Positions 1 through 64,000 of a DNA stretch of 64,000 bases are shown piece by piece (position 1 is the stretch's first letter; every line of letters begins with the position of its first letter). Position numbers and translations under genes: made by a program. Under the pieces are notes generated by a model. It worked only from the letters and a program-made list of their open reading frames with translations, did not search any database and was not told the DNA's origin. Source of the DNA: Candidatus Kapaibacterium sp. (GTDB lineage: Bacteria > Bacteroidota > Ignavibacteria > Kapaibacteriales > UBA2268); contig JAMLHE010000001.1 of the NCBI GenBank assembly GCA_023957315.1, positions 186,001 to 250,000 of the forward strand. Reading direction: 5' to 3'.

Positions 1-303
1 CGCTGGTCTGCTTCAAAATATTTCGTTCTTGACCAAGGTAATGCAGGAGCAATTCAATTTTATAGAAACAATCAATTGTTGCCGGCATTCGGCAAACCAG
101 GCTCAGTTGTCAAGAATATCAAAATAACTATGACGGAAATTATCAATCCGATGGATTTTAAAGATACAACTTTGACTCGAAAAGCAACCCGTAAGAAGGC
201 TCCCGATACTGTTGAGAAAAAGCCGAAAATGATAGAGGAATCTAAAATTGATTCTGATAAGAATATTTTCAACAGAGAAGAAAGTGACGAATCACCACAA
301 TAA
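1..303 (+). CDS. RodZ-like protein, C-terminal DUF4115 part (5' end outside window)
   Basis: The frame is open from the first base and ends at the TAA at 301-303, so only the last 100 residues are present. The first about 45 visible residues match the C-terminal periplasmic domain of RodZ-type helix-turn-helix membrane proteins (DUF4115): a hydrophobic strand, then the signature GNAGAIQ, a turn with NNQLLPAFGKPG, and an amphipathic strand. In that family the domain follows an N-terminal HTH and one transmembrane helix, and the protein helps place the MreB cytoskeleton. The remaining about 50 residues are charged, Lys/Asp/Glu-rich and probably disordered. The stop abuts the stop of the convergent kdsD gene with no spacer. 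The identity of the domain is fairly secure. Whether the missing part is a full RodZ cannot be seen. Confidence 0.7.
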   Translation, partial: RWSASKYFVLDQGNAGAIQFYRNNQLLPAFGKPGSVVKNIKITMTEIINPMDFKDTTLTRKATRKKAPDTVEKKPKMIEESKIDSDKNIFNREESDESPQ

Positions 304-1278
304 TCAGCCGGCACCTTTGATTATATCGTGCAATCTGATTATTCCCATTACTTCGCCTGAATCTGAAACCACAGGCAAAACGTTTATTTCGCTATTTCTG
401 TTTTCCATTACAGCCAAAGCTTCGTGCAGATAAGCCTCAGGGTTGATGCTTATAGGCTTTTTAGTCATGACAGACTCGGTAATGAGCCCTTGAAGATTTT
501 CATTTTTGTGCAAAATTCTCCTAACGTCGCCATCAGTAATTATTCCGAGCAATTTGTTTTCATCGTCAACTACACAAACGCACCCGAGTTTTTTGTTCGA
601 TATTTCAATCAATGCGTCTCGGAATGATGATTGCGGCTTGATAAATGGAATATTTTTTTCAGTATGCATCACATCAGCAACTTTGACCGTGATATTCTTT
701 CCGATTTGCCCAAGAGGATGAAGTCTCGAAAAATCTTCCAAACTTGTTTTGCGGCTTTTCATCACAGCCATAGCCAACGCATCACCGATTACCATTGCAA
801 GAGTCGAACTTGAAGTAGGTGCTAAATTAAAAGGGCATGCTTCTTTTACGACAGAGCCATCTAAAACAATATCCGAAATCCTGGCAAGAAAGGAGTTCGT
901 GTTGCCGACAATGGAGATGATTTTGCATTGGCGCATTTTAAGATATGGCACCAATCTAACGATTTCTTCAGTACTACCGCTCTTTGAAAGCAGAATGGCA
1001 ACGTCGTCCTTTTGGACTAAACCAATGTCGCCGTGAAGTGCTTCGACGGGATGCAAGAATGTAGATGATACTCCGATGCTGGATAGTGTGGCGCCGATTT
1101 TTCGTGCGATTAGACCCGATTTGCCGACACCTGAGAGTACAACTTTGTGTGAATTTGAAATCAGTTCGACGGCGTCTGCGTAATTGTCATCAATTTTTTC
1201 TAATGCATCTTGAAGCGATTTAATCTCTTCACTAAAGATGCGAACAATCTCGGCGGACAATTCTGATTTTTTATTCAC
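304..1278 (-). CDS. kdsD: Arabinose-5-phosphate isomerase (KdsD/KpsF/GutQ family)
   Basis: This enzyme interconverts ribulose 5-phosphate and arabinose 5-phosphate, the first step to the KDO sugar of lipopolysaccharide. An N-terminal SIS sugar-isomerase domain (about residues 25-170) has GVGKSG near residue 50, HPVEALHGD near 76 and the phosphate-binding SKSGSTEE near 99. Two CBS domains follow (about 200-255 and 268-320), the usual layout of the family. I place the start at the GTG at 1278: it follows the fabA stop by one base, has AAGGA about 12 bases upstream and gives 324 residues, the normal family size. A longer in-frame ORF reaching back to 1350 would overlap fabA by 71 bases. The gene is evidently co-transcribed with fabA, linking unsaturated acyl-chain and LPS-core sugar synthesis. 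Confidence 0.9.
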   Translation of the reverse strand: MNKKSELSAEIVRIFSEEIKSLQDALEKIDDNYADAVELISNSHKVVLSGVGKSGLIARKIGATLSSIGVSSTFLHPVEALHGDIGLVQKDDVAILLSKSGSTEEIVRLVPYLKMRQCKIISIVGNTNSFLARISDIVLDGSVVKEACPFNLAPTSSSTLAMVIGDALAMAVMKSRKTSLEDFSRLHPLGQIGKNITVKVADVMHTEKNIPFIKPQSSFRDALIEISNKKLGCVCVVDDENKLLGIITDGDVRRILHKNENLQGLITESVMTKKPISINPEAYLHEALAVMENRNSEINVLPVVSDSGEVMGIIRLHDIIKGAG

Positions 1279-1279
1279 C

Positions 1280-1792
1280 TCAAACTTGTTCCTTTTCGAA
1301 CAGACCGACTCTGATTGAATCGCAAGTGTAGATTTCCTCGCCGTCAACAATTACTCTGCCATCGGCAATAACCATTGTAAGTTTCAAATTTATAATTCTT
1401 TTGACATCAATAACGTAGGTTACAAGTTTGTTTTCGGGCAAAACTTGACCGAAAAATCGGACAGCATCGCATCCCAAAGCACGTCCTGTGCCTTCGAAAC
1501 CCATATGTGTCAGATAAAAACCTGTCAATTGGAATAGGGCGTCCAATCCAAGCGAACCGGGCATAACGGCATCATCTTTGAAATGGCAACCAAAAAACCA
1601 TAAATCCTTCTTGATATCAAGTTCGGCAATAAGTTCGCCTTTGCCATATTTGCCTCCGGTATCGGATACGTGTGTGATTCTATCCATCATCAACATATTT
1701 GGTAATGGTAATTTACCGAAATTCTTACCAAACAGTTCGCCGTTGGCAGATTTGATTAATTCCTCGTAGCTGTAGGAGCTCTTATTTGTCAT
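1280..1792 (-). CDS. fabA: 3-hydroxydecanoyl-[ACP] dehydratase/isomerase, FabA
   Basis: FabA dehydrates 3-hydroxyacyl-ACP and isomerises the trans-2 to the cis-3 decenoyl-ACP, the branch point of anaerobic unsaturated fatty-acid synthesis. The 170-residue protein aligns with Escherichia coli FabA over its whole length. It has PNMLMMDR near residue 31 and the hot-dog active site WFFGCHF with catalytic His70. The VMPGSLGLD stretch carries Asp84, and GRALG, GQVLP and KRI follow. Where E. coli has Cys in MPGC this protein has Ser. FabA rather than FabZ is supported by length and by the GELFG and LWFFGCHF motifs. It lies directly upstream of kdsD. FabA is best known from Alpha- and Gammaproteobacteria, so its occurrence in an FCB-like genome is notable; the FabB partner is not in this window. 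Confidence 0.9.
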
Positions 1793-1862
1793 AAATTTCC
1801 ATTATCACCAAAAAAATGTTTAAGACGCAAATTTACATCCATTATTATTAATTAATAGTACA

Positions 1863-2726
1863 TTATCCCTTTTGAGTCAAAACGACTCCCGTAATCACAG
1901 TAACCGCACCACCTATGAAATATAGAGTAATCGGTGTATCGAAAATAAAAAATGCCAAAGCAGCTGTCAAAACGGGCTGTAAATTATTAAACACAGCGAG
2001 TTTCGAGGCATCGATTTTTGTCAGGGCATAATACCAAATTGCATATCCGATTCCCGATGTAACAGCTCCCAAGTAAACAAAACCAAGCAAGTTCATCTGA
2101 GTCAGTTCGGCGGTTAAATCATTATTTCCGGGTAAAAGAAAGAAAATCGGTATATAAAAAATGAAACCGGTTACCATCGAAAGAGTAGTAGCATATATCG
2201 CACCATATTTCCTTGTGATTTTTTTTCCTAAAATCGTGTATAATGCCCATGCAAAACTTGCCGATAATGCAAGCAAATCTCCTTTGAAACCGTCAGAAGT
2301 GAAATTGAAACCCTTCTCAGACAGCAAAATCACTGCTCCTGTAATGGCAAGGACTATTCCAGTGGTTTTCAGCATATTCATTCGCTCACCAAGGAAAATG
2401 ACTGCAATCACAAACACAAAAGCCGGAGTAAGAGCATATGCAAGTGATACATTGGGTGCCGTAGTCATGCTAATAGCATTCAGAAACAGGAACTGATTTA
2501 GCGGTATGTTTAACACACCGAGCATGATAATATATTTTATGTCTTTGCGGTCAATTTTTCTAATCTCTTTGCGCTTGAATGACATCCAAACAATATAAAC
2601 AAGACAAGAAATAGCCGCTCTATAAAACAAAACTACTGCCGGAGTAACACCAAAAGTAAGCCCTTTAGCAACTATATGGGTTGAAGATGCGATTACTTGT
2701 TGGAGTAAAATCAAAAAATGTATCAT
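1863..2726 (-). CDS. DMT-superfamily permease with two EamA domains
   Basis: A 287-residue inner-membrane protein with about ten hydrophobic segments arranged as two tandem EamA repeats of five helices each, the classic drug/metabolite transporter layout. Each half ends in a conserved stretch near a Gly-rich helix. The first has an FLGERMN sequence near residue 110, typical of EamA (the ERI/ERM motif after helix four). Substrate cannot be inferred from sequence; members export amino acids, nucleosides or metabolites. The start codon overlaps the stop codon of the upstream glycosyltransferase gene (ATGA overlap at 2723-2726), so the two are translationally coupled. The short hydrophobic N-terminus, beginning directly with a membrane helix, supports this start. 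Confidence 0.85.
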   Translation of the reverse strand: MIHFLILLQQVIASSTHIVAKGLTFGVTPAVVLFYRAAISCLVYIVWMSFKRKEIRKIDRKDIKYIIMLGVLNIPLNQFLFLNAISMTTAPNVSLAYALTPAFVFVIAVIFLGERMNMLKTTGIVLAITGAVILLSEKGFNFTSDGFKGDLLALSASFAWALYTILGKKITRKYGAIYATTLSMVTGFIFYIPIFFLLPGNNDLTAELTQMNLLGFVYLGAVTSGIGYAIWYYALTKIDASKLAVFNNLQPVLTAALAFFIFDTPITLYFIGGAVTVITGVVLTQKG

Positions 2727-3847
2727 ATATCGAAAATTTCATTAATTGTGTCATATTGAGTTTCGTAACAGTACTTTGATGAATATTTTGAATAATTGGA
2801 ATTGAATTCATTGCGGAAATCGGTGTCGAACGTTTGTTTGATAGCGGTTGCTATTTCGGATATGATTAATTCTTTGCCAACTAAGAGCGAAATTTTGTCT
2901 GTATCGGTGACTTGTCTGATTGCGGGCAAATCAGTTGCTACAGAAGGAATTCCTGCCATGCAATACTCGAAAAGTTTATTCGGCAGAGCTAACTGATATG
3001 ATTTGCTTACAGGCTCGAACAGCAGTATTCCGGTATCTGCCGAGCACGTCCAAAGGTGTAATTCGCCATAAGGGACAGGGTCGGCAATGAAAGCTTTATC
3101 TTGGAAATTATTTTTTTCGATAAATTTTTGGATTTCGTGTCGATAACTCCCGACTCCCATAATGCATAGCACTGTATTTTCAATTTGAGCAACTGCTTGG
3201 ATTGCGTTTAACAAACCGCGTCCCTTCATCAGCATTCCCTGATATAGGACAACTTTTGTGTCCTTGCTTAAATTGAATTTTTCGCGTATTATATTGCTTT
3301 CAATTTTGGGGCGAGAATAAGGCAAATTCATAACAGTGTAGTAAGGAACTTTTGAAGTCAGACTTTTTTTGAGATATTCTGAGTCTAAGTTTCCCGAGAC
3401 AATGATTTTGCTCACTCGTTTGAGATTCATACTTTCATTAAGAGTGATGAAATATTGCTGCAAATCCTTTCCTCGCAAACTACCCAAAGCGGAATAAATC
3501 TCGCGCGAATCATACACAAGCATAGATTTCATCACCTTAGTAAGTTTGGATGCTGCACCAAGCGAATATACATCGCAAGCAAGAATGACATCAAATTTGT
3601 ATCGTTTGAGTTTGCTTATTACTTCACGTTGGTAGTCAAGCCAGATGTAGCGCAATTTGCGACGTAAATCAACAGCTATATTAATACAAGAATACCCACT
3701 ATCGCGAATAATTTTACTCGTGGTGGTATCACCTGTATTAACAATTGTGACTTCGTGTCCTAATCGAGCAAGCGCTTGAGCCATATTTAGCGAACGCCCG
3801 TCGGTTTTGGCATCGAATAATCCTATAAAACAAATCTTCTTTATCAA
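2723..3847 (-). CDS. Glycosyltransferase, GT-B fold, family 4-like
   Basis: A 374-residue cytoplasmic glycosyltransferase. The N-terminal half opens with a strand and Gly-rich loop (KICFIGLFDAKTDGRSLNMAQALARLGHEV), the donor-independent Rossmann domain of GT-B enzymes. The C-terminal half has KVVLYQGMLMKGRGL near residue 200, a GVGSYRHE turn and the E-x7-E type nucleotide-sugar site around LPNKLFEYCMAGIPSVATD near residue 285. Such enzymes transfer a sugar from a nucleotide donor to envelope glycans or lipids; the acceptor is unknown. The gene overlaps the permease gene downstream by four bases. A lone glycosyltransferase outside a polysaccharide cluster cannot be assigned to O-antigen, lipid or protein glycosylation. 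Confidence 0.8.
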   Translation of the reverse strand: MIKKICFIGLFDAKTDGRSLNMAQALARLGHEVTIVNTGDTTTSKIIRDSGYSCINIAVDLRRKLRYIWLDYQREVISKLKRYKFDVILACDVYSLGAASKLTKVMKSMLVYDSREIYSALGSLRGKDLQQYFITLNESMNLKRVSKIIVSGNLDSEYLKKSLTSKVPYYTVMNLPYSRPKIESNIIREKFNLSKDTKVVLYQGMLMKGRGLLNAIQAVAQIENTVLCIMGVGSYRHEIQKFIEKNNFQDKAFIADPVPYGELHLWTCSADTGILLFEPVSKSYQLALPNKLFEYCMAGIPSVATDLPAIRQVTDTDKISLLVGKELIISEIATAIKQTFDTDFRNEFNSNYSKYSSKYCYETQYDTINEIFDI

Positions 3848-3881
3848 TTCATTGCTCTCTCTAATGAGGCAAAAATAAGGA

Positions 3882-6260
3882 TTATTTGCTTATCATGACT
3901 TTTCGTAATTCGATATGATAATTTGTGATGACTTTGATGAAGTAAAAACCCGTGTTCAAATGCGATGTATCGAATTTGATTTTACCTAAAGAAAAATATC
4001 CTTCTTCGTCGGTGACTTCAAATTCTACGTCAATATTTCCGCTTGCCAAATCATTTCCGTAAATATCTGTGACTGATGCTTGAATCATAGATTTGGAATT
4101 TGAATCCTCTTCGTATTGATAATCAAGCGACACCATACTTGATGCAGGATTTGGGTAAGCATCGCTAATGTAAAGATATTTGCCGCCGAGCTCCAAAGGT
4201 GTGAAATATAGCGGAACATCACATCTCGAATTGCTCGAAGCATTAGACATTGTACCATATGATACTAATTTAATAATACGGTCTGAGCAATTATCAACAA
4301 TCAAAATTGTGTCTCTATCAAATCCAAGTACTAATGGCGAGAAGCAAACCTTGACTTGTTCAGTCGAATTTGCACCGATTATGATTGGGAATTGTGTCAA
4401 TGGCGACGAAAATGCAATATTGCGAAAGAAATATAAATCATTGAGCACGACACTCTCATCTAAGAGATTTGTAATTTCCAAAACTCCGCATCGAACTTTT
4501 TGGTAATGAGTGGTGTCAATCTCGAATTCATTTGCCAAAGCGAATGAAAACTCCAAGGCATCAGTTTCATCTCTGAAAAAGACATCAATTTTGTTGGAAA
4601 TTCCGGGACAACCAAATTCATTGGTCGCTACAACATAATACAAGCCACTTTCGGATACAATGACCGATTTCTCGCGAGAGAAATGTTCAGTATCGTCATC
4701 CTTGTACCAGTAATAATCTACATGCCCGTCACTTGCATAAAGTGTTATCGTATCGCCAATGCAGATATTTCGAGTTCTGCTCAATTCGATTGTTGGTTCG
4801 GGAAGAGGATTGAATTGAATTTGAATAGAATCTGAATATACACAATTATTGGTATCAACTACAGTTACATAATAAGTACCCGAGCCGGTTACTGTGAATG
4901 TCGGCGTACTAGTACCGTCATCCCAACGATGACTATTTAAAATGCCTGAAATCGAGATTTCGACAGAATCTCCTTCACAGGGGATTTTGTTTCCTGCAAC
5001 AGAAAGTGCAAAGTCAGTTCTGGGGAAATGAGAGACTCTGATAGTATTTGTGACGCCAACGTAACAAATTGAGTCAACAAAAATTGTAGCGTAGTATTCG
5101 CCCTCCTCTGTAGCATAAATTGTTTTGCCAAATTCACCTGTTGACCATTGAATACGCTCGTATTCTTCGTCTAAGGTAAGTATAACTGCTTGTCCTTTGC
5201 AAATAACAGTATCGGTCAGCGCTGTAATAAATGGTTTTGGGTAAATAGGTACAAAATACTCGTAAACGCCATCACCGACAACCCATCCGGTAGTATCATC
5301 AATAAACCAAATGTCGTCAAGATTGGCTCCCGCAGGAATCCCGCAATTATCATAGACCCAATTTTCACCTCCATCTTCGGTATAAATCACTGCCCTGTTG
5401 AAACCTGCACCCCACCCTCTCTTTTCGTCATGAAGAAAAGTTCCGTACATAGGTTCTTGTGTAGAATATCGATTCCAGGTATCACCACCATCAGTAGTAT
5501 AAGCAACGCCACCATACCCAATACTATTGTCGCCGTCGCAGCCTTTGGAATACGGGAGGAAGTGGGTTAGCCCTCTATGTGTAATTTCTTCGTGCCAATC
5601 AATATCTCCGGTGCGTGATAGTATAGCCCACGATTCTCCCATATCAGTAGTAAACCACAATGCGCCACTTCCGGCTCCGAAACCTGTACCATCAGGATAT
5701 ACTATTATATCTGACATCTTTGATAGTGGTTCAAAATATCTGACATATTTCCAATCTGCTCCGCCATCTGTCGTTTTCCAAAACATCTGTGAGTCAAGGC
5801 ACCCTCCGCCAACAACAAAGCCAATATTTTCGTCAACAAAATAAGTTCCCCAAAGATTGGTTGCACCGGGTGGAGTTACAGATTTCCACGTAACTCCGCC
5901 ATCTAATGATTTCAACAAGTATGAAACATTATTTCCCGGAAAGGAAAGGTCAGGACCGGATGCATAGCCGATAATTTCATTTACGAAATGAATACTTTCC
6001 AATTGAATATTTTGGCTTATTACGCTATCTACTCTCATGCCCTGCCACGATTTCCCACCATTTGTGGTTCGCAAAATTCGACTTTCAAACCCGCAAATCC
6101 ATCCGTATTGAGGATTGGACGGTAGAAAGAAAACATCAAGATAAGTTTTGTTGATGAAATCACTCGGCATATTAAAATTTTGCCTCCATGCAGCTTGGCT
6201 CTCGCTAAAAGCAAGTATAAGCAGAAAGACAAATATTATTGGAGTAAGTATCTTTTTCAT
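3882..6260 (-). CDS. Secreted YCF48/BNR-repeat protein with T9SS C-terminal sorting domain
   Basis: A 792-residue exported protein. An N-terminal signal peptide of about 23 residues ends at SQAAW. Residues about 30-335 form a beta-propeller of YCF48/BNR-like blades: each has a GWICG or GFVVGGG type strand followed by TTxGGxxW (for example TTNGGKSW, TTDGGADW, TTDGGDTW). About 345-570 are three short Ig-like modules with a spaced Cys pattern (VICKGQAV, IPCEGDSV, NICIGDTI). The last about 80 residues, from YPNPASSMVSLDY to LNTGFYFIKV...KVMISK, are a type A T9SS sorting domain, so the protein is expected to be secreted by the Por system and anchored at the surface. YCF48-type propellers in secreted FCB proteins are mostly of unknown function. 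It is the only gene between the glycosyltransferase and the dnaA upstream gap. Confidence 0.85.
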   Translation of the reverse strand: MKKILTPIIFVFLLILAFSESQAAWRQNFNMPSDFINKTYLDVFFLPSNPQYGWICGFESRILRTTNGGKSWQGMRVDSVISQNIQLESIHFVNEIIGYASGPDLSFPGNNVSYLLKSLDGGVTWKSVTPPGATNLWGTYFVDENIGFVVGGGCLDSQMFWKTTDGGADWKYVRYFEPLSKMSDIIVYPDGTGFGAGSGALWFTTDMGESWAILSRTGDIDWHEEITHRGLTHFLPYSKGCDGDNSIGYGGVAYTTDGGDTWNRYSTQEPMYGTFLHDEKRGWGAGFNRAVIYTEDGGENWVYDNCGIPAGANLDDIWFIDDTTGWVVGDGVYEYFVPIYPKPFITALTDTVICKGQAVILTLDEEYERIQWSTGEFGKTIYATEEGEYYATIFVDSICYVGVTNTIRVSHFPRTDFALSVAGNKIPCEGDSVEISISGILNSHRWDDGTSTPTFTVTGSGTYYVTVVDTNNCVYSDSIQIQFNPLPEPTIELSRTRNICIGDTITLYASDGHVDYYWYKDDDTEHFSREKSVIVSESGLYYVVATNEFGCPGISNKIDVFFRDETDALEFSFALANEFEIDTTHYQKVRCGVLEITNLLDESVVLNDLYFFRNIAFSSPLTQFPIIIGANSTEQVKVCFSPLVLGFDRDTILIVDNCSDRIIKLVSYGTMSNASSNSRCDVPLYFTPLELGGKYLYISDAYPNPASSMVSLDYQYEEDSNSKSMIQASVTDIYGNDLASGNIDVEFEVTDEEGYFSLGKIKFDTSHLNTGFYFIKVITNYHIELRKVMISK

Positions 6261-6846
6261 TTTTTTTGTTTAATTAAACTATCTTGTATAGTATATGTAA
6301 TCAATAACGAAAAAGTTACAGATTTGTTTATATGCTTGATAATGTTGTTATTTGACGGATTTATGAGCGGTTTTTCATTGTTTAGCCCTGCCTGCTACGT
6401 CGTATAGTGTCACATGAAATTCGATGTCATTCCAAAATCTATATTTATCAATGATTTAGTAGTATTACAAAAGCATTCTTAATCAAAAATTAACACTTAT
6501 CTCCCGAATCACCTATGAATTCTACAATCCAAAAAATGAAAAAATTATGAAAGAATCATGAATTTTGTAAATCATTGAAAGAGTTCATACTTGAATTTTC
6601 CAAATAAAAAAGTTTCAATTTTAAAAATAAAGTTCTTGTATGTTTGTTCAAAAAACTTCATTTTTACAATGTAGTGAATTTGAATTTTGAGAAATGATTA
6701 TTTACTCGAGTCAATGAATATCTAAATTTGAGTGCTTTTGGATATTCGATAATTTTAAAAAATTATGTTTAGTATTTGTTAAAACGAAATACATGTACTG
6801 TTCTTTATAATTTTTTTTCATGACCAAAGCATAAAGGGTAGTTATA
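6261..6846. other. A+T-rich intergenic region upstream of dnaA; possible origin or promoter region
   Basis: No credible gene is present in these 586 bases; the longest ORF here is the antisense shadow of dnaA. The region is very A+T-rich with runs of A and T, and it separates a minus-strand gene from plus-strand dnaA, so it must hold two divergent promoters. Being next to dnaA it is a candidate replication origin. Against that, I found no perfect TTATCCACA DnaA box on either strand and no clear iteron array. Confidence 0.35.
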
Positions 6847-8337
6847 GTGAGCAAAAATGCGACTAAATTCAAAGAAGATGCAACTCCAAACGGAGACATC
6901 GGAGCCGATATAAAAATTGCATCTAAAAACAACTCTAATTTAAAAAACAGCAAGTCAATTGATATTTGGTCAAAATGTCTTGCTTTCATCAAAGACAACG
7001 TAAGTGCCCAGGTATATAAAATCTGGTTCCAGCCCATTCAGGCTCTGGAATATTCAGATAAGGAACTGACTCTATCTGTTCCAAGCCAATTCTACTACGA
7101 ATGGATTGAGGAGCATTACTACGATTTGATGCGTGCCACAATCAAAAAAATCATTGGTGATGGTGCATCACTACAATATAAGATTGTGTTTGATGATACT
7201 TTGAGCCACGAAAGAGCATACATTAAGATGCCGGGTTTGAAGAAAAAAGCTAGCGAAAATCAAAACCACATTCCTTTTGAGCCAATCTCAATCAATAATG
7301 ATAATTTCCCGACCAATCTAAATTCACGATATAGTTTCGACAATTTCATTTCCGGTGAGAGCAACCAATTGGCATGTTCAGCTGCAAAAGCTGTCGCCGA
7401 AAATCCGGGCAAAACACGGTTTAACCCTCTTGTGATTTACGGTGGTCCGGGTTTGGGCAAGACTCATCTTATTCAAGCAATTGGCAACCACATTGCCGAA
7501 AACAACCCGCGACTCAAGGTTTATTACACCACGAGTGATATGTTTACAAATGAGTTTGTGAATTCAATCAAGGACAATAAAGTAAGTGATTTTGTTAATT
7601 TCTACCGTTCTATAGATGTTTTGATGGTTGACGATATTCAGTTCTTTGCAGGTAAAGAAGCCACTCAGAACAACTTTTTCCATACATTCAATGTGCTTTA
7701 TCAAGCAGGGAAACAGATTATCTTGACTTCCGACAAAGCACCACGCGAGCTTGCTGATGTTGATGATAGGCTAATATCCCGCTTCCAATGGGGATTGAAT
7801 GCTGATGTCCAATCACCTGATTTTGAGCTTAGAATGGCGATTTTGCTCAGAAAAAGCTTGGACGAAGGCATTGAACTACCTTCGGACGTGATTGAATACA
7901 TCGCCAGAAATGTCAAAACGAGCGTCAGAGAATTGGAAGGTGCTTTAATCGGATTGATTGCCAAAGTTACGCTCGACCGCAAACCAATGACTTTGGAACT
8001 TGCAAAAGAAGTCGTCTATGGTTCGAAAACTAAAGACAATCAGCCTGTAACGATTGATGAAATCAAAAATTTAGTCTCTGAATACTATAAGTTGAACATA
8101 AAAGATATCGAATCAAAATCTCGCAAACACGAAATAGCATTAGCAAGACAATCTTGCATGTATTTGGCTAAAAAATTCACCACAAGTTCGCTTAAGACAA
8201 TCGGCTCTCATTTTGGCAACCGTGACCATTCCACAGTGTTACATTCGTGCCAAACAATAGATAACTACCTTGTCACCGACAAGAAAGTAAAAAATTCTAT
8301 CGAGACCTTCATGAAGCAACTCAAAAGAGAATCCTAA
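6847..8337 (+). CDS. dnaA: Chromosomal replication initiator protein DnaA
   Basis: DnaA binds origin DnaA boxes, melts the origin in its ATP form and loads the replicative helicase. The 496-residue product has the four canonical domains. Domain I spans about 38-115 (WFQPIQ, SQFYYEWIEEHY) and a variable linker follows. The AAA+ domain runs from about 163 with Walker A GGPGLGKT at 199-206, Walker B DVLMVDDIQFF near 257-267 and the DDRLISRFQWG sensor region. The C-terminal helix-turn-helix carries the DnaA signature around RDHSTVLHSC. The start is GTG at 6847. It is somewhat longer than typical because of about 35 extra polar residues before domain I, so a later start cannot be excluded. dnaN does not follow. 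The gene ends in a strong intrinsic terminator. Confidence 0.97.
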   Translation: MSKNATKFKEDATPNGDIGADIKIASKNNSNLKNSKSIDIWSKCLAFIKDNVSAQVYKIWFQPIQALEYSDKELTLSVPSQFYYEWIEEHYYDLMRATIKKIIGDGASLQYKIVFDDTLSHERAYIKMPGLKKKASENQNHIPFEPISINNDNFPTNLNSRYSFDNFISGESNQLACSAAKAVAENPGKTRFNPLVIYGGPGLGKTHLIQAIGNHIAENNPRLKVYYTTSDMFTNEFVNSIKDNKVSDFVNFYRSIDVLMVDDIQFFAGKEATQNNFFHTFNVLYQAGKQIILTSDKAPRELADVDDRLISRFQWGLNADVQSPDFELRMAILLRKSLDEGIELPSDVIEYIARNVKTSVRELEGALIGLIAKVTLDRKPMTLELAKEVVYGSKTKDNQPVTIDEIKNLVSEYYKLNIKDIESKSRKHEIALARQSCMYLAKKFTTSSLKTIGSHFGNRDHSTVLHSCQTIDNYLVTDKKVKNSIETFMKQLKRES

Positions 8338-8350
8338 TATATTTTATAAA

Positions 8351-8397
8351 ATCCCGATTGAAATTGTAAAATGCAATTTCAATCGGGATTTTTTTTT
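8351..8397 (+). terminator. Rho-independent terminator of dnaA
   Basis: A perfect 16-bp inverted repeat (ATCCCGATTGAAATTG at 8351-8366 and its complement at 8374-8389) with a 7-base loop is followed by a run of nine T. It starts 13 bases after the dnaA stop. Confidence 0.95.
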
Positions 8398-8476
8398 GCC
8401 GTTTGGTCAATCATGATTAATTTGCTTAATTGTTTTTTGCAATTTTTCGAAATTTACAATACAAACGGAATAATAT

Positions 8477-10474
8477 ATGGATTTTGGATTAAAAAATATA
8501 ATCTTTATTGTGATTTTAATCGCAGCATTTGTCTATTTTACTAAAAATGTCCTTACCTTAATCAGCTACCTCAAACTTGCAAAGCCTGATAATCGCTTTG
8601 GCAACATTGCCGAGCGTATCACGCAAACTCTTATAGTAGCTTTTGCCCAGACAAAAATCTTACGCGACAAGAAAGCGGGCCCAATCCATGCGGGTATTTT
8701 TTGGGGATTCCTGATACTGCTTTTCTCGGCACTAAACTCAATCTTTACGGGATTTGGTATAAACCAAATATTCAATTATTTGGGTCCGGTTTATTCATTA
8801 ATCACCCTTTTGACAGATATTTTCTGCGTTGCAATCATAATTGCCGTCATTTTCGCTCTGTATCGTAGATATATTTCAAAGGTCAAACGATTGCAAGTGG
8901 AAGCGGAAAAAGTCGAAGCAGCAATGATTTTGCTCACGATTTTCCTAATTGTTACATTTTTATTTATCGAAAATGCTACATTGATTGCGATGAATGGTGA
9001 TGCATCTTGGGCTTTCAGACCCTTTGCAGCAATGTTAGCTCCAATATTTGGAAGCTCTGCATATGTGATTCACGAAATAGCTTTTTGGGTGCATATTATA
9101 TTGATATTGGCATTCATGAACTATTTGCCGTTTTCAAAGCATTTGCATGTATTGACCTCGGTACCCAATGTTTACTTTTCAAATTTGGGTCCCACGAACA
9201 AACTCGACACGATTGATTTTGAAGATGAGAGTATTGAAAAATTTGGCGTTAGCGATGTAGAAGATTTCAAATGGAAAACTCTGCTTGATGGCTACACGTG
9301 TACTCATTGCGGCAGATGCACAAGCGTATGCCCTGCAAATATCACCGGCAAGGTTTTAGACCCACGCGAAGTAGTAATTCAAATACGCGAACGTACGATG
9401 GATAAGATGCCGATTCTTGCAAAAGACGACCAAAGCCAAATTACCGAAGCCGAACAAGCAAAATTGGATAAAAAATTCATCGGTGAATATCAAAATATTG
9501 AAGCATTGTGGCAATGCACCACTTGTGGCGCTTGTATGCAAGAATGTCCGGTAAATATTGAGCACGTTCCGGCGATTGTGGAAATGCGACGCTCACTTGT
9601 GATGATGGATGCAGAATTTCCGGATTTACTCCAAACAACATTCGGCAACATGGAAAACAATGGCTCGCCTTGGGCTTTCTCGCAAGCTGAACGAGCTGAT
9701 TGGGCTGAAGGCAAAAACATTGATACTGCCGCCGAAAAGCAAGAATTTGATATATTATTTTGGGTTGGATGTGCCGGTAGCTTTGACGATAGAGCCAAAA
9801 AAGTAACAGTTGCATTCTCGGAATTGATGCAAAAAGCGGGAGTTAACTTCGCAATACTTGGTACTGAAGAGCAATGCAACGGCGATGTCGCCCGACGTAC
9901 AGGCAACGAGTACTTAGCCGATATGATGGTCAAAGCAAATATTGAAACTTTAAATCAATATAATTTCAAAAAGATTGTGGCAACTTGCCCGCATTGTTTC
10001 AATACATTCAAAAATGAGTATCCATCATTTGGTGCAAAGTACGAAGTGATTCATCACACACAATTTATTATGGATTTGATACGTGACGGCAAATTATCAC
10101 TGAAAGATAGTGCTTCGGATATCGAATCGCTCACTTACCATGATTCATGCTACATGGGTCGCTATAACGATGTATATGACGAACCGCGAAATTCATTGCT
10201 TTCTGTGCCCGGATTGAATATCAAAGAAACGGCACGAAATAAGGACAAAGGGCTTTGTTGCGGCGCCGGCGGTGGACAAATGTTCTTGGAAGAAACTGAG
10301 GGCAAAAGGGTCAATATTGAGCGCACCGAAGAATTACTCGAAACAGGCGCTAAGACAATCGCCGTGAATTGTCCATTCTGCATGACTATGATTAGTGATG
10401 GTGTGAAAGCCAAAGATGCCGAAGATGTAAAAGTCAAAGATGTTTCGGAAATTATTTTGGAATCCCTAAAATAG
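8477..10474 (+). CDS. Membrane-bound HdrD-like iron-sulfur oxidoreductase
   Basis: A 665-residue fusion of a membrane cytochrome-b-like part and a soluble electron-transfer part. Residues 1-230 contain about six hydrophobic helices resembling the nitrate reductase gamma / HdrE-like domain, with candidate haem His residues (H71, H200, H206). Two ferredoxin-type [4Fe-4S] motifs follow: CTHCGRCTSVCP at 275-286 and CTTCGACMQECP at 347-358. Two Cys-rich CCG-type domains follow, the first with CNGD and CPHC, the second with HDSCYMGRYN, CCGAGGG and CPFC. This order is that of the heterodisulfide-reductase-related proteins that pass electrons between soluble donors, often ETF or acyl-CoA/glycolate-type dehydrogenases, and the quinone pool. 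The donor is unknown here because no dehydrogenase or etf gene is adjacent. The ATG start at 8477 opens directly into the first helix. Confidence 0.88.
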   Translation: MDFGLKNIIFIVILIAAFVYFTKNVLTLISYLKLAKPDNRFGNIAERITQTLIVAFAQTKILRDKKAGPIHAGIFWGFLILLFSALNSIFTGFGINQIFNYLGPVYSLITLLTDIFCVAIIIAVIFALYRRYISKVKRLQVEAEKVEAAMILLTIFLIVTFLFIENATLIAMNGDASWAFRPFAAMLAPIFGSSAYVIHEIAFWVHIILILAFMNYLPFSKHLHVLTSVPNVYFSNLGPTNKLDTIDFEDESIEKFGVSDVEDFKWKTLLDGYTCTHCGRCTSVCPANITGKVLDPREVVIQIRERTMDKMPILAKDDQSQITEAEQAKLDKKFIGEYQNIEALWQCTTCGACMQECPVNIEHVPAIVEMRRSLVMMDAEFPDLLQTTFGNMENNGSPWAFSQAERADWAEGKNIDTAAEKQEFDILFWVGCAGSFDDRAKKVTVAFSELMQKAGVNFAILGTEEQCNGDVARRTGNEYLADMMVKANIETLNQYNFKKIVATCPHCFNTFKNEYPSFGAKYEVIHHTQFIMDLIRDGKLSLKDSASDIESLTYHDSCYMGRYNDVYDEPRNSLLSVPGLNIKETARNKDKGLCCGAGGGQMFLEETEGKRVNIERTEELLETGAKTIAVNCPFCMTMISDGVKAKDAEDVKVKDVSEIILESLK

Positions 10475-10477
10475 TTT

Positions 10478-10516
10478 GTGACTTTTTTGCTTTTGATGTG
10501 TCTTTATGATATAAAA
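10478..10516 (+). promoter_or_regulatory. Promoter-like element before the S8 protease gene
   Basis: GTGAC, a 15-base spacer beginning TTTTTTGC, then GTGTC and TTTATGATATAAAAG. The element closely matches one at 44395 and partly one at 41138 with the same spacing. It lies inside the N-terminal extension of the longest ORF, which supports the later ATG at 10538 as the true start. Confidence 0.45.
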
Positions 10517-10537
10517 GAAAATATTCAGGAAAATGAA

Positions 10538-13378
10538 ATGTTGATTAGTGTTAGATTTGCGATTTGTGCTTTGATAATTTTGCTGACAAGCTCAAATATA
10601 TTTAGCAATGACAAGTTAAACGATAATGTAGTCGAACTCAATGGCATAAAAATCATGAACAATATGCTCGTCGTTCGCGTAAAGCAGGGAATAACAGCGA
10701 TTGACATGGAAAATTTTGCCAAGAGAAACACTTCCATTAGCAAAATATCGCAAATGTTGCCTGATAGCATCAGTCTGACTCATAAGACGTCAAATTTGTT
10801 CCAATTCCCGTCGCAAAATAATTATTCTGAAATAATCAAAGCGGAGAACAAACTCCTCCGAACATATATAATCGAATTCAATGATAAATTTGAGCCAAAC
10901 TCATTCGCACATGATTTCCGAAAAGAAAACAGCTTTATCGAAATATCAGAGCCATATTATTTGCCCGAATTTATGCTTTATATGCCGAATGATGCACATG
11001 TAAACAATCAAGTTACAGCCTTAGAATTGGTAAAGGCATTCGACGCTTGGGAAATCGAGAAAGGCAACCCAAATGTCATCATTGGAGTTAGTGACAGCGG
11101 CGTCAATCAAGAGCACGAGGATATCAGTGGTTCTATCTCAAAAAATGGAGGCGAGATACCCGGAGACGGTATTGACAACGATGGTAATGGCTATATTGAC
11201 GATTATGCCGGATACAATTTTGCTTGGGAAACAGACGGCACAGCAAGGGATTATACAGCAAATTTCTCAAATTCGCACGGTCAAGAAGTAGCCGGAATAT
11301 CTTCAGCCACAACCGATAATAACATCGGAATTGCAGGAGTTGGGTTTAACTCAACTCTCATTCCAATCAAAATTATTGAAAATAATCGTTTGACTCATGC
11401 TTATCCTTCGATAATTTATGCAGCTATACGCGGTTGTAAAGTCTTGAATTTGAGTTGGGGTTCTCCCAAACCATTCTCGGATATTGACCAATCAATAATT
11501 GATTTCGCAGTTGCCAGAGACGTTGCAATAGTGTCATCTGCCGGAAATATCGGTTCTGGAGGAGGTACAAAATTTAGTACATTTTATCCAGGGGCATATT
11601 TCGGTGTACTCGGTGTAGGTGAATCAACTATAAATGACCTCCCAGATATTGGCACAGTTCTCGGGATACAAGCCCATATTCTCGCACCGGGGAATCTCTA
11701 TACAACTCAAAATAACGGCTACGGAGGCTCCGGTGGTGGCTCATCATTCTCAACTCCGGTTGTATCCGGTGCCGTTGCATTAGCACGGTCGCACTATCCT
11801 GAATTGACAGCATTGCAATCAATTCATTTGGTGCGTCGCTGCAATGACCCGATTGTCAATTCATTCCACACTGACTATTTAATTACACCAGGAAGACTGA
11901 ATATGGCGAAGATGTTCAGTCGCAAACCAAGCGACATTCACGGTATCGTCCCGGTAAACTATATTTTCAAAGATATTTTCGGTGACGAAACTGACAGATT
12001 TGAAAGTGAGGACATTGTCAAAGTCTCTGTGGATTTTCGAAATTATCTTGGAAATGCCACCAATGTAAGATTTGTCCTAAAAGAAGCATACGACCCTGCC
12101 AATGCAGTATTTGTGACCGATAGCGTCATTACAATCGAAAATGTAGATGCACAGAGCGATTTCGGGATTGGCGATTTCGCATTTATGATTTTTGCAAATT
12201 ACTCAGGTGAAGTTATATTCAGACTTGAAGTTTATGCGGACAATGAAGAGCCCGATTTCTTCAAATTTACGTTCACACCGTATAAAACTATAAGCACTTT
12301 CGAGAACAATAAAATTGAATTTTCCTTGAGCGATATTGGCGAATTCGGATTCGAAACAACGGGCAGCACACCGCAGGGCAGTGGTTTCAAAATAAAGGGA
12401 ACCGGCAATCAATTATACAGAAACTCTTCAATAATGGTTTCCGAATCATCAAATCGTGCGGTTTATAATTACGGTTCTGCGTCATTGTATGATTTCAAAT
12501 CAATCAAAGGATTCATCAACCCTGACAAGTATATCTCAATTATTGATGATTCATTCGCAGGTATGAGACAAATTGGGGTAGAAATCACTCAAGATGTGAC
12601 ATTCCCCCACCAAAACAGCAATTTCGCTCGAATTGGAGTCAAAATCAAAAATATAAATTCGGTTCCTCTTCTTGACTTGTCCGTAGGATATTGGCTTGAT
12701 TGGGATATTGGAGTCAACGCCGAGAAAAATAGAACCAGATTATTCCCCGAAGCAGTACCAAGCCATATGCCTGAGTCAAATGCGGCAGCACAATTAGCCT
12801 GGAATACTGAAGATGAAAATTATGTTGTCATGGCGGCAGGTGTGGCAGCACAAGGAAATAACGTTACTGCTCAAGCAGCAGGTTTGCATTACGGATTTAC
12901 ACGCAATTTTGACGAACTGAAACGAATCAGCGCCCTAAACAGCAATACCAGTCTGCAAACAGATACGACTTTTGATATAAGCATGGTAATAGCAATGCGA
13001 TTTGACGGCAGTATTTTGCCCGGCGAGGAAAGAATTTGTTGGTTCTGCATTGGTGGTGGAGATTTGGATAGCCTTGACAAAAAATTAGCTGATTGCTTGG
13101 CTATTACGACAAGCGTTGAAGATGAAAGTGAAATTATGAGCGCCAATTTATATCCAAATCCTGCATACGGATTGCTCAATTACACAATTCCCGAAGGCAA
13201 ACTTCTGCGGTCAATAAAAGTATTTGATATTTTGGGAATTGAGCTAATTAGCACTAACAATCAAATTGCTTCAATCAATACATCTCAATTAGCCGCCGGA
13301 ATGTATTTCGTAGCGTTTAGCTATACTGACGGGAGCATTGAGTACAAAAAGTTCATGGTTAGTTCGCAAAACCGATAA
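10538..13378 (+). CDS. Secreted subtilisin-like (S8) serine protease with T9SS sorting domain
   Basis: The protein is 946 residues from the ATG at 10538, preceded by AGGAAA. The longest ORF begins at GTG 10478 but its first 20 residues lie over a promoter-like element and precede a good signal peptide (ISVRFAICALIILLTSSNIF), so I reject that start. A propeptide-like region spans about 25-150. The peptidase S8 domain has all catalytic residues: Asp186 in SDSG, His247 in SHGQEVAG, oxyanion Asn337 in SAGN and Ser405 in GSSFSTP. A calcium-binding-like loop GDGIDNDGNGYIDD lies at about 209-222. A long beta-rich middle and a type A T9SS sorting domain (LYPNPAYG to the end) follow. The enzyme is expected to be an active surface or secreted endopeptidase. 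Its 3' end overlaps the convergent gene by 20 bases. Confidence 0.93.
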   Translation: MLISVRFAICALIILLTSSNIFSNDKLNDNVVELNGIKIMNNMLVVRVKQGITAIDMENFAKRNTSISKISQMLPDSISLTHKTSNLFQFPSQNNYSEIIKAENKLLRTYIIEFNDKFEPNSFAHDFRKENSFIEISEPYYLPEFMLYMPNDAHVNNQVTALELVKAFDAWEIEKGNPNVIIGVSDSGVNQEHEDISGSISKNGGEIPGDGIDNDGNGYIDDYAGYNFAWETDGTARDYTANFSNSHGQEVAGISSATTDNNIGIAGVGFNSTLIPIKIIENNRLTHAYPSIIYAAIRGCKVLNLSWGSPKPFSDIDQSIIDFAVARDVAIVSSAGNIGSGGGTKFSTFYPGAYFGVLGVGESTINDLPDIGTVLGIQAHILAPGNLYTTQNNGYGGSGGGSSFSTPVVSGAVALARSHYPELTALQSIHLVRRCNDPIVNSFHTDYLITPGRLNMAKMFSRKPSDIHGIVPVNYIFKDIFGDETDRFESEDIVKVSVDFRNYLGNATNVRFVLKEAYDPANAVFVTDSVITIENVDAQSDFGIGDFAFMIFANYSGEVIFRLEVYADNEEPDFFKFTFTPYKTISTFENNKIEFSLSDIGEFGFETTGSTPQGSGFKIKGTGNQLYRNSSIMVSESSNRAVYNYGSASLYDFKSIKGFINPDKYISIIDDSFAGMRQIGVEITQDVTFPHQNSNFARIGVKIKNINSVPLLDLSVGYWLDWDIGVNAEKNRTRLFPEAVPSHMPESNAAAQLAWNTEDENYVVMAAGVAAQGNNVTAQAAGLHYGFTRNFDELKRISALNSNTSLQTDTTFDISMVIAMRFDGSILPGEERICWFCIGGGDLDSLDKKLADCLAITTSVEDESEIMSANLYPNPAYGLLNYTIPEGKLLRSIKVFDILGIELISTNNQIASINTSQLAAGMYFVAFSYTDGSIEYKKFMVSSQNR

Positions 13379-15194
13379 AAATTGCATTTTGCGAGTCAAT
13401 GCCCGAAGGCAAATCTTCTGACTTGATTTTTTGAATTGAAACTTGGCGAGATGAAAAACGCGACTTAACTTGTGCAGCTAAATTGCGAGCAACGCTTGCA
13501 TAAATTTCTTCAGTATAAAAAATTACACATTTGCTCTTATTGCTGAAATTCGAGCCAAAGGAATCGAACAATTTGTTTAAATTCTCGGTTGAGCTCGACA
13601 ATTTGCCTTCAAAAAACGGAATTGGGAACAAAAGATACAAACTATTATTAAAAATGTAGTTCAAATCTTCGTTTGTTTCGGCGAGCGTCACGTACAAATT
13701 TTTATATATTGAATTCAAAATATCATCATTTTGCTTGATTTTCAGAATAAATTCGACGTTGTCCGAACTGTAAATGTCATATGCATATTTTGCCAAAGGG
13801 AGAAAGAACCTCTGTGGCAGCGTATCTGCTTCCAATTTTATAAGCTCAGATTTATTCTTGAACTCTGCGATAAATAATATCTTGAAATTTTCCGGCGCAT
13901 TAACCACAGACATTGCAACATCGAGCATTTCCGGCTTCAGATTGTAATTCAGCTTCTTTGCTTGAATTACATTACATTCCTCGCAATTTAAGATACTCAG
14001 CGTAAGTTCATTGCTCCTGCCATCATTGCCGCTCATTTGAATTTGATTTTCACTTACATTCCAAGTCAAAAACAAATCCGAAAGACGTCGCCCATGCTCG
14101 TTTGATTCGGTAATCAACTGCATATCGGGATTTTTTTGCAATAATTCGGATATATGTAATAAAAATTGAACGTAAATGTTGCCTTTAGTCAACGTGTCTT
14201 GAATTAGCTTATCAATCACAATTTTGGGAATGCTATTTAACATCGGGTAAGTATAGTTGATAGTTTGTCGTTCGATGTTGATATTCGACACCTGGAATTG
14301 CAGATTCAGTTTCACTTCGTCGAACTCGGAGTACATAGGGTCAACTTGTGAAAGTTTGGCTGAATATAAATCAAGCCCGCCAACTCCGCCGGGACGGTTT
14401 GAGGCGAAAAGAAAATTTCTTTCCGGTAACACGCACGGGTCAGATTCATCAAATTCAGTATTGACACCGGCGATGGGGCGAGGTCTCTCCCACTTATCAT
14501 TTATAAAAACTGAGTAGAAAATATCATATCCGCCGGGACCTTCATAGCCATTGGAAGCAAATAAAAGCGTATCCGAAGACATCAAAAATGGCGTGATTTC
14601 GCTGCCGTGAGAGTTCAACTCGTCAATCGGAATAGGTTCAGTCCAAGTGTTGTCCTCTTTTCTCCAGCACATCCACAAATCTGTATCATTGTTATTATTA
14701 TATAAATCGGTCACAAACACGAGCATATTGCCATCAGGAGAAATAGTCGGATGCGACACGAAGGATTCGAATTTCAGAGATTGAATATGCTCCGGAGCAG
14801 ACCAACCATTTTTGACATAAACACTGCGGTGCAAATTCAAGTATGGTCTTCGCCCAAAATTTGTGAATTTAGCCAAAAAGGCTTCCCCGGAATTAGCAAA
14901 TGTAATGTAAGAGCGGTTATCACCGGATTGATTGAGTGGTCCTTTGACTAAAGCGGGCGGTGAATACATGTTCGTGAATTCTGAAGTATAAAATTGGGAA
15001 CTTCCGGTGATTGTGCTATTGAAATATATCCTCTTTTCCCATTGATTCCATCTCGGAGCGAATTCATCGGCTTTTGAATTCAGTTCAAAAAGGTTGACGG
15101 GTTCCGATTCGACATTCAAACCAATTTGATAAGCGGTCGAAATTGAAATAGAACAAAAGTATATAATCAAAAAAATCGGAAGCACTCTCATCAT
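13359..15194 (-). CDS. Exported PD40 beta-propeller-repeat protein
   Basis: A 611-residue protein with a signal peptide of about 20 residues (hydrophobic IFLIIYFCSISISTA). Residues about 50-300 contain WD40-like PD40 blades, for example ISPDGNMLVFVTD, SSDTLLFASNGYEGPGGYDIFYS and ERNFLFASNRPGGVGGLDLY. This is the pattern found in TolB-like and OmpA-associated envelope proteins of Bacteroidota. The C-terminal half has no clear repeat; a stretch near residue 360 (LLQKNPDMQLITESNEHG) weakly recalls an OmpA-like peptidoglycan-binding loop, but key residues are not convincing. No T9SS domain is present. It is last in a minus-strand operon, its start overlapping the ktrA stop by one base, so a link to envelope integrity or osmotic response is possible but unproven. 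Confidence 0.75.
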   Translation of the reverse strand: MMRVLPIFLIIYFCSISISTAYQIGLNVESEPVNLFELNSKADEFAPRWNQWEKRIYFNSTITGSSQFYTSEFTNMYSPPALVKGPLNQSGDNRSYITFANSGEAFLAKFTNFGRRPYLNLHRSVYVKNGWSAPEHIQSLKFESFVSHPTISPDGNMLVFVTDLYNNNNDTDLWMCWRKEDNTWTEPIPIDELNSHGSEITPFLMSSDTLLFASNGYEGPGGYDIFYSVFINDKWERPRPIAGVNTEFDESDPCVLPERNFLFASNRPGGVGGLDLYSAKLSQVDPMYSEFDEVKLNLQFQVSNINIERQTINYTYPMLNSIPKIVIDKLIQDTLTKGNIYVQFLLHISELLQKNPDMQLITESNEHGRRLSDLFLTWNVSENQIQMSGNDGRSNELTLSILNCEECNVIQAKKLNYNLKPEMLDVAMSVVNAPENFKILFIAEFKNKSELIKLEADTLPQRFFLPLAKYAYDIYSSDNVEFILKIKQNDDILNSIYKNLYVTLAETNEDLNYIFNNSLYLLFPIPFFEGKLSSSTENLNKLFDSFGSNFSNKSKCVIFYTEEIYASVARNLAAQVKSRFSSRQVSIQKIKSEDLPSGIDSQNAIFIGFAN

Positions 15195-15898
15195 TATTGG
15201 TCTAATTCCAAAATTTTCATAAAATCAGCTTCTTTCCCGAATAGCACTAAAATATCTTCGGGATGAAATAGATAAGTCGGCGACGGCACGCCAATTACAT
15301 CTACAACTTCCTTTTCGCCTTTGGTCAGCAGTCCTCGAGACTTGACGATTCTTTTCACGGTAACAAGGTTAATGTTATAAATAGTACGCAAATTAATGCT
15401 CAACAAAGTTTGGGCAACAAATCGTTTTGGCACTTTGATTTCAAAAATGCTATAATCACGATTGATTTCATATGATTCGAGCAAACCCGGCATCATTAGT
15501 CTGCTTGCTAAATGTCCGGCAGCTTCGGCTTCCGGCACGAGCAAATCTTGGATATTCATCAATCTCAACAATCTCTCGTGAACAGGCGAAATGGCGCGTA
15601 CAATGATTTTTTGGCAGCCTAATTCCTGCAAAATTGCAGTAGTATTGATTGAAGCCTCGAAACCTTCGCCGATGGCGACAATTACTGCATCCATATCTCT
15701 AATACCGAGACTTTTGACAGCCTTTATGTCTGTCGAATCCATTGTCACAGCGAGACTTACTTTGTCTTGCAACAAATCTACTCGCTCTTCTCGGATATCA
15801 ATGGCAAGCACTTCGGCACCGTCTTCAGCTAAATTAAGAGCCAAATTCAATCCGAAATAACCTAAACCTATTATACAAAATCTACTATTATTAGCCAT
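15194..15898 (-). CDS. ktrA: Potassium uptake regulatory subunit KtrA/TrkA family
   Basis: A 234-residue cytoplasmic RCK protein that gates the KtrB/TrkH channel in response to nucleotides. The N-terminal Rossmann fold starts with IIGLGYFG (GxGxxG) and has an acidic residue at the end of strand two (AIDIREER). A TrkA_C-type domain follows from about residue 140. I prefer the ATG at 15898 because it is preceded by GAGG and begins directly at the Rossmann strand; the longer ORF from 15916 adds six residues overlapping ktrB. It lies immediately after ktrB, the standard pairing. Confidence 0.9.
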   Translation of the reverse strand: MANNSRFCIIGLGYFGLNLALNLAEDGAEVLAIDIREERVDLLQDKVSLAVTMDSTDIKAVKSLGIRDMDAVIVAIGEGFEASINTTAILQELGCQKIIVRAISPVHERLLRLMNIQDLLVPEAEAAGHLASRLMMPGLLESYEINRDYSIFEIKVPKRFVAQTLLSINLRTIYNINLVTVKRIVKSRGLLTKGEKEVVDVIGVPSPTYLFHPEDILVLFGKEADFMKILELDQ

Positions 15899-15905
15899 AT
15901 TAACC

Positions 15906-17681
15906 TCATCCCACAATTACATTTTCCGTCGGGAGCTTATATTTAGGCTCTTGACGTGGAATATGCAAAGATAATAAAAATGTTAGAACTCCAACTCTAC
16001 CCACAAACATAAGAATAACAATCAAAACTTTTGAATCAGTGCCAAAATCAGGCGTGACTCCACGCGAAAGCCCGACAGTATTAACTGCTGAAATAACCTC
16101 GAAGATTAAATCAGTTGTGTCCATTTTCGGCTCAAACCAAACAAGCAACATCGAACCGACGAATATAAACATAATTGAGGCGATTACAACCATGAATGCT
16201 TGTTTGACAGTGTTATAATGAATCTCTCGTTTAAAAATCTCAATTCGTTCTTTGCCAACAATCATCGAATATAATGCATATATAGTGACGGCGAAAGTAG
16301 TAGTTTTGATACCTCCTCCTGTAGAACCGGGTGATGCACCGACCCACATCAAAAACATTACCAAAATCAATGTAGCGTGTGATAGCATATCTGTAGGGAC
16401 GGTATTGAAGCCCGCCGTTCGCGCACAAACCGAGATAAAAGTTGCATGATAAAATTCCTCATAAAATGAATCGCCCAACAAAAAGCCCCAAGGCTCGAAT
16501 AACATAATCAATGCTGTACCGCCAAAGACTAATAAGCCGCTTGTCAGGAGTGTCAATTTAGTTGTCAGTGTTAATCTATAATTGCGCTTGGTCCTTTTAC
16601 TCAACATTTTTGCTGTCAGATTCATTATAACTGTGAAACCAAGTCCCCCAATTATCACTAAAACAACAATTGTCCAAATGTAAATATGGTTATCTTTAAT
16701 TGTAAAATACATCAAACCATCGGAATAAAGCGAGAAACCTGCATTACAAAAAGCGGAAATGGCATGAAATAAGGAGTAATAATATTCAACCTTGTCAAAA
16801 TTTGCCAATGATTTTCCCATCGAAAAATACATGATGAAGCTACCGATGATTTCTACCAGTAATGTAAATCCCAAAATCTTCAGCAAAAGGCTCTTAACTT
16901 CGTCAACACTTTCTTGCGAAAGTAAATCCCTCATTAAGATACGAACTCTCAAACTAAGACCGCCTGCAATCGCAAATGCGAAAAATGTTGTCAATGTCAT
17001 GACTCCAAGTCCGCCAATTTGAATCAGAAATGCTATAAACACATGCCCGATTGTAGTGAAACTTCTCCCTGTATCTACAACTACAAGCCCGGTGACACAC
17101 ACGGCGCTTGCAGATGTAAACAGCGCATCAATGTAGCTAATGGGGTTATCCGGTGGTGTCGCTCTCGGGAGCATAAGCAAGAAACTTCCGACTAAAATAG
17201 CAACAAAAAAACTTATCGCGATAATTGCACCCGGATGCAAATTTATTTTGGCAATCAAATGATTATACCGCAGAAGTTTAATCGCGAATAAGAGCATCAA
17301 TGTCAACGACATCAAAGCCATATATATCATCAAAAAGTCTCGGAATGCTAATTTCGGCAATACAAATGATAGCAAATACATTGTGACATCAGGAAATATC
17401 AGTTGAAAAATTATAAGCACACCGATAAGATTTTCAATCCATCGCTCTCGAAAATATTGACCATGTTTTGCAACGATGAACCATCTGCCGAATTCTTGCA
17501 ACAAATATGCAAAAAGCCCAATATCAGCTATTATTATGATAACATCAATTGTTTCGTCAGGTAGATAAAATCCGATTAAGAAAATCAGACAAATAAGCAC
17601 AAGCAATCCCGATACAACAAATGTAATATCAAAGATTTTTTTCCAAATGGCAACTTTTTCATTTCGTAGCTTAGTCTTCAT
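15906..17681 (-). CDS. ktrB: Potassium uptake channel subunit KtrB/TrkH family
   Basis: A 591-residue inner-membrane K+ translocating subunit. After an N-terminal extension of about 130 residues with several extra hydrophobic helices, four M1-P-M2 repeats follow. The pore-loop filter sequences are visible as SAVCVTGLVV, AFCNAGFSLYSDG, ARTAGFNTV and NTVGLSRGV, each with the expected Gly. The ICC-like GASPGSTGGGIKT loop, the gating loop of KtrB/TrkH, is also present. The extra N-terminal helices make it longer than Bacillus KtrB (about 450). It overlaps the upstream lipoprotein gene by 11 bases and is followed by ktrA, so the K+ system is embedded in an envelope operon. Confidence 0.93.
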   Translation of the reverse strand: MKTKLRNEKVAIWKKIFDITFVVSGLLVLICLIFLIGFYLPDETIDVIIIIADIGLFAYLLQEFGRWFIVAKHGQYFRERWIENLIGVLIIFQLIFPDVTMYLLSFVLPKLAFRDFLMIYMALMSLTLMLLFAIKLLRYNHLIAKINLHPGAIIAISFFVAILVGSFLLMLPRATPPDNPISYIDALFTSASAVCVTGLVVVDTGRSFTTIGHVFIAFLIQIGGLGVMTLTTFFAFAIAGGLSLRVRILMRDLLSQESVDEVKSLLLKILGFTLLVEIIGSFIMYFSMGKSLANFDKVEYYYSLFHAISAFCNAGFSLYSDGLMYFTIKDNHIYIWTIVVLVIIGGLGFTVIMNLTAKMLSKRTKRNYRLTLTTKLTLLTSGLLVFGGTALIMLFEPWGFLLGDSFYEEFYHATFISVCARTAGFNTVPTDMLSHATLILVMFLMWVGASPGSTGGGIKTTTFAVTIYALYSMIVGKERIEIFKREIHYNTVKQAFMVVIASIMFIFVGSMLLVWFEPKMDTTDLIFEVISAVNTVGLSRGVTPDFGTDSKVLIVILMFVGRVGVLTFLLSLHIPRQEPKYKLPTENVIVG

Positions 17682-19341
17682 GCACTTTCAAGTTGATGTC
17701 TTCAATGTTCCAACGAGCTTTAATGGTAACACGATTTTCGAATATGACGAATGGCTCCGAAAATACGTATGGATATGGATAGCCGAATGAGTAAGCCCCG
17801 TTACCATCAATATCGCAAAAGGCTTCGATAGTATATTCTCCTTCGGGCAAATCTTTGATGCTCCACTTGGCATCAGCGACTTTTGTCAAATATTTGACGT
17901 TGCTGCTGCTCATGAATATCAAGTAAACATCAGATTCGCAAAAGTTATCGGTCAAATAAATTGTACCGCTTGCAGAACCGAGAGCTTTTCTGCCTCCGGA
18001 TGTAAAATTACGGTTGACATTGGTATCTAAACTATGCGTGGATTTGCTTCCTATGAGTTTCAGCGAAAGATTGAAATCGTAATTAGCTCGCATCTGAAGT
18101 GTATCAGTAGTAGTTAATTCCAAAACATTGGCAGATTTCCAGCTATATTTCATTTCCATAGTCGAACTATCAGTCGTATTAGTAATTTTTGAATCAACTT
18201 GAGATAAATCAATATTGATGCCACGATTGAAAACCATCCTAAAAACAGGCATTGTTGGCACATTTCCGGCGCTATCTGCCAAATCGAAACTAAACACCGT
18301 CAAGCCGGCAGGGTCATTCCCAAATGGAGTTCTGAACCTTTTTGTAACCAAAGAATCAATGCTTTTGTTGCCGAGAGTATCGCTCATGACGCTGATATCA
18401 GCTTTGACGATATATGTTTTCCCTGTATCTAAGCTCTGCTCCATAGATACAAGCACCTTGTTCGGTTCGTCGGGATAGTTGAACACAGAAGCCATTTCAA
18501 ATGGATTTCCCATCGTATCGCTTATGCTGAAATACTGCTTGTCTAAGGCTTTTGGAGCAGGTTGTTCGTCGAAAGTGAGAACAATAAAATCTGAAAATTC
18601 GGGATATACCTCACGTAGTTCCGGTCCTTGAACATCAATAATAGAACCGGGTTTGATAGCGACGAGTTTCGAGACGGAATTACGAACTTCAATATCATTC
18701 AGTGCCGATGAATACGCATCAACAGGGTCGTACAAGTTGTTTTTGAATTCATCTTTGATAAGCATCAATCTATATATCCCATCTTTTAGAGCAGCGAATG
18801 TAAACTCGCCACTTGTTCCCAATTGAACGCGATAATCTGGGAATGTATGAGCAGGATTGATTGTATCGCTGCTTTTATTGTTCAAATTGTATAAAAATGC
18901 TACATAACCGTTGGCGTCGTTTGGAGATTTCCCATGAATCATGCCGCTATCAATCTTACTTCCGGCAGAAAAAACTAAATTGAAAGCGGCATCGGGTTTG
19001 TTGCCGTGCAAATCGCTATATTCAGTGCCAAGATTTATCAAATATGTAAGATTTGTGTCCAAATCCCCATCTATATTGATGCGTAATTCTTTGCCTGACC
19101 AACTGTGTTTCAAATCCACAATGGGTGAAATACTTAGGTTCTCGATTACTTTAGCCTTGTTCATGTATTTGTTGAATTTTATCCTGATTTCCCTATCTTC
19201 GAAATTTATAGAATTGTTTTCGGGCGAATACGTCACAATCTCAGGAGGCGTTGTATCTTGCGGACCTCCTGATGGTGCTTGAATATTGGCACAAGACCAG
19301 AACAATGTCAATAGAGTAAAGAGAATAAGGAATTTTTTCAT
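17671..19341 (-). CDS. Lipoprotein with N-terminal SbsA-type (Big_5) Ig-like domain
   Basis: A 556-residue lipoprotein. The signal sequence ends in the lipobox LFWSC with acylated Cys17, followed by the motif IQAPSGGPQDTTPPEI. That motif is characteristic of a Bacteroidota/Chlorobiota lipoprotein family that opens with a Big_5 Ig-like domain (PENNSINFEDREIRIKFNKYM, about residues 30-130). A second Big_5-like segment appears near 345-440. The C-terminal part (from about 480) has a carboxypeptidase-regulatory-like fold pattern (IKDLPEGEYTIEAFCDIDGNG). No catalytic motif is visible. Function is unknown; the domain make-up suggests a cell-envelope scaffold. It is first in the operon with ktrB, ktrA and the PD40 protein, and its divergent neighbour is the BrkB-like gene. 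Confidence 0.78.
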   Translation of the reverse strand: MKKFLILFTLLTLFWSCANIQAPSGGPQDTTPPEIVTYSPENNSINFEDREIRIKFNKYMNKAKVIENLSISPIVDLKHSWSGKELRINIDGDLDTNLTYLINLGTEYSDLHGNKPDAAFNLVFSAGSKIDSGMIHGKSPNDANGYVAFLYNLNNKSSDTINPAHTFPDYRVQLGTSGEFTFAALKDGIYRLMLIKDEFKNNLYDPVDAYSSALNDIEVRNSVSKLVAIKPGSIIDVQGPELREVYPEFSDFIVLTFDEQPAPKALDKQYFSISDTMGNPFEMASVFNYPDEPNKVLVSMEQSLDTGKTYIVKADISVMSDTLGNKSIDSLVTKRFRTPFGNDPAGLTVFSFDLADSAGNVPTMPVFRMVFNRGINIDLSQVDSKITNTTDSSTMEMKYSWKSANVLELTTTDTLQMRANYDFNLSLKLIGSKSTHSLDTNVNRNFTSGGRKALGSASGTIYLTDNFCESDVYLIFMSSSNVKYLTKVADAKWSIKDLPEGEYTIEAFCDIDGNGAYSFGYPYPYVFSEPFVIFENRVTIKARWNIEDINLKVHED

Positions 19342-19406
19342 TTATTTTTTTTTTATTCAATTAAAAATGCCAATAAAAATAAGTAAAATAATTAAGCGAT
19401 GGAACT

Positions 19407-20327
19407 TTGAAATCAATTATTAGAAAATTTAAAGCAAAAGAAGGCTGGATTTACAATGTCTATATGCACATTGACAGAGTGTCGGACAGAATGGAAGAGC
19501 ATCACCTATACATGCTTGCAGCAGGTATAGCATACAACATCCTAATTTATATGATTCCACTGCTACTATTAGTAATTTTTACTTTAGGGTTGATTTTTGA
19601 CACAGAGACGATTACAAAGACATTAGAGAATTTGCTCACCGATTACTTACCGCAAACCGGAACAAGTCAGGAGATTGGTCATACAATAGTAGGTGAGATA
19701 GAAAAAATATTCACCCATAGCACCTTAGTCGGTTGGATTGGTATCATTGGGCTACTTTGGGTATCGTCAATTTTGATAAGTTCCATCCGGTCATCGCTCA
19801 ACGCTATTTTTGATTTGGCATCGCCTAAAATTTTCATCTTATACAGATTGAAAGATATGCTTCTTACAATTGTATTTTCGATATTATTTTTGGTTTATGC
19901 GTATGCGATTCCACTTGTCAACTTTATCTTAGGTTTCATGGGCGACTATTTACCCGATATTATTAGTTCGCTACTAAGCGATTTAGTTCTAACCTCCGTA
20001 TCAGTAGGAACATCTTTTGTGCTATTCTATCTTATTTTCAGATTTGTTCCAAATGAAAGATTGCCACGTTTTGTTCGCATTTGGAGTACGCTTATATGCG
20101 TATTTGGCATTGAATTCGCACGATTCCTTTTTGGCTGGTATATCGTTTCCCTTTCAAATTACGGCAGATTTTACGGCACTTATGCAGTATTGATTTCGAT
20201 GGCTTTATGGATATATTATTCGGCTTTGATAATTTTGTTGGCAGCCGAAGTCAGCAAATATATTCATGAGCGTAGAATTTTAGCAAAAGCAATAAAAGAA
20301 GCTGATATTTCGGAACCCTCAAAATAA
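19407..20327 (+). CDS. YihY/BrkB-family inner-membrane protein
   Basis: A 306-residue protein with six predicted transmembrane helices and the family landmarks. These include [21 protein letters not shown] near residue 35 (usually AAALAYYTLLSLFPLLL), a DYLP segment, [12 protein letters not shown] near 135, [11 protein letters not shown] near 215 and [27 protein letters not shown] near 260. YihY/BrkB proteins were once called ribonuclease BN in error; their role is unsettled and a transporter or envelope function is likely. The start used is TTG at 19407, with GGA six bases upstream. The next in-frame ATG (19464) would cut into the conserved N-terminus. Confidence 0.87.
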
Positions 20328-20379
20328 TATTATTGCCCTAAACGTTTTATGTCATGTTTTAGAATTAAAGGTGACTGTT

Positions 20380-20895
20380 ATGATAAAAGTTTGCATTTTT
20401 TTTGTAACCTTTTTGCTTTTTGGAACATCTTGTAATTCTGAAGAAAAGCAAGGAAAAAAAACTAAACCCGAGAATGAAATGAAATTTGAGATTCAAAAGA
20501 CTGAACAAGAATGGAAAAAGTTCCTTGATGACGAATCCTACAGGGTTTTGCGTCAAAAAGGCACCGAACGCCCCCATACCGGAAAGTATAATTTACATTT
20601 CGAAGAGGGTATCTATGCTTGCAAAGCATGTGGGAGTACATTGTTCGAGTCTGACACCAAATTTGATGCTCATTGCGGTTGGCCCAGTTTTTCAGAAGTA
20701 GCCGATTCGGATGCAATCGTAGAAGTCGACGATTCAAGCTACGGTATGATTCGCACAGAAGTTGTTTGTGCAAAATGCGGCGGGCATCTGGGGCATGTTT
20801 TCAATGACGGTCCTGCACCGACAGGGCTGAGATATTGCATTAATTCAGTTTCAATTAATTTTGTCGAAAAAAACAAAGATGATGATGAAAAATAA
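20380..20895 (+). CDS. msrB: Peptide-methionine (R)-S-oxide reductase MsrB, predicted lipoprotein
   Basis: MsrB reduces methionine-R-sulfoxide in proteins. The catalytic domain covers about residues 40-160 and shows both zinc CxxC pairs (CKACGS, CAKCGG), [17 protein letters not shown] and the catalytic Cys in RYCIN. The N-terminus is a lipoprotein signal ([17 protein letters not shown]) with Cys18, so the enzyme should act outside the cytoplasm, repairing envelope proteins. The start is the ATG at 20380, correctly placed after AAAGGTGA; an in-frame GTG at 20371 lies inside that ribosome-binding site. No MsrA domain is fused. The downstream gene overlaps its 3' end. Confidence 0.93.
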
Positions 20896-21484
20896 GGCTG
20901 AAGACATTTTAAACGATTTGATAAAAAACAAAACTGATTTCGATACTTCCAAGAAGGAACTCATCGAAGTAATCAAAAAAGTAATGCCCACGTTCAATTT
21001 GGCTGCACTCAAAGCAGTTGATTTCGACCGTACTTTAATCGAATTCGAAAATTGGCTCGTCCAAACAATCACAGAAGACCCCTTGCCCGGCTCTGTAAAG
21101 TCAATCTGGTTTGCGATTACCGATTCATCAAAAGAGGACGCTCCATCGGAGATTCAACTCGTAGTGAAGGGCTCGAAACAAACTCCTGAGACCAAACCTA
21201 ACGATTGGTATGCAGTTGATTTGTGGGATGCTAACGGCAAATCATCCGAAATCAAGGCATTCAAAACAATCTCGAACGCTATCAAAAACAACCCTGACGA
21301 TGCAGAAATGCTCTTGAATTTCGTTATGCCGGCATTCACAATCATATTGATAAATTCCGGTTTCGATATTATTAAGCACGAATTCATAATCTACTATCCT
21401 CAGATTTATGTCGGGTGTGGTTTCGACGGCGGCAAACAATACATCGTCGGCAAAATCACCGAAGATGGCATTAGTAATCTTTAA
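20879..21484 (+). CDS. Conserved-looking protein of unknown function
   Basis: I do not recognise this roughly 200-residue protein. It has no signal peptide and no convincing membrane helix; a hydrophobic stretch ([15 protein letters not shown]) near residue 155 is more likely a buried helix. The N-terminal 50 residues look helical and charged, followed by alternating strands ([30 protein letters not shown]). The start is ambiguous among three consecutive ATG codons (20879, 20882, 20885), all overlapping the 3' end of msrB, so translation is probably coupled. The trhO gene begins a few bases downstream. It is likely a soluble cytoplasmic protein encoded in the msrB-trhO operon. Confidence 0.65.
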
Positions 21485-21501
21485 AAATCGTGATTGAAAA
21501 T

Positions 21502-22602
21502 ATGAATCTTGACTTGAGTTATACACTTTTGACATTTTACAAGTTTGTAGATATTCCAAATCCGACGGAGATTGTTGCCGAGCACAAAGAATTTTGTGAT
21601 GATATTGGGCTGAAGGGCAGAATCTTCATCGGCGAAGAGGGAATCAGTGCAACACTAACAGGCAAAAACGGACAAATCAAGGCATATCGCTTCTATCTTG
21701 ACAGTATTCCCTATTTCAGAGATATTCCCGATATTGATGATAAAGCGTGCCGCGTGGATAGCCACAAATTCAACAAAATGATTGTCCGATACCGCAAGGA
21801 AATAGTGGCTCTGGGCAAAAGTTTCTCCGCAGAGCAAATCGAAAAAGCTACACACAAAATTTCAATTGATGAATTCAAGAAAATTCTCGAAAATGATATT
21901 GATTCGCATGTGATACTGGATATGCGGAACGATTACGAATATAAGCTCGGGCATTTCAAAAATGCAATTCCTGCGGGCACAATCCAATTCAGAGAAGTCC
22001 CCGATTTGGTAAATAATTACAAAAGCCAATTTGGCGATAAGCCTGTCATAATGTATTGCACGGGTGGAATCAGATGCGAAAAGCTATCGGCGATGCTCGA
22101 AGAAGCTGGTATGCCGGGCGTTTTTCAATTGGATGGCGGAGTGGTCAAATACGTCAACAAATATCAAACCACACATTGGCTCGGCAATTTATACACTTTT
22201 GATGAGCGAGTTAGTTGCCCAGTAGCTGATAGCGATGAAAAAGTTGTGATAACCAATTGCCATTACAGCGGCAAAGAGGCTGATATATATTTCAACTGCC
22301 GATATGGTCCGTGCAACAACCAAATAATCGCTTTGCCGGAAGAATACAGACGCCATTTCGGATTTTGCAGCGAAGAATGTTACCACAATTCGCTGAATGA
22401 TTTGTTCATCCGCAATGATTTTACATTCGACAAATTCAACTACAAAATTTTGCGTGGGCAAATCAAATCCGACCCTACTCGATATGATGAAATCAGTCGC
22501 AAAATCAAAATTCACCTCGGTCATAAGCTCGAAGGCGTAACTTTCAATCACGCAAAATCAAACAAGAACCACAGACTCAGTCCGCTTTCGCAAATAGATT
22601 AA
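21502..22602 (+). CDS. trhO: Oxygen-dependent tRNA uridine(34) hydroxylase TrhO (YceA, rhodanese family)
   Basis: TrhO/YceA hydroxylates the wobble uridine of tRNA (ho5U34). The product has the N-terminal acylphosphatase-like domain (LTFYKFVDIPNP, GRIFIGEEGISATL) and a rhodanese domain from about residue 120. The catalytic Cys lies in MYCTGGIRCEK. A Cys-rich C-terminal region follows (CHYSG, CRYGPCNNQ, FCSEEC), as in the UPF0176 family. I use the ATG at 21502, which matches the family N-terminus; an in-frame GTG at 21490 is possible, and neither has a strong ribosome-binding site. It is the last gene before a bidirectional terminator. Confidence 0.93.
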   Translation: MNLDLSYTLLTFYKFVDIPNPTEIVAEHKEFCDDIGLKGRIFIGEEGISATLTGKNGQIKAYRFYLDSIPYFRDIPDIDDKACRVDSHKFNKMIVRYRKEIVALGKSFSAEQIEKATHKISIDEFKKILENDIDSHVILDMRNDYEYKLGHFKNAIPAGTIQFREVPDLVNNYKSQFGDKPVIMYCTGGIRCEKLSAMLEEAGMPGVFQLDGGVVKYVNKYQTTHWLGNLYTFDERVSCPVADSDEKVVITNCHYSGKEADIYFNCRYGPCNNQIIALPEEYRRHFGFCSEECYHNSLNDLFIRNDFTFDKFNYKILRGQIKSDPTRYDEISRKIKIHLGHKLEGVTFNHAKSNKNHRLSPLSQID

Positions 22603-22640
22603 AAAGCTTTTAAATATTCCAATTTTCTTACCATAAAAAA

Positions 22641-22673
22641 AATGGCTGACCCAATTAAGAGTCAGCCATTTTT
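22641..22673. terminator. Bidirectional terminator between convergent trhO and the T9SS gene
   Basis: A perfect 10-bp stem (AATGGCTGAC / GTCAGCCATT) with a 10-base loop is flanked by an A run on the left and TTT on the right, so it can serve both convergent transcripts. Confidence 0.88.
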
Positions 22674-22694
22674 AATTTAAAAAGCAAAAGCAAC

Positions 22695-25600
22695 TTATCT
22701 GATGACAATCATACGATTTGATAATTGAACATCATTAGTAAGCAAAGTAATGTAATAAGTTCCTGACACTAAGTTCAACGCTTTAGAATCAATGTTGAGT
22801 GAATGCGTTCCTTCGGATTTTGATTCATTCAAGAGTATTGCTACTTCTTGTCCTGCTTCATTGACCAAAGTCATTTTCACTTGATTAGTTTGTGGCAAAT
22901 AGAACTTAACTTCGGAATTTCCAATCACAGGATTTGGAACAGGAGCGTTAAGTATATAACCGTTGCGCATTTGTGCTTGAACATCTGTAGTGCCCGGTGT
23001 AACTTCGATAGTTATTTCCACACTCTTTACAGTGCCGCAATCATTAGTGACTGTGACATAATAGGTACCGTTATCATCAATTTGAGCATCGCTGAATAAC
23101 CATAAAGATATGTTTAGATCTTCAATTAAAACGCCATCTTTATACCATGCGTAAACAAGAGTTTCGGAATCGTCGTTTCCAATTGCAGCTACTTCAAGTA
23201 TAAATCCGCCGCCTTCTTCGACTGTAACTGATTCGGGTTGCATGGTAATTACAGGTACTGTATTCACTTTCAATGATGCCGATGAAGATATTACTGAAGC
23301 ATCGCCACCGCTAATTCTTGCTCTGAGGCTGTAATTGCCTTCATGAGCCTTTGTCGGAGCCAAAATTGTAAGTGTTGAAGTATTGACATTTTTGTAATTG
23401 TCATTTTCCATAATTGGGTTGCCGTTTTTCAGCCATTGATAAACAATGTCCAAACCTTGTGCTGTAGTAGCTTCGGCACTAAATTGTACGCTTTCATCTC
23501 CAAGACAAACGATAACAGCACCGGGCTCTTGAGTGAATTTAATGTCCATTTCGATAAGATTGAACATATAAGTTTTGGCACTTGTGCCACATTTGCCGGT
23601 TATAACTGCATAATAAGAATCGAAATCAGTTCTTGCCAAATCACTGATTGTCAAGTAGTCCGATTTTGAGCCTGAAATCCTGTTGTTATCAACAAGCATG
23701 AGGTCGTTTAGACCGTCCACGTATTTGTACCACTGTACTTTTATGTCATATTGTTGGTAGATAGGGTGGTCTCTTTCAAAACCGTTCACATGAGCACGGA
23801 AAGACAAGGTTGCTTTTTGACCCATGACTTCGCCAATTGTTTGGTCTGACATTGGAACGATGAATCCGAGCGGACGGGCAATATATACGGCGATGTCACC
23901 GGAATAAACCGGTTCGCATGAGGAATTACCCTTTACAATTGCAGTATAAACAGCCGCATCATGGTGGCGAACACCATTGATTGTCAGAATTTCAGTTTGC
24001 GAACCACTGATGCGGACGCCGTCTTTCATTGGGACGCCATCTTTGAACCATTGATATTGCATGTCTGTGCCATCGGCAGTAACGGAAATTTGGACAATTT
24101 CTTCAGGGCAATAAATTGCGGATTCAGTGTTACCCATATGAATCGGTGCATCAAAGACTCTGAAAGGACTTGATTCAGCTAAAACATAGCCATGTTCGAC
24201 AGATGTAATTCTAATTCTGTTTTCAGTCGAAGTATATACTTCACGGAAAATATACCAATCATAGTACCCGTTTCGGGCATCAACATTTGAAGCTATCATT
24301 TCCCATGGATTTTCGTCACGTTGAATCCAAATATCCACAAGACTTGTACCACGAGCATCGAATTGAATTGGGAATTCTTCGCCTGTGTTGCAAATATCTT
24401 CGTAATACACCGGTGATTCAATTTGAATATTAGGCAATTGGAAGGCAATTTGTCCTTGCGAATTTCCTTCGCGAGGAGGATTCATCCCCCAGTTGCTACT
24501 GGCAGTGTTATATCCTGCCCAAGTTCCATCGCTATCAGTCCATTGATTTACAATATTACCTTGTGCATCATATTCGACTACTTTTTGGATGCCACCCGGT
24601 AAGTTATTTGGAATCATTGTTGCAAAGGCACCGGTATTTTGCTCATAGTCAGCGTAAAACCATGGTGCTTGATGTGGGAATCCGGGTGTAATAAGCGCCG
24701 CACCGCTAAATTGAACAATTGCAGAAGAAACTACTACATCATCTGCATCGTACAAAACTACGAAATTCATTGGTGTAGCCGGGCTTTTTGCATCATAAAT
24801 GCCGGAAGCATACAACACACATGAAGGGTCATTCGGTACTTCAACTTGTAATTCGTCTGAGTCTTTCTTAACTCCTTCCGGTTGTTCATCATCGCCATCG
24901 CCATAATAGTCATCGCAGTTAAAGTCATTTTGCGCTGTTGAGAAACGTAAAACAGCAGATTGAGTATTCGTGAATAATCTTGTGACTTCGGAGCCTTTCT
25001 CGGAGCCAAGACCCAAAATCCAATTCACTCTATTTCCTGCATATCTGACATCGAAATCATTATCGGATACTACAGCCATCCACACTTTGGCAGTGCCTGA
25101 ATTATCTGACATCAATGATGATGATTCAAATGCGTTATTCAAGAATTTGCCGCTATTGTAAGTGTAGTTATTGCTGAAGTATTGCTTGTGAATATTTCGT
25201 CCGGCAGTGAAAACCAATTCCTCTACATTTGGAATATCTCTAACCCATCCGGAAACGTATCTATAAACAGTATTTGGGTGGAGTCCGTTCACTTGGACTA
25301 AAGCAAAATGAGGAATTCTGCCGTTGCCACCTTGGTCTAAGAACGTTCCTTCGCCTTTGATATAGCGTGGCACAATGATTTCAGTCATGTTTGGTTGGGC
25401 AATAACGCTTACATTAGTATTATTGGAATTGCCGAGATGAGGTGCAGTAAATGATACACTATAAGTTGTAGCATTATCAAAAACTATATTTTCAAATTTT
25501 GCAATACCTTCTTTGAATTGTGCTGTTGCGCTACCTGAGAATGAACCACCCGAAACATTGATTGTAGCATTGAAGCCATCATAATTTACGTTTGGTGAGC

Positions 25601-26534
25601 CGTAACTGTTTAAAGCAAAAACTTCCATTGTAGGGTGAACTGAACCGGCGTGACCACGAGTATATACATCAGCCATCAAAACAGGTGTTGCCGAAACATT
25701 GAAAATGCGGTCAATCTCGTAATAAGTTTCGTCAGGTGCATAGTTATTGATTACATGTGCACGAATTCTAACTTGTTCTGCTTTGTCATATACCAAGTCT
25801 TTAAACGAATAGTAGGTTTGTCCGGCAGGAACAGTCACAAATTTTGTTCCTGTTAAATTGCCAGAACCGTCGCGTAGCATAAGCTCGAGCTGTGTATCAT
25901 TATCGAATGAGTTAGTTAGCCCGTCGTTATCCAGAAATTGGACGATTGCTGTAAAAGGAACATTCATCATCGGTACAGCCGGAGCAAGACTGACAATCTC
26001 AATTCTTGTGGGTGTGTTTCCGTGGTCTTTACCGAAAGTTGTCCATGACAGGTCGTCAATCACAATTTGGCGACCACGATTTCGAAGTTCAATAACAACA
26101 TCACCTTCGATGTTGATATTGTTCACTTCAAATACTTGGGTTTGAGTGTTGTCAAAAGCCGTCGAAGTAGCAATAGCAACGCCATTAATGTATAGTTCTA
26201 CTTGACGCGAACCGGCACCTGTAAATGCTTTTTTGAGCAAGCATCTGAAATTGACAATGCCATTAGCAACTGAGCTTGAAAACAAAGTAGCATTGTAATT
26301 CGGATAGTCACGGAGCATCAAGCCTTTGCCATTAATCTGGAAACCTGCATCGCCTCTGCCTGTTACATAATTCCATGTGATACCATTTTCGCCGACATAG
26401 CTGCCATTTGCATAACTATTTGCCGGAGCATTATGCTTGTCGAATGTTTCGACGAAGTCCCAAGCATTGCTTGTACTTATCATCAAAAAGAACAAAGCGA
26501 TGAATATCGCAAATCGTTGAGAAGAAATTTTCAT
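22695..26534 (-). CDS. Giant secreted Ig-repeat surface protein with T9SS sorting domain
   Basis: 1279 residues from the ATG at 26534, which gives a clean signal peptide (RFAIFIALFFLMISTSNAW). The longer ORF to 26597 adds 21 residues before it and is rejected. Residues about 25-170 form a beta-sandwich-like domain with LLKKAF...VELYINGVAIA, resembling the lamin-tail/jelly-roll modules seen at the front of secreted FCB proteins. About 180-770 are beta-rich and unassigned, with an acidic Asp/Glu-rich stretch near 560-580. Five Ig-like modules follow (VQWYK, VYQWLKNG, YAWYKDGV type Trp). The end, GYILNAPVPNPV to NRMIVIR, is a T9SS sorting domain. The last two Ig modules and the sorting domain are homologous to those of the proteins at 26946, 31292 and 56461. 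No enzymatic motif is seen; adhesin or surface-layer roles are plausible. Confidence 0.85.
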   Translation of the reverse strand: MKISSQRFAIFIALFFLMISTSNAWDFVETFDKHNAPANSYANGSYVGENGITWNYVTGRGDAGFQINGKGLMLRDYPNYNATLFSSSVANGIVNFRCLLKKAFTGAGSRQVELYINGVAIATSTAFDNTQTQVFEVNNINIEGDVVIELRNRGRQIVIDDLSWTTFGKDHGNTPTRIEIVSLAPAVPMMNVPFTAIVQFLDNDGLTNSFDNDTQLELMLRDGSGNLTGTKFVTVPAGQTYYSFKDLVYDKAEQVRIRAHVINNYAPDETYYEIDRIFNVSATPVLMADVYTRGHAGSVHPTMEVFALNSYGSPNVNYDGFNATINVSGGSFSGSATAQFKEGIAKFENIVFDNATTYSVSFTAPHLGNSNNTNVSVIAQPNMTEIIVPRYIKGEGTFLDQGGNGRIPHFALVQVNGLHPNTVYRYVSGWVRDIPNVEELVFTAGRNIHKQYFSNNYTYNSGKFLNNAFESSSLMSDNSGTAKVWMAVVSDNDFDVRYAGNRVNWILGLGSEKGSEVTRLFTNTQSAVLRFSTAQNDFNCDDYYGDGDDEQPEGVKKDSDELQVEVPNDPSCVLYASGIYDAKSPATPMNFVVLYDADDVVVSSAIVQFSGAALITPGFPHQAPWFYADYEQNTGAFATMIPNNLPGGIQKVVEYDAQGNIVNQWTDSDGTWAGYNTASSNWGMNPPREGNSQGQIAFQLPNIQIESPVYYEDICNTGEEFPIQFDARGTSLVDIWIQRDENPWEMIASNVDARNGYYDWYIFREVYTSTENRIRITSVEHGYVLAESSPFRVFDAPIHMGNTESAIYCPEEIVQISVTADGTDMQYQWFKDGVPMKDGVRISGSQTEILTINGVRHHDAAVYTAIVKGNSSCEPVYSGDIAVYIARPLGFIVPMSDQTIGEVMGQKATLSFRAHVNGFERDHPIYQQYDIKVQWYKYVDGLNDLMLVDNNRISGSKSDYLTISDLARTDFDSYYAVITGKCGTSAKTYMFNLIEMDIKFTQEPGAVIVCLGDESVQFSAEATTAQGLDIVYQWLKNGNPIMENDNYKNVNTSTLTILAPTKAHEGNYSLRARISGGDASVISSSASLKVNTVPVITMQPESVTVEEGGGFILEVAAIGNDDSETLVYAWYKDGVLIEDLNISLWLFSDAQIDDNGTYYVTVTNDCGTVKSVEITIEVTPGTTDVQAQMRNGYILNAPVPNPVIGNSEVKFYLPQTNQVKMTLVNEAGQEVAILLNESKSEGTHSLNIDSKALNLVSGTYYITLLTNDVQLSNRMIVIR

Positions 26535-26945
26535 AAAATATACCTTTTGTAGTGAGAAATTATAATCAAATTTAAAGGAAATGAATAATAATAACAAATT
26601 TTAAAATTTGCATTTTGTTATATTCAAAATTAATCATTGAATTCAAAAAAACATAATCTTTTTCCTGTTAATTTTTTTAGGTTAACCTTAACAAATGATA
26701 AGCTAACTGACAATATTGATATATAAATGTAACAAAATTGATTTTGGATTGTTTATAGTACATATATTTGTGAACAAAAATGACATTTTTTCTTCAAAAG
26801 CAAGAAATATCTTGCTTTTTAGTATTTTTTTTTTGCAGAATGTAGATAATTTGTTAAATTTAAGTTAACAATAGCGCGAATTATTATATTTTAATAGAAA
26901 ATTCATTTTTGGTTAATTATTATTTTATATTTTAGGAGTATTGGT
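26535..26945. other. Intergenic region between divergent T9SS surface-protein genes
   Basis: These 411 A+T-rich bases contain no gene. They hold the divergent promoters of the two large surface proteins and a hairpin listed separately. A ribosome-binding site TAGGAG precedes the ATG at 26946. Confidence 0.6.
26796..26834 (+). terminator. Hairpin followed by T tract in the leader region of the 26946 gene
   Basis: A 10-bp stem AAAAGCAAGA / TCTTGCTTTT with loop AATA (26796-26819), then AGTA and a run of ten T. It looks like an intrinsic terminator, yet no gene precedes it on the plus strand. It may end an unannotated short transcript or act in the 5' leader of the downstream surface-protein gene. 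Confidence 0.5.
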
Positions 26946-29900
26946 ATGAAAATGTACTTACGATTTTTTATGCTATTAACAATAGCATTTTTATGGAACA
27001 ACTCTAAAGCATTGACTCAACCAAGCTATTGTGCGGCAAATGGCACTTGCAGTTATGAGTATATCGAAAGTGTAGACTTTGAGGGCATTGAAACAGGTAC
27101 TATGGACTGTAAAACTTATATTGATTTTACGAAGGATTATTTACCCGACCTTGATATGGGTAAAACTTATACTATGAAAATCGGACTCGGAAGTTGGGAC
27201 TACAATGACAACGTAACCGTTTGGATAGACTTCAATCAAAATGGAGATTTTACAGACTCCGGTGAAGAATTCACTTTGAAACAAGATGGAGCTTCATCAT
27301 CAGGAGATATTAAAATTCCTACAGGTTCTGGTATTAAATCGGGTGTTACGGGAATGAGAATAAGATTGGAATGGGGGCAAACTCCGAAACCATGTGGTAA
27401 TTCATCTTCTGGGTATGGTAATGTGCTTGATTTTCATGTTAATATTGTTGAGCCACTCCCCGACGCACATATAACTGCAATAACAAACCCAACCACACCT
27501 TGGAGAGTAGGCACACATAACGTGACTGCTACACTTCGCAACAGTGGCGACTTAGCATTATTCAATGTTGATATTGATTGGTATATTAATGATGTTTATC
27601 AAGGTACTCACCCTTGGACAGGTAACTTAGCTATCAATAGTACCACAAGTATAGCATTAGGAAATTATAATTTTGACTATCCGGCTAATGGTCCATGGGG
27701 AGCTTTCCAAATCAAAGCCGTTGTACGAAATGCTAACGATTTAGAAAAAGATGGCGACCCTTCGAATGACACCTATACAAGTTCTGTTACACCAATATTA
27801 AACGATGCCGGTGTTATAGGCTTTTTTGGTCCGCCCGAAGGTTTTGGACCCGGTGTCACTCAAGTTAGAGCACGCGTACGTAATTATGCACCCAAACCAT
27901 TGACAAGTGTGACAATTAATTGGTCTATGGATGGCGTTGACCAAACTCCTGTTACTTTGACCGGAATAAATATTCCACGTGATGAAGTAGCTGACTTAGT
28001 TCTCGGAACATATGATTTTTACGCAAAATCACCATTAGGTCCTTTTGCTGTCGAATGTGCAACTTCTAATCCTAACGGAATCGCAGATGAAGATGATAAG
28101 AATGATAAATATGTCGGCGGTATAGGTCCATCGCTTGCAGCCGGAAATTATTTCATTGGTGCTACTAATTCACAATTCACATCACCTGCGGAAGCTGCAT
28201 CTTATATTAACTCAAGTGGTGTTTTTGGACCAGGCAAGGTGACATTTGAAGTACGTCCCGGAACATATACAGGTCAAATCGTGTTGAACAGCCCGTTGCC
28301 AAATAAAAACGAGATTGAATTTATCGGTGGCTCATCATTCCCGGAAAATATTGTGTTAGCAGCTAATACAACAGCTCAAAATAATTTTGTGATTTTATTG
28401 GAAGGCTTGGAAAATGTAACTTTCCGCAATATGACTATCCGTAATAACAATAATGTGTCAGCCGGAGCCGGTGTAATTGTATCCGCAAAAAATGCAAAAG
28501 GATTGAATTTTACAAATGTAAGTTTCATGGGCGTTGCAAATTCACCAAGATACAACACCGGATTTGCGATTATGGACGTATCAAACTGTTCACCTATCAA
28601 TGTATCGCATTGTAATTTTATGAATGGTTCTGTTGGTATTTATAACCTTGTAAACAGTGTTAACAATCCATCAATCATAATTGGCAATAATGATTTTGCT
28701 AATTTCTCATGGTTTGGTGTTTACAACCAAATCACACCAAACGTCGTTGGTAGCAATGTTGATATTTCATTTAATAAATTCAGCTATCTTTCAGGTACTG
28801 CTCCTGTCGGCGCTATTGCTTCTTGGAATTCTACTACTATTGCAAATAACGAATTTTCCGGTATCAGCGGTACAGGCGCACCAAACGAATCTGTGATTTA
28901 TGTTAACCATACTTCGCAAAGTCTTAGTAATCCGGCTGAAATTTTGTCAAATTCGATTGTCGGATGTACTAATATTAACGGCATTTACGTTGTGGGTGCA
29001 CACACGTTGATTGACAAAAACTATGTTAACATTAGCCAAACTGTCAATTACGGATATGCTCTTTTAAAAGCGGAAAATACTTCCGGCGCTATTGGTAACA
29101 ACCAATTGTCCGGCACTAACATTTACGGGATGAATTTAATCAACTCACCGGAATTGGGTATCTTCTATAATTCGGTAGTAACTGAAAGTAGTTTCTATCC
29201 TACCATTATGTCGAGCAGTGCAGGTAGTATCATGAGAAATATTTTCATGAATATTGGAACTGCTCCTGTACTTCAAGTAGGGATGGTTGAAAATTCGAAT
29301 CAAAATATTTTCTATTCTAACGGCGAAACTTTGATTTCCGATAATGGTGTAAATCGTGATTTGCCATCATGGCAAGAAGAAGGCTACGACCAAGATTCTC
29401 GTGTTGAATTCATCGAATTCATTAATTCCGTAGATTTGCATATTAAGATATATTCCCCCAGCTTACTCTTTGGACCCGCACTTTTCGATTACACTGATGG
29501 CTATGCACATACAATCGAATCTTCAGATTTTGACGGTTTGAATAGAATATCATATTATGCCGGTTCTCATGAATTAACATTGTCTGTTTCTCTCATAACT
29601 CAAAGCGAAGGTATCGTAAATTGCGTTAATTCCACAGACAATTACATTTCGGTTACTTCAGCAATTGGTTACGATGCTCCGATGAATTACCAATGGTACA
29701 AAGACGGCGTTCCGGTGCCGGGTGCTACTGAACCGATTTTGTTCTTCAATGATTTGCAACATCATCAAGCAGGTCTCTATCATGCACGTATCGGCGGTCC
29801 GGGTGCGACTCCTCGTATTTATTCTGCTCCTGTTACTGTCTATGTATTGCGTCCAACTGAAATCACTCGTTATTCCGATGATGAATTTGCCGAAAATGGC

Positions 29901-31034
29901 GGACTTGCTACTTTGTGGTTTGAAGCACATGTTAATGGCACACCTATCGAAGATGCAATTATAAATGACGAAGTCAAAGTTCAGTGGTACTATTATATTG
30001 ATGGTACTAACGACAGACTTTTAGCTAATGATAACAAATTCGCCGGTGTAAGGTCAAACTACTTAACGATTCGCAATTTCCGCGGTATTGACGAAGGGGA
30101 ATACTACGCTGTAATCGAGGGTCTATGCGGTACTGTTCAAACTAAGTACATGAACATGGAATTGGAACAACTCGGCATTGCATTCACACAACAACCTGAA
30201 AACGCGACAGAATGTGTCAACTCCGATGTTACATTGGAAGCGATGGCGACTACTCAAAGCACAAAAAATATTATTTATCGTTGGTCAAAAGATGCTACGC
30301 CATTAACTGACAACGCTAAATATAGCGGGACTATGACTCGTAGCTTGACTATCAAGGGAATCGATGCCGATGATGCAGGTACTTATTCTGTTACTGCAAC
30401 ATTAGAAGGCACTACTGTATCTCTAAAATCTGCTGAAGCAGTTGTAGCTGCGCTTTTGGGTCCGACAATAACAGAAGACCTCGAAGACATTGAAGTTGAA
30501 GAAGGCGAACAAATCATGCTTCAAATCGTAGCTGTAAGCAACCCTAACGAAGTATTGAACTATATTTTATATTTATCAGGCGAAAGTATTTACTCAGGTA
30601 CTGCAATTTCAGGCGAGCCCATTGTTTGGACTAAGGACAATGCTCAACCTGAAGACGCCGGTTTTTATATGTTCATGGTTACAAACAATTGCGGTGATGT
30701 GGAATCAGAACAAATAGAAGTTGCAGTTACATCAGGTACAACCGATGTAACTGACGTTAGTTCCGGCGGATACATACTGTCAGCACCAACACCGAATCCT
30801 GTCAATGGCGATGCACAAGTAAGCTATTACGTGCCTGTAAGCGCCCAAGTAAGAGTATCGTTGACAGATGCAATCGGCTCGAAAGCAATCGAACTATCCA
30901 ATGAATACAAAGCAATCGGACAGTACAATTTGAACATTAATTCAAGCACTTTGAATTTGACATCAGGAACTTATTTCTTGATTCTCGAATCGAACGGCAA
31001 GAGATTGATGCAAAAAGTATCGGTTGTTAAGTAA
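26946..31034 (+). CDS. Giant surface protein: GEVED, CARDB, beta-helix, Ig repeats, T9SS sorting domain
   Basis: A 1362-residue exported protein. After a signal peptide (RFFMLLTIAFLWNNSKAL) comes a GEVED domain (about 30-170; VWIDFNQNGDFTDSGEEF, MRIRLEWG). Two CARDB-like beta-sandwiches follow (about 175-275 and 280-390; TATLRNSGD, RVRNYAPKPLTSVTINW). A right-handed beta-helix spans about 420-860, rich in Asn-ladder turns (NVTFRNMTIRNNNN). Ig-like modules cover about 890-1270, and a T9SS sorting domain (ILSAPTPNPV to LMQKVSVVK) ends the protein. This is a typical cell-surface adhesin or carbohydrate-binding layout; no catalytic residues are recognisable. A paralogue follows in tandem. The two genes share long near-identical blocks and even the terminator sequence. 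Confidence 0.88.
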   Translation: MKMYLRFFMLLTIAFLWNNSKALTQPSYCAANGTCSYEYIESVDFEGIETGTMDCKTYIDFTKDYLPDLDMGKTYTMKIGLGSWDYNDNVTVWIDFNQNGDFTDSGEEFTLKQDGASSSGDIKIPTGSGIKSGVTGMRIRLEWGQTPKPCGNSSSGYGNVLDFHVNIVEPLPDAHITAITNPTTPWRVGTHNVTATLRNSGDLALFNVDIDWYINDVYQGTHPWTGNLAINSTTSIALGNYNFDYPANGPWGAFQIKAVVRNANDLEKDGDPSNDTYTSSVTPILNDAGVIGFFGPPEGFGPGVTQVRARVRNYAPKPLTSVTINWSMDGVDQTPVTLTGINIPRDEVADLVLGTYDFYAKSPLGPFAVECATSNPNGIADEDDKNDKYVGGIGPSLAAGNYFIGATNSQFTSPAEAASYINSSGVFGPGKVTFEVRPGTYTGQIVLNSPLPNKNEIEFIGGSSFPENIVLAANTTAQNNFVILLEGLENVTFRNMTIRNNNNVSAGAGVIVSAKNAKGLNFTNVSFMGVANSPRYNTGFAIMDVSNCSPINVSHCNFMNGSVGIYNLVNSVNNPSIIIGNNDFANFSWFGVYNQITPNVVGSNVDISFNKFSYLSGTAPVGAIASWNSTTIANNEFSGISGTGAPNESVIYVNHTSQSLSNPAEILSNSIVGCTNINGIYVVGAHTLIDKNYVNISQTVNYGYALLKAENTSGAIGNNQLSGTNIYGMNLINSPELGIFYNSVVTESSFYPTIMSSSAGSIMRNIFMNIGTAPVLQVGMVENSNQNIFYSNGETLISDNGVNRDLPSWQEEGYDQDSRVEFIEFINSVDLHIKIYSPSLLFGPALFDYTDGYAHTIESSDFDGLNRISYYAGSHELTLSVSLITQSEGIVNCVNSTDNYISVTSAIGYDAPMNYQWYKDGVPVPGATEPILFFNDLQHHQAGLYHARIGGPGATPRIYSAPVTVYVLRPTEITRYSDDEFAENGGLATLWFEAHVNGTPIEDAIINDEVKVQWYYYIDGTNDRLLANDNKFAGVRSNYLTIRNFRGIDEGEYYAVIEGLCGTVQTKYMNMELEQLGIAFTQQPENATECVNSDVTLEAMATTQSTKNIIYRWSKDATPLTDNAKYSGTMTRSLTIKGIDADDAGTYSVTATLEGTTVSLKSAEAVVAALLGPTITEDLEDIEVEEGEQIMLQIVAVSNPNEVLNYILYLSGESIYSGTAISGEPIVWTKDNAQPEDAGFYMFMVTNNCGDVESEQIEVAVTSGTTDVTDVSSGGYILSAPTPNPVNGDAQVSYYVPVSAQVRVSLTDAIGSKAIELSNEYKAIGQYNLNINSSTLNLTSGTYFLILESNGKRLMQKVSVVK

Positions 31035-31054
31035 CAAGTATTACATAAATTACT

Positions 31055-31083
31055 AAAAAAGGGGCTTTACAGCCCCTTTTTTT
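31055..31083 (+). terminator. Rho-independent terminator of the first tandem surface-protein gene
   Basis: AAAAAGGGGCT / AGCCCCTTTTT stem with loop TTAC and T run, about 20 bases after the stop. It is nearly identical to the one at 35436. Confidence 0.92.
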
Positions 31084-31291
31084 ATGGTATTTGTGAGATT
31101 ATTGATAAAACACAAAATATTGATAAATTTTCATAGAAAACTGTTTGTTTTTCTGTAATTTTTATTTATATTGCTACTTGGATATTATAGTTAAGAAGAA
31201 AACAATTTAGTTGTTGCAAACTTAATAATTTGTATTAGATGAATATGCCATTAAAAGAATACTAATATTTACTAATTTTATGAGGTGTTTT

Positions 31292-34200
31292 ATGTTTAAA
31301 TTTAGACTTTCTGCAACACTGATTTTGGTCGGCTTGTTTTTTGCCATTTTCGGAGCAATGACAAATCGAGCTGATGCTCAGGATTATTGTGAACCAAGTT
31401 ATTCTGATGCAGGTATTTACATGTGGATTTCTTCAGTTGAAATGACAACTCCATTCGGAAAAATGTCAAATACTGCCGGAGCAACTGCAAAACCGGGATA
31501 TACTTATTACGATAAGTTTACAACTAACGCAAAAAGAGGTGACAGGGTTGATTTCCTTGTAAAATTCTACAGTAGTTATCCTCAGGAAATGGCGATTTTC
31601 GTAGATTGGGACCAAGACGGAGAGTTCTCAAAAAGTGAAATGGTGATTTACACAGACTATTCGTATAGTGGTGGCGGATATCAAGGCTACTTTACGGTAC
31701 CTGATGATGTCAAAACCGGAGTAACACGAATGAGAATAATGACTGAATACTCATACATGGGCCAAATGCCAACTGACCCATGTTATACTTCATATGCCTA
31801 CGGTGAATGTGAAGACTATAATTTCAAAGTTTTACCAAATGCACCTGATGCGCAAGTCACAGCAATTACTTCGCCTACAAAGCCTTGGAGAATAGGAAAT
31901 TCACCTATAAATGTTACATTGCGAAACAATAACGAATATATAATGAAAGACTGTAAACTTGATTGGTACGTAAACGACCAATTCCAAGGTACATACAATT
32001 GGACTGGCACATTGGATGATGGTCAATCAACAACTGTTAATATTGGTAACTTTGATTTTGATTACCCGGCAGATGGACCATATGGACCATTTGAAGTTAA
32101 AGTAATCACAAGAAATCCAAACGGATACGAAAAAGATGAAGACCCAAGCAATGACCAATATATAAGCTATATTACTCCAATTTTGAACGATGTCGGGGTT
32201 GTAGGCTTTTTTGGTCCGCCCGAAGGTTTTGGACCCGGTGTCACTCAAGTTAGAGCACGCGTACGTAATTATGCACCAAAACCATTGACAAGTGTGACAA
32301 TTAATTGGTCTATGGATGGAGTTGACCAAACACCTGTTACTTTGACCGGACTAAATATTCCTCGTGATGAACATGCAGACTTAGTTCTCGGAACATATAA
32401 TTTTTATGTAAAAACACCATTAGGACCATTTGCTGTTGAATGTGTTACGTCTAACCCGAATGGAGTAGCAGATGAAGACGCTGCTAATGATAAATATGTC
32501 GGCGGTATAGGTCCATCTCTCGCAGCCGGAAAATATTTCATTGGTGCTACTAATTCACAATTTTCTTCACCTGCGGAAGCAGCATCATACATCAACTCAA
32601 GCGGTGTGTTTGGACCCGGCAAAGTGACATTTGAAATACGTCCCGGTACTTATACAGGCCAAGTTGTGTTGAACAGCCCACTTCCGAATAAAAATGAAAT
32701 TGAATTCATCGGTGGCTCAAATTTCCCTGAAAATGTAGTATTGGCTGGAAATCCGACTGCTCAGAATAACTTTGTTGTTTTGTTGGACGGTTTGGATAAC
32801 ATCACTTTCCGCAACATGACTATTCGGAACAATAATGATGCAAGTTCAGGAGCCGGCATAATTGTTTCGGCTAAGAATGTAAAAGGCTTGAATCTGCAAA
32901 GTGTTAATTTCTTTGGTGTTGCTAATTCACCAAGATACAATGCCGGATATGCTATTATGAATATGAGTAACTCATCACCGGTAAATATAACTCACTGCAG
33001 CTTTAATGGTGGTTCTGTTGGATTTTATAATGCAGTAAGCAGCTTTAACAATCCAACAATAAATGTGAAAAATTCCAATTTCATGAATTTCTCATGGCTT
33101 GGTATTCACAACCAAATCATGCCAAACGTTGTTGGTAGTAATGTTGAATTCTCTTTCAACCGATTTGATTATACCTCGGGTACTGTTCCTGTCGGCGCTA
33201 TTGCATCGTGGAATTCTACTACTATTGCAAATAACGAATTTTCCGGTATCAGCGGTACAGGCGCACCAAACGAAGCTGTGATTTATGTTAACCATACTTC
33301 GCAAAGCCTTAGTAATCCGGCTGAAATTTTGTCAAATACGATTGTCGGATGTACTAATATTAACGGTATTTACGCTGTTGGTGCACACACATTGATTGAT
33401 AAAAACTATGTCAATATCAGTCAATCAGTCAATTATGGTTATGCACTTGTAAAAGCGGAAAACGCTTCCGGCGCCATTGGAAACAACCAATTGTTAGGCT
33501 CGAACATTTACGGGATGAATTTAATCAACTCACCGGAATTGGGTATCTTCTATAATTCGGTAGTAACTGAAAGTAGTTTCTATCCTACCATTATGTCAAG
33601 CAGTGCAGGTAGCATCATGAGAAATATTTTCATGAATATTGGAACTGCTTCCGTACTTCAAGTTGGGATGGTTGAAAATTCAAATCAAAATATTTTCTAT
33701 ACTAACGGCGAAACTTTGATTTCAGATAACGGTGTAAATCGTGATTTGCCATCATGGCAAGAAGAAGGCTACGACCAAGATTCACATTTTGAATTCACCG
33801 AATTCATTAGTACATCAGATTTGCATGTTAAGGTATATTCACCAAACTTGCTATTTGGTACTCCACTTTTCGATTACACTGATGGCTATGCACATACTGT
33901 CGAATTATCAGATTTTGACGGCTCAATAAGAAACTCCTACTTTGCAGGTTCACACGAATTATTGATGGAAGTTGCATTGATAACTCAAAGCGAAGGTATC
34001 GTAAATTGCGTTAATTCCACAGACAATTACATTTCGGTTACTTCAGCAATTGGTTACGATGCTCCGATGAATTACCAATGGTACAAAGACGGCGTTCCGG
34101 TGCCGGGTGCTACTGAACCGATTTTGTTCTTCAATGATTTGCAACATCATCAAGCAGGTCTCTATCATGCACGTATCGGCGGTCCGGGTGCGACTCCTCG

Positions 34201-34831
34201 TATTTATTCTGCTCCTGTTACTGTCTATGTATTGCGTCCAACTGAAATCACTCGTTATTCCGATGATGAATTTGCCGAAAATGGCGGACTTGCTACTTTG
34301 TGGTTTGAAGCACATGTTAATGGCACACCTATCGAAGATGCAATTATAAATGACGAAGTCAAAGTTCAGTGGTACTATTATATTGATGGTACTAACGACA
34401 GACTTTTAGCTAATGATAACAAATTCGCCGGTGTAAGGTCAAACTACTTAACGATTCGCAATTTCCGCGGTATTGACGAAGGGGAATACTACGCTGTAAT
34501 CGAGGGTCTATGCGGTACTGTTCAAACTAAGTACATGAACATGGAATTGGAACAACTCGGCATTGCATCTACACAACAACCTGAAAACGCGACAGAATGT
34601 GTCAACTCCGATGTTACATTGGAAGCGATGGCGACTACTCAAAGCACAAAAAATATTATTTATCGTTGGTCAAAAGATGCTACGCCATTAACTGACAACG
34701 CTAAATATAACGGGACTATGACTCGTAGCTTGACTATCAAGGGAATCGATGCCGATGATGCAGGTACTTATTCTGTTACTGCAACATTAGAAGGCACTAC
34801 TGTATCTCAAAATCTGCTGAAGCAGTTGTAG
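31292..34831 (+). CDS. Tandem paralogue of the GEVED/CARDB/beta-helix/Ig surface protein, 3' end frame-broken
   Basis: I take the start as ATG 31292, preceded by GAGG, giving signal peptide LSATLILVGLFFAIFGAM...ADA; the ATG at 31280 overlaps that ribosome-binding site. The order is as in the preceding gene: GEVED domain, two CARDB-like domains, right-handed beta-helix and Ig modules. The frame then ends at TAG 34829-34831 after 1179 residues, inside the last Ig region, lacking the final Ig module and sorting domain. The missing part is present at nucleotide level from 34832 to 35415 but scattered over frames by eight one-base indels relative to the first copy. If these are sequence errors the true gene runs to 35415 and encodes about 1373 residues with a T9SS domain. 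As written, the product could not be exported by T9SS. Confidence 0.8.
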   Translation: MFKFRLSATLILVGLFFAIFGAMTNRADAQDYCEPSYSDAGIYMWISSVEMTTPFGKMSNTAGATAKPGYTYYDKFTTNAKRGDRVDFLVKFYSSYPQEMAIFVDWDQDGEFSKSEMVIYTDYSYSGGGYQGYFTVPDDVKTGVTRMRIMTEYSYMGQMPTDPCYTSYAYGECEDYNFKVLPNAPDAQVTAITSPTKPWRIGNSPINVTLRNNNEYIMKDCKLDWYVNDQFQGTYNWTGTLDDGQSTTVNIGNFDFDYPADGPYGPFEVKVITRNPNGYEKDEDPSNDQYISYITPILNDVGVVGFFGPPEGFGPGVTQVRARVRNYAPKPLTSVTINWSMDGVDQTPVTLTGLNIPRDEHADLVLGTYNFYVKTPLGPFAVECVTSNPNGVADEDAANDKYVGGIGPSLAAGKYFIGATNSQFSSPAEAASYINSSGVFGPGKVTFEIRPGTYTGQVVLNSPLPNKNEIEFIGGSNFPENVVLAGNPTAQNNFVVLLDGLDNITFRNMTIRNNNDASSGAGIIVSAKNVKGLNLQSVNFFGVANSPRYNAGYAIMNMSNSSPVNITHCSFNGGSVGFYNAVSSFNNPTINVKNSNFMNFSWLGIHNQIMPNVVGSNVEFSFNRFDYTSGTVPVGAIASWNSTTIANNEFSGISGTGAPNEAVIYVNHTSQSLSNPAEILSNTIVGCTNINGIYAVGAHTLIDKNYVNISQSVNYGYALVKAENASGAIGNNQLLGSNIYGMNLINSPELGIFYNSVVTESSFYPTIMSSSAGSIMRNIFMNIGTASVLQVGMVENSNQNIFYTNGETLISDNGVNRDLPSWQEEGYDQDSHFEFTEFISTSDLHVKVYSPNLLFGTPLFDYTDGYAHTVELSDFDGSIRNSYFAGSHELLMEVALITQSEGIVNCVNSTDNYISVTSAIGYDAPMNYQWYKDGVPVPGATEPILFFNDLQHHQAGLYHARIGGPGATPRIYSAPVTVYVLRPTEITRYSDDEFAENGGLATLWFEAHVNGTPIEDAIINDEVKVQWYYYIDGTNDRLLANDNKFAGVRSNYLTIRNFRGIDEGEYYAVIEGLCGTVQTKYMNMELEQLGIASTQQPENATECVNSDVTLEAMATTQSTKNIIYRWSKDATPLTDNAKYNGTMTRSLTIKGIDADDAGTYSVTATLEGTTVSQNLLKQL

Positions 34832-35415
34832 CTGCGCTTTGGGTCCGACAATAACAGAAGACCTCGAAGACATTGAAGTTGAAGAAGGCGGAACAAATCA
34901 TGCTTCAAATCGTAGTTGTAAGCAACCCTAACGAAGTATTGAACTATATTTTATATTTATCAGCGAAAGTATTTACTCAGGGTACTGCAATTTCAGGCGA
35001 GCCCATTGTTTGACTAAGGACAATGCTCAACCTGAAGACGCCGGTTTTATATGTTCATGGTTACAAACAATTGCGGTGATGTGGAATCAGAACAAATAGA
35101 AGTTGCAGTTACATCAGGTACAACCGATGTTACTGACGTTGTCCCGGCGGATACATACTGTCAGCACCGACACCGAATCCTGTCAATGGCGATGCACAAG
35201 TAAGCTATTACGTGCCTGTAAGCGCCCAAGTAAGAGTATCGTTGACAGATGCAATCGGCTCGAAAGCAATCGAACTATCCAATGAATACAAAGCAATCGG
35301 ACAGTACAATTTGAACATTAATTCAAGCACTTTGAATTTGACATCAGGAACTTATTTCTTGATTCTCGAATCGAACGGCAAGAGATTGATGCAAAAAGTA
35401 TCGGTTGTTAAGTAA
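34832..35415 (+). pseudogene. Out-of-frame 3' remainder (last Ig module and T9SS domain) of the 31292 gene
   Basis: The sequence matches 30446-31034 of the first paralogue almost base for base and ends in the same LMQKVSVVK. Relative to it, the stretch from 34806 to about 35145 has six single-base losses and two single-base gains, mostly in short homopolymers, for a net shift of minus four. From about 35150 the frame is clean again and a 67-residue sorting-domain fragment (35212-35415) is readable. This is either a decayed gene end or low-quality sequence. Confidence 0.85.
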
Positions 35416-35435
35416 CAAGTATTACATAAATTACT

Positions 35436-35466
35436 AAAAAAAAGGGGCTTTACAGCCCCTTTTTTT
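35436..35466 (+). terminator. Rho-independent terminator of the second tandem surface-protein gene
   Basis: A-run, GGGGCT stem, loop TTAC, AGCCCC and T run: a copy of the terminator at 31055 with two more A in the leading tract. Confidence 0.92.
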
Positions 35467-35527
35467 ATGGTATAAGTGAGATTAAATTCGAAAGTTTCTT
35501 TGCCGAATCAATTTTGGCTTTGAATTA

Positions 35528-36679
35528 TCAATCAAAGTCCGCTGGTCGCAAACGATTGTTATAATTTGACGACATTACGTAGCCATATGCACCGACATCG
35601 CGAATAATCATCAAGTCCCCAATCTCAGCCGCAGGCAAATGAACAGATTTTGCAAATACATCAGAATTTTCGCAAATCTGACCACATAAATTTACAACTG
35701 TGTCCTCTCCTTCCTTTCCGTAGATATAAGTTCTATGGTATGCACCGTACAATGCCGGACGAAGAAGAGTGGACATACCGGCATCAACACCGACGAAGTT
35801 TTTGTAGCTGTGCTTTGTACCCGTTACTTGAGTGATAAGCCAGCCGGCATCAGCAATCAAATATCTTCCGGGTTCGAGATAGAGGTAAGGTTCGCCAAAT
35901 CCATATTTTTGGCACTTTTCTGTAAAAATTTCAGTGACAAGTTCAGCAGTTTTTTCAATGTCGATAGGCAATTCATCGTCCTCATATGGAATGCCGAAGC
36001 CACCGCCGATATCCACAAAATCAGGTTTGGCGCCAATTTGGTCAAAAATATCTTTAGAAATGAGCATCAATTTTTCGACAGTTTGAGCAAAATGATAAGG
36101 CTCAAGATTGTTCGAACCGGTCATCATATGAATTCCAAATTTTGAAACCCCCAACTGTTTTGCTTTTTTATATGCCTCAGCAGCGTATTCGTAAGGGATG
36201 CCGAATTTCGCATCTGTTCCGCCTGTAGTGATACCTTCGTATCCACCTTTACCGACGCCGGGATTAATTCTGAATGAGACAATATTTGGTATAAAATGCT
36301 CGATTAAACGGTCGAAGGAAGTCGAATCATCAAGATTGATTTGAACACCGAAATTTTTCAAACTTGCAAAATCGTCACGGCTTTCATAATTTCCGGTATA
36401 AATAATATCTTGGTCGGCAAATCCTGCCTTCTGGGCAAGCATCACTTCGTTCGGAGATGAGCAATCAGCACCGGAGCCGAGTTGCTTGAAAATATTCAAA
36501 ATATGAACGTTACTGTTTGACTTGACCGAAAAATGGATTTTCGTCCTTGGATAATGCTTGACAAAAGCATTATAGAGCCGATTATAATTTTCAGTTATTC
36601 TTTGCTTGTCATAGACATATAGCGGCGTTCCAAATTCATCGGCAAGTTCGCGAATATCCTTTTGATTTATATGAGTCAT
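35528..36679 (-). CDS. lysA: Diaminopimelate decarboxylase
   Basis: LysA decarboxylates meso-diaminopimelate to lysine. The 383-residue protein is a fold-III PLP enzyme. The PLP-binding Lys53 lies in HFSVKSN, and GADCSSPNEV, the substrate His in FGIHMMTGSN, the Gly-rich phosphate-binding IGGGFGIPYE and EPGRYLIADAG are all present. Near the C-terminus, CGQICENSDVFAK carries the second-subunit Cys and DVGAYGYVMSSNYN carries the Tyr contacting PLP. The start lies one base after the stop of lysC, making a lysC-lysA operon dedicated to lysine from aspartate. Confidence 0.95.
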   Translation of the reverse strand: MTHINQKDIRELADEFGTPLYVYDKQRITENYNRLYNAFVKHYPRTKIHFSVKSNSNVHILNIFKQLGSGADCSSPNEVMLAQKAGFADQDIIYTGNYESRDDFASLKNFGVQINLDDSTSFDRLIEHFIPNIVSFRINPGVGKGGYEGITTGGTDAKFGIPYEYAAEAYKKAKQLGVSKFGIHMMTGSNNLEPYHFAQTVEKLMLISKDIFDQIGAKPDFVDIGGGFGIPYEDDELPIDIEKTAELVTEIFTEKCQKYGFGEPYLYLEPGRYLIADAGWLITQVTGTKHSYKNFVGVDAGMSTLLRPALYGAYHRTYIYGKEGEDTVVNLCGQICENSDVFAKSVHLPAAEIGDLMIIRDVGAYGYVMSSNYNNRLRPADFD

Positions 36680-36680
36680 A

Positions 36681-38063
36681 TTATTTTTGTCCTAAATTTA
36701 CGAAAATTTCATTGTCCGTTGTATCATTGAAAAATTCTTTATGCAGCATATTGACTGCTTTTTCGGTATCAATTGCATCAACAATAATGCTAAGATTGAC
36801 TTCAGAAGCTCCGAAGCTAATCATTGATATGTTTATTCCGGTCAGTGCTCCAAAAAACCGTGCAGCGATGCCCGATTCATTTCTAATTCCATCGCCAACA
36901 GCTGAAATAATTGCCTTCCCGGGAAAAACTTCAACATTAGAAAACTTTTCTAATTCTTTAATAGCCGCATCGAGCGAAGGTCCGTTATCAACAGTCATCG
37001 AAATACTCACCTCAGACGTAGCTACTAAATCAATCGGAATTTGATGCTTTTTGAATATATCAAACACATTAGCCAAAAACCCAAATGTACCGAGCATTCT
37101 ATTGGAAGTTACATTTATAACTGTTACATTCTCGCGAAAAGCAATAGCTTTGATTCTATTTTTCCAACTCGAATGAGCAATTATCTTGGTTCCTGTATTT
37201 TCGGGTTTAAATGAATTGAGTACAAAAACAGGGATTTCTGCTTCTACAGCCGGAAAGATTGTCTTGGGGTGCAAAACTTTTGCACCATAAAATGCAAGTT
37301 CAGCGGCTTCATCGTAGGAAATTTCCCTGATTAATTTGGTATTTGGCACTTTTCTCGGGTCACTTGTCAAGATTCCATCAACATCAGTCCAAATCTCGAG
37401 CCTTTCGGCTTTCAATGATTGAGCAATAAGTGCTGCAGTATAATCTGAGCCGCCTCTGCCGAGCGTAGAAGTTTGTCCGCTCAAAGTTGAAGCTATAAAT
37501 CCTCCACAAACACAGAATTGCACTTTCTCTGTATTAAATGCCTCAAATATTTGAATTGCAGTCATTTCTCTTGTTTTATTCAGGTCAACTTCCGCATCAA
37601 TAAATTTTTCTTCTGTGAAAATCAATTCTCTCGAATCAATATGTTTAATGCTCATTCCGAATTGTGAGAAGGCATCGGCAATAATATACGATGATAAAAT
37701 CTCGCCTGTAGCCAAAAACACAGCATTAGAACGAGGTGTAAACTCGCGTATGATCACTAAAGCATCTAAAATTAAGTTTAATCGATTCAATGTGCTATTG
37801 ATAAATTCGATAGTTCGGGCGGAGCAATTCAATTTTTGAGCAGTGTTGATATGCCGAGATTTAAGCTCTTCGATAATCGTCGTGGCTCTTGCTGTATTAT
37901 TTGCTTTAGCTGCATCGAAAAGCTCTATGAGTGAATTTGTAACACCCGAAAATGCTGATACCACTACCACGCTATTCGACTTTTCATTTTTGCAAATGTC
38001 AATAACTCTCAGAATAGCAATATCATCTTTAACCGATGTACCGCCAAATTTTTTGACTATCAT
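36681..38063 (-). CDS. lysC: Aspartate kinase
   Basis: Phosphorylates aspartate, the first step to lysine, threonine, methionine and diaminopimelate. The 460-residue protein starts with the amino-acid-kinase motif KKFGGTSVKD. It has FLATGEILSS (substrate-site region), TLGRGGSDYTAA near residue 200 and the nucleotide-site segment WTDVDGILTSDPRKVP near 225. Two C-terminal ACT domains follow (about 310-455; VINVTSNRMLG and ISAVGDGIR), the sites of allosteric feedback. It is monofunctional: no homoserine dehydrogenase domain is fused. It is followed at one base by lysA, so feedback by lysine is plausible but not shown by sequence. No lysine riboswitch is recognisable in the 154-base upstream gap. 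Confidence 0.95.
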   Translation of the reverse strand: MIVKKFGGTSVKDDIAILRVIDICKNEKSNSVVVVSAFSGVTNSLIELFDAAKANNTARATTIIEELKSRHINTAQKLNCSARTIEFINSTLNRLNLILDALVIIREFTPRSNAVFLATGEILSSYIIADAFSQFGMSIKHIDSRELIFTEEKFIDAEVDLNKTREMTAIQIFEAFNTEKVQFCVCGGFIASTLSGQTSTLGRGGSDYTAALIAQSLKAERLEIWTDVDGILTSDPRKVPNTKLIREISYDEAAELAFYGAKVLHPKTIFPAVEAEIPVFVLNSFKPENTGTKIIAHSSWKNRIKAIAFRENVTVINVTSNRMLGTFGFLANVFDIFKKHQIPIDLVATSEVSISMTVDNGPSLDAAIKELEKFSNVEVFPGKAIISAVGDGIRNESGIAARFFGALTGINISMISFGASEVNLSIIVDAIDTEKAVNMLHKEFFNDTTDNEIFVNLGQK

Positions 38064-38217
38064 ATATTAACTCAAGATATATAAAATGAATTGTGACAAA
38101 CGGTTATTGACCTTTGATATTTTTAAAATTGATTTTTGGAGCAAAACAACAGTAGAGTCAGAATTATATATTATATTTGTTAATTGAAAATGTAAAATAT
38201 TAAATTAGAAAAAGAAT

Positions 38218-38598
38218 ATGGTAAATTCCTCGCTAACAAGACTCAGTATTATAAATGCTGAATATTACGCCTACCATGGTGTCAAACCCGAAGAAAAAAA
38301 GTTAGGCGGCAAATATGAAGTTGACCTCGATATGTATTACGACTCAACTACTGCAATAATCAAAGACGACGTCCAAGATGCAGTCAATTACGAAGAAGCA
38401 CTATTTTGCGTGTCGGAGGTTATCAATGGCACAGAAAATTACAATTTGGTCGAAACAATTTGCAACGAAATTCTGAATATGTTGATGGATAAATTCGAGC
38501 ACCTTTTGTCGGCAACTGTACGTGTCCGTAAGCTCAATGTGCCGATGAGACGTGTAGTCGGTTATATTGAAGCAGAGCAAACAATCGAAAGAGAATAA
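38218..38598 (+). CDS. folB: Dihydroneopterin aldolase
   Basis: FolB cleaves dihydroneopterin to 6-hydroxymethyl-dihydropterin in folate synthesis. The 126-residue protein has the family pattern YYAYHGVKPEEKKLGGKYEVDL (the catalytic-region Tyr and His-Gly, then the usual G-x-x-F/Y-V-D) and NYEEALFCV (usual VNY). NLVETICNEI carries the substrate-binding Glu, and VRVRKLNVPMRRVVGYIEAE follows, with the usual Lys-Pro replaced by Leu-Asn-Val-Pro. It is the first gene of folB-folK-dnaG. Confidence 0.93.
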   Translation: MVNSSLTRLSIINAEYYAYHGVKPEEKKLGGKYEVDLDMYYDSTTAIIKDDVQDAVNYEEALFCVSEVINGTENYNLVETICNEILNMLMDKFEHLLSATVRVRKLNVPMRRVVGYIEAEQTIERE

Positions 38599-38646
38599 TT
38601 ACCGCTTTATAAAATAATCTTCATGAACAATCAGAAATAATCGCTT

Positions 38647-39150
38647 GTGCCAATTGTTAATGACATCGTTTTATCTTTGGGTTCTAATATTGGTGACAGA
38701 TTAGCAAATCTATCACTTGCTATTGATTTGTTGAGAAGCTCGGAAATCGTTAGCAAAGTAGTAACATCATCAATTTACGAAAGTGAGCCCGTTGACGAAG
38801 CCAATCAGGCGAATTTCCTCAATTTGTGCCTTTTGGGCAAATCCGAGCACACTGCTTTGGAATTACTCGGGTTTCTCAAATCTGTCGAGCACTACGTTGG
38901 ACGGCAAATACGAAAACGATGGCACGAACGTGAGATTGATATTGACATAATTTTTTTCGGCGATTTGGTGATTCAAAGCCAAAACCTCGTAATACCTCAC
39001 GAGCGAATGCACGAACGTAGATTTGTATTGCAACCTTTGGCAGAAATTTTGCCTAATCAAATACACCCAATATTTGGAGTCACAGTTCAAAATTTGTTAG
39101 AGAAATGTAGTGACAAATCACAAGTAAAACTGTTCAAGAGCATAATTTGA
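38647..39150 (+). CDS. folK: 2-amino-4-hydroxy-6-hydroxymethyldihydropteridine pyrophosphokinase
   Basis: FolK transfers pyrophosphate from ATP to hydroxymethyl-dihydropterin, the step after FolB. The 167-residue product shows LSLGSNIGDRLANL near residue 9, SSIYESEPVD near 43, NLCLLGKS near 60 and the ATP/Mg motif RKRWHEREIDIDIIFFG near 96. IPHERMHERRFVLQPLAEI follows. The start is GTG at 38647, the only one that leaves the family N-terminus intact. Its stop overlaps the dnaG start by four bases. Confidence 0.94.
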   Translation: MPIVNDIVLSLGSNIGDRLANLSLAIDLLRSSEIVSKVVTSSIYESEPVDEANQANFLNLCLLGKSEHTALELLGFLKSVEHYVGRQIRKRWHEREIDIDIIFFGDLVIQSQNLVIPHERMHERRFVLQPLAEILPNQIHPIFGVTVQNLLEKCSDKSQVKLFKSII

Positions 39151-41030
39151 AATTAAGCGAAGAAATAATAGCAAAAGTCAAAGATGCAGCTGATATCGTT
39201 GATGTAATCGGCGAAACGGTCAATTTGCGCCGTCGCGGTCAAAATTATCTCGGCTTATGCCCATTTCATAACGAAAAGACTCCCTCGTTTACTGTGTCTG
39301 CCAACAAAGGCATTTACAAATGCTTTGGTTGCGGCAAAGGTGGCAATGTATTTACATTCCTAACTGATAAATTCGGGATGAGTTTTATAGAGGCGATTGA
39401 ATCTCTCGCTGCAAAGTATCATGTAGAATTGCCAAAAGACGAGCAGGGAACAACTCCCAAAGACAGTAAACGTTCGCAAATTTACGATGCACTCGAAAAA
39501 ACCGAAGCGTTGTATAATTCGCTCTTGAAAAATAAGGATGGTAAAATCGCCTATGATTATTTCAAAGGGCGGGGATTTGACGATGAATTGATTGAAAAAT
39601 TCCGCCTCGGGTACTCGCCCGATGATTGGAATTTCGTCACAAAAACGCTTTCGTCTTCCGGCATTTCAATAGATATTCTGGAAGAAGCCGGAGTGGTAAT
39701 CAAATCCGACAAGGGCAATTATTTCGACCGTTTCCGTAGCAGAGCCATCTTCCCTATTCATGATTTCATGGGTAGAGTTATCGGATTTGGCGGCAGGTCA
39801 TTGACCGATGACAAAAATTCTGCAAAGTATATAAACTCGCCACAAACTTTGGTTTACGATAAGAGTAAAGTCTTATTCGGAATTTACGAAGCCAAAAACA
39901 GTATAAGAAGCAAGCAATATTCGATATTGACCGAAGGCTATGCGGACGTAATTTCACTCCACGCAGCCGGATTCACAAATGCGATTGCTTCGAGCGGGAC
40001 TTCGCTTACTCAGGACCAATTACGGGAACTCAAACGATTCGCCCCAAAATTGTATATTGCATATGACGGTGATGCTGCAGGACAGGAAGCGGCTGAAAGA
40101 GCCGGCGAAATGGCATTACAGTTCAATTTTGAAGTCTTTATCATAAAAATTACCGAAGATGATGACCCGGATAGCATCATCCAAAAATATGGTGCTGAAA
40201 AATTCGAGCAACTGATTCATAGTGCGATTGACTTTTTCGATTTTAAAATCTTGCGCTTGAAATCGAGTTTTAAGTCAGAATCAGCAGGTGAAATCACTGC
40301 TGCTGTCAGGGAAATGACCAAAATCACAGCTTCGATACCTGATGAAATGAAGCACGATTTTTATATTCGCAAAATTTCCGAATCTTTCAATCTCACATTC
40401 TCCCAAGTTGAGCTTCTGTACAAGGAAAAGGAACTAATCCGAAAGAAAACTATTGCAAATGAATCAAATCGTACCGAGCAAAATCAAACCGTCAATAAAG
40501 CGACTGATACTATCATAGACAATGATGAATCGCAATCACTCAGCATTGATGATATTTTTTTCGAGGAAAAATTAGTTCTTAGTTACGCATTATTGGGATT
40601 GAACGAATTTTCGGATTTGATGGAGCATTTTGATATTGGAACCGAAACATTCGCGACAGATGTGGCAAAATTAATTTTCAAAGTCATTCAGGATAATTCG
40701 ACAAACGATGACATTCTGGGAACGATTATCAACTCAGATTATGTGCCAAATGAATACAAAGACATAATCATCACTATTTCGATAAAGGATGAAATTGGAA
40801 GCGAGAATTGGGAATTAAAATTTGGGAGAGCAGAGTTCAAACCTGATATGAAGGAAGTAATTGCGAAATCTCTTTTGAAATTGGAAAAACGAAAGGTTGA
40901 CGAGAGTTTAGTTCAAGTTATGCGATTGTTAATGAATGAACCCGAACACATTGAACATAGAGAAAGATTCAAACAACTTAATGAGAAAAAAATGCAACTC
41001 AATAATTCGTTGATGGGAATTCCGAATTGA
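39147..41030 (+). CDS. dnaG: DNA primase
   Basis: DnaG makes RNA primers at the replication fork. The 627-residue protein has an N-terminal CHC2 zinc finger (CPFHNEKTPSF ... CFGCGKGG), the catalytic core with FRSRAIFPI and GFGGRSL, and a TOPRIM domain with EGYADVISL and YDGDAAGQEAAERA. The C-terminal helicase-binding part is weakly conserved, as usual. The start is TTG at 39147, overlapping the folK stop; it matches the normal MKLSEEIIAKVK... N-terminus, and no later Met would keep the zinc finger context. Coupling a primase to folate genes by four-base overlap is unusual but may only reflect compactness. Confidence 0.95.
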   Translation: MKLSEEIIAKVKDAADIVDVIGETVNLRRRGQNYLGLCPFHNEKTPSFTVSANKGIYKCFGCGKGGNVFTFLTDKFGMSFIEAIESLAAKYHVELPKDEQGTTPKDSKRSQIYDALEKTEALYNSLLKNKDGKIAYDYFKGRGFDDELIEKFRLGYSPDDWNFVTKTLSSSGISIDILEEAGVVIKSDKGNYFDRFRSRAIFPIHDFMGRVIGFGGRSLTDDKNSAKYINSPQTLVYDKSKVLFGIYEAKNSIRSKQYSILTEGYADVISLHAAGFTNAIASSGTSLTQDQLRELKRFAPKLYIAYDGDAAGQEAAERAGEMALQFNFEVFIIKITEDDDPDSIIQKYGAEKFEQLIHSAIDFFDFKILRLKSSFKSESAGEITAAVREMTKITASIPDEMKHDFYIRKISESFNLTFSQVELLYKEKELIRKKTIANESNRTEQNQTVNKATDTIIDNDESQSLSIDDIFFEEKLVLSYALLGLNEFSDLMEHFDIGTETFATDVAKLIFKVIQDNSTNDDILGTIINSDYVPNEYKDIIITISIKDEIGSENWELKFGRAEFKPDMKEVIAKSLLKLEKRKVDESLVQVMRLLMNEPEHIEHRERFKQLNEKKMQLNNSLMGIPN

Positions 41031-41108
41031 TATCGCACAGAATGTAAGGAATTTGTTCGATTTTCGTCTGATATTGCATGCAAATCATACAAATTTCAAT
41101 TAAATTGC

Positions 41109-41124
41109 ATTTTTTGCAAAAAAT
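41109..41124. promoter_or_regulatory. Perfect 16-bp palindrome upstream of the Cys-rich protein gene
   Basis: ATTTTTTGCAAAAAAT reads the same on both strands. It lies about 15 bases upstream of the promoter-like element at 41138 and could be an operator, though such A/T palindromes also occur by chance in this A+T-rich background. Confidence 0.3.
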
Positions 41125-41137
41125 ATCGTTTGTTTAT

Positions 41138-41170
41138 GTAACTTTTTTGCTTTAAATTTGTTTATATAAA
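41138..41170 (+). promoter_or_regulatory. Promoter-like element before the Cys-rich protein gene
   Basis: GTAAC, a 15-base spacer starting TTTTTTGC, then TTGTT and TATATAAAAAG. Aligned without gaps to the elements at 10478 and 44395 it keeps the TTTTTTGC core and spacing, with a weaker downstream box. Confidence 0.4.
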
Positions 41171-41242
41171 AAGAGTGGACTAAACTAAATAAAGTTTTTG
41201 CTTTCACTAAACATTTTTTTCTTAATATATATGGGAGCCTCT

Positions 41243-41674
41243 ATGAAATCATTAAAAATCTTTGCAGCAGTAATTACTATGGTACTTGCTGTGGGCGTAT
41301 TCTATGCGAATGCTTGCGATAATTCGAAATCGAAAACAAAAGCAGGCGTCGAAAACTCAGTCGAAATGAAGAAAGTATCCGGTAAAGACGGCTGCTGCTC
41401 AGATAAGACTGTGAAAACAGCAGCTAAAAGCGACGGTTGTTGCTCAAGCAAGACTGTGAAAACAGCCGCTAAAAGTGACGGATGTTGCTCAAGTAAGACA
41501 GTGAAAACTGCCGGTGTTGAAGGTAGCTGCTCAAGCAAGACTGTAAAAACTGCTGCTAACGAATGTAGCACTAAATCAGCTTGCTCAACTGAGAAAGTTA
41601 AACTTGAAGCTAAAAACGAAGCTGTTGAAGCTAACTTGAATACTGCTGAAATCGTAACTCCTGAAACAAAATAA
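41243..41674 (+). CDS. Small exported protein with Cys-Cys tandem repeats
   Basis: 143 residues from the ATG at 41243, which follows GGGAGCC. The longer ORF from 41198 adds 15 residues across the promoter leader. A signal peptide (KSLKIFAAVITMVLAVGVFYANA) is followed directly by Cys. Residues about 47-115 are four to five tandem copies of a 15-17-residue unit with core GCCSSKTVKTAAKSD: three with Cys-Cys, then degenerate copies with one Cys (GSCSSKTVKTA, ECSTKSACSTEKVK). The tail is acidic. The vicinal Cys pairs at regular spacing suggest metal or redox chemistry outside the cytoplasm, but I recognise no family. The unit is repeated at DNA level with synonymous changes. A GAAA-loop terminator follows the gene. 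Confidence 0.75.
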   Translation: MKSLKIFAAVITMVLAVGVFYANACDNSKSKTKAGVENSVEMKKVSGKDGCCSDKTVKTAAKSDGCCSSKTVKTAAKSDGCCSSKTVKTAGVEGSCSSKTVKTAANECSTKSACSTEKVKLEAKNEAVEANLNTAEIVTPETK

Positions 41675-41698
41675 TTTGTTTCGGGTTATTATAAATTT

Positions 41699-41737
41699 GG
41701 GGTTGAATACACGAAAGTGATTCAACCCCTTTTTTTT
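41699..41737 (+). terminator. Rho-independent terminator after the Cys-rich gene
   Basis: Stem GGGGTTGAAT / ATTCAACCCC extended by CAC/GTG around a GAAA tetraloop with one bulged A, then eight T. Confidence 0.93.
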
Positions 41738-41750
41738 AATCATTATCAGC

Positions 41751-42791
41751 TTAAAGAATTTTTTGAAGCGGATGCTCTCCTTGGAAAAATGCTTCCGCAT
41801 CGAATACATCTTCCTTGCTTCCTAAAAACAGAGGCACTCTTTCGTGAATACTATTTGGTTTAATATCCAGAATTCTATTCTGCCCGTCAGATGCTCTTCC
41901 TCCACATTGTTCAGCAATCATAGCAAGAGCGTTAGCTTCGTAAACGAGTCTTAGTTTTCCATTTGGAGCTTTACTATCCGCCGGATACATGAATATACCT
42001 CCGTATATAATTGTACGGTGAACGTCGGCTACAGCTGTTCCAATGTAACGATGCGAATAGGGGCGGAATTTATCTTTCGAAGGAGTTTTGAGGTAATCAA
42101 TATATTGACGAATGTTTTCCGACCACAAATAGTAATTCCCCTCATTCACACTATAATATTTGCCACGTTTTGGGGTCCTGATATTTTCCCTCGTGAGCAG
42201 AAATTCCCCAATTGTAGGGTCAAGTGTGAATGCATGTGCACCGTGACCTGTAGTATAAACCAACACAGTGCTACTGCCATACAAAGCATATCCTGCCGCT
42301 TCTTGCTTATAGCCGGCTTGCAAAACATCTTCTACAGTACCTGATTCATCCGAACTCATATCAATACGTTTGAAAATCGAAAATATAGTGCCGATTGTAA
42401 CATTGACATCAATATTGGAAGAGCCGTCAAGTGGGTCGAACACAATGAGATATTTGCCTCTATCGTTGACAATGTCGGTAACTACAATATCTTCATCCTC
42501 TTCCGAAGCCATTACACATATGTGTCCGCTGCGTTGCATGGCTCTTTTGATGACATCATTGGAATATGTATCAAGTTTGCGGACTTGCTCTCCATGCACG
42601 TTTGTATCTCGCGTCAATCCAAGCACATCGTTGAGTCCGGCACGGCGAACATCTCTTGAAATCAATCTCAATGCAAGAGTCAAATCATTTAAAATTGAAG
42701 TAAATTCACCTGTAGCTTCGGGATGCAGTCCCTGTTCATCATCTATATGATGTGAGATTGTTGTCAATCTCGGTGTTGTCATTGCTGGCAT
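41751..42791 (-). CDS. fbp: Fructose-1,6-bisphosphatase, class I
   Basis: Hydrolyses fructose 1,6-bisphosphate in gluconeogenesis. The 346-residue protein has the Li+-sensitive phosphatase metal site ASEEDED near residue 95 and the signature FDPLDGSSNIDVN near 119. The substrate-site segments YALYGSSTVLVYTTG, RYIGTAVADVHRTIIYGGIFMYPAD and KLRLVYEANALAMIAEQCGG follow. Length and motifs match class I FBPase of plants and bacteria. An in-frame ATG at 42782 is an alternative start, three codons in. The gene faces the Cys-rich gene across a terminator and is divergent from the Lon-N gene. Confidence 0.95.
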   Translation of the reverse strand: MPAMTTPRLTTISHHIDDEQGLHPEATGEFTSILNDLTLALRLISRDVRRAGLNDVLGLTRDTNVHGEQVRKLDTYSNDVIKRAMQRSGHICVMASEEDEDIVVTDIVNDRGKYLIVFDPLDGSSNIDVNVTIGTIFSIFKRIDMSSDESGTVEDVLQAGYKQEAAGYALYGSSTVLVYTTGHGAHAFTLDPTIGEFLLTRENIRTPKRGKYYSVNEGNYYLWSENIRQYIDYLKTPSKDKFRPYSHRYIGTAVADVHRTIIYGGIFMYPADSKAPNGKLRLVYEANALAMIAEQCGGRASDGQNRILDIKPNSIHERVPLFLGSKEDVFDAEAFFQGEHPLQKIL

Positions 42792-42953
42792 TTATATATT
42801 TCCCTTTAGAGATTTGTATGAGTACGTTCTAAAACTCTAAATTAAGAAAGTTTTTCCGTAATTCAAAGGTTTTTTTTTGAAACTTCAAATTTAAATAAAT
42901 ATATTGCATCTATTATACGTAACCAAAATTATATAAATCAATAGTTAGAAAAG

Positions 42954-43592
42954 ATGAAAAAAATTGGAATTTTCCCCTTAAGATTAGTATTATTCCCCGA
43001 ATCGGCGTATCCTTTGCATATTTTCGAGGAACGCTACAAAGCTATGATAAGCAAATGTTTGCAAGAAAGAGCACATTTCGGTATCAATTTCATGAGTAAT
43101 GAAGGTATGAAAGATGTTGGGTGCTCGGCTACAATCACAGAAGTGTTGAGGCATTACGACGATGGTCGAATGGACATTGTAGTTGCAGGCGTTAAGCGTT
43201 ACAAACTGAAATCATTCGCCGATGGAGCCGACAAATACTACGTCGGGGATGTTGATTATTTTGATGATATTGATAATTCATTCCATCCTGAACAATTAGA
43301 AAAATGTGTTGATATTTACAACAGGATTGCCGAAACTGTGAAGACAATCAAGATTGATGCAATAGCAATCGAAAATATTTCGTCAAATTTTCCCTCATTT
43401 CAATTAGCTCAAAAAGCAGGTCTTGCCATTGAACAACGCCAATTTTTACTCGAAAGTCGCAACGAAAACGAAAGACTGATTTACTTGTTCGAGCATTTCA
43501 ACAAAATCTTACCTACGGTCAAAACCATTGACGGAATCAATAATTTAATAAAAAATGACGGCTACATCAAGCCGAATTTGCCAAAAGCATAA
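42954..43592 (+). CDS. Lon N-terminal substrate-binding domain protein
   Basis: A 212-residue stand-alone LON_substr_bdg protein. It has the family opening IFPLRLVLFPESAYPLHIFEERYK, then GINFMSNEG, VGCSATITEVLRHYDDGRMDIVVAGVKRYKL and a helical C-terminus. No AAA+ or Ser-Lys protease domain is present, so it is not the Lon protease. Such short proteins are widespread and of poorly defined role. Its stop codon overlaps the folP start by one base, so the two are co-translated. Confidence 0.87.
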   Translation: MKKIGIFPLRLVLFPESAYPLHIFEERYKAMISKCLQERAHFGINFMSNEGMKDVGCSATITEVLRHYDDGRMDIVVAGVKRYKLKSFADGADKYYVGDVDYFDDIDNSFHPEQLEKCVDIYNRIAETVKTIKIDAIAIENISSNFPSFQLAQKAGLAIEQRQFLLESRNENERLIYLFEHFNKILPTVKTIDGINNLIKNDGYIKPNLPKA

Positions 43593-44386
43593 TGAAAGCA
43601 TTCCCCAAAATAATGTGCATTTTGAACGCCACGCCGGATTCTTTTTCGGATGGTGACAGATTTGCCAATGTTGATAACGCAGTCGAATTTGCTCTACATG
43701 CAGCAGAACGCGGAGTTGACATAATTGATATTGGTGGCGAAAGCACTCGTCCGGGCTCCGAACCTGTCGGCGAACAAGAGGAATTGGACAGAGTGATTCC
43801 GATAATTGAAGGAATCAGACGCCACAATGCAAATATTTCGTTATCAATTGATACTTATAAATCGGCAGTTGCTCATGCTGCGGTCAAATCAGGTGCTAAC
43901 ATTGTCAATGACATTTCGGCGGGTACTTTCGATGATAAAATGTTCGAAATTGTTGCCAATCTTAAAGTGCCGATAATATTGATGCACACACCTTCTCCCC
44001 CGCGAACGATGCAAATGAATGCAAAATACACTGATGTAGTTGCTGAAGTGAAAGATTTTTTAAGTCTCAGAATTCAAGTAGCTGAAAAAAGTGGCATTAA
44101 TGAAATTATAATTGACCCGGGAATCGGATTTGGGAAAAATTACGAGCAAAATATCGAACTAATTCGCAATATTGATGAATTCGGAGAACTAAATCGCCCA
44201 ATTTTATTAGGAATCTCCCGAAAATCTTTCCTTGGGCAACTTACCGGAATCGTATCACCCGCAGAGCGAGATATAGCAACGATTTTATTGCATTCACTCT
44301 TGCTCCGAAATAACATCGAATACATCAGAATTCACAATTTTGAGCTCGCAATTCAACTAAAAATGATAAAAAATGAAATTTTTTAA
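43592..44386 (+). CDS. folP: Dihydropteroate synthase
   Basis: Condenses hydroxymethyl-dihydropterin pyrophosphate with p-aminobenzoate. The 264-residue TIM-barrel protein has the two signature loops (ILNATPDSFSDGDRF near residue 9 and IDIGGESTRPGSEPV near 45). DTYKSAVA, NDISAGTFD, LMHTPSPPRTMQ (family usually MHMQGxPxTMQ), IIDPGIGFGKN, GISRKSFLG and a C-terminal IRIHN follow. The last includes the conserved Arg-x-His. folB and folK lie about 4.5 kb upstream, so the folate genes are near each other but in separate transcription units. Confidence 0.95.
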   Translation: MKAFPKIMCILNATPDSFSDGDRFANVDNAVEFALHAAERGVDIIDIGGESTRPGSEPVGEQEELDRVIPIIEGIRRHNANISLSIDTYKSAVAHAAVKSGANIVNDISAGTFDDKMFEIVANLKVPIILMHTPSPPRTMQMNAKYTDVVAEVKDFLSLRIQVAEKSGINEIIIDPGIGFGKNYEQNIELIRNIDEFGELNRPILLGISRKSFLGQLTGIVSPAERDIATILLHSLLLRNNIEYIRIHNFELAIQLKMIKNEIF

Positions 44387-44394
44387 AATAATTT

Positions 44395-44430
44395 GAGATT
44401 TTTTTGCCATTGTTGTGTCTTTATATATAG
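44395..44430 (+). promoter_or_regulatory. Promoter-like element of the sigma/anti-sigma operon
   Basis: GAGAT, spacer TTTTTTGCCATTGTT (15 bases), GTGTC, then TTTATATATAGAG. It is near-identical to the element at 10478 over TTTTTTGC, TTG, TGTGTCTTTAT and ATA. It lies inside the N-terminal extension of the longest ORF, so the start at ATG 44438 is preferred. Confidence 0.5.
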
Positions 44431-44437
44431 AGAGGGT

Positions 44438-45574
44438 ATGTTATTTAAAAAAAGTTATAAAATTTGTAAAAATGCTTTGCTATGTTCTTTGACATGGTGG
44501 TTGTTTCTTGCAATGTTGATTGTAATGGTGCTGATGAGTTGCGATGTTTGCGACATTGGCGACTCGGGTGGTAACCCTGAAAACCGAATTTACTTCACAT
44601 CATTGCCCGGCAATACCGATGAACCGTATGTTTATAGTATCAAGTATGACGGCACAGCAATGTTGGCTTTGGTCAAAAACGGGCTGATATTCTCGCCTCC
44701 TTCGACTAATGGATATATGGCAGTTTTATCTCGGGACACAAATACCGGAAATAAGATTTTATATTCGGTTGATTCGGAAGGAAAGTATTTTCAAAAAGTT
44801 GCCGAAGAGAGTTCATTATTCGATATAAACTATCCTATAATGTCGCCGGATGGAAAGAAAATTGCTTTCAACGGAGGGCAAAAGAGATTGTTTATCAGCA
44901 AATATGACGGAGCGTACGTTTTCGACTTAATTGACGACAATATTACGAGCAACACGATTCCGGCGTTTTCGCCAAATTCGAAAATGATAGCCTATTTCAA
45001 AAATGAGACAAATGGGAATTTGGTGCTGAAAGTAGTCAATGCTGAAGAAACGGGCTCAACTCAAGTTATATTTCAGACAATTATTTCAGAAACTTTAGTT
45101 GAACGCAGCGAAATTCATCCTGAATGGTTCTCTGACAACAATCGGATTGTGATATCGGTAAGCAACAATGGTGCTGAGAAGCTAAAAATCATTGACATAA
45201 GTTCAGGAAATATTCGTGAAATCCTAATCGAATCACCTTTGATAGGTTCGTCCGACCCTGCGATTTCAGCCGATGGAAACTTTGTGGCAGTATCGGGTAA
45301 AGACGGTAACATTTGGGTGATTGACATTTTGGACGATGATTACAGATTCTCGCGTATCACGGATGTTTTCGAAGGGGAAACTGCCAAGTCACCAACTTGG
45401 CTATCAAACGGAAAAAGTATAATGTACAATTTACAAACGAAATATGATAAAGTAAGCTATTCGACACTCTTTTTGACAAATATCAGTTATGACGGTACTT
45501 TAGTAAACAAAGAGACAACGTACGTGTTGGCGAATTCGGTAATAAAAGGTTTTTGGCAATCTCAAGGAAAATGA
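44438..45574 (+). CDS. PD40 beta-propeller lipoprotein, first gene of the sigma/anti-sigma operon
   Basis: A 378-residue protein from ATG 44438, preceded by GAGAGGG. A long hydrophobic signal ends in lipobox VLMSC (Cys about residue 35). The body shows TolB/PD40-type blades: YPIMSPDGKKIAFNGG, IPAFSPNSKMIAYFKN, HPEWFSDNNRIVISVS, DPAISADGNFVAVSGKDG and SPTWLSNGKSIMYNL, consistent with a six-bladed propeller. No enzymatic residues are seen; such propellers bind proteins or peptidoglycan partners. Its stop overlaps the ATG of the ECF sigma gene, so the two are translationally coupled. An envelope sensor or accessory role for the signalling pair is inference. Confidence 0.8.
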   Translation: MLFKKSYKICKNALLCSLTWWLFLAMLIVMVLMSCDVCDIGDSGGNPENRIYFTSLPGNTDEPYVYSIKYDGTAMLALVKNGLIFSPPSTNGYMAVLSRDTNTGNKILYSVDSEGKYFQKVAEESSLFDINYPIMSPDGKKIAFNGGQKRLFISKYDGAYVFDLIDDNITSNTIPAFSPNSKMIAYFKNETNGNLVLKVVNAEETGSTQVIFQTIISETLVERSEIHPEWFSDNNRIVISVSNNGAEKLKIIDISSGNIREILIESPLIGSSDPAISADGNFVAVSGKDGNIWVIDILDDDYRFSRITDVFEGETAKSPTWLSNGKSIMYNLQTKYDKVSYSTLFLTNISYDGTLVNKETTYVLANSVIKGFWQSQGK

Positions 45575-46140
45575 TGAAATTGAATTTCAAACAAATGGAA
45601 GATTCAGAACTTATAAGCTTGTTGTTTACAACCAAGCATAAGGACGCTGCATTTGCTGAAATTTACGAACGATATTCACGAAGAGTTTATGCCTATTGCA
45701 AAAAGATGCTTCATTACAATGTTGAAGAAGCTAACGATGTTTTTCAGGATGTGTTCATTAGATTCTATAATTCGATAAACAAAAATCATTATTACGGAAA
45801 TCTTCAGAACTTTTTGTTGACAATTGCAAGAAATTTATGTCTGAATCAAATCAGAGACAAGAAAAACCACGTGCCCTTAGACGAAGCAATAATGGTTGAA
45901 GGACGTTCGGAATATGATTCTTATGAATTGAAAGAACTGCTAAACAAAGCATCAAATATGTTAGAAATTGAATATAAAGAAGTTTTTATACTGAGAATGT
46001 ATGATGGATTGGAATACGAAGAGATTGCAGAAATTATCGGCGAAAAAGCCGCAACGGTAAGAAGCAGAGTTTGGAGAGCGAAAGAAAGAATCAAAGTGAT
46101 TTTACAGAAGTATTTCGATGAATATGAATTTAATAAATAA
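45571..46140 (+). CDS. ECF-type RNA polymerase sigma factor
   Basis: A 189-residue group 4 sigma factor. Region 2 spans about 15-80 (FAEIYERYSRRVYAYCKKML, EEANDVFQDVFIRFYNSI with the usual DxxQDxF-like core, and FLLTIARNLCLNQIRD). Region 4 spans about 125-180 (YKEVFILRMYDGLEYEEIAEIIGEKAATVRSRVWRAKERI), a clear helix-turn-helix. No C-terminal SnoaL or other sensor extension is present. Start candidates are the adjacent ATG codons 45571 and 45574 following AAGGA; both overlap the lipoprotein stop. The next gene is a predicted membrane anti-sigma protein, the usual arrangement for ECF control. It may recognise the element at 44395 (autoregulation), which is inference. Confidence 0.93.
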   Translation: MMKLNFKQMEDSELISLLFTTKHKDAAFAEIYERYSRRVYAYCKKMLHYNVEEANDVFQDVFIRFYNSINKNHYYGNLQNFLLTIARNLCLNQIRDKKNHVPLDEAIMVEGRSEYDSYELKELLNKASNMLEIEYKEVFILRMYDGLEYEEIAEIIGEKAATVRSRVWRAKERIKVILQKYFDEYEFNK

Positions 46141-46160
46141 TTATATATAGTGAGTTTACA

Positions 46161-47465
46161 ATGTCTTATGCAAAAATGATACACGATTACATTGACGGTG
46201 GCTTAGACAGCACGAACGAGCAGGCTATGTTCGCATTGCTGTCCCAAAGTGATGATTTGAGGCACGAATTCAATTCGCAATTCAAAATGCACCTCGCTGC
46301 TCAAGAGGATATGTCGCAAATTGCTCCACCAATCCATGTTACAAATGCAATATTTGCAGGGCTCGGAATGGCTATTCCGGCAAATACGGTGCAATCGCCA
46401 ACCAGCAGCATAAAGCGTTTCTTGAACAGGTTCGCCCCTGCTATCCTCTTGCTACTGTTCTTCGGAGCAATGGGCTGGGGTTTGCTCGAATATCAAAAAA
46501 ACCGAGACCTCGAATCTCAATTGGCTTCGTCAAACGGCAACGCATCTATTGGGAATTCATCAAATAATATTCCGATGATGTCCTCATTCAGCGATGATGA
46601 TGTAGCTGCAAACGGCAGCAATTCTACCGGGAATGCCGTCAATAATGATGCGTCCGTTAATTCAGCTACCTCGGGAAACTCGAATAATGCAAACCGAAAT
46701 AATGCTAATAGTTTTTACAATTCACGTGCTAATTCAAACTCGGGAATAAGCACCCAAAACGGTCAAAATGATTATGATTTGGCTTCGGGAAATTTGCAAA
46801 ATAGCAGAACTTCCGGCATGAATAATCATATCGAAGGCTCAAGGATTCAATCTGACAAGAATTTTGCAAGAAATGCGATGTTCGGTTCGAGTCATAATTC
46901 AAATACTTCATCGCAATTTGGCAATTCGATTTCGATGAATGGTGGATTGGGCAATTTCCAATTGATTTCGGTAAATTCGATGATTGGTAGTAAAGTTCAA
47001 ATTCAAGTGAGCACTTTACAATCACCTTTCACTTCGCCATCATTTGAAAATTCCAATTTGCAAAGCCCGAATGGAAGCTGGTCAGGTGCATTTTTGTATT
47101 CCATTAATGATTTTAGTACTATTGGTTTAGTAGTTGGTGTGGAAAGCTTCAACCAAGATTTCAAGACATCCGATGGATTGCATTATTTACAAAGCCCTGA
47201 ATTGCTTTGGTTCGCTGCAAGTTATCGCTATACAGCAAAAGATTTGTTTGTGCCACACATTTTCTATCCTTACGCTCAATTAAGTGCCGGTGGGACAAGT
47301 GTCGGACCAATTACCAAAGGACAAGTCGGTGTTATCTGGAATGTATTTTCTACAGTTAATTTGAACTTAGGTGCTGAAGTAGGATATTTATTTTACAATG
47401 TAAATGGCAATATTCATAATTCAAGCAAAATTGGATTTACAAGCGGAGTTACAATAGGATTTTGA
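46161..47465 (+). CDS. Predicted dual membrane-spanning anti-sigma factor (Dma-like) with outer-membrane barrel domain
   Basis: 434 residues in four visible parts. Residues 1-85 are a small helical, soluble head without Cys (IHDYIDGGLDSTNEQAMFALL), resembling anti-sigma heads without zinc. A transmembrane helix lies at about 92-109 (FAPAILLLLFFGAMGWGLL), preceded by KRFLNR, which predicts a cytoplasmic N-terminus. About 120-258 is a disordered Asn/Ser/Gly-rich linker. About 262-434 has alternating amphipathic strands ending in Phe (SGVTIGF), the hallmark of an outer-membrane beta-barrel of about eight strands. A single chain would therefore cross the inner membrane, span the periplasm and insert in the outer membrane, as described for Dma proteins of Bacteroides thetaiotaomicron. 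It follows an ECF sigma gene by 20 bases. Function as an anti-sigma factor is inferred from context and layout. The next gene overlaps its stop. Confidence 0.72.
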   Translation: MSYAKMIHDYIDGGLDSTNEQAMFALLSQSDDLRHEFNSQFKMHLAAQEDMSQIAPPIHVTNAIFAGLGMAIPANTVQSPTSSIKRFLNRFAPAILLLLFFGAMGWGLLEYQKNRDLESQLASSNGNASIGNSSNNIPMMSSFSDDDVAANGSNSTGNAVNNDASVNSATSGNSNNANRNNANSFYNSRANSNSGISTQNGQNDYDLASGNLQNSRTSGMNNHIEGSRIQSDKNFARNAMFGSSHNSNTSSQFGNSISMNGGLGNFQLISVNSMIGSKVQIQVSTLQSPFTSPSFENSNLQSPNGSWSGAFLYSINDFSTIGLVVGVESFNQDFKTSDGLHYLQSPELLWFAASYRYTAKDLFVPHIFYPYAQLSAGGTSVGPITKGQVGVIWNVFSTVNLNLGAEVGYLFYNVNGNIHNSSKIGFTSGVTIGF

Positions 47466-48172
47466 TACATAGTTTCTTATACGGCGCATTCGCAACCTTT
47501 TTAGCTTTGTCAGTTATAGCTATTGGTGGTTGTGAATGTGTCCCCGATATTACAACGCCAAAGGAAATTACTCCCGAAAACTCTTCGTTTGTGAGAATTA
47601 TTAACGCTTTGCCGGACCATCCGGAAATCGAATTGGAAAGCAACGATATTAAGATTAGCACTATTGCCTATTATTCCGGTTCGGATTCATCGCTATATCA
47701 AAAATTTCATGCCGGAAATTCCTTCATTCGAATCAAATCTATAACTCGAAATCAAGTAATTGCCAATCAAGCATACTTGCTCACAAGAGACAAACAATAT
47801 TCACTCATTTCATACGGACGCGGCAGTTTAGCCTTGACGGCATTGATTGAAGATGAATTGGAATTATTGCAAACGGGAACATCGGGCATAAGATTGTTGA
47901 ATTTCACTGACGGAATGAGCGAATTGACCTTTTCGCTCACCGGTTTGAACAATCATGAGCAATCAATTGCATATTCGAGCTATTCCGAATTCATCAAAAT
48001 CCAAAGCGGAGATTACATAGTAAAAATTCGTGATGGAGCAGGAAATGAAATTGCCACAGAAAACATAAAAATAGCCCCGGGAATAAATTATGATTTAATT
48101 TCCAAGGGCTACATTTCGGGAACGTCAAAAAATACTTCATTGCAATTAATAGCAATCAAAAAACCAAATTAG
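47462..48172 (+). CDS. DUF4397-like lipoprotein, last gene of the sigma/anti-sigma operon
   Basis: A 236-residue lipoprotein whose signal ends in lipobox IGGC (Cys24; ALSVIAIGGCECVPD). The body has the DUF4397 pattern: FVRIINALPDHPEIELESNDIKI at the front, then STIAYYSGSDSSLYQKFHAGNSFIRIK, DKQYSLISYGR, GIRLLNFTDGM, and a second half-repeat ending YLI/YDLISKGY-like. DUF4397 proteins are beta-sandwich envelope proteins of unknown function. Translation starts at TTG 47462, whose bases overlap the stop of the upstream gene (TTGA), so synthesis is coupled to the anti-sigma/barrel protein. A partner or ligand of the outer-membrane domain is a reasonable guess, not shown. Confidence 0.75.
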   Translation: MIHSFLYGAFATFLALSVIAIGGCECVPDITTPKEITPENSSFVRIINALPDHPEIELESNDIKISTIAYYSGSDSSLYQKFHAGNSFIRIKSITRNQVIANQAYLLTRDKQYSLISYGRGSLALTALIEDELELLQTGTSGIRLLNFTDGMSELTFSLTGLNNHEQSIAYSSYSEFIKIQSGDYIVKIRDGAGNEIATENIKIAPGINYDLISKGYISGTSKNTSLQLIAIKKPN

Positions 48173-48178
48173 TTTTGT

Positions 48179-49102
48179 TTAGTCAATACTTTCAAAATCG
48201 AATTCATCTCCCACTTCTTCTTCCTCTTTGCGAATGTATTCGTCGAATGTGATGTTAGTGCTTGGCAAACATCTCACCAAATTCATGACATCTTCGTGGC
48301 GAATCTTGTTGCCCTTCAAATTGAGCAATCTCAAACCTTTTAATTCGCAAAGCATCATAGGAACTTCTTTTAGTTTATTGTTGCTCAAATTCAATTCGCG
48401 CAAATTTTTCAATTTGGACATATCATTCGGCAAATCGTCAATTCGATTATTGCTCAAATCAAGATAGTGCAATTTGTTCAAATCGCCGATTGAAGCAGAT
48501 ACATTTCTGAGCCTATTGCCGGAAATATCGAGGTATTCCAAATCTTTGTAGCGATTGAGCCCATCAGGGAAATCACGGAACCTGTTATCAGAAAGAATCA
48601 AACTTGAAGAGTTGAGTGGCAAATCATAAGGCATATTGCGTAATTTGCTATTTGAAAGATTGATAACTCCCGATGAACTGCCGAAAGCCATACTACCGCC
48701 GTCACTAAGCATTTTGCTGATTCTTCCGCTGCTTTCCATAACATTTTGCATCGCAACCTGGCTACCGTCTGATTGCTTGATTATTCGCGAATATATATCC
48801 AATGCTTTCCTGAAGTTAGCATCAGCATTATCTTGTTGCCCCATATCGCGGTATAAAAAGCCGTAATATTCGTAAGCAACTGCTTGCCAATATTGTGATT
48901 CAAATCCACGATTGGATTCGACGCCCGAAAGCCCTTTGTCAAGGAATTCCTTTGCTGCATCGAATTCACCTGATTCTCTGTATGTATTACCGAGCTTGAG
49001 ATTTCGCTTGCCCAATTCCAATGATGAACCTTGGGAAAATGCTTTGAAATCATTAGCTGAAACAAAAATTAAAATCGCGAGAAATATTAGAGTTTTTTTC
49101 AT
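48179..49102 (-). CDS. Exported TPR plus leucine-rich-repeat protein
   Basis: A 307-residue protein with signal peptide (KTLIFLAILIFVSANDFKAFSQ). Residues about 28-115 are two to three TPR helices (GNTYRESGEFDAAKEFLDKGL, YWQAVAYEYYGFLYRDMGQQDNADANFRKALDIY). About 145-280 are five to six leucine-rich repeats of 22-23 residues of the bacterial type: LEYLDISGNRLRNVSASIGD, LHYLDLSNNRIDDLPNDMSK and LRELNLSNNKLKEVPMMLCE. The C-terminus is acidic. LRRs and TPRs both bind proteins, so this is likely a periplasmic or surface scaffold. It lacks a T9SS domain. It lies 19 bases downstream of the outer-membrane protein gene and is probably co-transcribed with it. Confidence 0.82.
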   Translation of the reverse strand: MKKTLIFLAILIFVSANDFKAFSQGSSLELGKRNLKLGNTYRESGEFDAAKEFLDKGLSGVESNRGFESQYWQAVAYEYYGFLYRDMGQQDNADANFRKALDIYSRIIKQSDGSQVAMQNVMESSGRISKMLSDGGSMAFGSSSGVINLSNSKLRNMPYDLPLNSSSLILSDNRFRDFPDGLNRYKDLEYLDISGNRLRNVSASIGDLNKLHYLDLSNNRIDDLPNDMSKLKNLRELNLSNNKLKEVPMMLCELKGLRLLNLKGNKIRHEDVMNLVRCLPSTNITFDEYIRKEEEEVGDEFDFESID

Positions 49103-49121
49103 AATTTACCTGCTGAAATAA

Positions 49122-50225
49122 TTAAAATGGAGACCTCCAAAAGTTGTACCTTACCCCGAGTGAGAGCCCTAAATGTGTCTTTCCGAGGTCAATTCGGTTA
49201 TAGCCTTGGACATCGGTCACGAATACCAAATTTTTTGTAAATGAGTGATAGATTGAAAAATCAACAAAAATTTCAAATGGGAATTCACAACTTGGCATTC
49301 CAAAGAAGTATTCGATATTTATATTGTACCCATCCCAGCTAAAGTTGCTGGTAGGTCTGTTGACAACTTCGCCTTTGCCCCAGAAATAGCCTAATTGCAT
49401 GTTCAAACCATGGACTAAATTCTCGCTCTTACCTACAGCTAATTTAGCACCAAGTCCGACAGCGTGCATGTTAGTTCCCCATTTCTCGGTATAATCAGTA
49501 CCCATAATGTCATATTTTGTGAAGAAATTGGGAGATAAATATTCGTACCAAAAATCAATTCCTTGCCAAAATCCAAATAGTTTTTGAATATTTACAGCAC
49601 CTTTCACGCCCAATCCCGGGTCATTGGTAACATGGTCGCCACCATTTGAAACGAAAACATTTCCCGTTCCGGCAATTGAAAAAATCGTAGTATAATCACG
49701 GCAGTTTAGGAAAAATTGTTGGCGAAGAAGTTGGAGATTATCTGAGTAGAGTTGGTCTTGTTCGATTAGACGAGCAATCATTTCATTGAGGATTTCATTT
49801 GTGATTTTGCCTTTCATGACAATCATATCGGAAACCGTATCGCTCAATTGCTTCTCAAGTTGGTTAATGCGTTCGAGAAGCAATTGGCGGTCCGTATTTG
49901 GTGCGGATAACACCTCTTTCTCCAGATTCATTGCGATTCTGTGGTATTTGCGAATAATTCTGAAGTCCATGTCTTCCAATTCTTCAAAGGTGGGTTGAAA
50001 CACTTTTGATTTTGGTTCAATACCCATCAATGCGAGTTGAGTCTCAAGAATGATACATGTTCGGTATAACTCGAGTACTTTCAGTGCGAACAAACCTTCG
50101 CTTTCTTCGTACATTTCGAGTTCCGAATCCGATGGTAAAGCCGAAACCTTCAAAATCGGCTCTGCCCCGAACGCCATGTAAGAACACATTACAAATGCGA
50201 AAAATATTTTTATCATTATTTTCAT
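49122..50225 (-). CDS. Probable outer-membrane barrel protein with helical N-terminal region
   Basis: 367 residues. A signal peptide of about 20 residues (IKIFFAFVMCSYMAFGAEP) is followed by a charged, strongly helical segment at about 30-175, including a leucine-heptad stretch (LLLERINQLEKQLSDTVSDM) that could form a coiled coil. From about 180 the sequence changes to alternating aromatic strands with Gly turns (VFVSNGGDHVTNDPGLGVKGAV, GLNMQLGYFWGKGE, FEIFVDFSIYHSF). It ends in RYNFWRSPF, with a terminal Phe typical of outer-membrane barrels. I recognise no named family. GGAG eight bases upstream supports ATG 50225. It precedes the TPR/LRR gene. Confidence 0.65.
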   Translation of the reverse strand: MKIMIKIFFAFVMCSYMAFGAEPILKVSALPSDSELEMYEESEGLFALKVLELYRTCIILETQLALMGIEPKSKVFQPTFEELEDMDFRIIRKYHRIAMNLEKEVLSAPNTDRQLLLERINQLEKQLSDTVSDMIVMKGKITNEILNEMIARLIEQDQLYSDNLQLLRQQFFLNCRDYTTIFSIAGTGNVFVSNGGDHVTNDPGLGVKGAVNIQKLFGFWQGIDFWYEYLSPNFFTKYDIMGTDYTEKWGTNMHAVGLGAKLAVGKSENLVHGLNMQLGYFWGKGEVVNRPTSNFSWDGYNINIEYFFGMPSCEFPFEIFVDFSIYHSFTKNLVFVTDVQGYNRIDLGKTHLGLSLGVRYNFWRSPF

Positions 50226-50487
50226 GTTTTTGTCTCCAAATTTTTATACTATCTGAACAGCAAAGTATATGCCAAAATAAAGACGGTCATATCCTATTGT
50301 ATTTCATAGGCTTACGAAACATGAATCAAGTCAAAGAACAATTTAAAACATTTGCAATTCCAACGATACTAAAATGCAGTATTCTCAGATAGGAATGCTA
50401 AGTAAATTTTCGGATATGAAAAAAATAGTTTGTTTGTATCGTTTTTTTTGTTATTTTTATAAAAGTTGTATAGTTGTAATTGGAAAA

Positions 50488-51249
50488 ATGTTAAGATTTG
50501 CAAACATATCACTCGGATTGTTGTCGCTGCTTGTTCTAATCAGCGCTTGTTCGGATATGGGTAGCCCTGTAATCAACCACGAGAACCAAAATGTTTTGAA
50601 ATCTATTACCAAATGGCAGGTTGACGTTACTACAAATCAAAAGAAATCCGTTGTGATGTTTCAAGAATTTGACAGAAGTGGCAGATTGACTTTCAATGAA
50701 GAATACAACGAAGTTGGCATTATTAAATATAAATCTTCTTACTCATATACAAGCAATAACGAAAGCAAAGAAATTTTAATAGAATTCGATGCGGCAGGTA
50801 ATGAAAAGCAACAATCAGTTAATGAATATGAGTTGGATAACTATGGTAGAATCGTTAAAAAAGTAGCGATTGACCAATCCGGCGATGCTTGTAAGGAAAC
50901 TGTTTATACCTATGATGAACTGGGCAATATAATCAAACGTTCCGAGACTGATATCAAAACAAATAATACAGTAGTTTTTGATTATAGTTATACATATAGT
51001 TCCGGTGGGAATTTGGTCGAGCGAACCATAATATCTTCAAACGGGAATACTTTCTCACGCGACAGTTTAGTGTATTCTCCCGGGAATTCGGGGCTTGATG
51101 TCATCAATTATGACAACGAAGGAGTCACATATATCAAATCATACAAATACAACTCCGCAGGTCGCATAATAACTGAGTTCGAAAGTACCTCTCAAGGTAC
51201 TGTTATCAGAAAATTTATCTACGAATATAGCTTCTTCTCCTCTAACTAA
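50488..51249 (+). CDS. Lipoprotein with YD/RHS-like repeats
   Basis: 253 residues from ATG 50488; the ORF extends upstream to 50374 but the added 38 residues precede a clear lipoprotein signal (LRFANISLGLLSLLVLISAC, Cys about 21). The body is a series of beta-hairpin repeats with YD-type cores: YELDNYGRIVKK, YTYDELGNIIKR, YTYSSGGNLVERT and YKYNSAGRIITEF. These resemble RHS/YD repeats but the protein is short and lacks a toxin tip. Function is unknown; an outer-membrane or surface beta-structure is likely. It stands alone between two divergent or unlinked units. Confidence 0.72.
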   Translation: MLRFANISLGLLSLLVLISACSDMGSPVINHENQNVLKSITKWQVDVTTNQKKSVVMFQEFDRSGRLTFNEEYNEVGIIKYKSSYSYTSNNESKEILIEFDAAGNEKQQSVNEYELDNYGRIVKKVAIDQSGDACKETVYTYDELGNIIKRSETDIKTNNTVVFDYSYTYSSGGNLVERTIISSNGNTFSRDSLVYSPGNSGLDVINYDNEGVTYIKSYKYNSAGRIITEFESTSQGTVIRKFIYEYSFFSSN

Positions 51250-51305
51250 TTTTTGTCTTCATTACAATTATTTTCACTTTTTTCGTTTCATATCGTCTAT
51301 TAAGA

Positions 51306-51313
51306 TATATTTG
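51306..51313 (+). promoter_or_regulatory. Bacteroidota-type minus-7 box upstream of the DUF3108 gene
   Basis: TATATTTG matches the TAnnTTTG minus-7 box of Bacteroidota primary-sigma promoters and lies 20 bases before the ATG at 51333. A TTTTTTCG tract about 20 bases upstream is a candidate minus-33 element. Confidence 0.4.
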
Positions 51314-51332
51314 AAACTAATATTAATTTATA

Positions 51333-52136
51333 ATGACAATCATCAAAAACCTAAAATTTCTCTTTATAGCTTTTCTTTTCGTGTTTATAATGTCGGCTCA
51401 AGCCCACAGCCAACCGAAACTCAATGTTTTTTACCCCGGAGAAGTAATCGAATACGAAGTATCTTTTATGGGAATTAAGTTGGGTAATATCACAATAACT
51501 TCGATTGAAGAAGTTGATTTCAACGGCAAAAAAGTTTATTCCGCTAAAGCTGAAATGAAAAGCAACCCGGGAATTCCTTTCCTAAGTCTCAATGCTTTGT
51601 TCGAATCTTTGATGGAGAAGAATTTGACACATTCACATCAATTCAAGGGCAGTACTAAGCAGGGTGATAATCCATGGACAACAGAAAAATTTGATATGAA
51701 ATATCCCCAAAAGCATATTGTATATGAACTTTGGAAAGATAACAAGTTAGATAAAACGAACAAAATCGAATTTGATAAGAAAGTCAATGATGGGTGCTCC
51801 TTGTTTTTCTTCGCCAGGCAATTTACTGATTTGGGTAAAACCGTCAGAGTTCCGACACTAATTAATGCAGCGTTGTCTTATACAAGTCTTAATTTTCATG
51901 GTAGGTCTGAAAAAACTAACATTTCCGCTGTCAAGTATCCTATAAAAACGCTATTTTTCGACGGTAGAGCCGATTGGGAAGGAGTTTATGGGTTAAAAGG
52001 GTATTTCAAGGGTTGGTTCTCCGATGACGAAGCCAGAGTCCCTATAAAGGCAGAAATGAATGTTTATGTTGGAAGTGTCAATATTGAATTAATACGTTGG
52101 GAAAGAGGTAATTGGCAACCACCAAAAGCTAATTAA
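51333..52136 (+). CDS. DUF3108-family exported protein
   Basis: A 267-residue protein with a signal peptide (LKFLFIAFLFVFIMSAQAHS). It follows the DUF3108 pattern: YPGEVIEYEVSFMGIKLGNITI near residue 38, KVYSAKAEMKSNPG, FDGRADWEGVYGLKGYFKGWFSDDEARVPIKAEMNVYVGSVNIELI near the C-terminus. DUF3108 proteins are periplasmic, predicted beta-barrel-like or lipocalin-like, with no established biochemical role. The 3' end overlaps the convergent DUF2459 gene by eight bases. A Bacteroidota-type minus-7 box lies upstream. Confidence 0.85.
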   Translation: MTIIKNLKFLFIAFLFVFIMSAQAHSQPKLNVFYPGEVIEYEVSFMGIKLGNITITSIEEVDFNGKKVYSAKAEMKSNPGIPFLSLNALFESLMEKNLTHSHQFKGSTKQGDNPWTTEKFDMKYPQKHIVYELWKDNKLDKTNKIEFDKKVNDGCSLFFFARQFTDLGKTVRVPTLINAALSYTSLNFHGRSEKTNISAVKYPIKTLFFDGRADWEGVYGLKGYFKGWFSDDEARVPIKAEMNVYVGSVNIELIRWERGNWQPPKAN

Positions 52137-52767
52137 GAGCTTTGATTAGCTTGCCGATTTTTTTGAGACGAGTATATAAATCATACTTGGTAATTACCAT
52201 AAAAGTAGATATGTCGAATCCTGAATCTCGCAACAATCTCGCTACCCAAGTATTGCATGTATTGAATGTATGATATTTCTCATTTGAAAAATAGAATTGC
52301 ACTTTGCCGGAATATTGCTCTGAAGCTTTTTGAATTTTACCGTAATCATCTAAATCGAAAGATTGATTAACAAGTTCAATCATTTTGGCAAATCTCTCTC
52401 TCGAAAATTTCAATAAAACAATAAAATCGAAATTCTCAGGCATTGACGTAACAGGGTAATTCATACCTTCAAACCGTAGGACACTCGAAGTTGGCATTAG
52501 CAGTGCTTTCGCTCCCAAATATAAATCAAAACCGGTAATTTGGTAAAAATCGGCATCTCCCCAACCTATATCAATCTTCCGGTATTCCTTGAAATTTTCG
52601 CCTACATTCAATTCAGACAAAACAAGTGAATCAGTCGGGATTATAACGCCTGTGTGGTAACTATAATTGATGATATAAACATCAACACTATCGGAGGCAA
52701 ATATGTATCCGACTTGCAAGCAACACAGCAGCAAAGTTGATTTTATTATGTTAGATATTAGAGCCAT
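52129..52767 (-). CDS. DUF2459 / TIGR02117-family exported protein
   Basis: 212 residues with a hydrophobic N-terminal signal or anchor (IIKSTLLLCCLQVGYIFASDS). Family landmarks are YIINYSYHTGVIIP near residue 30, KIDIGWGDADFYQ near 65, LRFEGMNYPV near 98 and HTFNTCNTWVARLLRDSGF near 165. The conserved Cys and His pattern suggests a papain-like fold (Cys in NTCNTW, His in YHTG), but activity is not established for the family. The gene starts inside the 3' end of the downstream-oriented signal peptidase gene (10-base overlap at 52758-52767), so it is the last gene of the lepA-lepB-lepB unit. Confidence 0.8.
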   Translation of the reverse strand: MALISNIIKSTLLLCCLQVGYIFASDSVDVYIINYSYHTGVIIPTDSLVLSELNVGENFKEYRKIDIGWGDADFYQITGFDLYLGAKALLMPTSSVLRFEGMNYPVTSMPENFDFIVLLKFSRERFAKMIELVNQSFDLDDYGKIQKASEQYSGKVQFYFSNEKYHTFNTCNTWVARLLRDSGFDISTFMVITKYDLYTRLKKIGKLIKALN

Positions 52768-53540
52768 TTAAAATTCAAAAACGAAATACCATCGTCTGAA
52801 TTTTCTGAAAAATAGCGGAATAAGACTTTGCCCTCAATTCGTTCGGACGAAATCGGACCAAAGTAACGTGAATCATAGCTTTTGCTGTAGTTTTCGCCTG
52901 TTACGAAATAATATGAGTTCTTGAAAATATAGACATTTGATGATTTGCCATTGACAAGAAAGTCCTTTCCGGTATCGAATACAGATTCATTCTCTGAACG
53001 CATCAAGGAAATATAAAAGTCGGAATTCACCGAATCATACTTGATTTCAGTACCTTTCGCAGGTAAAGCTGCTTTTTTATAGTGGTCTTCAAACTCTACC
53101 AAAGTAAAAAGATTGAAAGTTGTATTACCTTCAAAATGCTGGTAATTAACAGTATCTCCGGGAATAGCATCAACTTGTTTTGTTACATATCTGATAGATT
53201 TGAAATCGCCTTCGTAATCCTCGTCACGAAATACTATCACATCACCTCTTGACGGTTCTTTGTACCATAGGGCAAATCTAAGAGGGTTTTCGAGCGTAGT
53301 GAAAGGAATTATTGAGCCCAATCCGAAATAATAGCCGAGCCGACTCATCAGTACGTGGTCACCCTTTTTTAAGGTAGGCGACATCGAATCAGACTCGATT
53401 TTCAGGAATTCGAGAGTTGTAAATCTGAGCAAAAAAGTGACCAAAAGTATCAGAATCAGTACTTCAAAAAATGCAGATATGACAACTCGTAAAGAGTTTT
53501 TTTTTTGAGGTGAAACCTTTAATTCCGAATCGCTCATCAT
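52758..53540 (-). CDS. lepB: Signal peptidase I, second tandem copy
   Basis: A 260-residue type I signal peptidase. It has one N-terminal transmembrane helix (about 20-42) followed by the catalytic Ser in IESDSMSPTLKKGD near residue 52. The general-base Lys lies in YVTKQVDAIPGD, six residues before PGD as in E. coli LepB. GDVIVFR and a C-terminal box (YYFVTGENYSKSYDSRYFGPI) corresponding to box E (GDNRDNSxDSRxWG) are present. Box E is diverged: GENYSKSYDSR instead of GDNRDNSLDSR. The gene overlaps the first signal-peptidase gene by four bases. The diverged sequence suggests a distinct substrate range; this is inference. Confidence 0.9.
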   Translation of the reverse strand: MMSDSELKVSPQKKNSLRVVISAFFEVLILILLVTFLLRFTTLEFLKIESDSMSPTLKKGDHVLMSRLGYYFGLGSIIPFTTLENPLRFALWYKEPSRGDVIVFRDEDYEGDFKSIRYVTKQVDAIPGDTVNYQHFEGNTTFNLFTLVEFEDHYKKAALPAKGTEIKYDSVNSDFYISLMRSENESVFDTGKDFLVNGKSSNVYIFKNSYYFVTGENYSKSYDSRYFGPISSERIEGKVLFRYFSENSDDGISFLNFKWL

Positions 53541-54448
53541 CTGATAATTGTGCCAATTCTTGGTAATCGAACCGAGCCGAATTTGTCAACTATTTTAGAT
53601 AATGGAATATTTGTATCCCATGACCAATAAACAATCATTGGAGTACCAATCACATTATCATAAGGAATATAGCCCCAATAGCGGCTGTCGAGACTATTGT
53701 CTCGATTGTCGCCAAGCCCGAAGCAATAATCACGTTCAATTGTATAGCTTGAAACAGAGTTGCCATCAATCAAAATTCCGCTTGCAGTTGATGCCACTTC
53801 GTGTCCCTCGCGAGCAATAAGCACTTCCCATTCACGAATATTTTCAGGACTTAGCTCCACTACATCGCCTTTTTTCGGAATTCTTATAGGTCCCCAGTTA
53901 TCGCGAGTGAATCCCAATCCCGGAGGAAATGTACGCAATTTATCACCGGGATAAATAGGCAGCTCTCTATCAAATTTTCCATATTCGGCAAGTGGAACTT
54001 CTGTACCATTTACGATTAATTGCTTGTTTACAATTGAAATAGTATCTCCGGCTACGGCTACACAGCGTTTCAAGTAATAAACGAAATCAGCCGGCTTTAC
54101 TTCGTCACGGTCACCCGGGTAAATAAATACAATGACATCGCCTTTCTCGGGCTCTTTCAGTCCCGGAAATTTATAAAAGGGCAATGGAATATTCAAAAAT
54201 GGGATTAGTTGTGGTGTAGTTGGTCCGTAAATAAATTTATTGACAAAAAGGAAATCTCCTGTCATAACGGTTTTTTCCATCGAACCGGTAGGAACAACAA
54301 AAGATGCTACTGCAGCACCATTAATAATCATCACAACAATAATAGCACCTAAAATAGTTTTTACCCAGGAAATGACACTCTCTTGAAAAGTTTCGGGTTT
54401 CTTCTTAGCCGGTTTCGCAGTCTTAGCGAAATATTTCTTAATATCCAT
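53537..54448 (-). CDS. lepB: Signal peptidase I, first tandem copy
   Basis: A 303-residue type I signal peptidase that removes N-terminal signal peptides at the inner-membrane outer face. One transmembrane helix lies at about 29-52. The catalytic Ser is in FVVPTGSMEKTVMTGD and the catalytic Lys in YYLKRCVAVAGD. The canonical box E is GLGDNRDNSLDSRYWGYIP. Two inserts between boxes (around 150-230) are usual for Bacteroidota LepB. It lies 26 bases downstream of lepA, the classical lepA-lepB order, and overlaps a second signal-peptidase gene. It is the more conserved copy and the likely housekeeping enzyme. Confidence 0.95.
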   Translation of the reverse strand: MDIKKYFAKTAKPAKKKPETFQESVISWVKTILGAIIVVMIINGAAVASFVVPTGSMEKTVMTGDFLFVNKFIYGPTTPQLIPFLNIPLPFYKFPGLKEPEKGDVIVFIYPGDRDEVKPADFVYYLKRCVAVAGDTISIVNKQLIVNGTEVPLAEYGKFDRELPIYPGDKLRTFPPGLGFTRDNWGPIRIPKKGDVVELSPENIREWEVLIAREGHEVASTASGILIDGNSVSSYTIERDYCFGLGDNRDNSLDSRYWGYIPYDNVIGTPMIVYWSWDTNIPLSKIVDKFGSVRLPRIGTIIR

Positions 54449-54474
54449 TGCTTTTTGTATTTATTATCTAAAAA

Positions 54475-56292
54475 TTAATTGTCAATGCTGAGTACAGCCA
54501 AAAATGCTTCTTGCGGAATTTCAATACTTCCTACTTGTTTCATACGCTTCTTACCTGCTTTTTGTTTCTCAAGTAATTTACGTTTACGCGAAATGTCGCC
54601 ACCATAGCATTTGGCAGTTACATTTTTACGCAATGCTTTCACGGTCGAACGAGCGATAACTTTTTGCCCAATTGATGCTTGAATCACTACTTCGAACATT
54701 TGTCTGGGGATTAAATCCTTAAGCTTGTCGCATAATTTTTTACCCCAATCGTATGCCTTAGCTCTATGGACAATTGCCGATAATGCGTCAACAGGTTCGC
54801 CGTTGAGCATTATATCAAGTTTGACCAAATCACCTTTTCGATATTCCATGAATTCATAATCGAGTGAAGCATAGCCACGAGTGATTGATTTCAGTTTGTC
54901 GTAAAAGTCGAATACAACTTCAGCTAAGGGCAATTCCCATTGAATGTCAACACGTGTTGCAGACAGATAAATTTGATTTGTTAGCACTCCTCTTCTATCC
55001 ATGCACAATTTCATGATATTGCCCACATAATCATTTGGCGTGAGGGTTTGAGCCTTGATGTATGGCTCTTGAAGTTCTTCAATTTCGCCGAGTTTGGGTA
55101 ATTCTGCAGGATTGTCAACAAAAATAACATCACCGTTGGTTTTGAGTACTTTGTATCGTACGTTTGGAACTGTGGTAACAATTGTTTGGTTGAATTCGCG
55201 TTCGAGCCTTTCTTGGACAATTTCCATGTGCAAAAGCCCTAAAAATCCGCACCTGAAACCGAATCCGAGTGCATTAGATGATTCCGGTTCGTAAGTAATT
55301 GCCGAATCGTTTAGTACGAGTTTGTCCAAAGCTTCGCGTAAATTTTCGAAATCATCCGCATCCGCAGGGTAGATACCCGAAAATACCATCGGCTTAACGA
55401 CTTGAAATCCTTCGATAGCACCGACGCATTGATTTTTGAAATATGTAACAGTATCGCCGGCTTTGGTATCGTGCAAGTCTCTGATACTTGCTGTAAAATA
55501 CCCCACATTTCCCGCTGAAAGCTCTTTTGTTCGGTGGCGAGTCATGTACAAAATACCTACTTCTTCAGTCTCGTAAACTTTATTTGATGCCATAAACAAG
55601 ACTTTTTCGTTTTCGCGTAAAGTTCCCTCGAAAACACGAACATTTACAATTACGCCACGATATGCATCATAAATCGAATCATAAATCAAAGCTTTCAGAG
55701 GAGCATTGGGGTCGCCTTTTGGTGGTGGAATTCTCTTTACAATCGCTTCCAACATTTCATGAATGCCAATACCTTGTTTGGCGGATGCAAGCAAAATTTC
55801 ATCTTCCCCACAACCTATGAGCTCCATTACCTGTTGTTTTACGTCATCAACAGTTGTAATGGCACTCGGCAAATCAATTTTGTTCAATACAGGAATAATT
55901 TCCAAATCATTTCCAAGTGCGAGATATAGATTACTAATGGTTTGAGCTTCAATGCCTTGAGTGGCGTCAACGATTAACAGGGCGCCTTCGCATGCAGCAA
56001 GTGAGCGAGAAACTTCGTATGTAAAGTCAACATGGCCCGGAGTATCAATCAAATTTAAAATATATGTATTGCCGTCATCGGCTTTGTAGTCCATTTGGAT
56101 GGCGTGCAATTTAATGGTAATGCCACGTTCTTGCTCGAGTGGGTTATCATCTAAGATTTGGTTCATAACCATTTCCCGCTTGCTAACTCTTCCAGTCATT
56201 TCAAGCAAACGGTCTGCCAATGTTGATTTGCCATGGTCAATATGTGCAATAATACAAAAATTTCTAAATAGCTCTAAGGGAGTTGCGCTCAT
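54475..56292 (-). CDS. lepA: Elongation factor 4 (LepA)
   Basis: A ribosome-associated GTPase related to EF-G that affects translation fidelity and initiation. The 605-residue protein shows G1 [10 protein letters not shown] at about residue 15-24, the switch-I region QERGITI, G3 DTPGHVDF, G4 NKIDLP and G5 SAKQGIG. Domain II, an EF-G-like domain III and domain V follow. The LepA-specific C-terminal domain has [26 protein letters not shown] near the end. Length (about 600) and C-terminus are typical. It heads the unit lepA-lepB-lepB-DUF2459. Confidence 0.97.
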
Positions 56293-56402
56293 TAATTTCT
56301 TTATTGAATTTCTAATTGAAATATTTTTCAGACTAACTATAGTTTTTCTTAGACGAAAGAGATGATTTTTTAATTAGACTTAAAGAGATTTATTATTGGG
56401 AC

Positions 56403-56436
56403 AAAAAAAAAGAGCCGACTCATGCGAGCCGACTCT
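56403..56436 (-). terminator. Rho-independent terminator of the 2045-residue surface-protein gene, with G-U pairs
   Basis: On the minus strand AGAGTCGGCTCGCATGAG continues to TCGGCTCT and folds into an 11-bp stem using two G-U pairs around a GCAT loop, then eight T. On the plus strand the same bases read as a direct repeat and the G-U pairs become A-C, so it works only in the minus direction. Confidence 0.8.
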
Positions 56437-56460
56437 AAAAATACTTTATTATTTATAGTC

Positions 56461-59400
56461 TTATTTAATTACTGCTATGCGTTGAATCAACTGAACACCG
56501 TTTGCTCTCATGACTACAGAGTAAATTCCGGAAGTCAGACGCAATGCGTTAGCATCAATATTGAGTTGGTACTGCCCGCCTGCAAGTCTTGAGTTAACAA
56601 GTTTTGCGACTTCGACACCTAATTGGTCAATTAGGACGATTTCGACAAATCCGTCAGAGGCAACTTCGTAAGAAATTACCGTAGTTGAATTTACAGGATT
56701 AGGAACTGCTGCACCAAGCAAGTAACCGTCTTTCATTTGGTCAGTAACGTCACTTGTAGATGATGATACAGTAACAATTGCTATTTCGGAAGTAACTTCA
56801 CCGCAAGCATTTGAAATCAATACATAGTAAGCTCCGGTATTCGATTCATCTACACTTTCAATCGTATAAGATACATCGTTTGCACCTGGAATTGCTTCGG
56901 TATCGAAATACCATTGGTAAATTAGGTCAGTACCTGTAGTTTCAACTTCAAGCATCAAATTATCACCAACTGTTAAATTAACTATCAGTTCCAAATCTTT
57001 CGTTATTGCAGGTAGGTCAGTGACTTCTAATACTGCAATATATGAGAGGAGTCCATAAGGTGATGATGGAACTTTAACTTCGCAATAGTATTCACCATTG
57101 AGTTCTGCTCTTGAATTGTTCACTGTCAATGTGTTTGAATGCGAACCGACGTAATCGTCATTGTCAAGCAGTGCAACACCGTCTTTGTGCCATCTGTACG
57201 AAATTGGCTCACCTGTCGAGGATGTTGCCGAAACACTAAAGCTAACAAATTCACCTTGACAAGGCGAAGTACTCATAGGTTGAGCTGTTATGCTAAATTC
57301 AGATTTGATTAATCCGAAGTTACTCACTGTATCATTGCCACATAATCCATAAACTACAACCCAATAATCATCACCATAATCAGAATCTTGGATGTTAGCA
57401 ATAATCAAACTGTTAGATTGAGTACCAATGAATCTTGGTGATTCTAATAGTGGGGCTGGTCCTCTGAACCACTGAACTTTAGGTTCAAATTCAGGAGGTG
57501 CACCATTGACGTGAGCTCTGACTACCCAATTGACCGAATTGCCAAGCATAACAGATTGTGTGGTAGGCTTCCTAGTAAATTCAGTAGGAGTTGCTACGTA
57601 AACTGCAGCAGGATTTGAAGTCACGATTTTTTGACCGGCGCAATCTTCTACAGTCAAACGGCATTGATAAATACCTGAATGGTCATATTCAACATTCGGT
57701 AGTATCAAAACACGTTTGTCAGCATAATAGTTTTCTTCGTTACTTATTTCAATACCATTTTTCAACCATCTGAATCCATAAATTGTTCCTTCGGCAAAAA
57801 CTTTGAGTGTAACTTCTTCGCCTGCACAAACAACCTGACTTTCCGGATGCTCTTCGATTGCAAAGAAATCCCATACTTTGACAGCTGTTGAGGGTGTTGG
57901 AACAAGTGGTGTTCCGCATGTAGTGCTACCTAAAATCATACAACGATAATCGGCAGATTCGTCAGGACTCATATTAGTCATCACAAGCGTTTGAGTATTG
58001 GCAGAAGGATATTCGTCAATGCTAAGGTCTATAAATCCTGTTCCTGTACTTTTTTGCCATTGATAGCCGAAAATAGTACCGTCGCCGGTTGCATGAATAG
58101 TAATGCTGCCATCTTTGCAAACGTAAGTCAAATCGCCTTCGTAATGCAACTGAGCATTTTCGAGTGGGTCAGAAATATTTACAAAACTGATATCCGAATA
58201 CAGATAATCAGGTCCGCAATTTCCGGGTCCCATCACTTTCAATCTGTAATGTCCAATAGCTGCTTCAGGATTATTCAAATCAAGTTGCACTTCGGGACTT
58301 GTTTCACCCTGCATCGGGATAAATGTGCTTGTACCTAATTTTCTAAATTCCCATTGATAACCGGTAATATTGCCCGTTGCAACGGTTCTGATTAGCAATT
58401 GTGGGTCAGTAGAACAGATATCTTCATCTTTAGGTTGTAATTCAAAAGCTATAGGCGTTTCAACTGCGACATGTTGTGTTTTAGTCATCAATTCAACATC
58501 CATAAACTTTGCTGTGGCATGATATGTAGCGGAATCAGACATTTGAAGTGACTCAAATTCCAATTTCTTAGATTTTGCACCACTAATACCATAATTATTT
58601 TTAAACCAAACAATATCTATACTTGATAAACCATCTCTTGTTATGTCATCGCCAAAAGTTAACTCGTAATCAAATGACAATGTGAGTGGGTTGTCAACAC
58701 AATAGACATTATATTCCGGTGTAAGTGTGTTATCCTCTGTCATGTTTAAATAAGCGATAACTTCATCAGCGCCTACATATGTTGAACTTTTGCGAAGCTC
58801 ACCATCGGAATCATATAGAACATCATCCATTCTTGGAATCATAAGGTTGGTGTTTCCAACACTACTGCCATTTAAGTGTAAATCAGTATCACTAATATGA
58901 TTTGTTGTTACCGAGAATGAGTTGACATCTTTTCCGGTCATATTTTTCCATGCTGTCAAAGTTGTAGCAACATTTGAGAATGGATAAGAAGTACCGTATC
59001 CGCCATACTTACCATGGTCACCGCCGACTGTATAATTATTATTATCAAGTATGCTCAATACATTAGTAAGATTACTAGTGCTATACAAAAATATGTTAAA
59101 GGAACTCGTGCCGTTAACACCCGAAATTGAGTTGTGAAGTATATTTCCTCTTACATCGTTATTCAAATACGAAGATGAAAATATTATATTTGCTGTAAGT
59201 GATGGTTGAGAGCCTGCAGTAGCCTGACTGCCTTTCATTATGATAGTATTGTGCCAAATCTTGTGCCCTGAGCCCGAGGCAACACGAATACCGAAAGGAT
59301 TTCCTGTGGTAGAAGTTGAGCTCATTCGACTTGTGGTGATATCAAATATATAATTATTCATAATTGAATGACCCGTTCCGCCTAAGATGTTAACACCGTA

Positions 59401-62400
59401 ACAACCAACTGTGCTTGATGCAGTTTGCTTTAATCCATGAATTATATTATTTTCGATAAGGGCGTTAGTTGATGTCGAACCATCTATTTCAATCCCCGTA
59501 CGTGAAGTGCTATAAGCTGTGGTGAAATTAAATATTTTATTCCCACGAATTACAGCATTATCTGTAAGATAAACATCAATACCTTTGACGGAAATCTCAC
59601 TGCCGGAAGTAGTCGAACCTATTTCATTGTTTTCAATCAACAAATTTTGTAACAGACCGGATGTCTTACCGAAAGCAGAAATCCCATATGAACATTTGTA
59701 GATTTCATTATTACGGATAGTTAAATTATTCACATTTTCACTTGAAGCATTCGTACTCGTACTTATTAAACCATCAGTAACTATTATTCCATACGAGCCG
59801 ACTGTGCTCATAATATAGTTGTTGAAGATTACACAATTTTGAATTGTAACGAATTTGCCGCCATCTAACATAGCACCACCGCTTCCGATTGCTATCGCAG
59901 CATTATATCCTGTAGATTGTTGGTTGGTAATTTCGAGGTAACGACCGTCACCGTCAAAACTTCCGTCGAATGTTACATAACTTGCACCGAGCAGGGTAAT
60001 GATAGACCCACCGGCAAGAGTGCCTGAAAGTCTTTTGACTTTAGCTTCGCTTGGTTTGAATGTGACGTTATAATATTCGGCGCCTTCGTATAATAATTTA
60101 CCGAGTGCAATAGAACCTGACTCAGAAATATCCGTAGAAATGACTACTTCGACATCGCCTGTCAAAATACCATTATTTAAGTATTCGAATACTCCACCTA
60201 CATCGGTTAGAGTAGCATAATCTTTACCGGAGCCGCTACCTACTGTAATTTCGCCTTCAATAGCTTCTGCTATTTTGAAGTTATCTGAATCGTAGAATGG
60301 AAAGTTTTCAGCTGTCAAACTTGTAGAAGTTGGATTGACAGAGAAAAAGCCCTTGGAAACACTAATGTTGCCCGCCGGAGCAACATCTTTTGCAACAATA
60401 AAGTATTCGTAAACATCTCCAACTTCCATACCATCATAAATTTTGTTGTAATCCAATGTAAATGAATATTCGTCGCCACTTATTGTAGCAGTTGCATATT
60501 TCCATCCGTCTTGAGTTGAACTATTCCCCACCCAAGAATTACTATTTTTGATAGCTCTGTAATATAGTCTTGGTGCTGAAGTAGTTTTGTTGACTGCAGT
60601 ATAATCAGTAATAGTAGCTACAAGGACTCGGTTGTCTGTACTTGTTGTAGAAGCAAATCTTTCAAATACAATATCAGGACCCAATAGGTCTGCGGCTTTT
60701 TCATATGCACCCGGAGTCGGGTTAGTAGCCGAACGTTGTTCTCCGGTAATATCATATTCAACCTCACTAAGACCTATACCTTTTCCAATTACTTGTGAAC
60801 CCGGGACGGGCGCGTTATTAGTGGTTGAGTTAAACTCGGTGAAAATATTCATAGAATTAGATTCACGAGATGTAGCTGATTGCCAACCTGATAAGTTTGT
60901 AATATCGGAATTTAAGTATCCAATCATGCCATAATCACCACCGGCATAATAGTTATTGTAATCCATTGTAGAGTTGTTCAAATTATTTGTACTTACAAGA
61001 TAAACACAGAATGAACGCGACCCGGACAAACCTTCGAGAGTGTTGGAAAACAGGTTATTTCTCAAGTCAATTGTGTTGACTGCAGTTGAAGTAATCATGA
61101 GGCATGACGAAAGAGTTCCTGACGTGCCGGTTTCAATTTGTTCGCCATTAAGTTGCACACTATTATGCCAAATTTTATATCCTGTACCGCCTGTAATCGA
61201 AATACCGAATGGATTAGTTGTTGTGCCTGATGTGCTCCATTGGGTTGTTCGTATGTTCGCAATTGAGTTGTTTATTATTTGTGTATTGCTTGATGTACTT
61301 GAAATTTCAATTCCCCATGCTCCTGTAGTACTTGAACCATTTGCTGTAATACCGAAAATTTCATTATTGGATAATTCGCCATCGGCTACGGTCGCAAAAG
61401 AAATTCCACGAGAATAAGTTGATGCAGTTTGGTTGCTAACGATATTATTAAGCGCTTTTGACTTGCCGGAACTATTAATACGGATACCGTAAGAAGCGCC
61501 ACTTGAATTCATTAAATTATCTAAATAATTTCGCTGTACAGTAGATTCAGCACTCGAAGTCAAATAAATTCCGTACATTGTTCCTGCGTTATATATATTG
61601 GTAATCCTATTGTCCTCTACAGTGGAATAGGCACAACTACTTAAATAAATATTATATAATGTAGTTGGCGAACTCATATTGTCAATTTTGTTATTATATA
61701 ATTCTGTGTAAGGGCTTTGAAGTATATAGCATCCGTACAAAGTTGACCCGGATTTGAAATTGGAAAATGTATTGTCGTAAATTTTTGATTCATTACCATA
61801 ATAGAAGTAAAGACCATAAACTGTACTTGTGCGTTCAAGTCTATCAAAAGTATTATCGTAAATTTCAGCACCATCTGTATAATATATATACATCCCATAC
61901 CAAGCTACTGTTTCGGTTGCGTCAGATGAACCCAAGTGATTTCCATATATCTTTAAGTTTTTCATTCTGCCGGCTGATGTTCCATATGCTCTAATACCAT
62001 AATAGAGTTTTTTGAATGTACAGTACGCAATTGTGTTATTGTCATTGCCGGCACCTGAGCCGGTCAAAGATGTGCTGACACTCATTACAATGCCATAACT
62101 TGCTGTAATAGAACCGCCAATAATATTAATGTTTCGGATAGTATTATTAGAGGCACCGCCACCACCGGTTGTATTACTATCTAACCAAATAACAGTAGTG
62201 GAAGTACTTGTGCTTGTATTTTCTATTGTTAATTTGTTTGCTGTACCTGATTGGTTCTGGCGACCGTCGAAAGTGACGTCATCAGCACCACGTAATTCGA
62301 TAAGTGCAGTGGCTTGATTGCCGGAAATTTTATATTCGCCTGTCGGATAAATCACAACCGAAGTATAATCAGCACTACCTTGACCCGAGGCGTTCAAAAT

Positions 62401-62598
62401 CGCCCTGGAGGTTTCTGAAATATCACCGGTAATTTTAGCAACAATATTGCCTGTATGGGTACCATTATTAATGGCGCTAAAAGCAGCAGACAATGTTGAG
62501 TATTCGGTCGAGCCGATTTCTACTTTTGCATTAGCTTGCTGGACATAAATTGTAAATGCAAAAAGAAAGACAAAAAATCTTGTACAGATTTTTTTCAT
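56461..62598 (-). CDS. Giant (2045 aa) beta-helix and Ig-repeat surface protein with T9SS sorting domain
   Basis: The start is ATG 62598 after GAGG, giving signal peptide KICTRFFVFLFAFTIYVQQANA; the ORF to 62610 adds four residues. Two right-handed beta-helix regions are seen: about 80-600 with repeated YGxY(I/L)xxSxxxxxxxNxIxN rungs (YGIYLTSSAEST, YGCYILQSPYTE), and about 830-1300, each opening with an FSAINNG- or YLNNG-type cap and TFDG. A beta-sandwich linker lies at about 640-800. At least five Ig-like modules span about 1330-1950 (YQWEFRKLG, YQWQKSTG, FRWLKNG, YRWHKDG, YQWYFD). The sorting domain is LLGAAVPNPV to IQRIAVIK. Ser, Thr and Asn are abundant. A tethered adhesin or polysaccharide-binding role is likely; no catalytic site is recognisable. 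The last two Ig modules match those of the three other giant proteins here. Confidence 0.87.
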   Translation of the reverse strand: MKKICTRFFVFLFAFTIYVQQANAKVEIGSTEYSTLSAAFSAINNGTHTGNIVAKITGDISETSRAILNASGQGSADYTSVVIYPTGEYKISGNQATALIELRGADDVTFDGRQNQSGTANKLTIENTSTSTSTTVIWLDSNTTGGGGASNNTIRNINIIGGSITASYGIVMSVSTSLTGSGAGNDNNTIAYCTFKKLYYGIRAYGTSAGRMKNLKIYGNHLGSSDATETVAWYGMYIYYTDGAEIYDNTFDRLERTSTVYGLYFYYGNESKIYDNTFSNFKSGSTLYGCYILQSPYTELYNNKIDNMSSPTTLYNIYLSSCAYSTVEDNRITNIYNAGTMYGIYLTSSAESTVQRNYLDNLMNSSGASYGIRINSSGKSKALNNIVSNQTASTYSRGISFATVADGELSNNEIFGITANGSSTTGAWGIEISSTSSNTQIINNSIANIRTTQWSTSGTTTNPFGISITGGTGYKIWHNSVQLNGEQIETGTSGTLSSCLMITSTAVNTIDLRNNLFSNTLEGLSGSRSFCVYLVSTNNLNNSTMDYNNYYAGGDYGMIGYLNSDITNLSGWQSATSRESNSMNIFTEFNSTTNNAPVPGSQVIGKGIGLSEVEYDITGEQRSATNPTPGAYEKAADLLGPDIVFERFASTTSTDNRVLVATITDYTAVNKTTSAPRLYYRAIKNSNSWVGNSSTQDGWKYATATISGDEYSFTLDYNKIYDGMEVGDVYEYFIVAKDVAPAGNISVSKGFFSVNPTSTSLTAENFPFYDSDNFKIAEAIEGEITVGSGSGKDYATLTDVGGVFEYLNNGILTGDVEVVISTDISESGSIALGKLLYEGAEYYNVTFKPSEAKVKRLSGTLAGGSIITLLGASYVTFDGSFDGDGRYLEITNQQSTGYNAAIAIGSGGAMLDGGKFVTIQNCVIFNNYIMSTVGSYGIIVTDGLISTSTNASSENVNNLTIRNNEIYKCSYGISAFGKTSGLLQNLLIENNEIGSTTSGSEISVKGIDVYLTDNAVIRGNKIFNFTTAYSTSRTGIEIDGSTSTNALIENNIIHGLKQTASSTVGCYGVNILGGTGHSIMNNYIFDITTSRMSSTSTTGNPFGIRVASGSGHKIWHNTIIMKGSQATAGSQPSLTANIIFSSSYLNNDVRGNILHNSISGVNGTSSFNIFLYSTSNLTNVLSILDNNNYTVGGDHGKYGGYGTSYPFSNVATTLTAWKNMTGKDVNSFSVTTNHISDTDLHLNGSSVGNTNLMIPRMDDVLYDSDGELRKSSTYVGADEVIAYLNMTEDNTLTPEYNVYCVDNPLTLSFDYELTFGDDITRDGLSSIDIVWFKNNYGISGAKSKKLEFESLQMSDSATYHATAKFMDVELMTKTQHVAVETPIAFELQPKDEDICSTDPQLLIRTVATGNITGYQWEFRKLGTSTFIPMQGETSPEVQLDLNNPEAAIGHYRLKVMGPGNCGPDYLYSDISFVNISDPLENAQLHYEGDLTYVCKDGSITIHATGDGTIFGYQWQKSTGTGFIDLSIDEYPSANTQTLVMTNMSPDESADYRCMILGSTTCGTPLVPTPSTAVKVWDFFAIEEHPESQVVCAGEEVTLKVFAEGTIYGFRWLKNGIEISNEENYYADKRVLILPNVEYDHSGIYQCRLTVEDCAGQKIVTSNPAAVYVATPTEFTRKPTTQSVMLGNSVNWVVRAHVNGAPPEFEPKVQWFRGPAPLLESPRFIGTQSNSLIIANIQDSDYGDDYWVVVYGLCGNDTVSNFGLIKSEFSITAQPMSTSPCQGEFVSFSVSATSSTGEPISYRWHKDGVALLDNDDYVGSHSNTLTVNNSRAELNGEYYCEVKVPSSPYGLLSYIAVLEVTDLPAITKDLELIVNLTVGDNLMLEVETTGTDLIYQWYFDTEAIPGANDVSYTIESVDESNTGAYYVLISNACGEVTSEIAIVTVSSSTSDVTDQMKDGYLLGAAVPNPVNSTTVISYEVASDGFVEIVLIDQLGVEVAKLVNSRLAGGQYQLNIDANALRLTSGIYSVVMRANGVQLIQRIAVIK

Positions 62599-62840
62599 AA
62601 TAAACCTCAAATGATAAATTTTACATACTATCTATATTATAAAATGAATACTCAACCCAATAAGCAAAAAATAATGATACTCTACATTTTTATAGAGCTT
62701 AGTTTCATAATATCAAAATAATTATTTGCTAAGATATGCTTTTGGGCTTAAATAAAAAAGCAAAATCGTATTCAGTGCACGAAAAGCATCAAAATATGGC
62801 ATTTTTCTACATTTGTTAATTGATAGTGAAGTTATTATGA

Positions 62841-62877
62841 AAAAAAACTCACTCGTGATTAACATTCACGAGTGAGT
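62841..62877 (-). terminator. Rho-independent terminator of ppdK
   Basis: A perfect 12-bp stem ACTCACTCGTGA / TCACGAGTGAGT with a 7-base loop; on the minus strand it is followed by seven T (A at 62841-62847). Confidence 0.93.
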
Positions 62878-62900
62878 ATAATGATAAAATTTTAATATAT

Positions 62901-64000
62901 TTACTTCTTTTTAGCTTTTTTCTTGCCTTTTTTGTCTGCTTTTGATTGAATTTTTTCTCTAATAGTGGCACGAGCGGCTGCAAGACGTGCTATAGGCACT
63001 CTATAAGGTGAACATGAAACATAGTTCAAACCTGCAAAGTGGCAGAATTCCACAGAAGCCGGGTCGCCACCATGTTCACCGCAAATGCCGAGCTTTAATT
63101 TCGACTTGACACTTCTGCCTTCGTTAACAGCATGTTTAACCAAGAAACCAACGCCTGAGCGGTCAATCGAAACAAATGGGTCAACATTATAGACTTCGCG
63201 AGCAACGTAATCAGGCAAGAATTTACCTGCATCGTCGCGGCTCAAGCCAAGAGTCGTTTGAGTCAAATCATTTGTACCAAAGGAGAAGAATTCGGCAACT
63301 TCGGCGATTTCGGCAGCAGTGATTGCACCGCGTGGTATTTCAATCATTGTACCAACGAGATAATCAAATTTCACACCTGTTTCAGCCATAACTTCGCTAG
63401 CCACACGGCGAACAACTTGTTCTTGATGGGCTAATTCTTTGACATGCCCAACTAATGGAATCATCACTTCGGGCAATACTTTTTTGCCTTCTTTGGCAAC
63501 GTTCACGGTAGCTTCGAAAATTGCGCGTGCTTGCATTTCTGTGATTTCGGGGAAAATAAAGCCGAGACGGCATCCGCGGAAACCAAGCATTGGATTGAAT
63601 TCGTGCAAAGCGTCAACACGTTCTTTGACTGCTTTAGCCGTAATCCCGAGTTCTTTTGCAACTTCTTTTTGTCCCGCATCATCATGAGGCAAAAATTCGT
63701 GAAGTGGTGGGTCAATTGTTCTGATTGTCACCGGCTTACCGTCCATTACACGGAAGATACCTTCGAAATCTTCGCGTTGGAGTGGCAATAATTTAGCTAA
63801 TGCTTTTTTGCGATTTTCGACATTTTCAGCAAGAATCATTTCGCGCATAGGTTGGATTTTACCTTCGCCAAAGAACATATGCTCAGTACGGCACAAACCA
63901 ATACCTTCGGCACCAAATGCAATCGCATTTTCGCTTTGGTCAGGTTGGTCAGCATTAGTACGGACGTTCATTTTGCGGAATTTATCAGCCCAATCCATGA
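62901..64000 (-). CDS. ppdK: Pyruvate, phosphate dikinase, C-terminal part (5' end outside window)
   Basis: PPDK interconverts pyruvate, ATP and phosphate with PEP, AMP and pyrophosphate. Only the C-terminal PEP/pyruvate-binding TIM-barrel domain (about 365 residues) lies in the window. It shows [24 protein letters not shown] (PPDK signature), [27 protein letters not shown] and [29 protein letters not shown] and the catalytic Cys in [16 protein letters not shown] follow. The GEHGG and FRGCRLG sequences fit PPDK rather than PEP synthase or enzyme I. A Lys-rich tail ends the protein. The Met near 63998 is internal; the phosphohistidine and ATP-grasp domains must lie beyond position 64000. A terminator follows the gene. 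Confidence 0.95.

Follow-up and report, generated by a model that had tools for sequence, protein, structure and literature searches.

Dma proteins are anti-sigma factors in which an anti-sigma head, a transmembrane helix, a disordered tether and a barrel follow one another; they are encoded beside an ECF21 sigma factor and have been reported solely from Bacteroidota (PMC13088901). The same layout is found in Reo from P. vulgatus, which responds to envelope-active toxins (PMC9308784, PMC13114119). Descriptions of this dual-membrane layout have so far come from gut Bacteroides relatives, in which vesiculation, colonization and toxin defense are under its control. Anti-sigma domains of class I (ASDI) hold their sigma factor through a dual interface, with helix 4 on sigma region 2 and helix 1 on sigma region 4 (PMC7406223).

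The gene described here, P0001, lies in a window of 64,000 nucleotides (the whole stretch of DNA that was analyzed) from Candidatus Kapaibacterium sp. Its product is best read as a single-chain membrane-bound anti-sigma factor, whose class I head would clamp the ECF sigma factor encoded upstream and whose C-terminal barrel would be seated in the outer membrane as a sensor, with release of the sigma factor by proteolysis. A probability of about 0.8 is assigned to this reading, in which insertion, sensing, release and regulon are the parts that we infer, while the pairing of head and sigma factor, the single transmembrane helix, the constraint on tether length, the barrel-like domain and the conserved module are backed by computation. 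Literature searches returned no earlier description of a Kapabacteria protein or an RseA-barrel protein of this kind.

The P0001 locus

The features of the locus are collected in Table 1. The sigma factor gene ends at position 46140, leaving a gap of 20 nt before the start of P0001, in agreement with the preliminary description of this DNA, which had placed P0001 after an ECF sigma factor gene. The outer genes overlap their neighbors: the stop codon of the upstream lipoprotein gene overlaps the start of the sigma factor gene (ATGA), and the start of the DUF4397 lipoprotein gene overlaps the stop codon of P0001. The product of the upstream lipoprotein gene also matches the TolB model TIGR02800 (E 7e-17), at a score far below the cut-off of that model. 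Further upstream, at 41198-41674 (+), the window encodes a small protein that looks secreted and contains repeats of a Cys-rich unit (DGCCSSKTVKTAAKS).

Table 1. Genes and protein segments of the P0001 locus, in window positions
Feature	Position	Strand	Basis
TolB-like beta-propeller (PD40) lipoprotein gene	44393..45574	+	PF07676 E 5.6e-10; lipobox LMSC; start codon uncertain
ECF sigma factor, predicted cognate partner, 189 aa from ATG 45571	45571..46140	+	Sigma70_r2 and Sigma70_r4_2 over Pfam cut-offs; coevolves with P0001 head
P0001, Dma-like anti-sigma factor gene	46161..47465	+	434 aa plus stop, C-terminal end ...GVTIGF
Predicted cytoplasmic class I anti-sigma head, residues 1-72	46161..46376	+	motifs DGxLD, LFxxLAxNxELRxE, TxxIFxxLG; RseA matches; sigma coupling
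Predicted single transmembrane helix, residues ~91-112	46431..46496	+	hydropathy
Asn/Ser-rich tether, residues 113-275	46497..46985	+	composition
Eight-strand outer-membrane-barrel-like domain, residues 276-434, C-terminal Phe	46986..47462	+	strand ladders, hydropathy alternation, fold matches
DUF4397 lipoprotein gene, third gene of module	47462..48172	+	PF14344 E 2e-15; lipobox IGGC

P0001 itself matches no Pfam family. The gene is nonetheless real and under purifying selection: its orthologues L044 and L045 keep the reading frame, with 91 and 85% identity and dN/dS values of 0.14-0.17, and the same comparison reveals the head as the most constrained part of the protein and the barrel as the least. 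The contig holding L045 (JAGXRP010000075.1) is titled Desulfobulbaceae, although by sequence it falls in the Kapabacteria genus of the window, and the label of this metagenome-assembled genome is probably wrong.

Distribution of the family

The genome of the window holds seven clear systems with the layout of P0001, together with a divergent eighth (L100:1979-3295 (+), in C12), whose sigma factor is sister to all other linked sigma factors of the order. With a six-member profile, the family was found in 40/40 relatives and, more widely, in 117/123 genomes representing 50/51 genera of the order. An unusual expansion is present in the 7.9-Mb genome G038 of the same order, with 35 family matches, some of them partial. 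In a phylum-wide sample, matches were nearly confined to the order, at a sensitivity limited by the scoring of only four candidates per genome.

Collected from 78 genomes, 184 unique full-length members were available for comparison, and 183 of them have an ECF sigma factor gene directly upstream. The layout of P0001 is common to all of these relatives and is no chance product. Directly downstream, a lipoprotein-like ORF occurs in 95/181 relatives as against 19/273 control ORFs (Fisher p ~3e-28), counted by a relaxed lipobox rule that was applied equally to both sets. The module of sigma factor, anti-sigma factor and lipoprotein is thus conserved. The lipoprotein genes that follow the anti-sigma factor gene in about half of the loci are diverse, and their products are possible partners or outputs of the barrel.

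The head domain and its pairing with the sigma factor

The head of P0001 is, by its sequence, a class I anti-sigma domain of the RseA type. RseA_N is matched at E<=0.01 in 3/54 family members, and the head of the paralogue L189 passes the Pfam cut-off for this family, with P0001 alone remaining below the threshold. Compared with the PDB, the head profile finds RseA (1or7_C) as its best match (E 0.013), before DdvA (0.066) and RsiW (0.94). A low-confidence model places four helices at residues 3-11, 17-27, 31-49, and 62-67. The preliminary description had remarked that the head lacks a zinc-binding motif, and this extends to the whole family: HxxxCxxC is absent from the heads of all 183 relatives, which led to the rejection of a zinc anti-sigma (ZAS) reading of P0001.

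The proposed partnership between this head and the upstream ECF sigma factor is supported by linkage and by residue coevolution. In a pairwise coupling analysis that covered 183 pairs of sigma factor and head, 11 inter-protein residue pairs reached Z>5, the strongest of which (Z 11.7) exceeds even the top within-protein pair (Z 8.4). When partners were shuffled within genomes, a procedure that preserves phylogeny and composition, no pair with Z>5 was obtained in either of two runs, and control pairings of the sigma factor with equal-sized blocks of the barrel gave only 1-2 such pairs (top Z 6.4). The strongest couplings link head helix 4 (P57, T61, M70) to sigma region 2 (D25, Y32, Y40, Y66), while head residues 28-50 couple mostly to sigma region 4 (E132, K136, M143, Y144, S165, W168), with exceptions to this pattern such as the pair S30-I31. 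For sigma region 4, helices 2-3 provide more of the contacts than helix 1, where L15-E148 reaches only Z 4.2.

The same data bear on a very different possibility, namely that P0001 is an outer-membrane barrel protein whose N-terminal anchor is unusual, and that it shares a transcript with the sigma factor but does not inhibit it. Some outer-membrane proteins are indeed regulated by sigma factors, and the C-terminal domain of P0001 is OmpX-like, yet both the RseA-type head and the strong, partner-specific coevolution of head and sigma factor, in the pattern of a class I interface, speak against it, and we consider this explanation extremely improbable.

The transmembrane helix and the tether

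P0001 contains a sole strong hydrophobic segment, FAPAILLLLFFGAMGWGLL (residues 91-109, KD 2.07), with a net charge of +3 before and -1 after it, which bears out the single transmembrane helix with a positive-inside flank proposed in the preliminary description. Throughout the family there is likewise one hydrophobic segment near residue 98 (median KD 2.1), preceded by more positive charge than follows it.

The linker beyond this helix had been described as about 140 residues rich in Asn and Ser; the composition is as described (42% Asn+Ser), but the length from the end of the helix to the first strand is rather ~163-168 aa. Among the relatives, the same distance ranges from 107 to 196 aa, with a median of 139, and is never below 107, even though the tether shows hardly any conservation of sequence (14% pairwise identity). 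At ~0.34 nm per residue when fully extended, even the shortest tether of 107 aa would measure ~36 nm, enough to cross the periplasm.

The C-terminal barrel-like domain

The C-terminal domain had been proposed to begin at residue 262 and to form a closed barrel ending in Phe. Its strands begin instead near residue 276, and the final residues are, as stated, ...GVTIGF; across the family, 169/183 members end in F, L, Y or W. Although P0001 itself has no match to PF13505 (OMP_b-brl), 5/54 family members do. The alternation of hydropathy along the eight strands exceeds that of 500/500 shuffles, and pseudo-likelihood coupling analysis reveals antiparallel ladders between neighboring strands. Pairs of neighboring strands outscore non-neighbors with a Mann-Whitney p of 2.6e-4, a value that is optimistic because the couplings were known when the limits of the strands were set. 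The pair that would close the barrel, between strands 1 and 8, comes only 9th among 28 and scores below the parallel-ladder control, and mean-field analysis shows evident hairpins but no clear closure, so that barrel closure is plausible but not demonstrated.

Structure prediction with AlphaFold2, using three near-identical sequences, gave a pLDDT of 31.6 for the full-length protein and 46.1 for the barrel alone. The latter model independently puts eight strands at matching positions, and membrane beta-barrels, among them FadL, OmpW, OmpX and OmpA, account for every one of its 50 best fold matches, a result to be read with the caution that a pLDDT of 46 demands.

These low confidence values, together with the unproven strand closure and the absence of any solved outer-membrane barrel among the matches of the barrel profile to PDB sequences, would also suit a conventional anti-sigma factor with a single membrane pass, in which a periplasmic beta-sandwich or another soluble sensor would form the C-terminal domain and the chain would never reach the outer membrane. 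A soluble beta-sandwich had been named from the start as the outcome that would count against a barrel, and no such fold was found among the 50 best matches of the model. The PF13505 matches of other members, the strong dyad alternation, the aromatic or hydrophobic C-terminal residue, the short beta2-beta3 and beta6-beta7 turns and the tether floor of 107 aa all speak for a barrel, and make a soluble sensor improbable.

Relation to the Dma and Reo proteins

The nearest named relatives of the lineage are HGW-Ignavibacteriae-1 and Ca. Kapaibacterium, the latter placed by NCBI in Bacteroidota and the former still filed under Ignavibacteriota; NigD-bearing Bacteroidales-like genomes are grouped in the same phylum as the lineage of P0001. 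Measured on fructose-bisphosphatase, HGW-Ignavibacteriae-1 and the genome labelled Desulfobulbaceae each reach 95% and Ca. Kapaibacterium 64%. This lineage is a relative of Kapabacteria, outside Bacteroidia and within Bacteroidota by current taxonomy. The preliminary description had seen in it a non-Bacteroides FCB lineage, which is right in that it lies outside Bacteroidia, yet by NCBI it still belongs to Bacteroidota, and the published restriction of Dma proteins to this phylum is therefore not contradicted.

P0001 shares with the Dma proteins an N-terminal sigma-binding domain (of another head type), one transmembrane helix, a long tether and occurrence in Bacteroidota. For the comparison of sequences, four proteins from NigD-bearing genomes served as stand-ins (L184 and L185, both beside NigD, L181 and L170), assigned by their layout and NigD neighbors and used in place of the published sequences. 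One of them, L170:1766-3406 (-) from the Bacteroidaceae-like genome G417, has an ECF sigma factor, a transmembrane helix, a tether and an OMP_b-brl barrel fused in one 547-aa ORF, and is Dma3-like, since for Dma3, too, a sigma factor fused to the N-terminus has been described.

The preliminary description had called P0001 Dma-like and had suggested a profile search against Dma proteins. Against these Bacteroidaceae-type stand-ins, no similarity was found in either direction: the P0001-family profile has no match at E<=10 in four Bacteroidaceae-like genomes, the stand-in profile has none among the genomes listed of the order of P0001, and hhalign of the whole profiles gives an uninformative probability of 1.4. 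The Dma-like character is supported for the layout and the upstream ECF partner, whereas membership of the Dma family is not. The head is of a different type, and the sigma factors form two separate clades in the tree.

It may still be asked whether P0001 belongs to the Dma/Reo family of Bacteroides as a true member that has diverged, descended from a common ancestor in Bacteroidota, with a head that has diverged or been swapped. The same order of parts, the upstream ECF gene, the OMP_b-brl-type barrel and the lipoprotein neighbors are all consistent with such a descent, and grouping both sigma factor clades is not rejected by the AU test (p-AU 0.136). Descent from a Dma ancestor nevertheless seems unlikely, since the profiles miss each other, the heads differ in length and pattern, the sigma factors fall apart into their clades, and relatives of the head occur without a barrel in Ignavibacteria. 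Judged from its sequence, P0001 would work like a Dma, yet looks like a member of a separate, class-I-headed family.

Short relatives in Ignavibacteria and the origin of the layout

In Ignavibacteria genomes, the head profile matches only proteins of 151-165 aa (L358-L362), consisting of the head and a transmembrane helix and devoid of a barrel. An ECF sigma factor gene is located within a few genes in 4/5 of these loci, in one case with an intervening gene. Two of the heads contain a CxxC zinc-type motif. In four of the loci (L358-L361) the next gene looks, by eye, as if it encoded a lipoprotein with a TonB-C-like C-terminus.

The same head on barrel-less Ignavibacteria factors, and the different head of the Dma proteins, indicate that the P0001 family probably gained its barrel independently of the Bacteroides Dma. 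In the simplest reading, the Kapabacteria line added the tether and the barrel to a plain class I anti-sigma factor, and a head of another type served Bacteroidia for the same layout; the alternative is that a single ancestral Dma had its head swapped.

The independent gain can be extended to a more general view, on which we would place even odds. Single-chain dual-membrane anti-sigma factors would have arisen at least twice in Bacteroidota, and the class I factor of Kapabacteria, once fused to a tether and a barrel of its own, would have been duplicated into many partner-specific sensors. Each of these may report in cis whether its own barrel has been assembled, so that one protein would combine two components of the sigma-E pathway of E. 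coli, the inhibitor RseA and the signal from outer-membrane proteins.

Proposed mechanism of regulation

Under the preferred reading of P0001 as a tethered inhibitor, helix 4 of the head would grip sigma region 2, and its helices 1-3 would grip sigma region 4. A single helix would cross the inner membrane, the putatively disordered tether would span the periplasm, and the C-terminal eight-strand domain would fold into the outer membrane. The head would hold the sigma factor for as long as the chain is unbroken and the barrel in place. Misassembly of the barrel, damage to the outer membrane or a ligand of the loops could alter the chain and open it to proteolysis. The sigma factor would then be freed, most simply by regulated proteolysis of the unassembled or strained chain, and would transcribe an envelope regulon, to which its own operon and the neighboring lipoprotein genes probably belong. 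Two M50 site-2-type proteases are encoded in the genome, but such proteases are near universal and are weak evidence for proteolytic release.

In E. coli, the protease DegS reads the signal of unfolded outer-membrane proteins, and the fused, Phe-ended barrel of P0001 could act in cis as an unfolded-protein signal of this type. Through a tether to a barrel, the state of the outer membrane would be relayed over both membranes with no need for a diffusible intermediate. That the couplings are partner-specific among the many paralogues suggests that the systems of one genome work as parallel, insulated channels. The set of paralogues, the partner-specific coevolution and the barrel-less sister proteins make both the origin and the signaling logic of the family testable by chimeras.

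Comparison with known systems

FecR-type cell-surface signaling also couples the state of the outer membrane to an ECF sigma factor, as is proposed for P0001. FecR, however, uses a separate TonB-dependent transducer; this candidate was rejected on finding no FecR or STN match in P0001 or its three tested neighbors.

With RseA and other class I domains, the P0001 family has in common the head motifs and the four-helix pattern, and its couplings resemble the dual interface to sigma regions 2 and 4. The periplasmic part of RseA is a small domain that is sensed by the separate proteins RseB and DegS, and it does not continue into a barrel as the chain of P0001 does. The short anti-sigma factors from Ignavibacteria have the head and transmembrane helix of P0001, without its tether or barrel.

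Closest in layout are Dma1 and Dma2 from Bacteroides thetaiotaomicron and Reo from B. fragilis, which present the same order of parts, an adjacent ECF gene, a multi-gene operon and lipoproteins nearby. The Bacteroides-type stand-ins differ from P0001 in their head of ~50 aa with a W..L..EP.P..W motif, compared with a class I head of ~72 aa, and in their clear OMP_b-brl matches. In the P0001 family, the dual-membrane layout is found throughout an order of an environmental lineage, on a structurally understood RseA-type head and in multiple copies per genome. This order-wide occurrence on a different head suggests that tethering a sigma factor to an outer-membrane barrel has been repeatedly favored.
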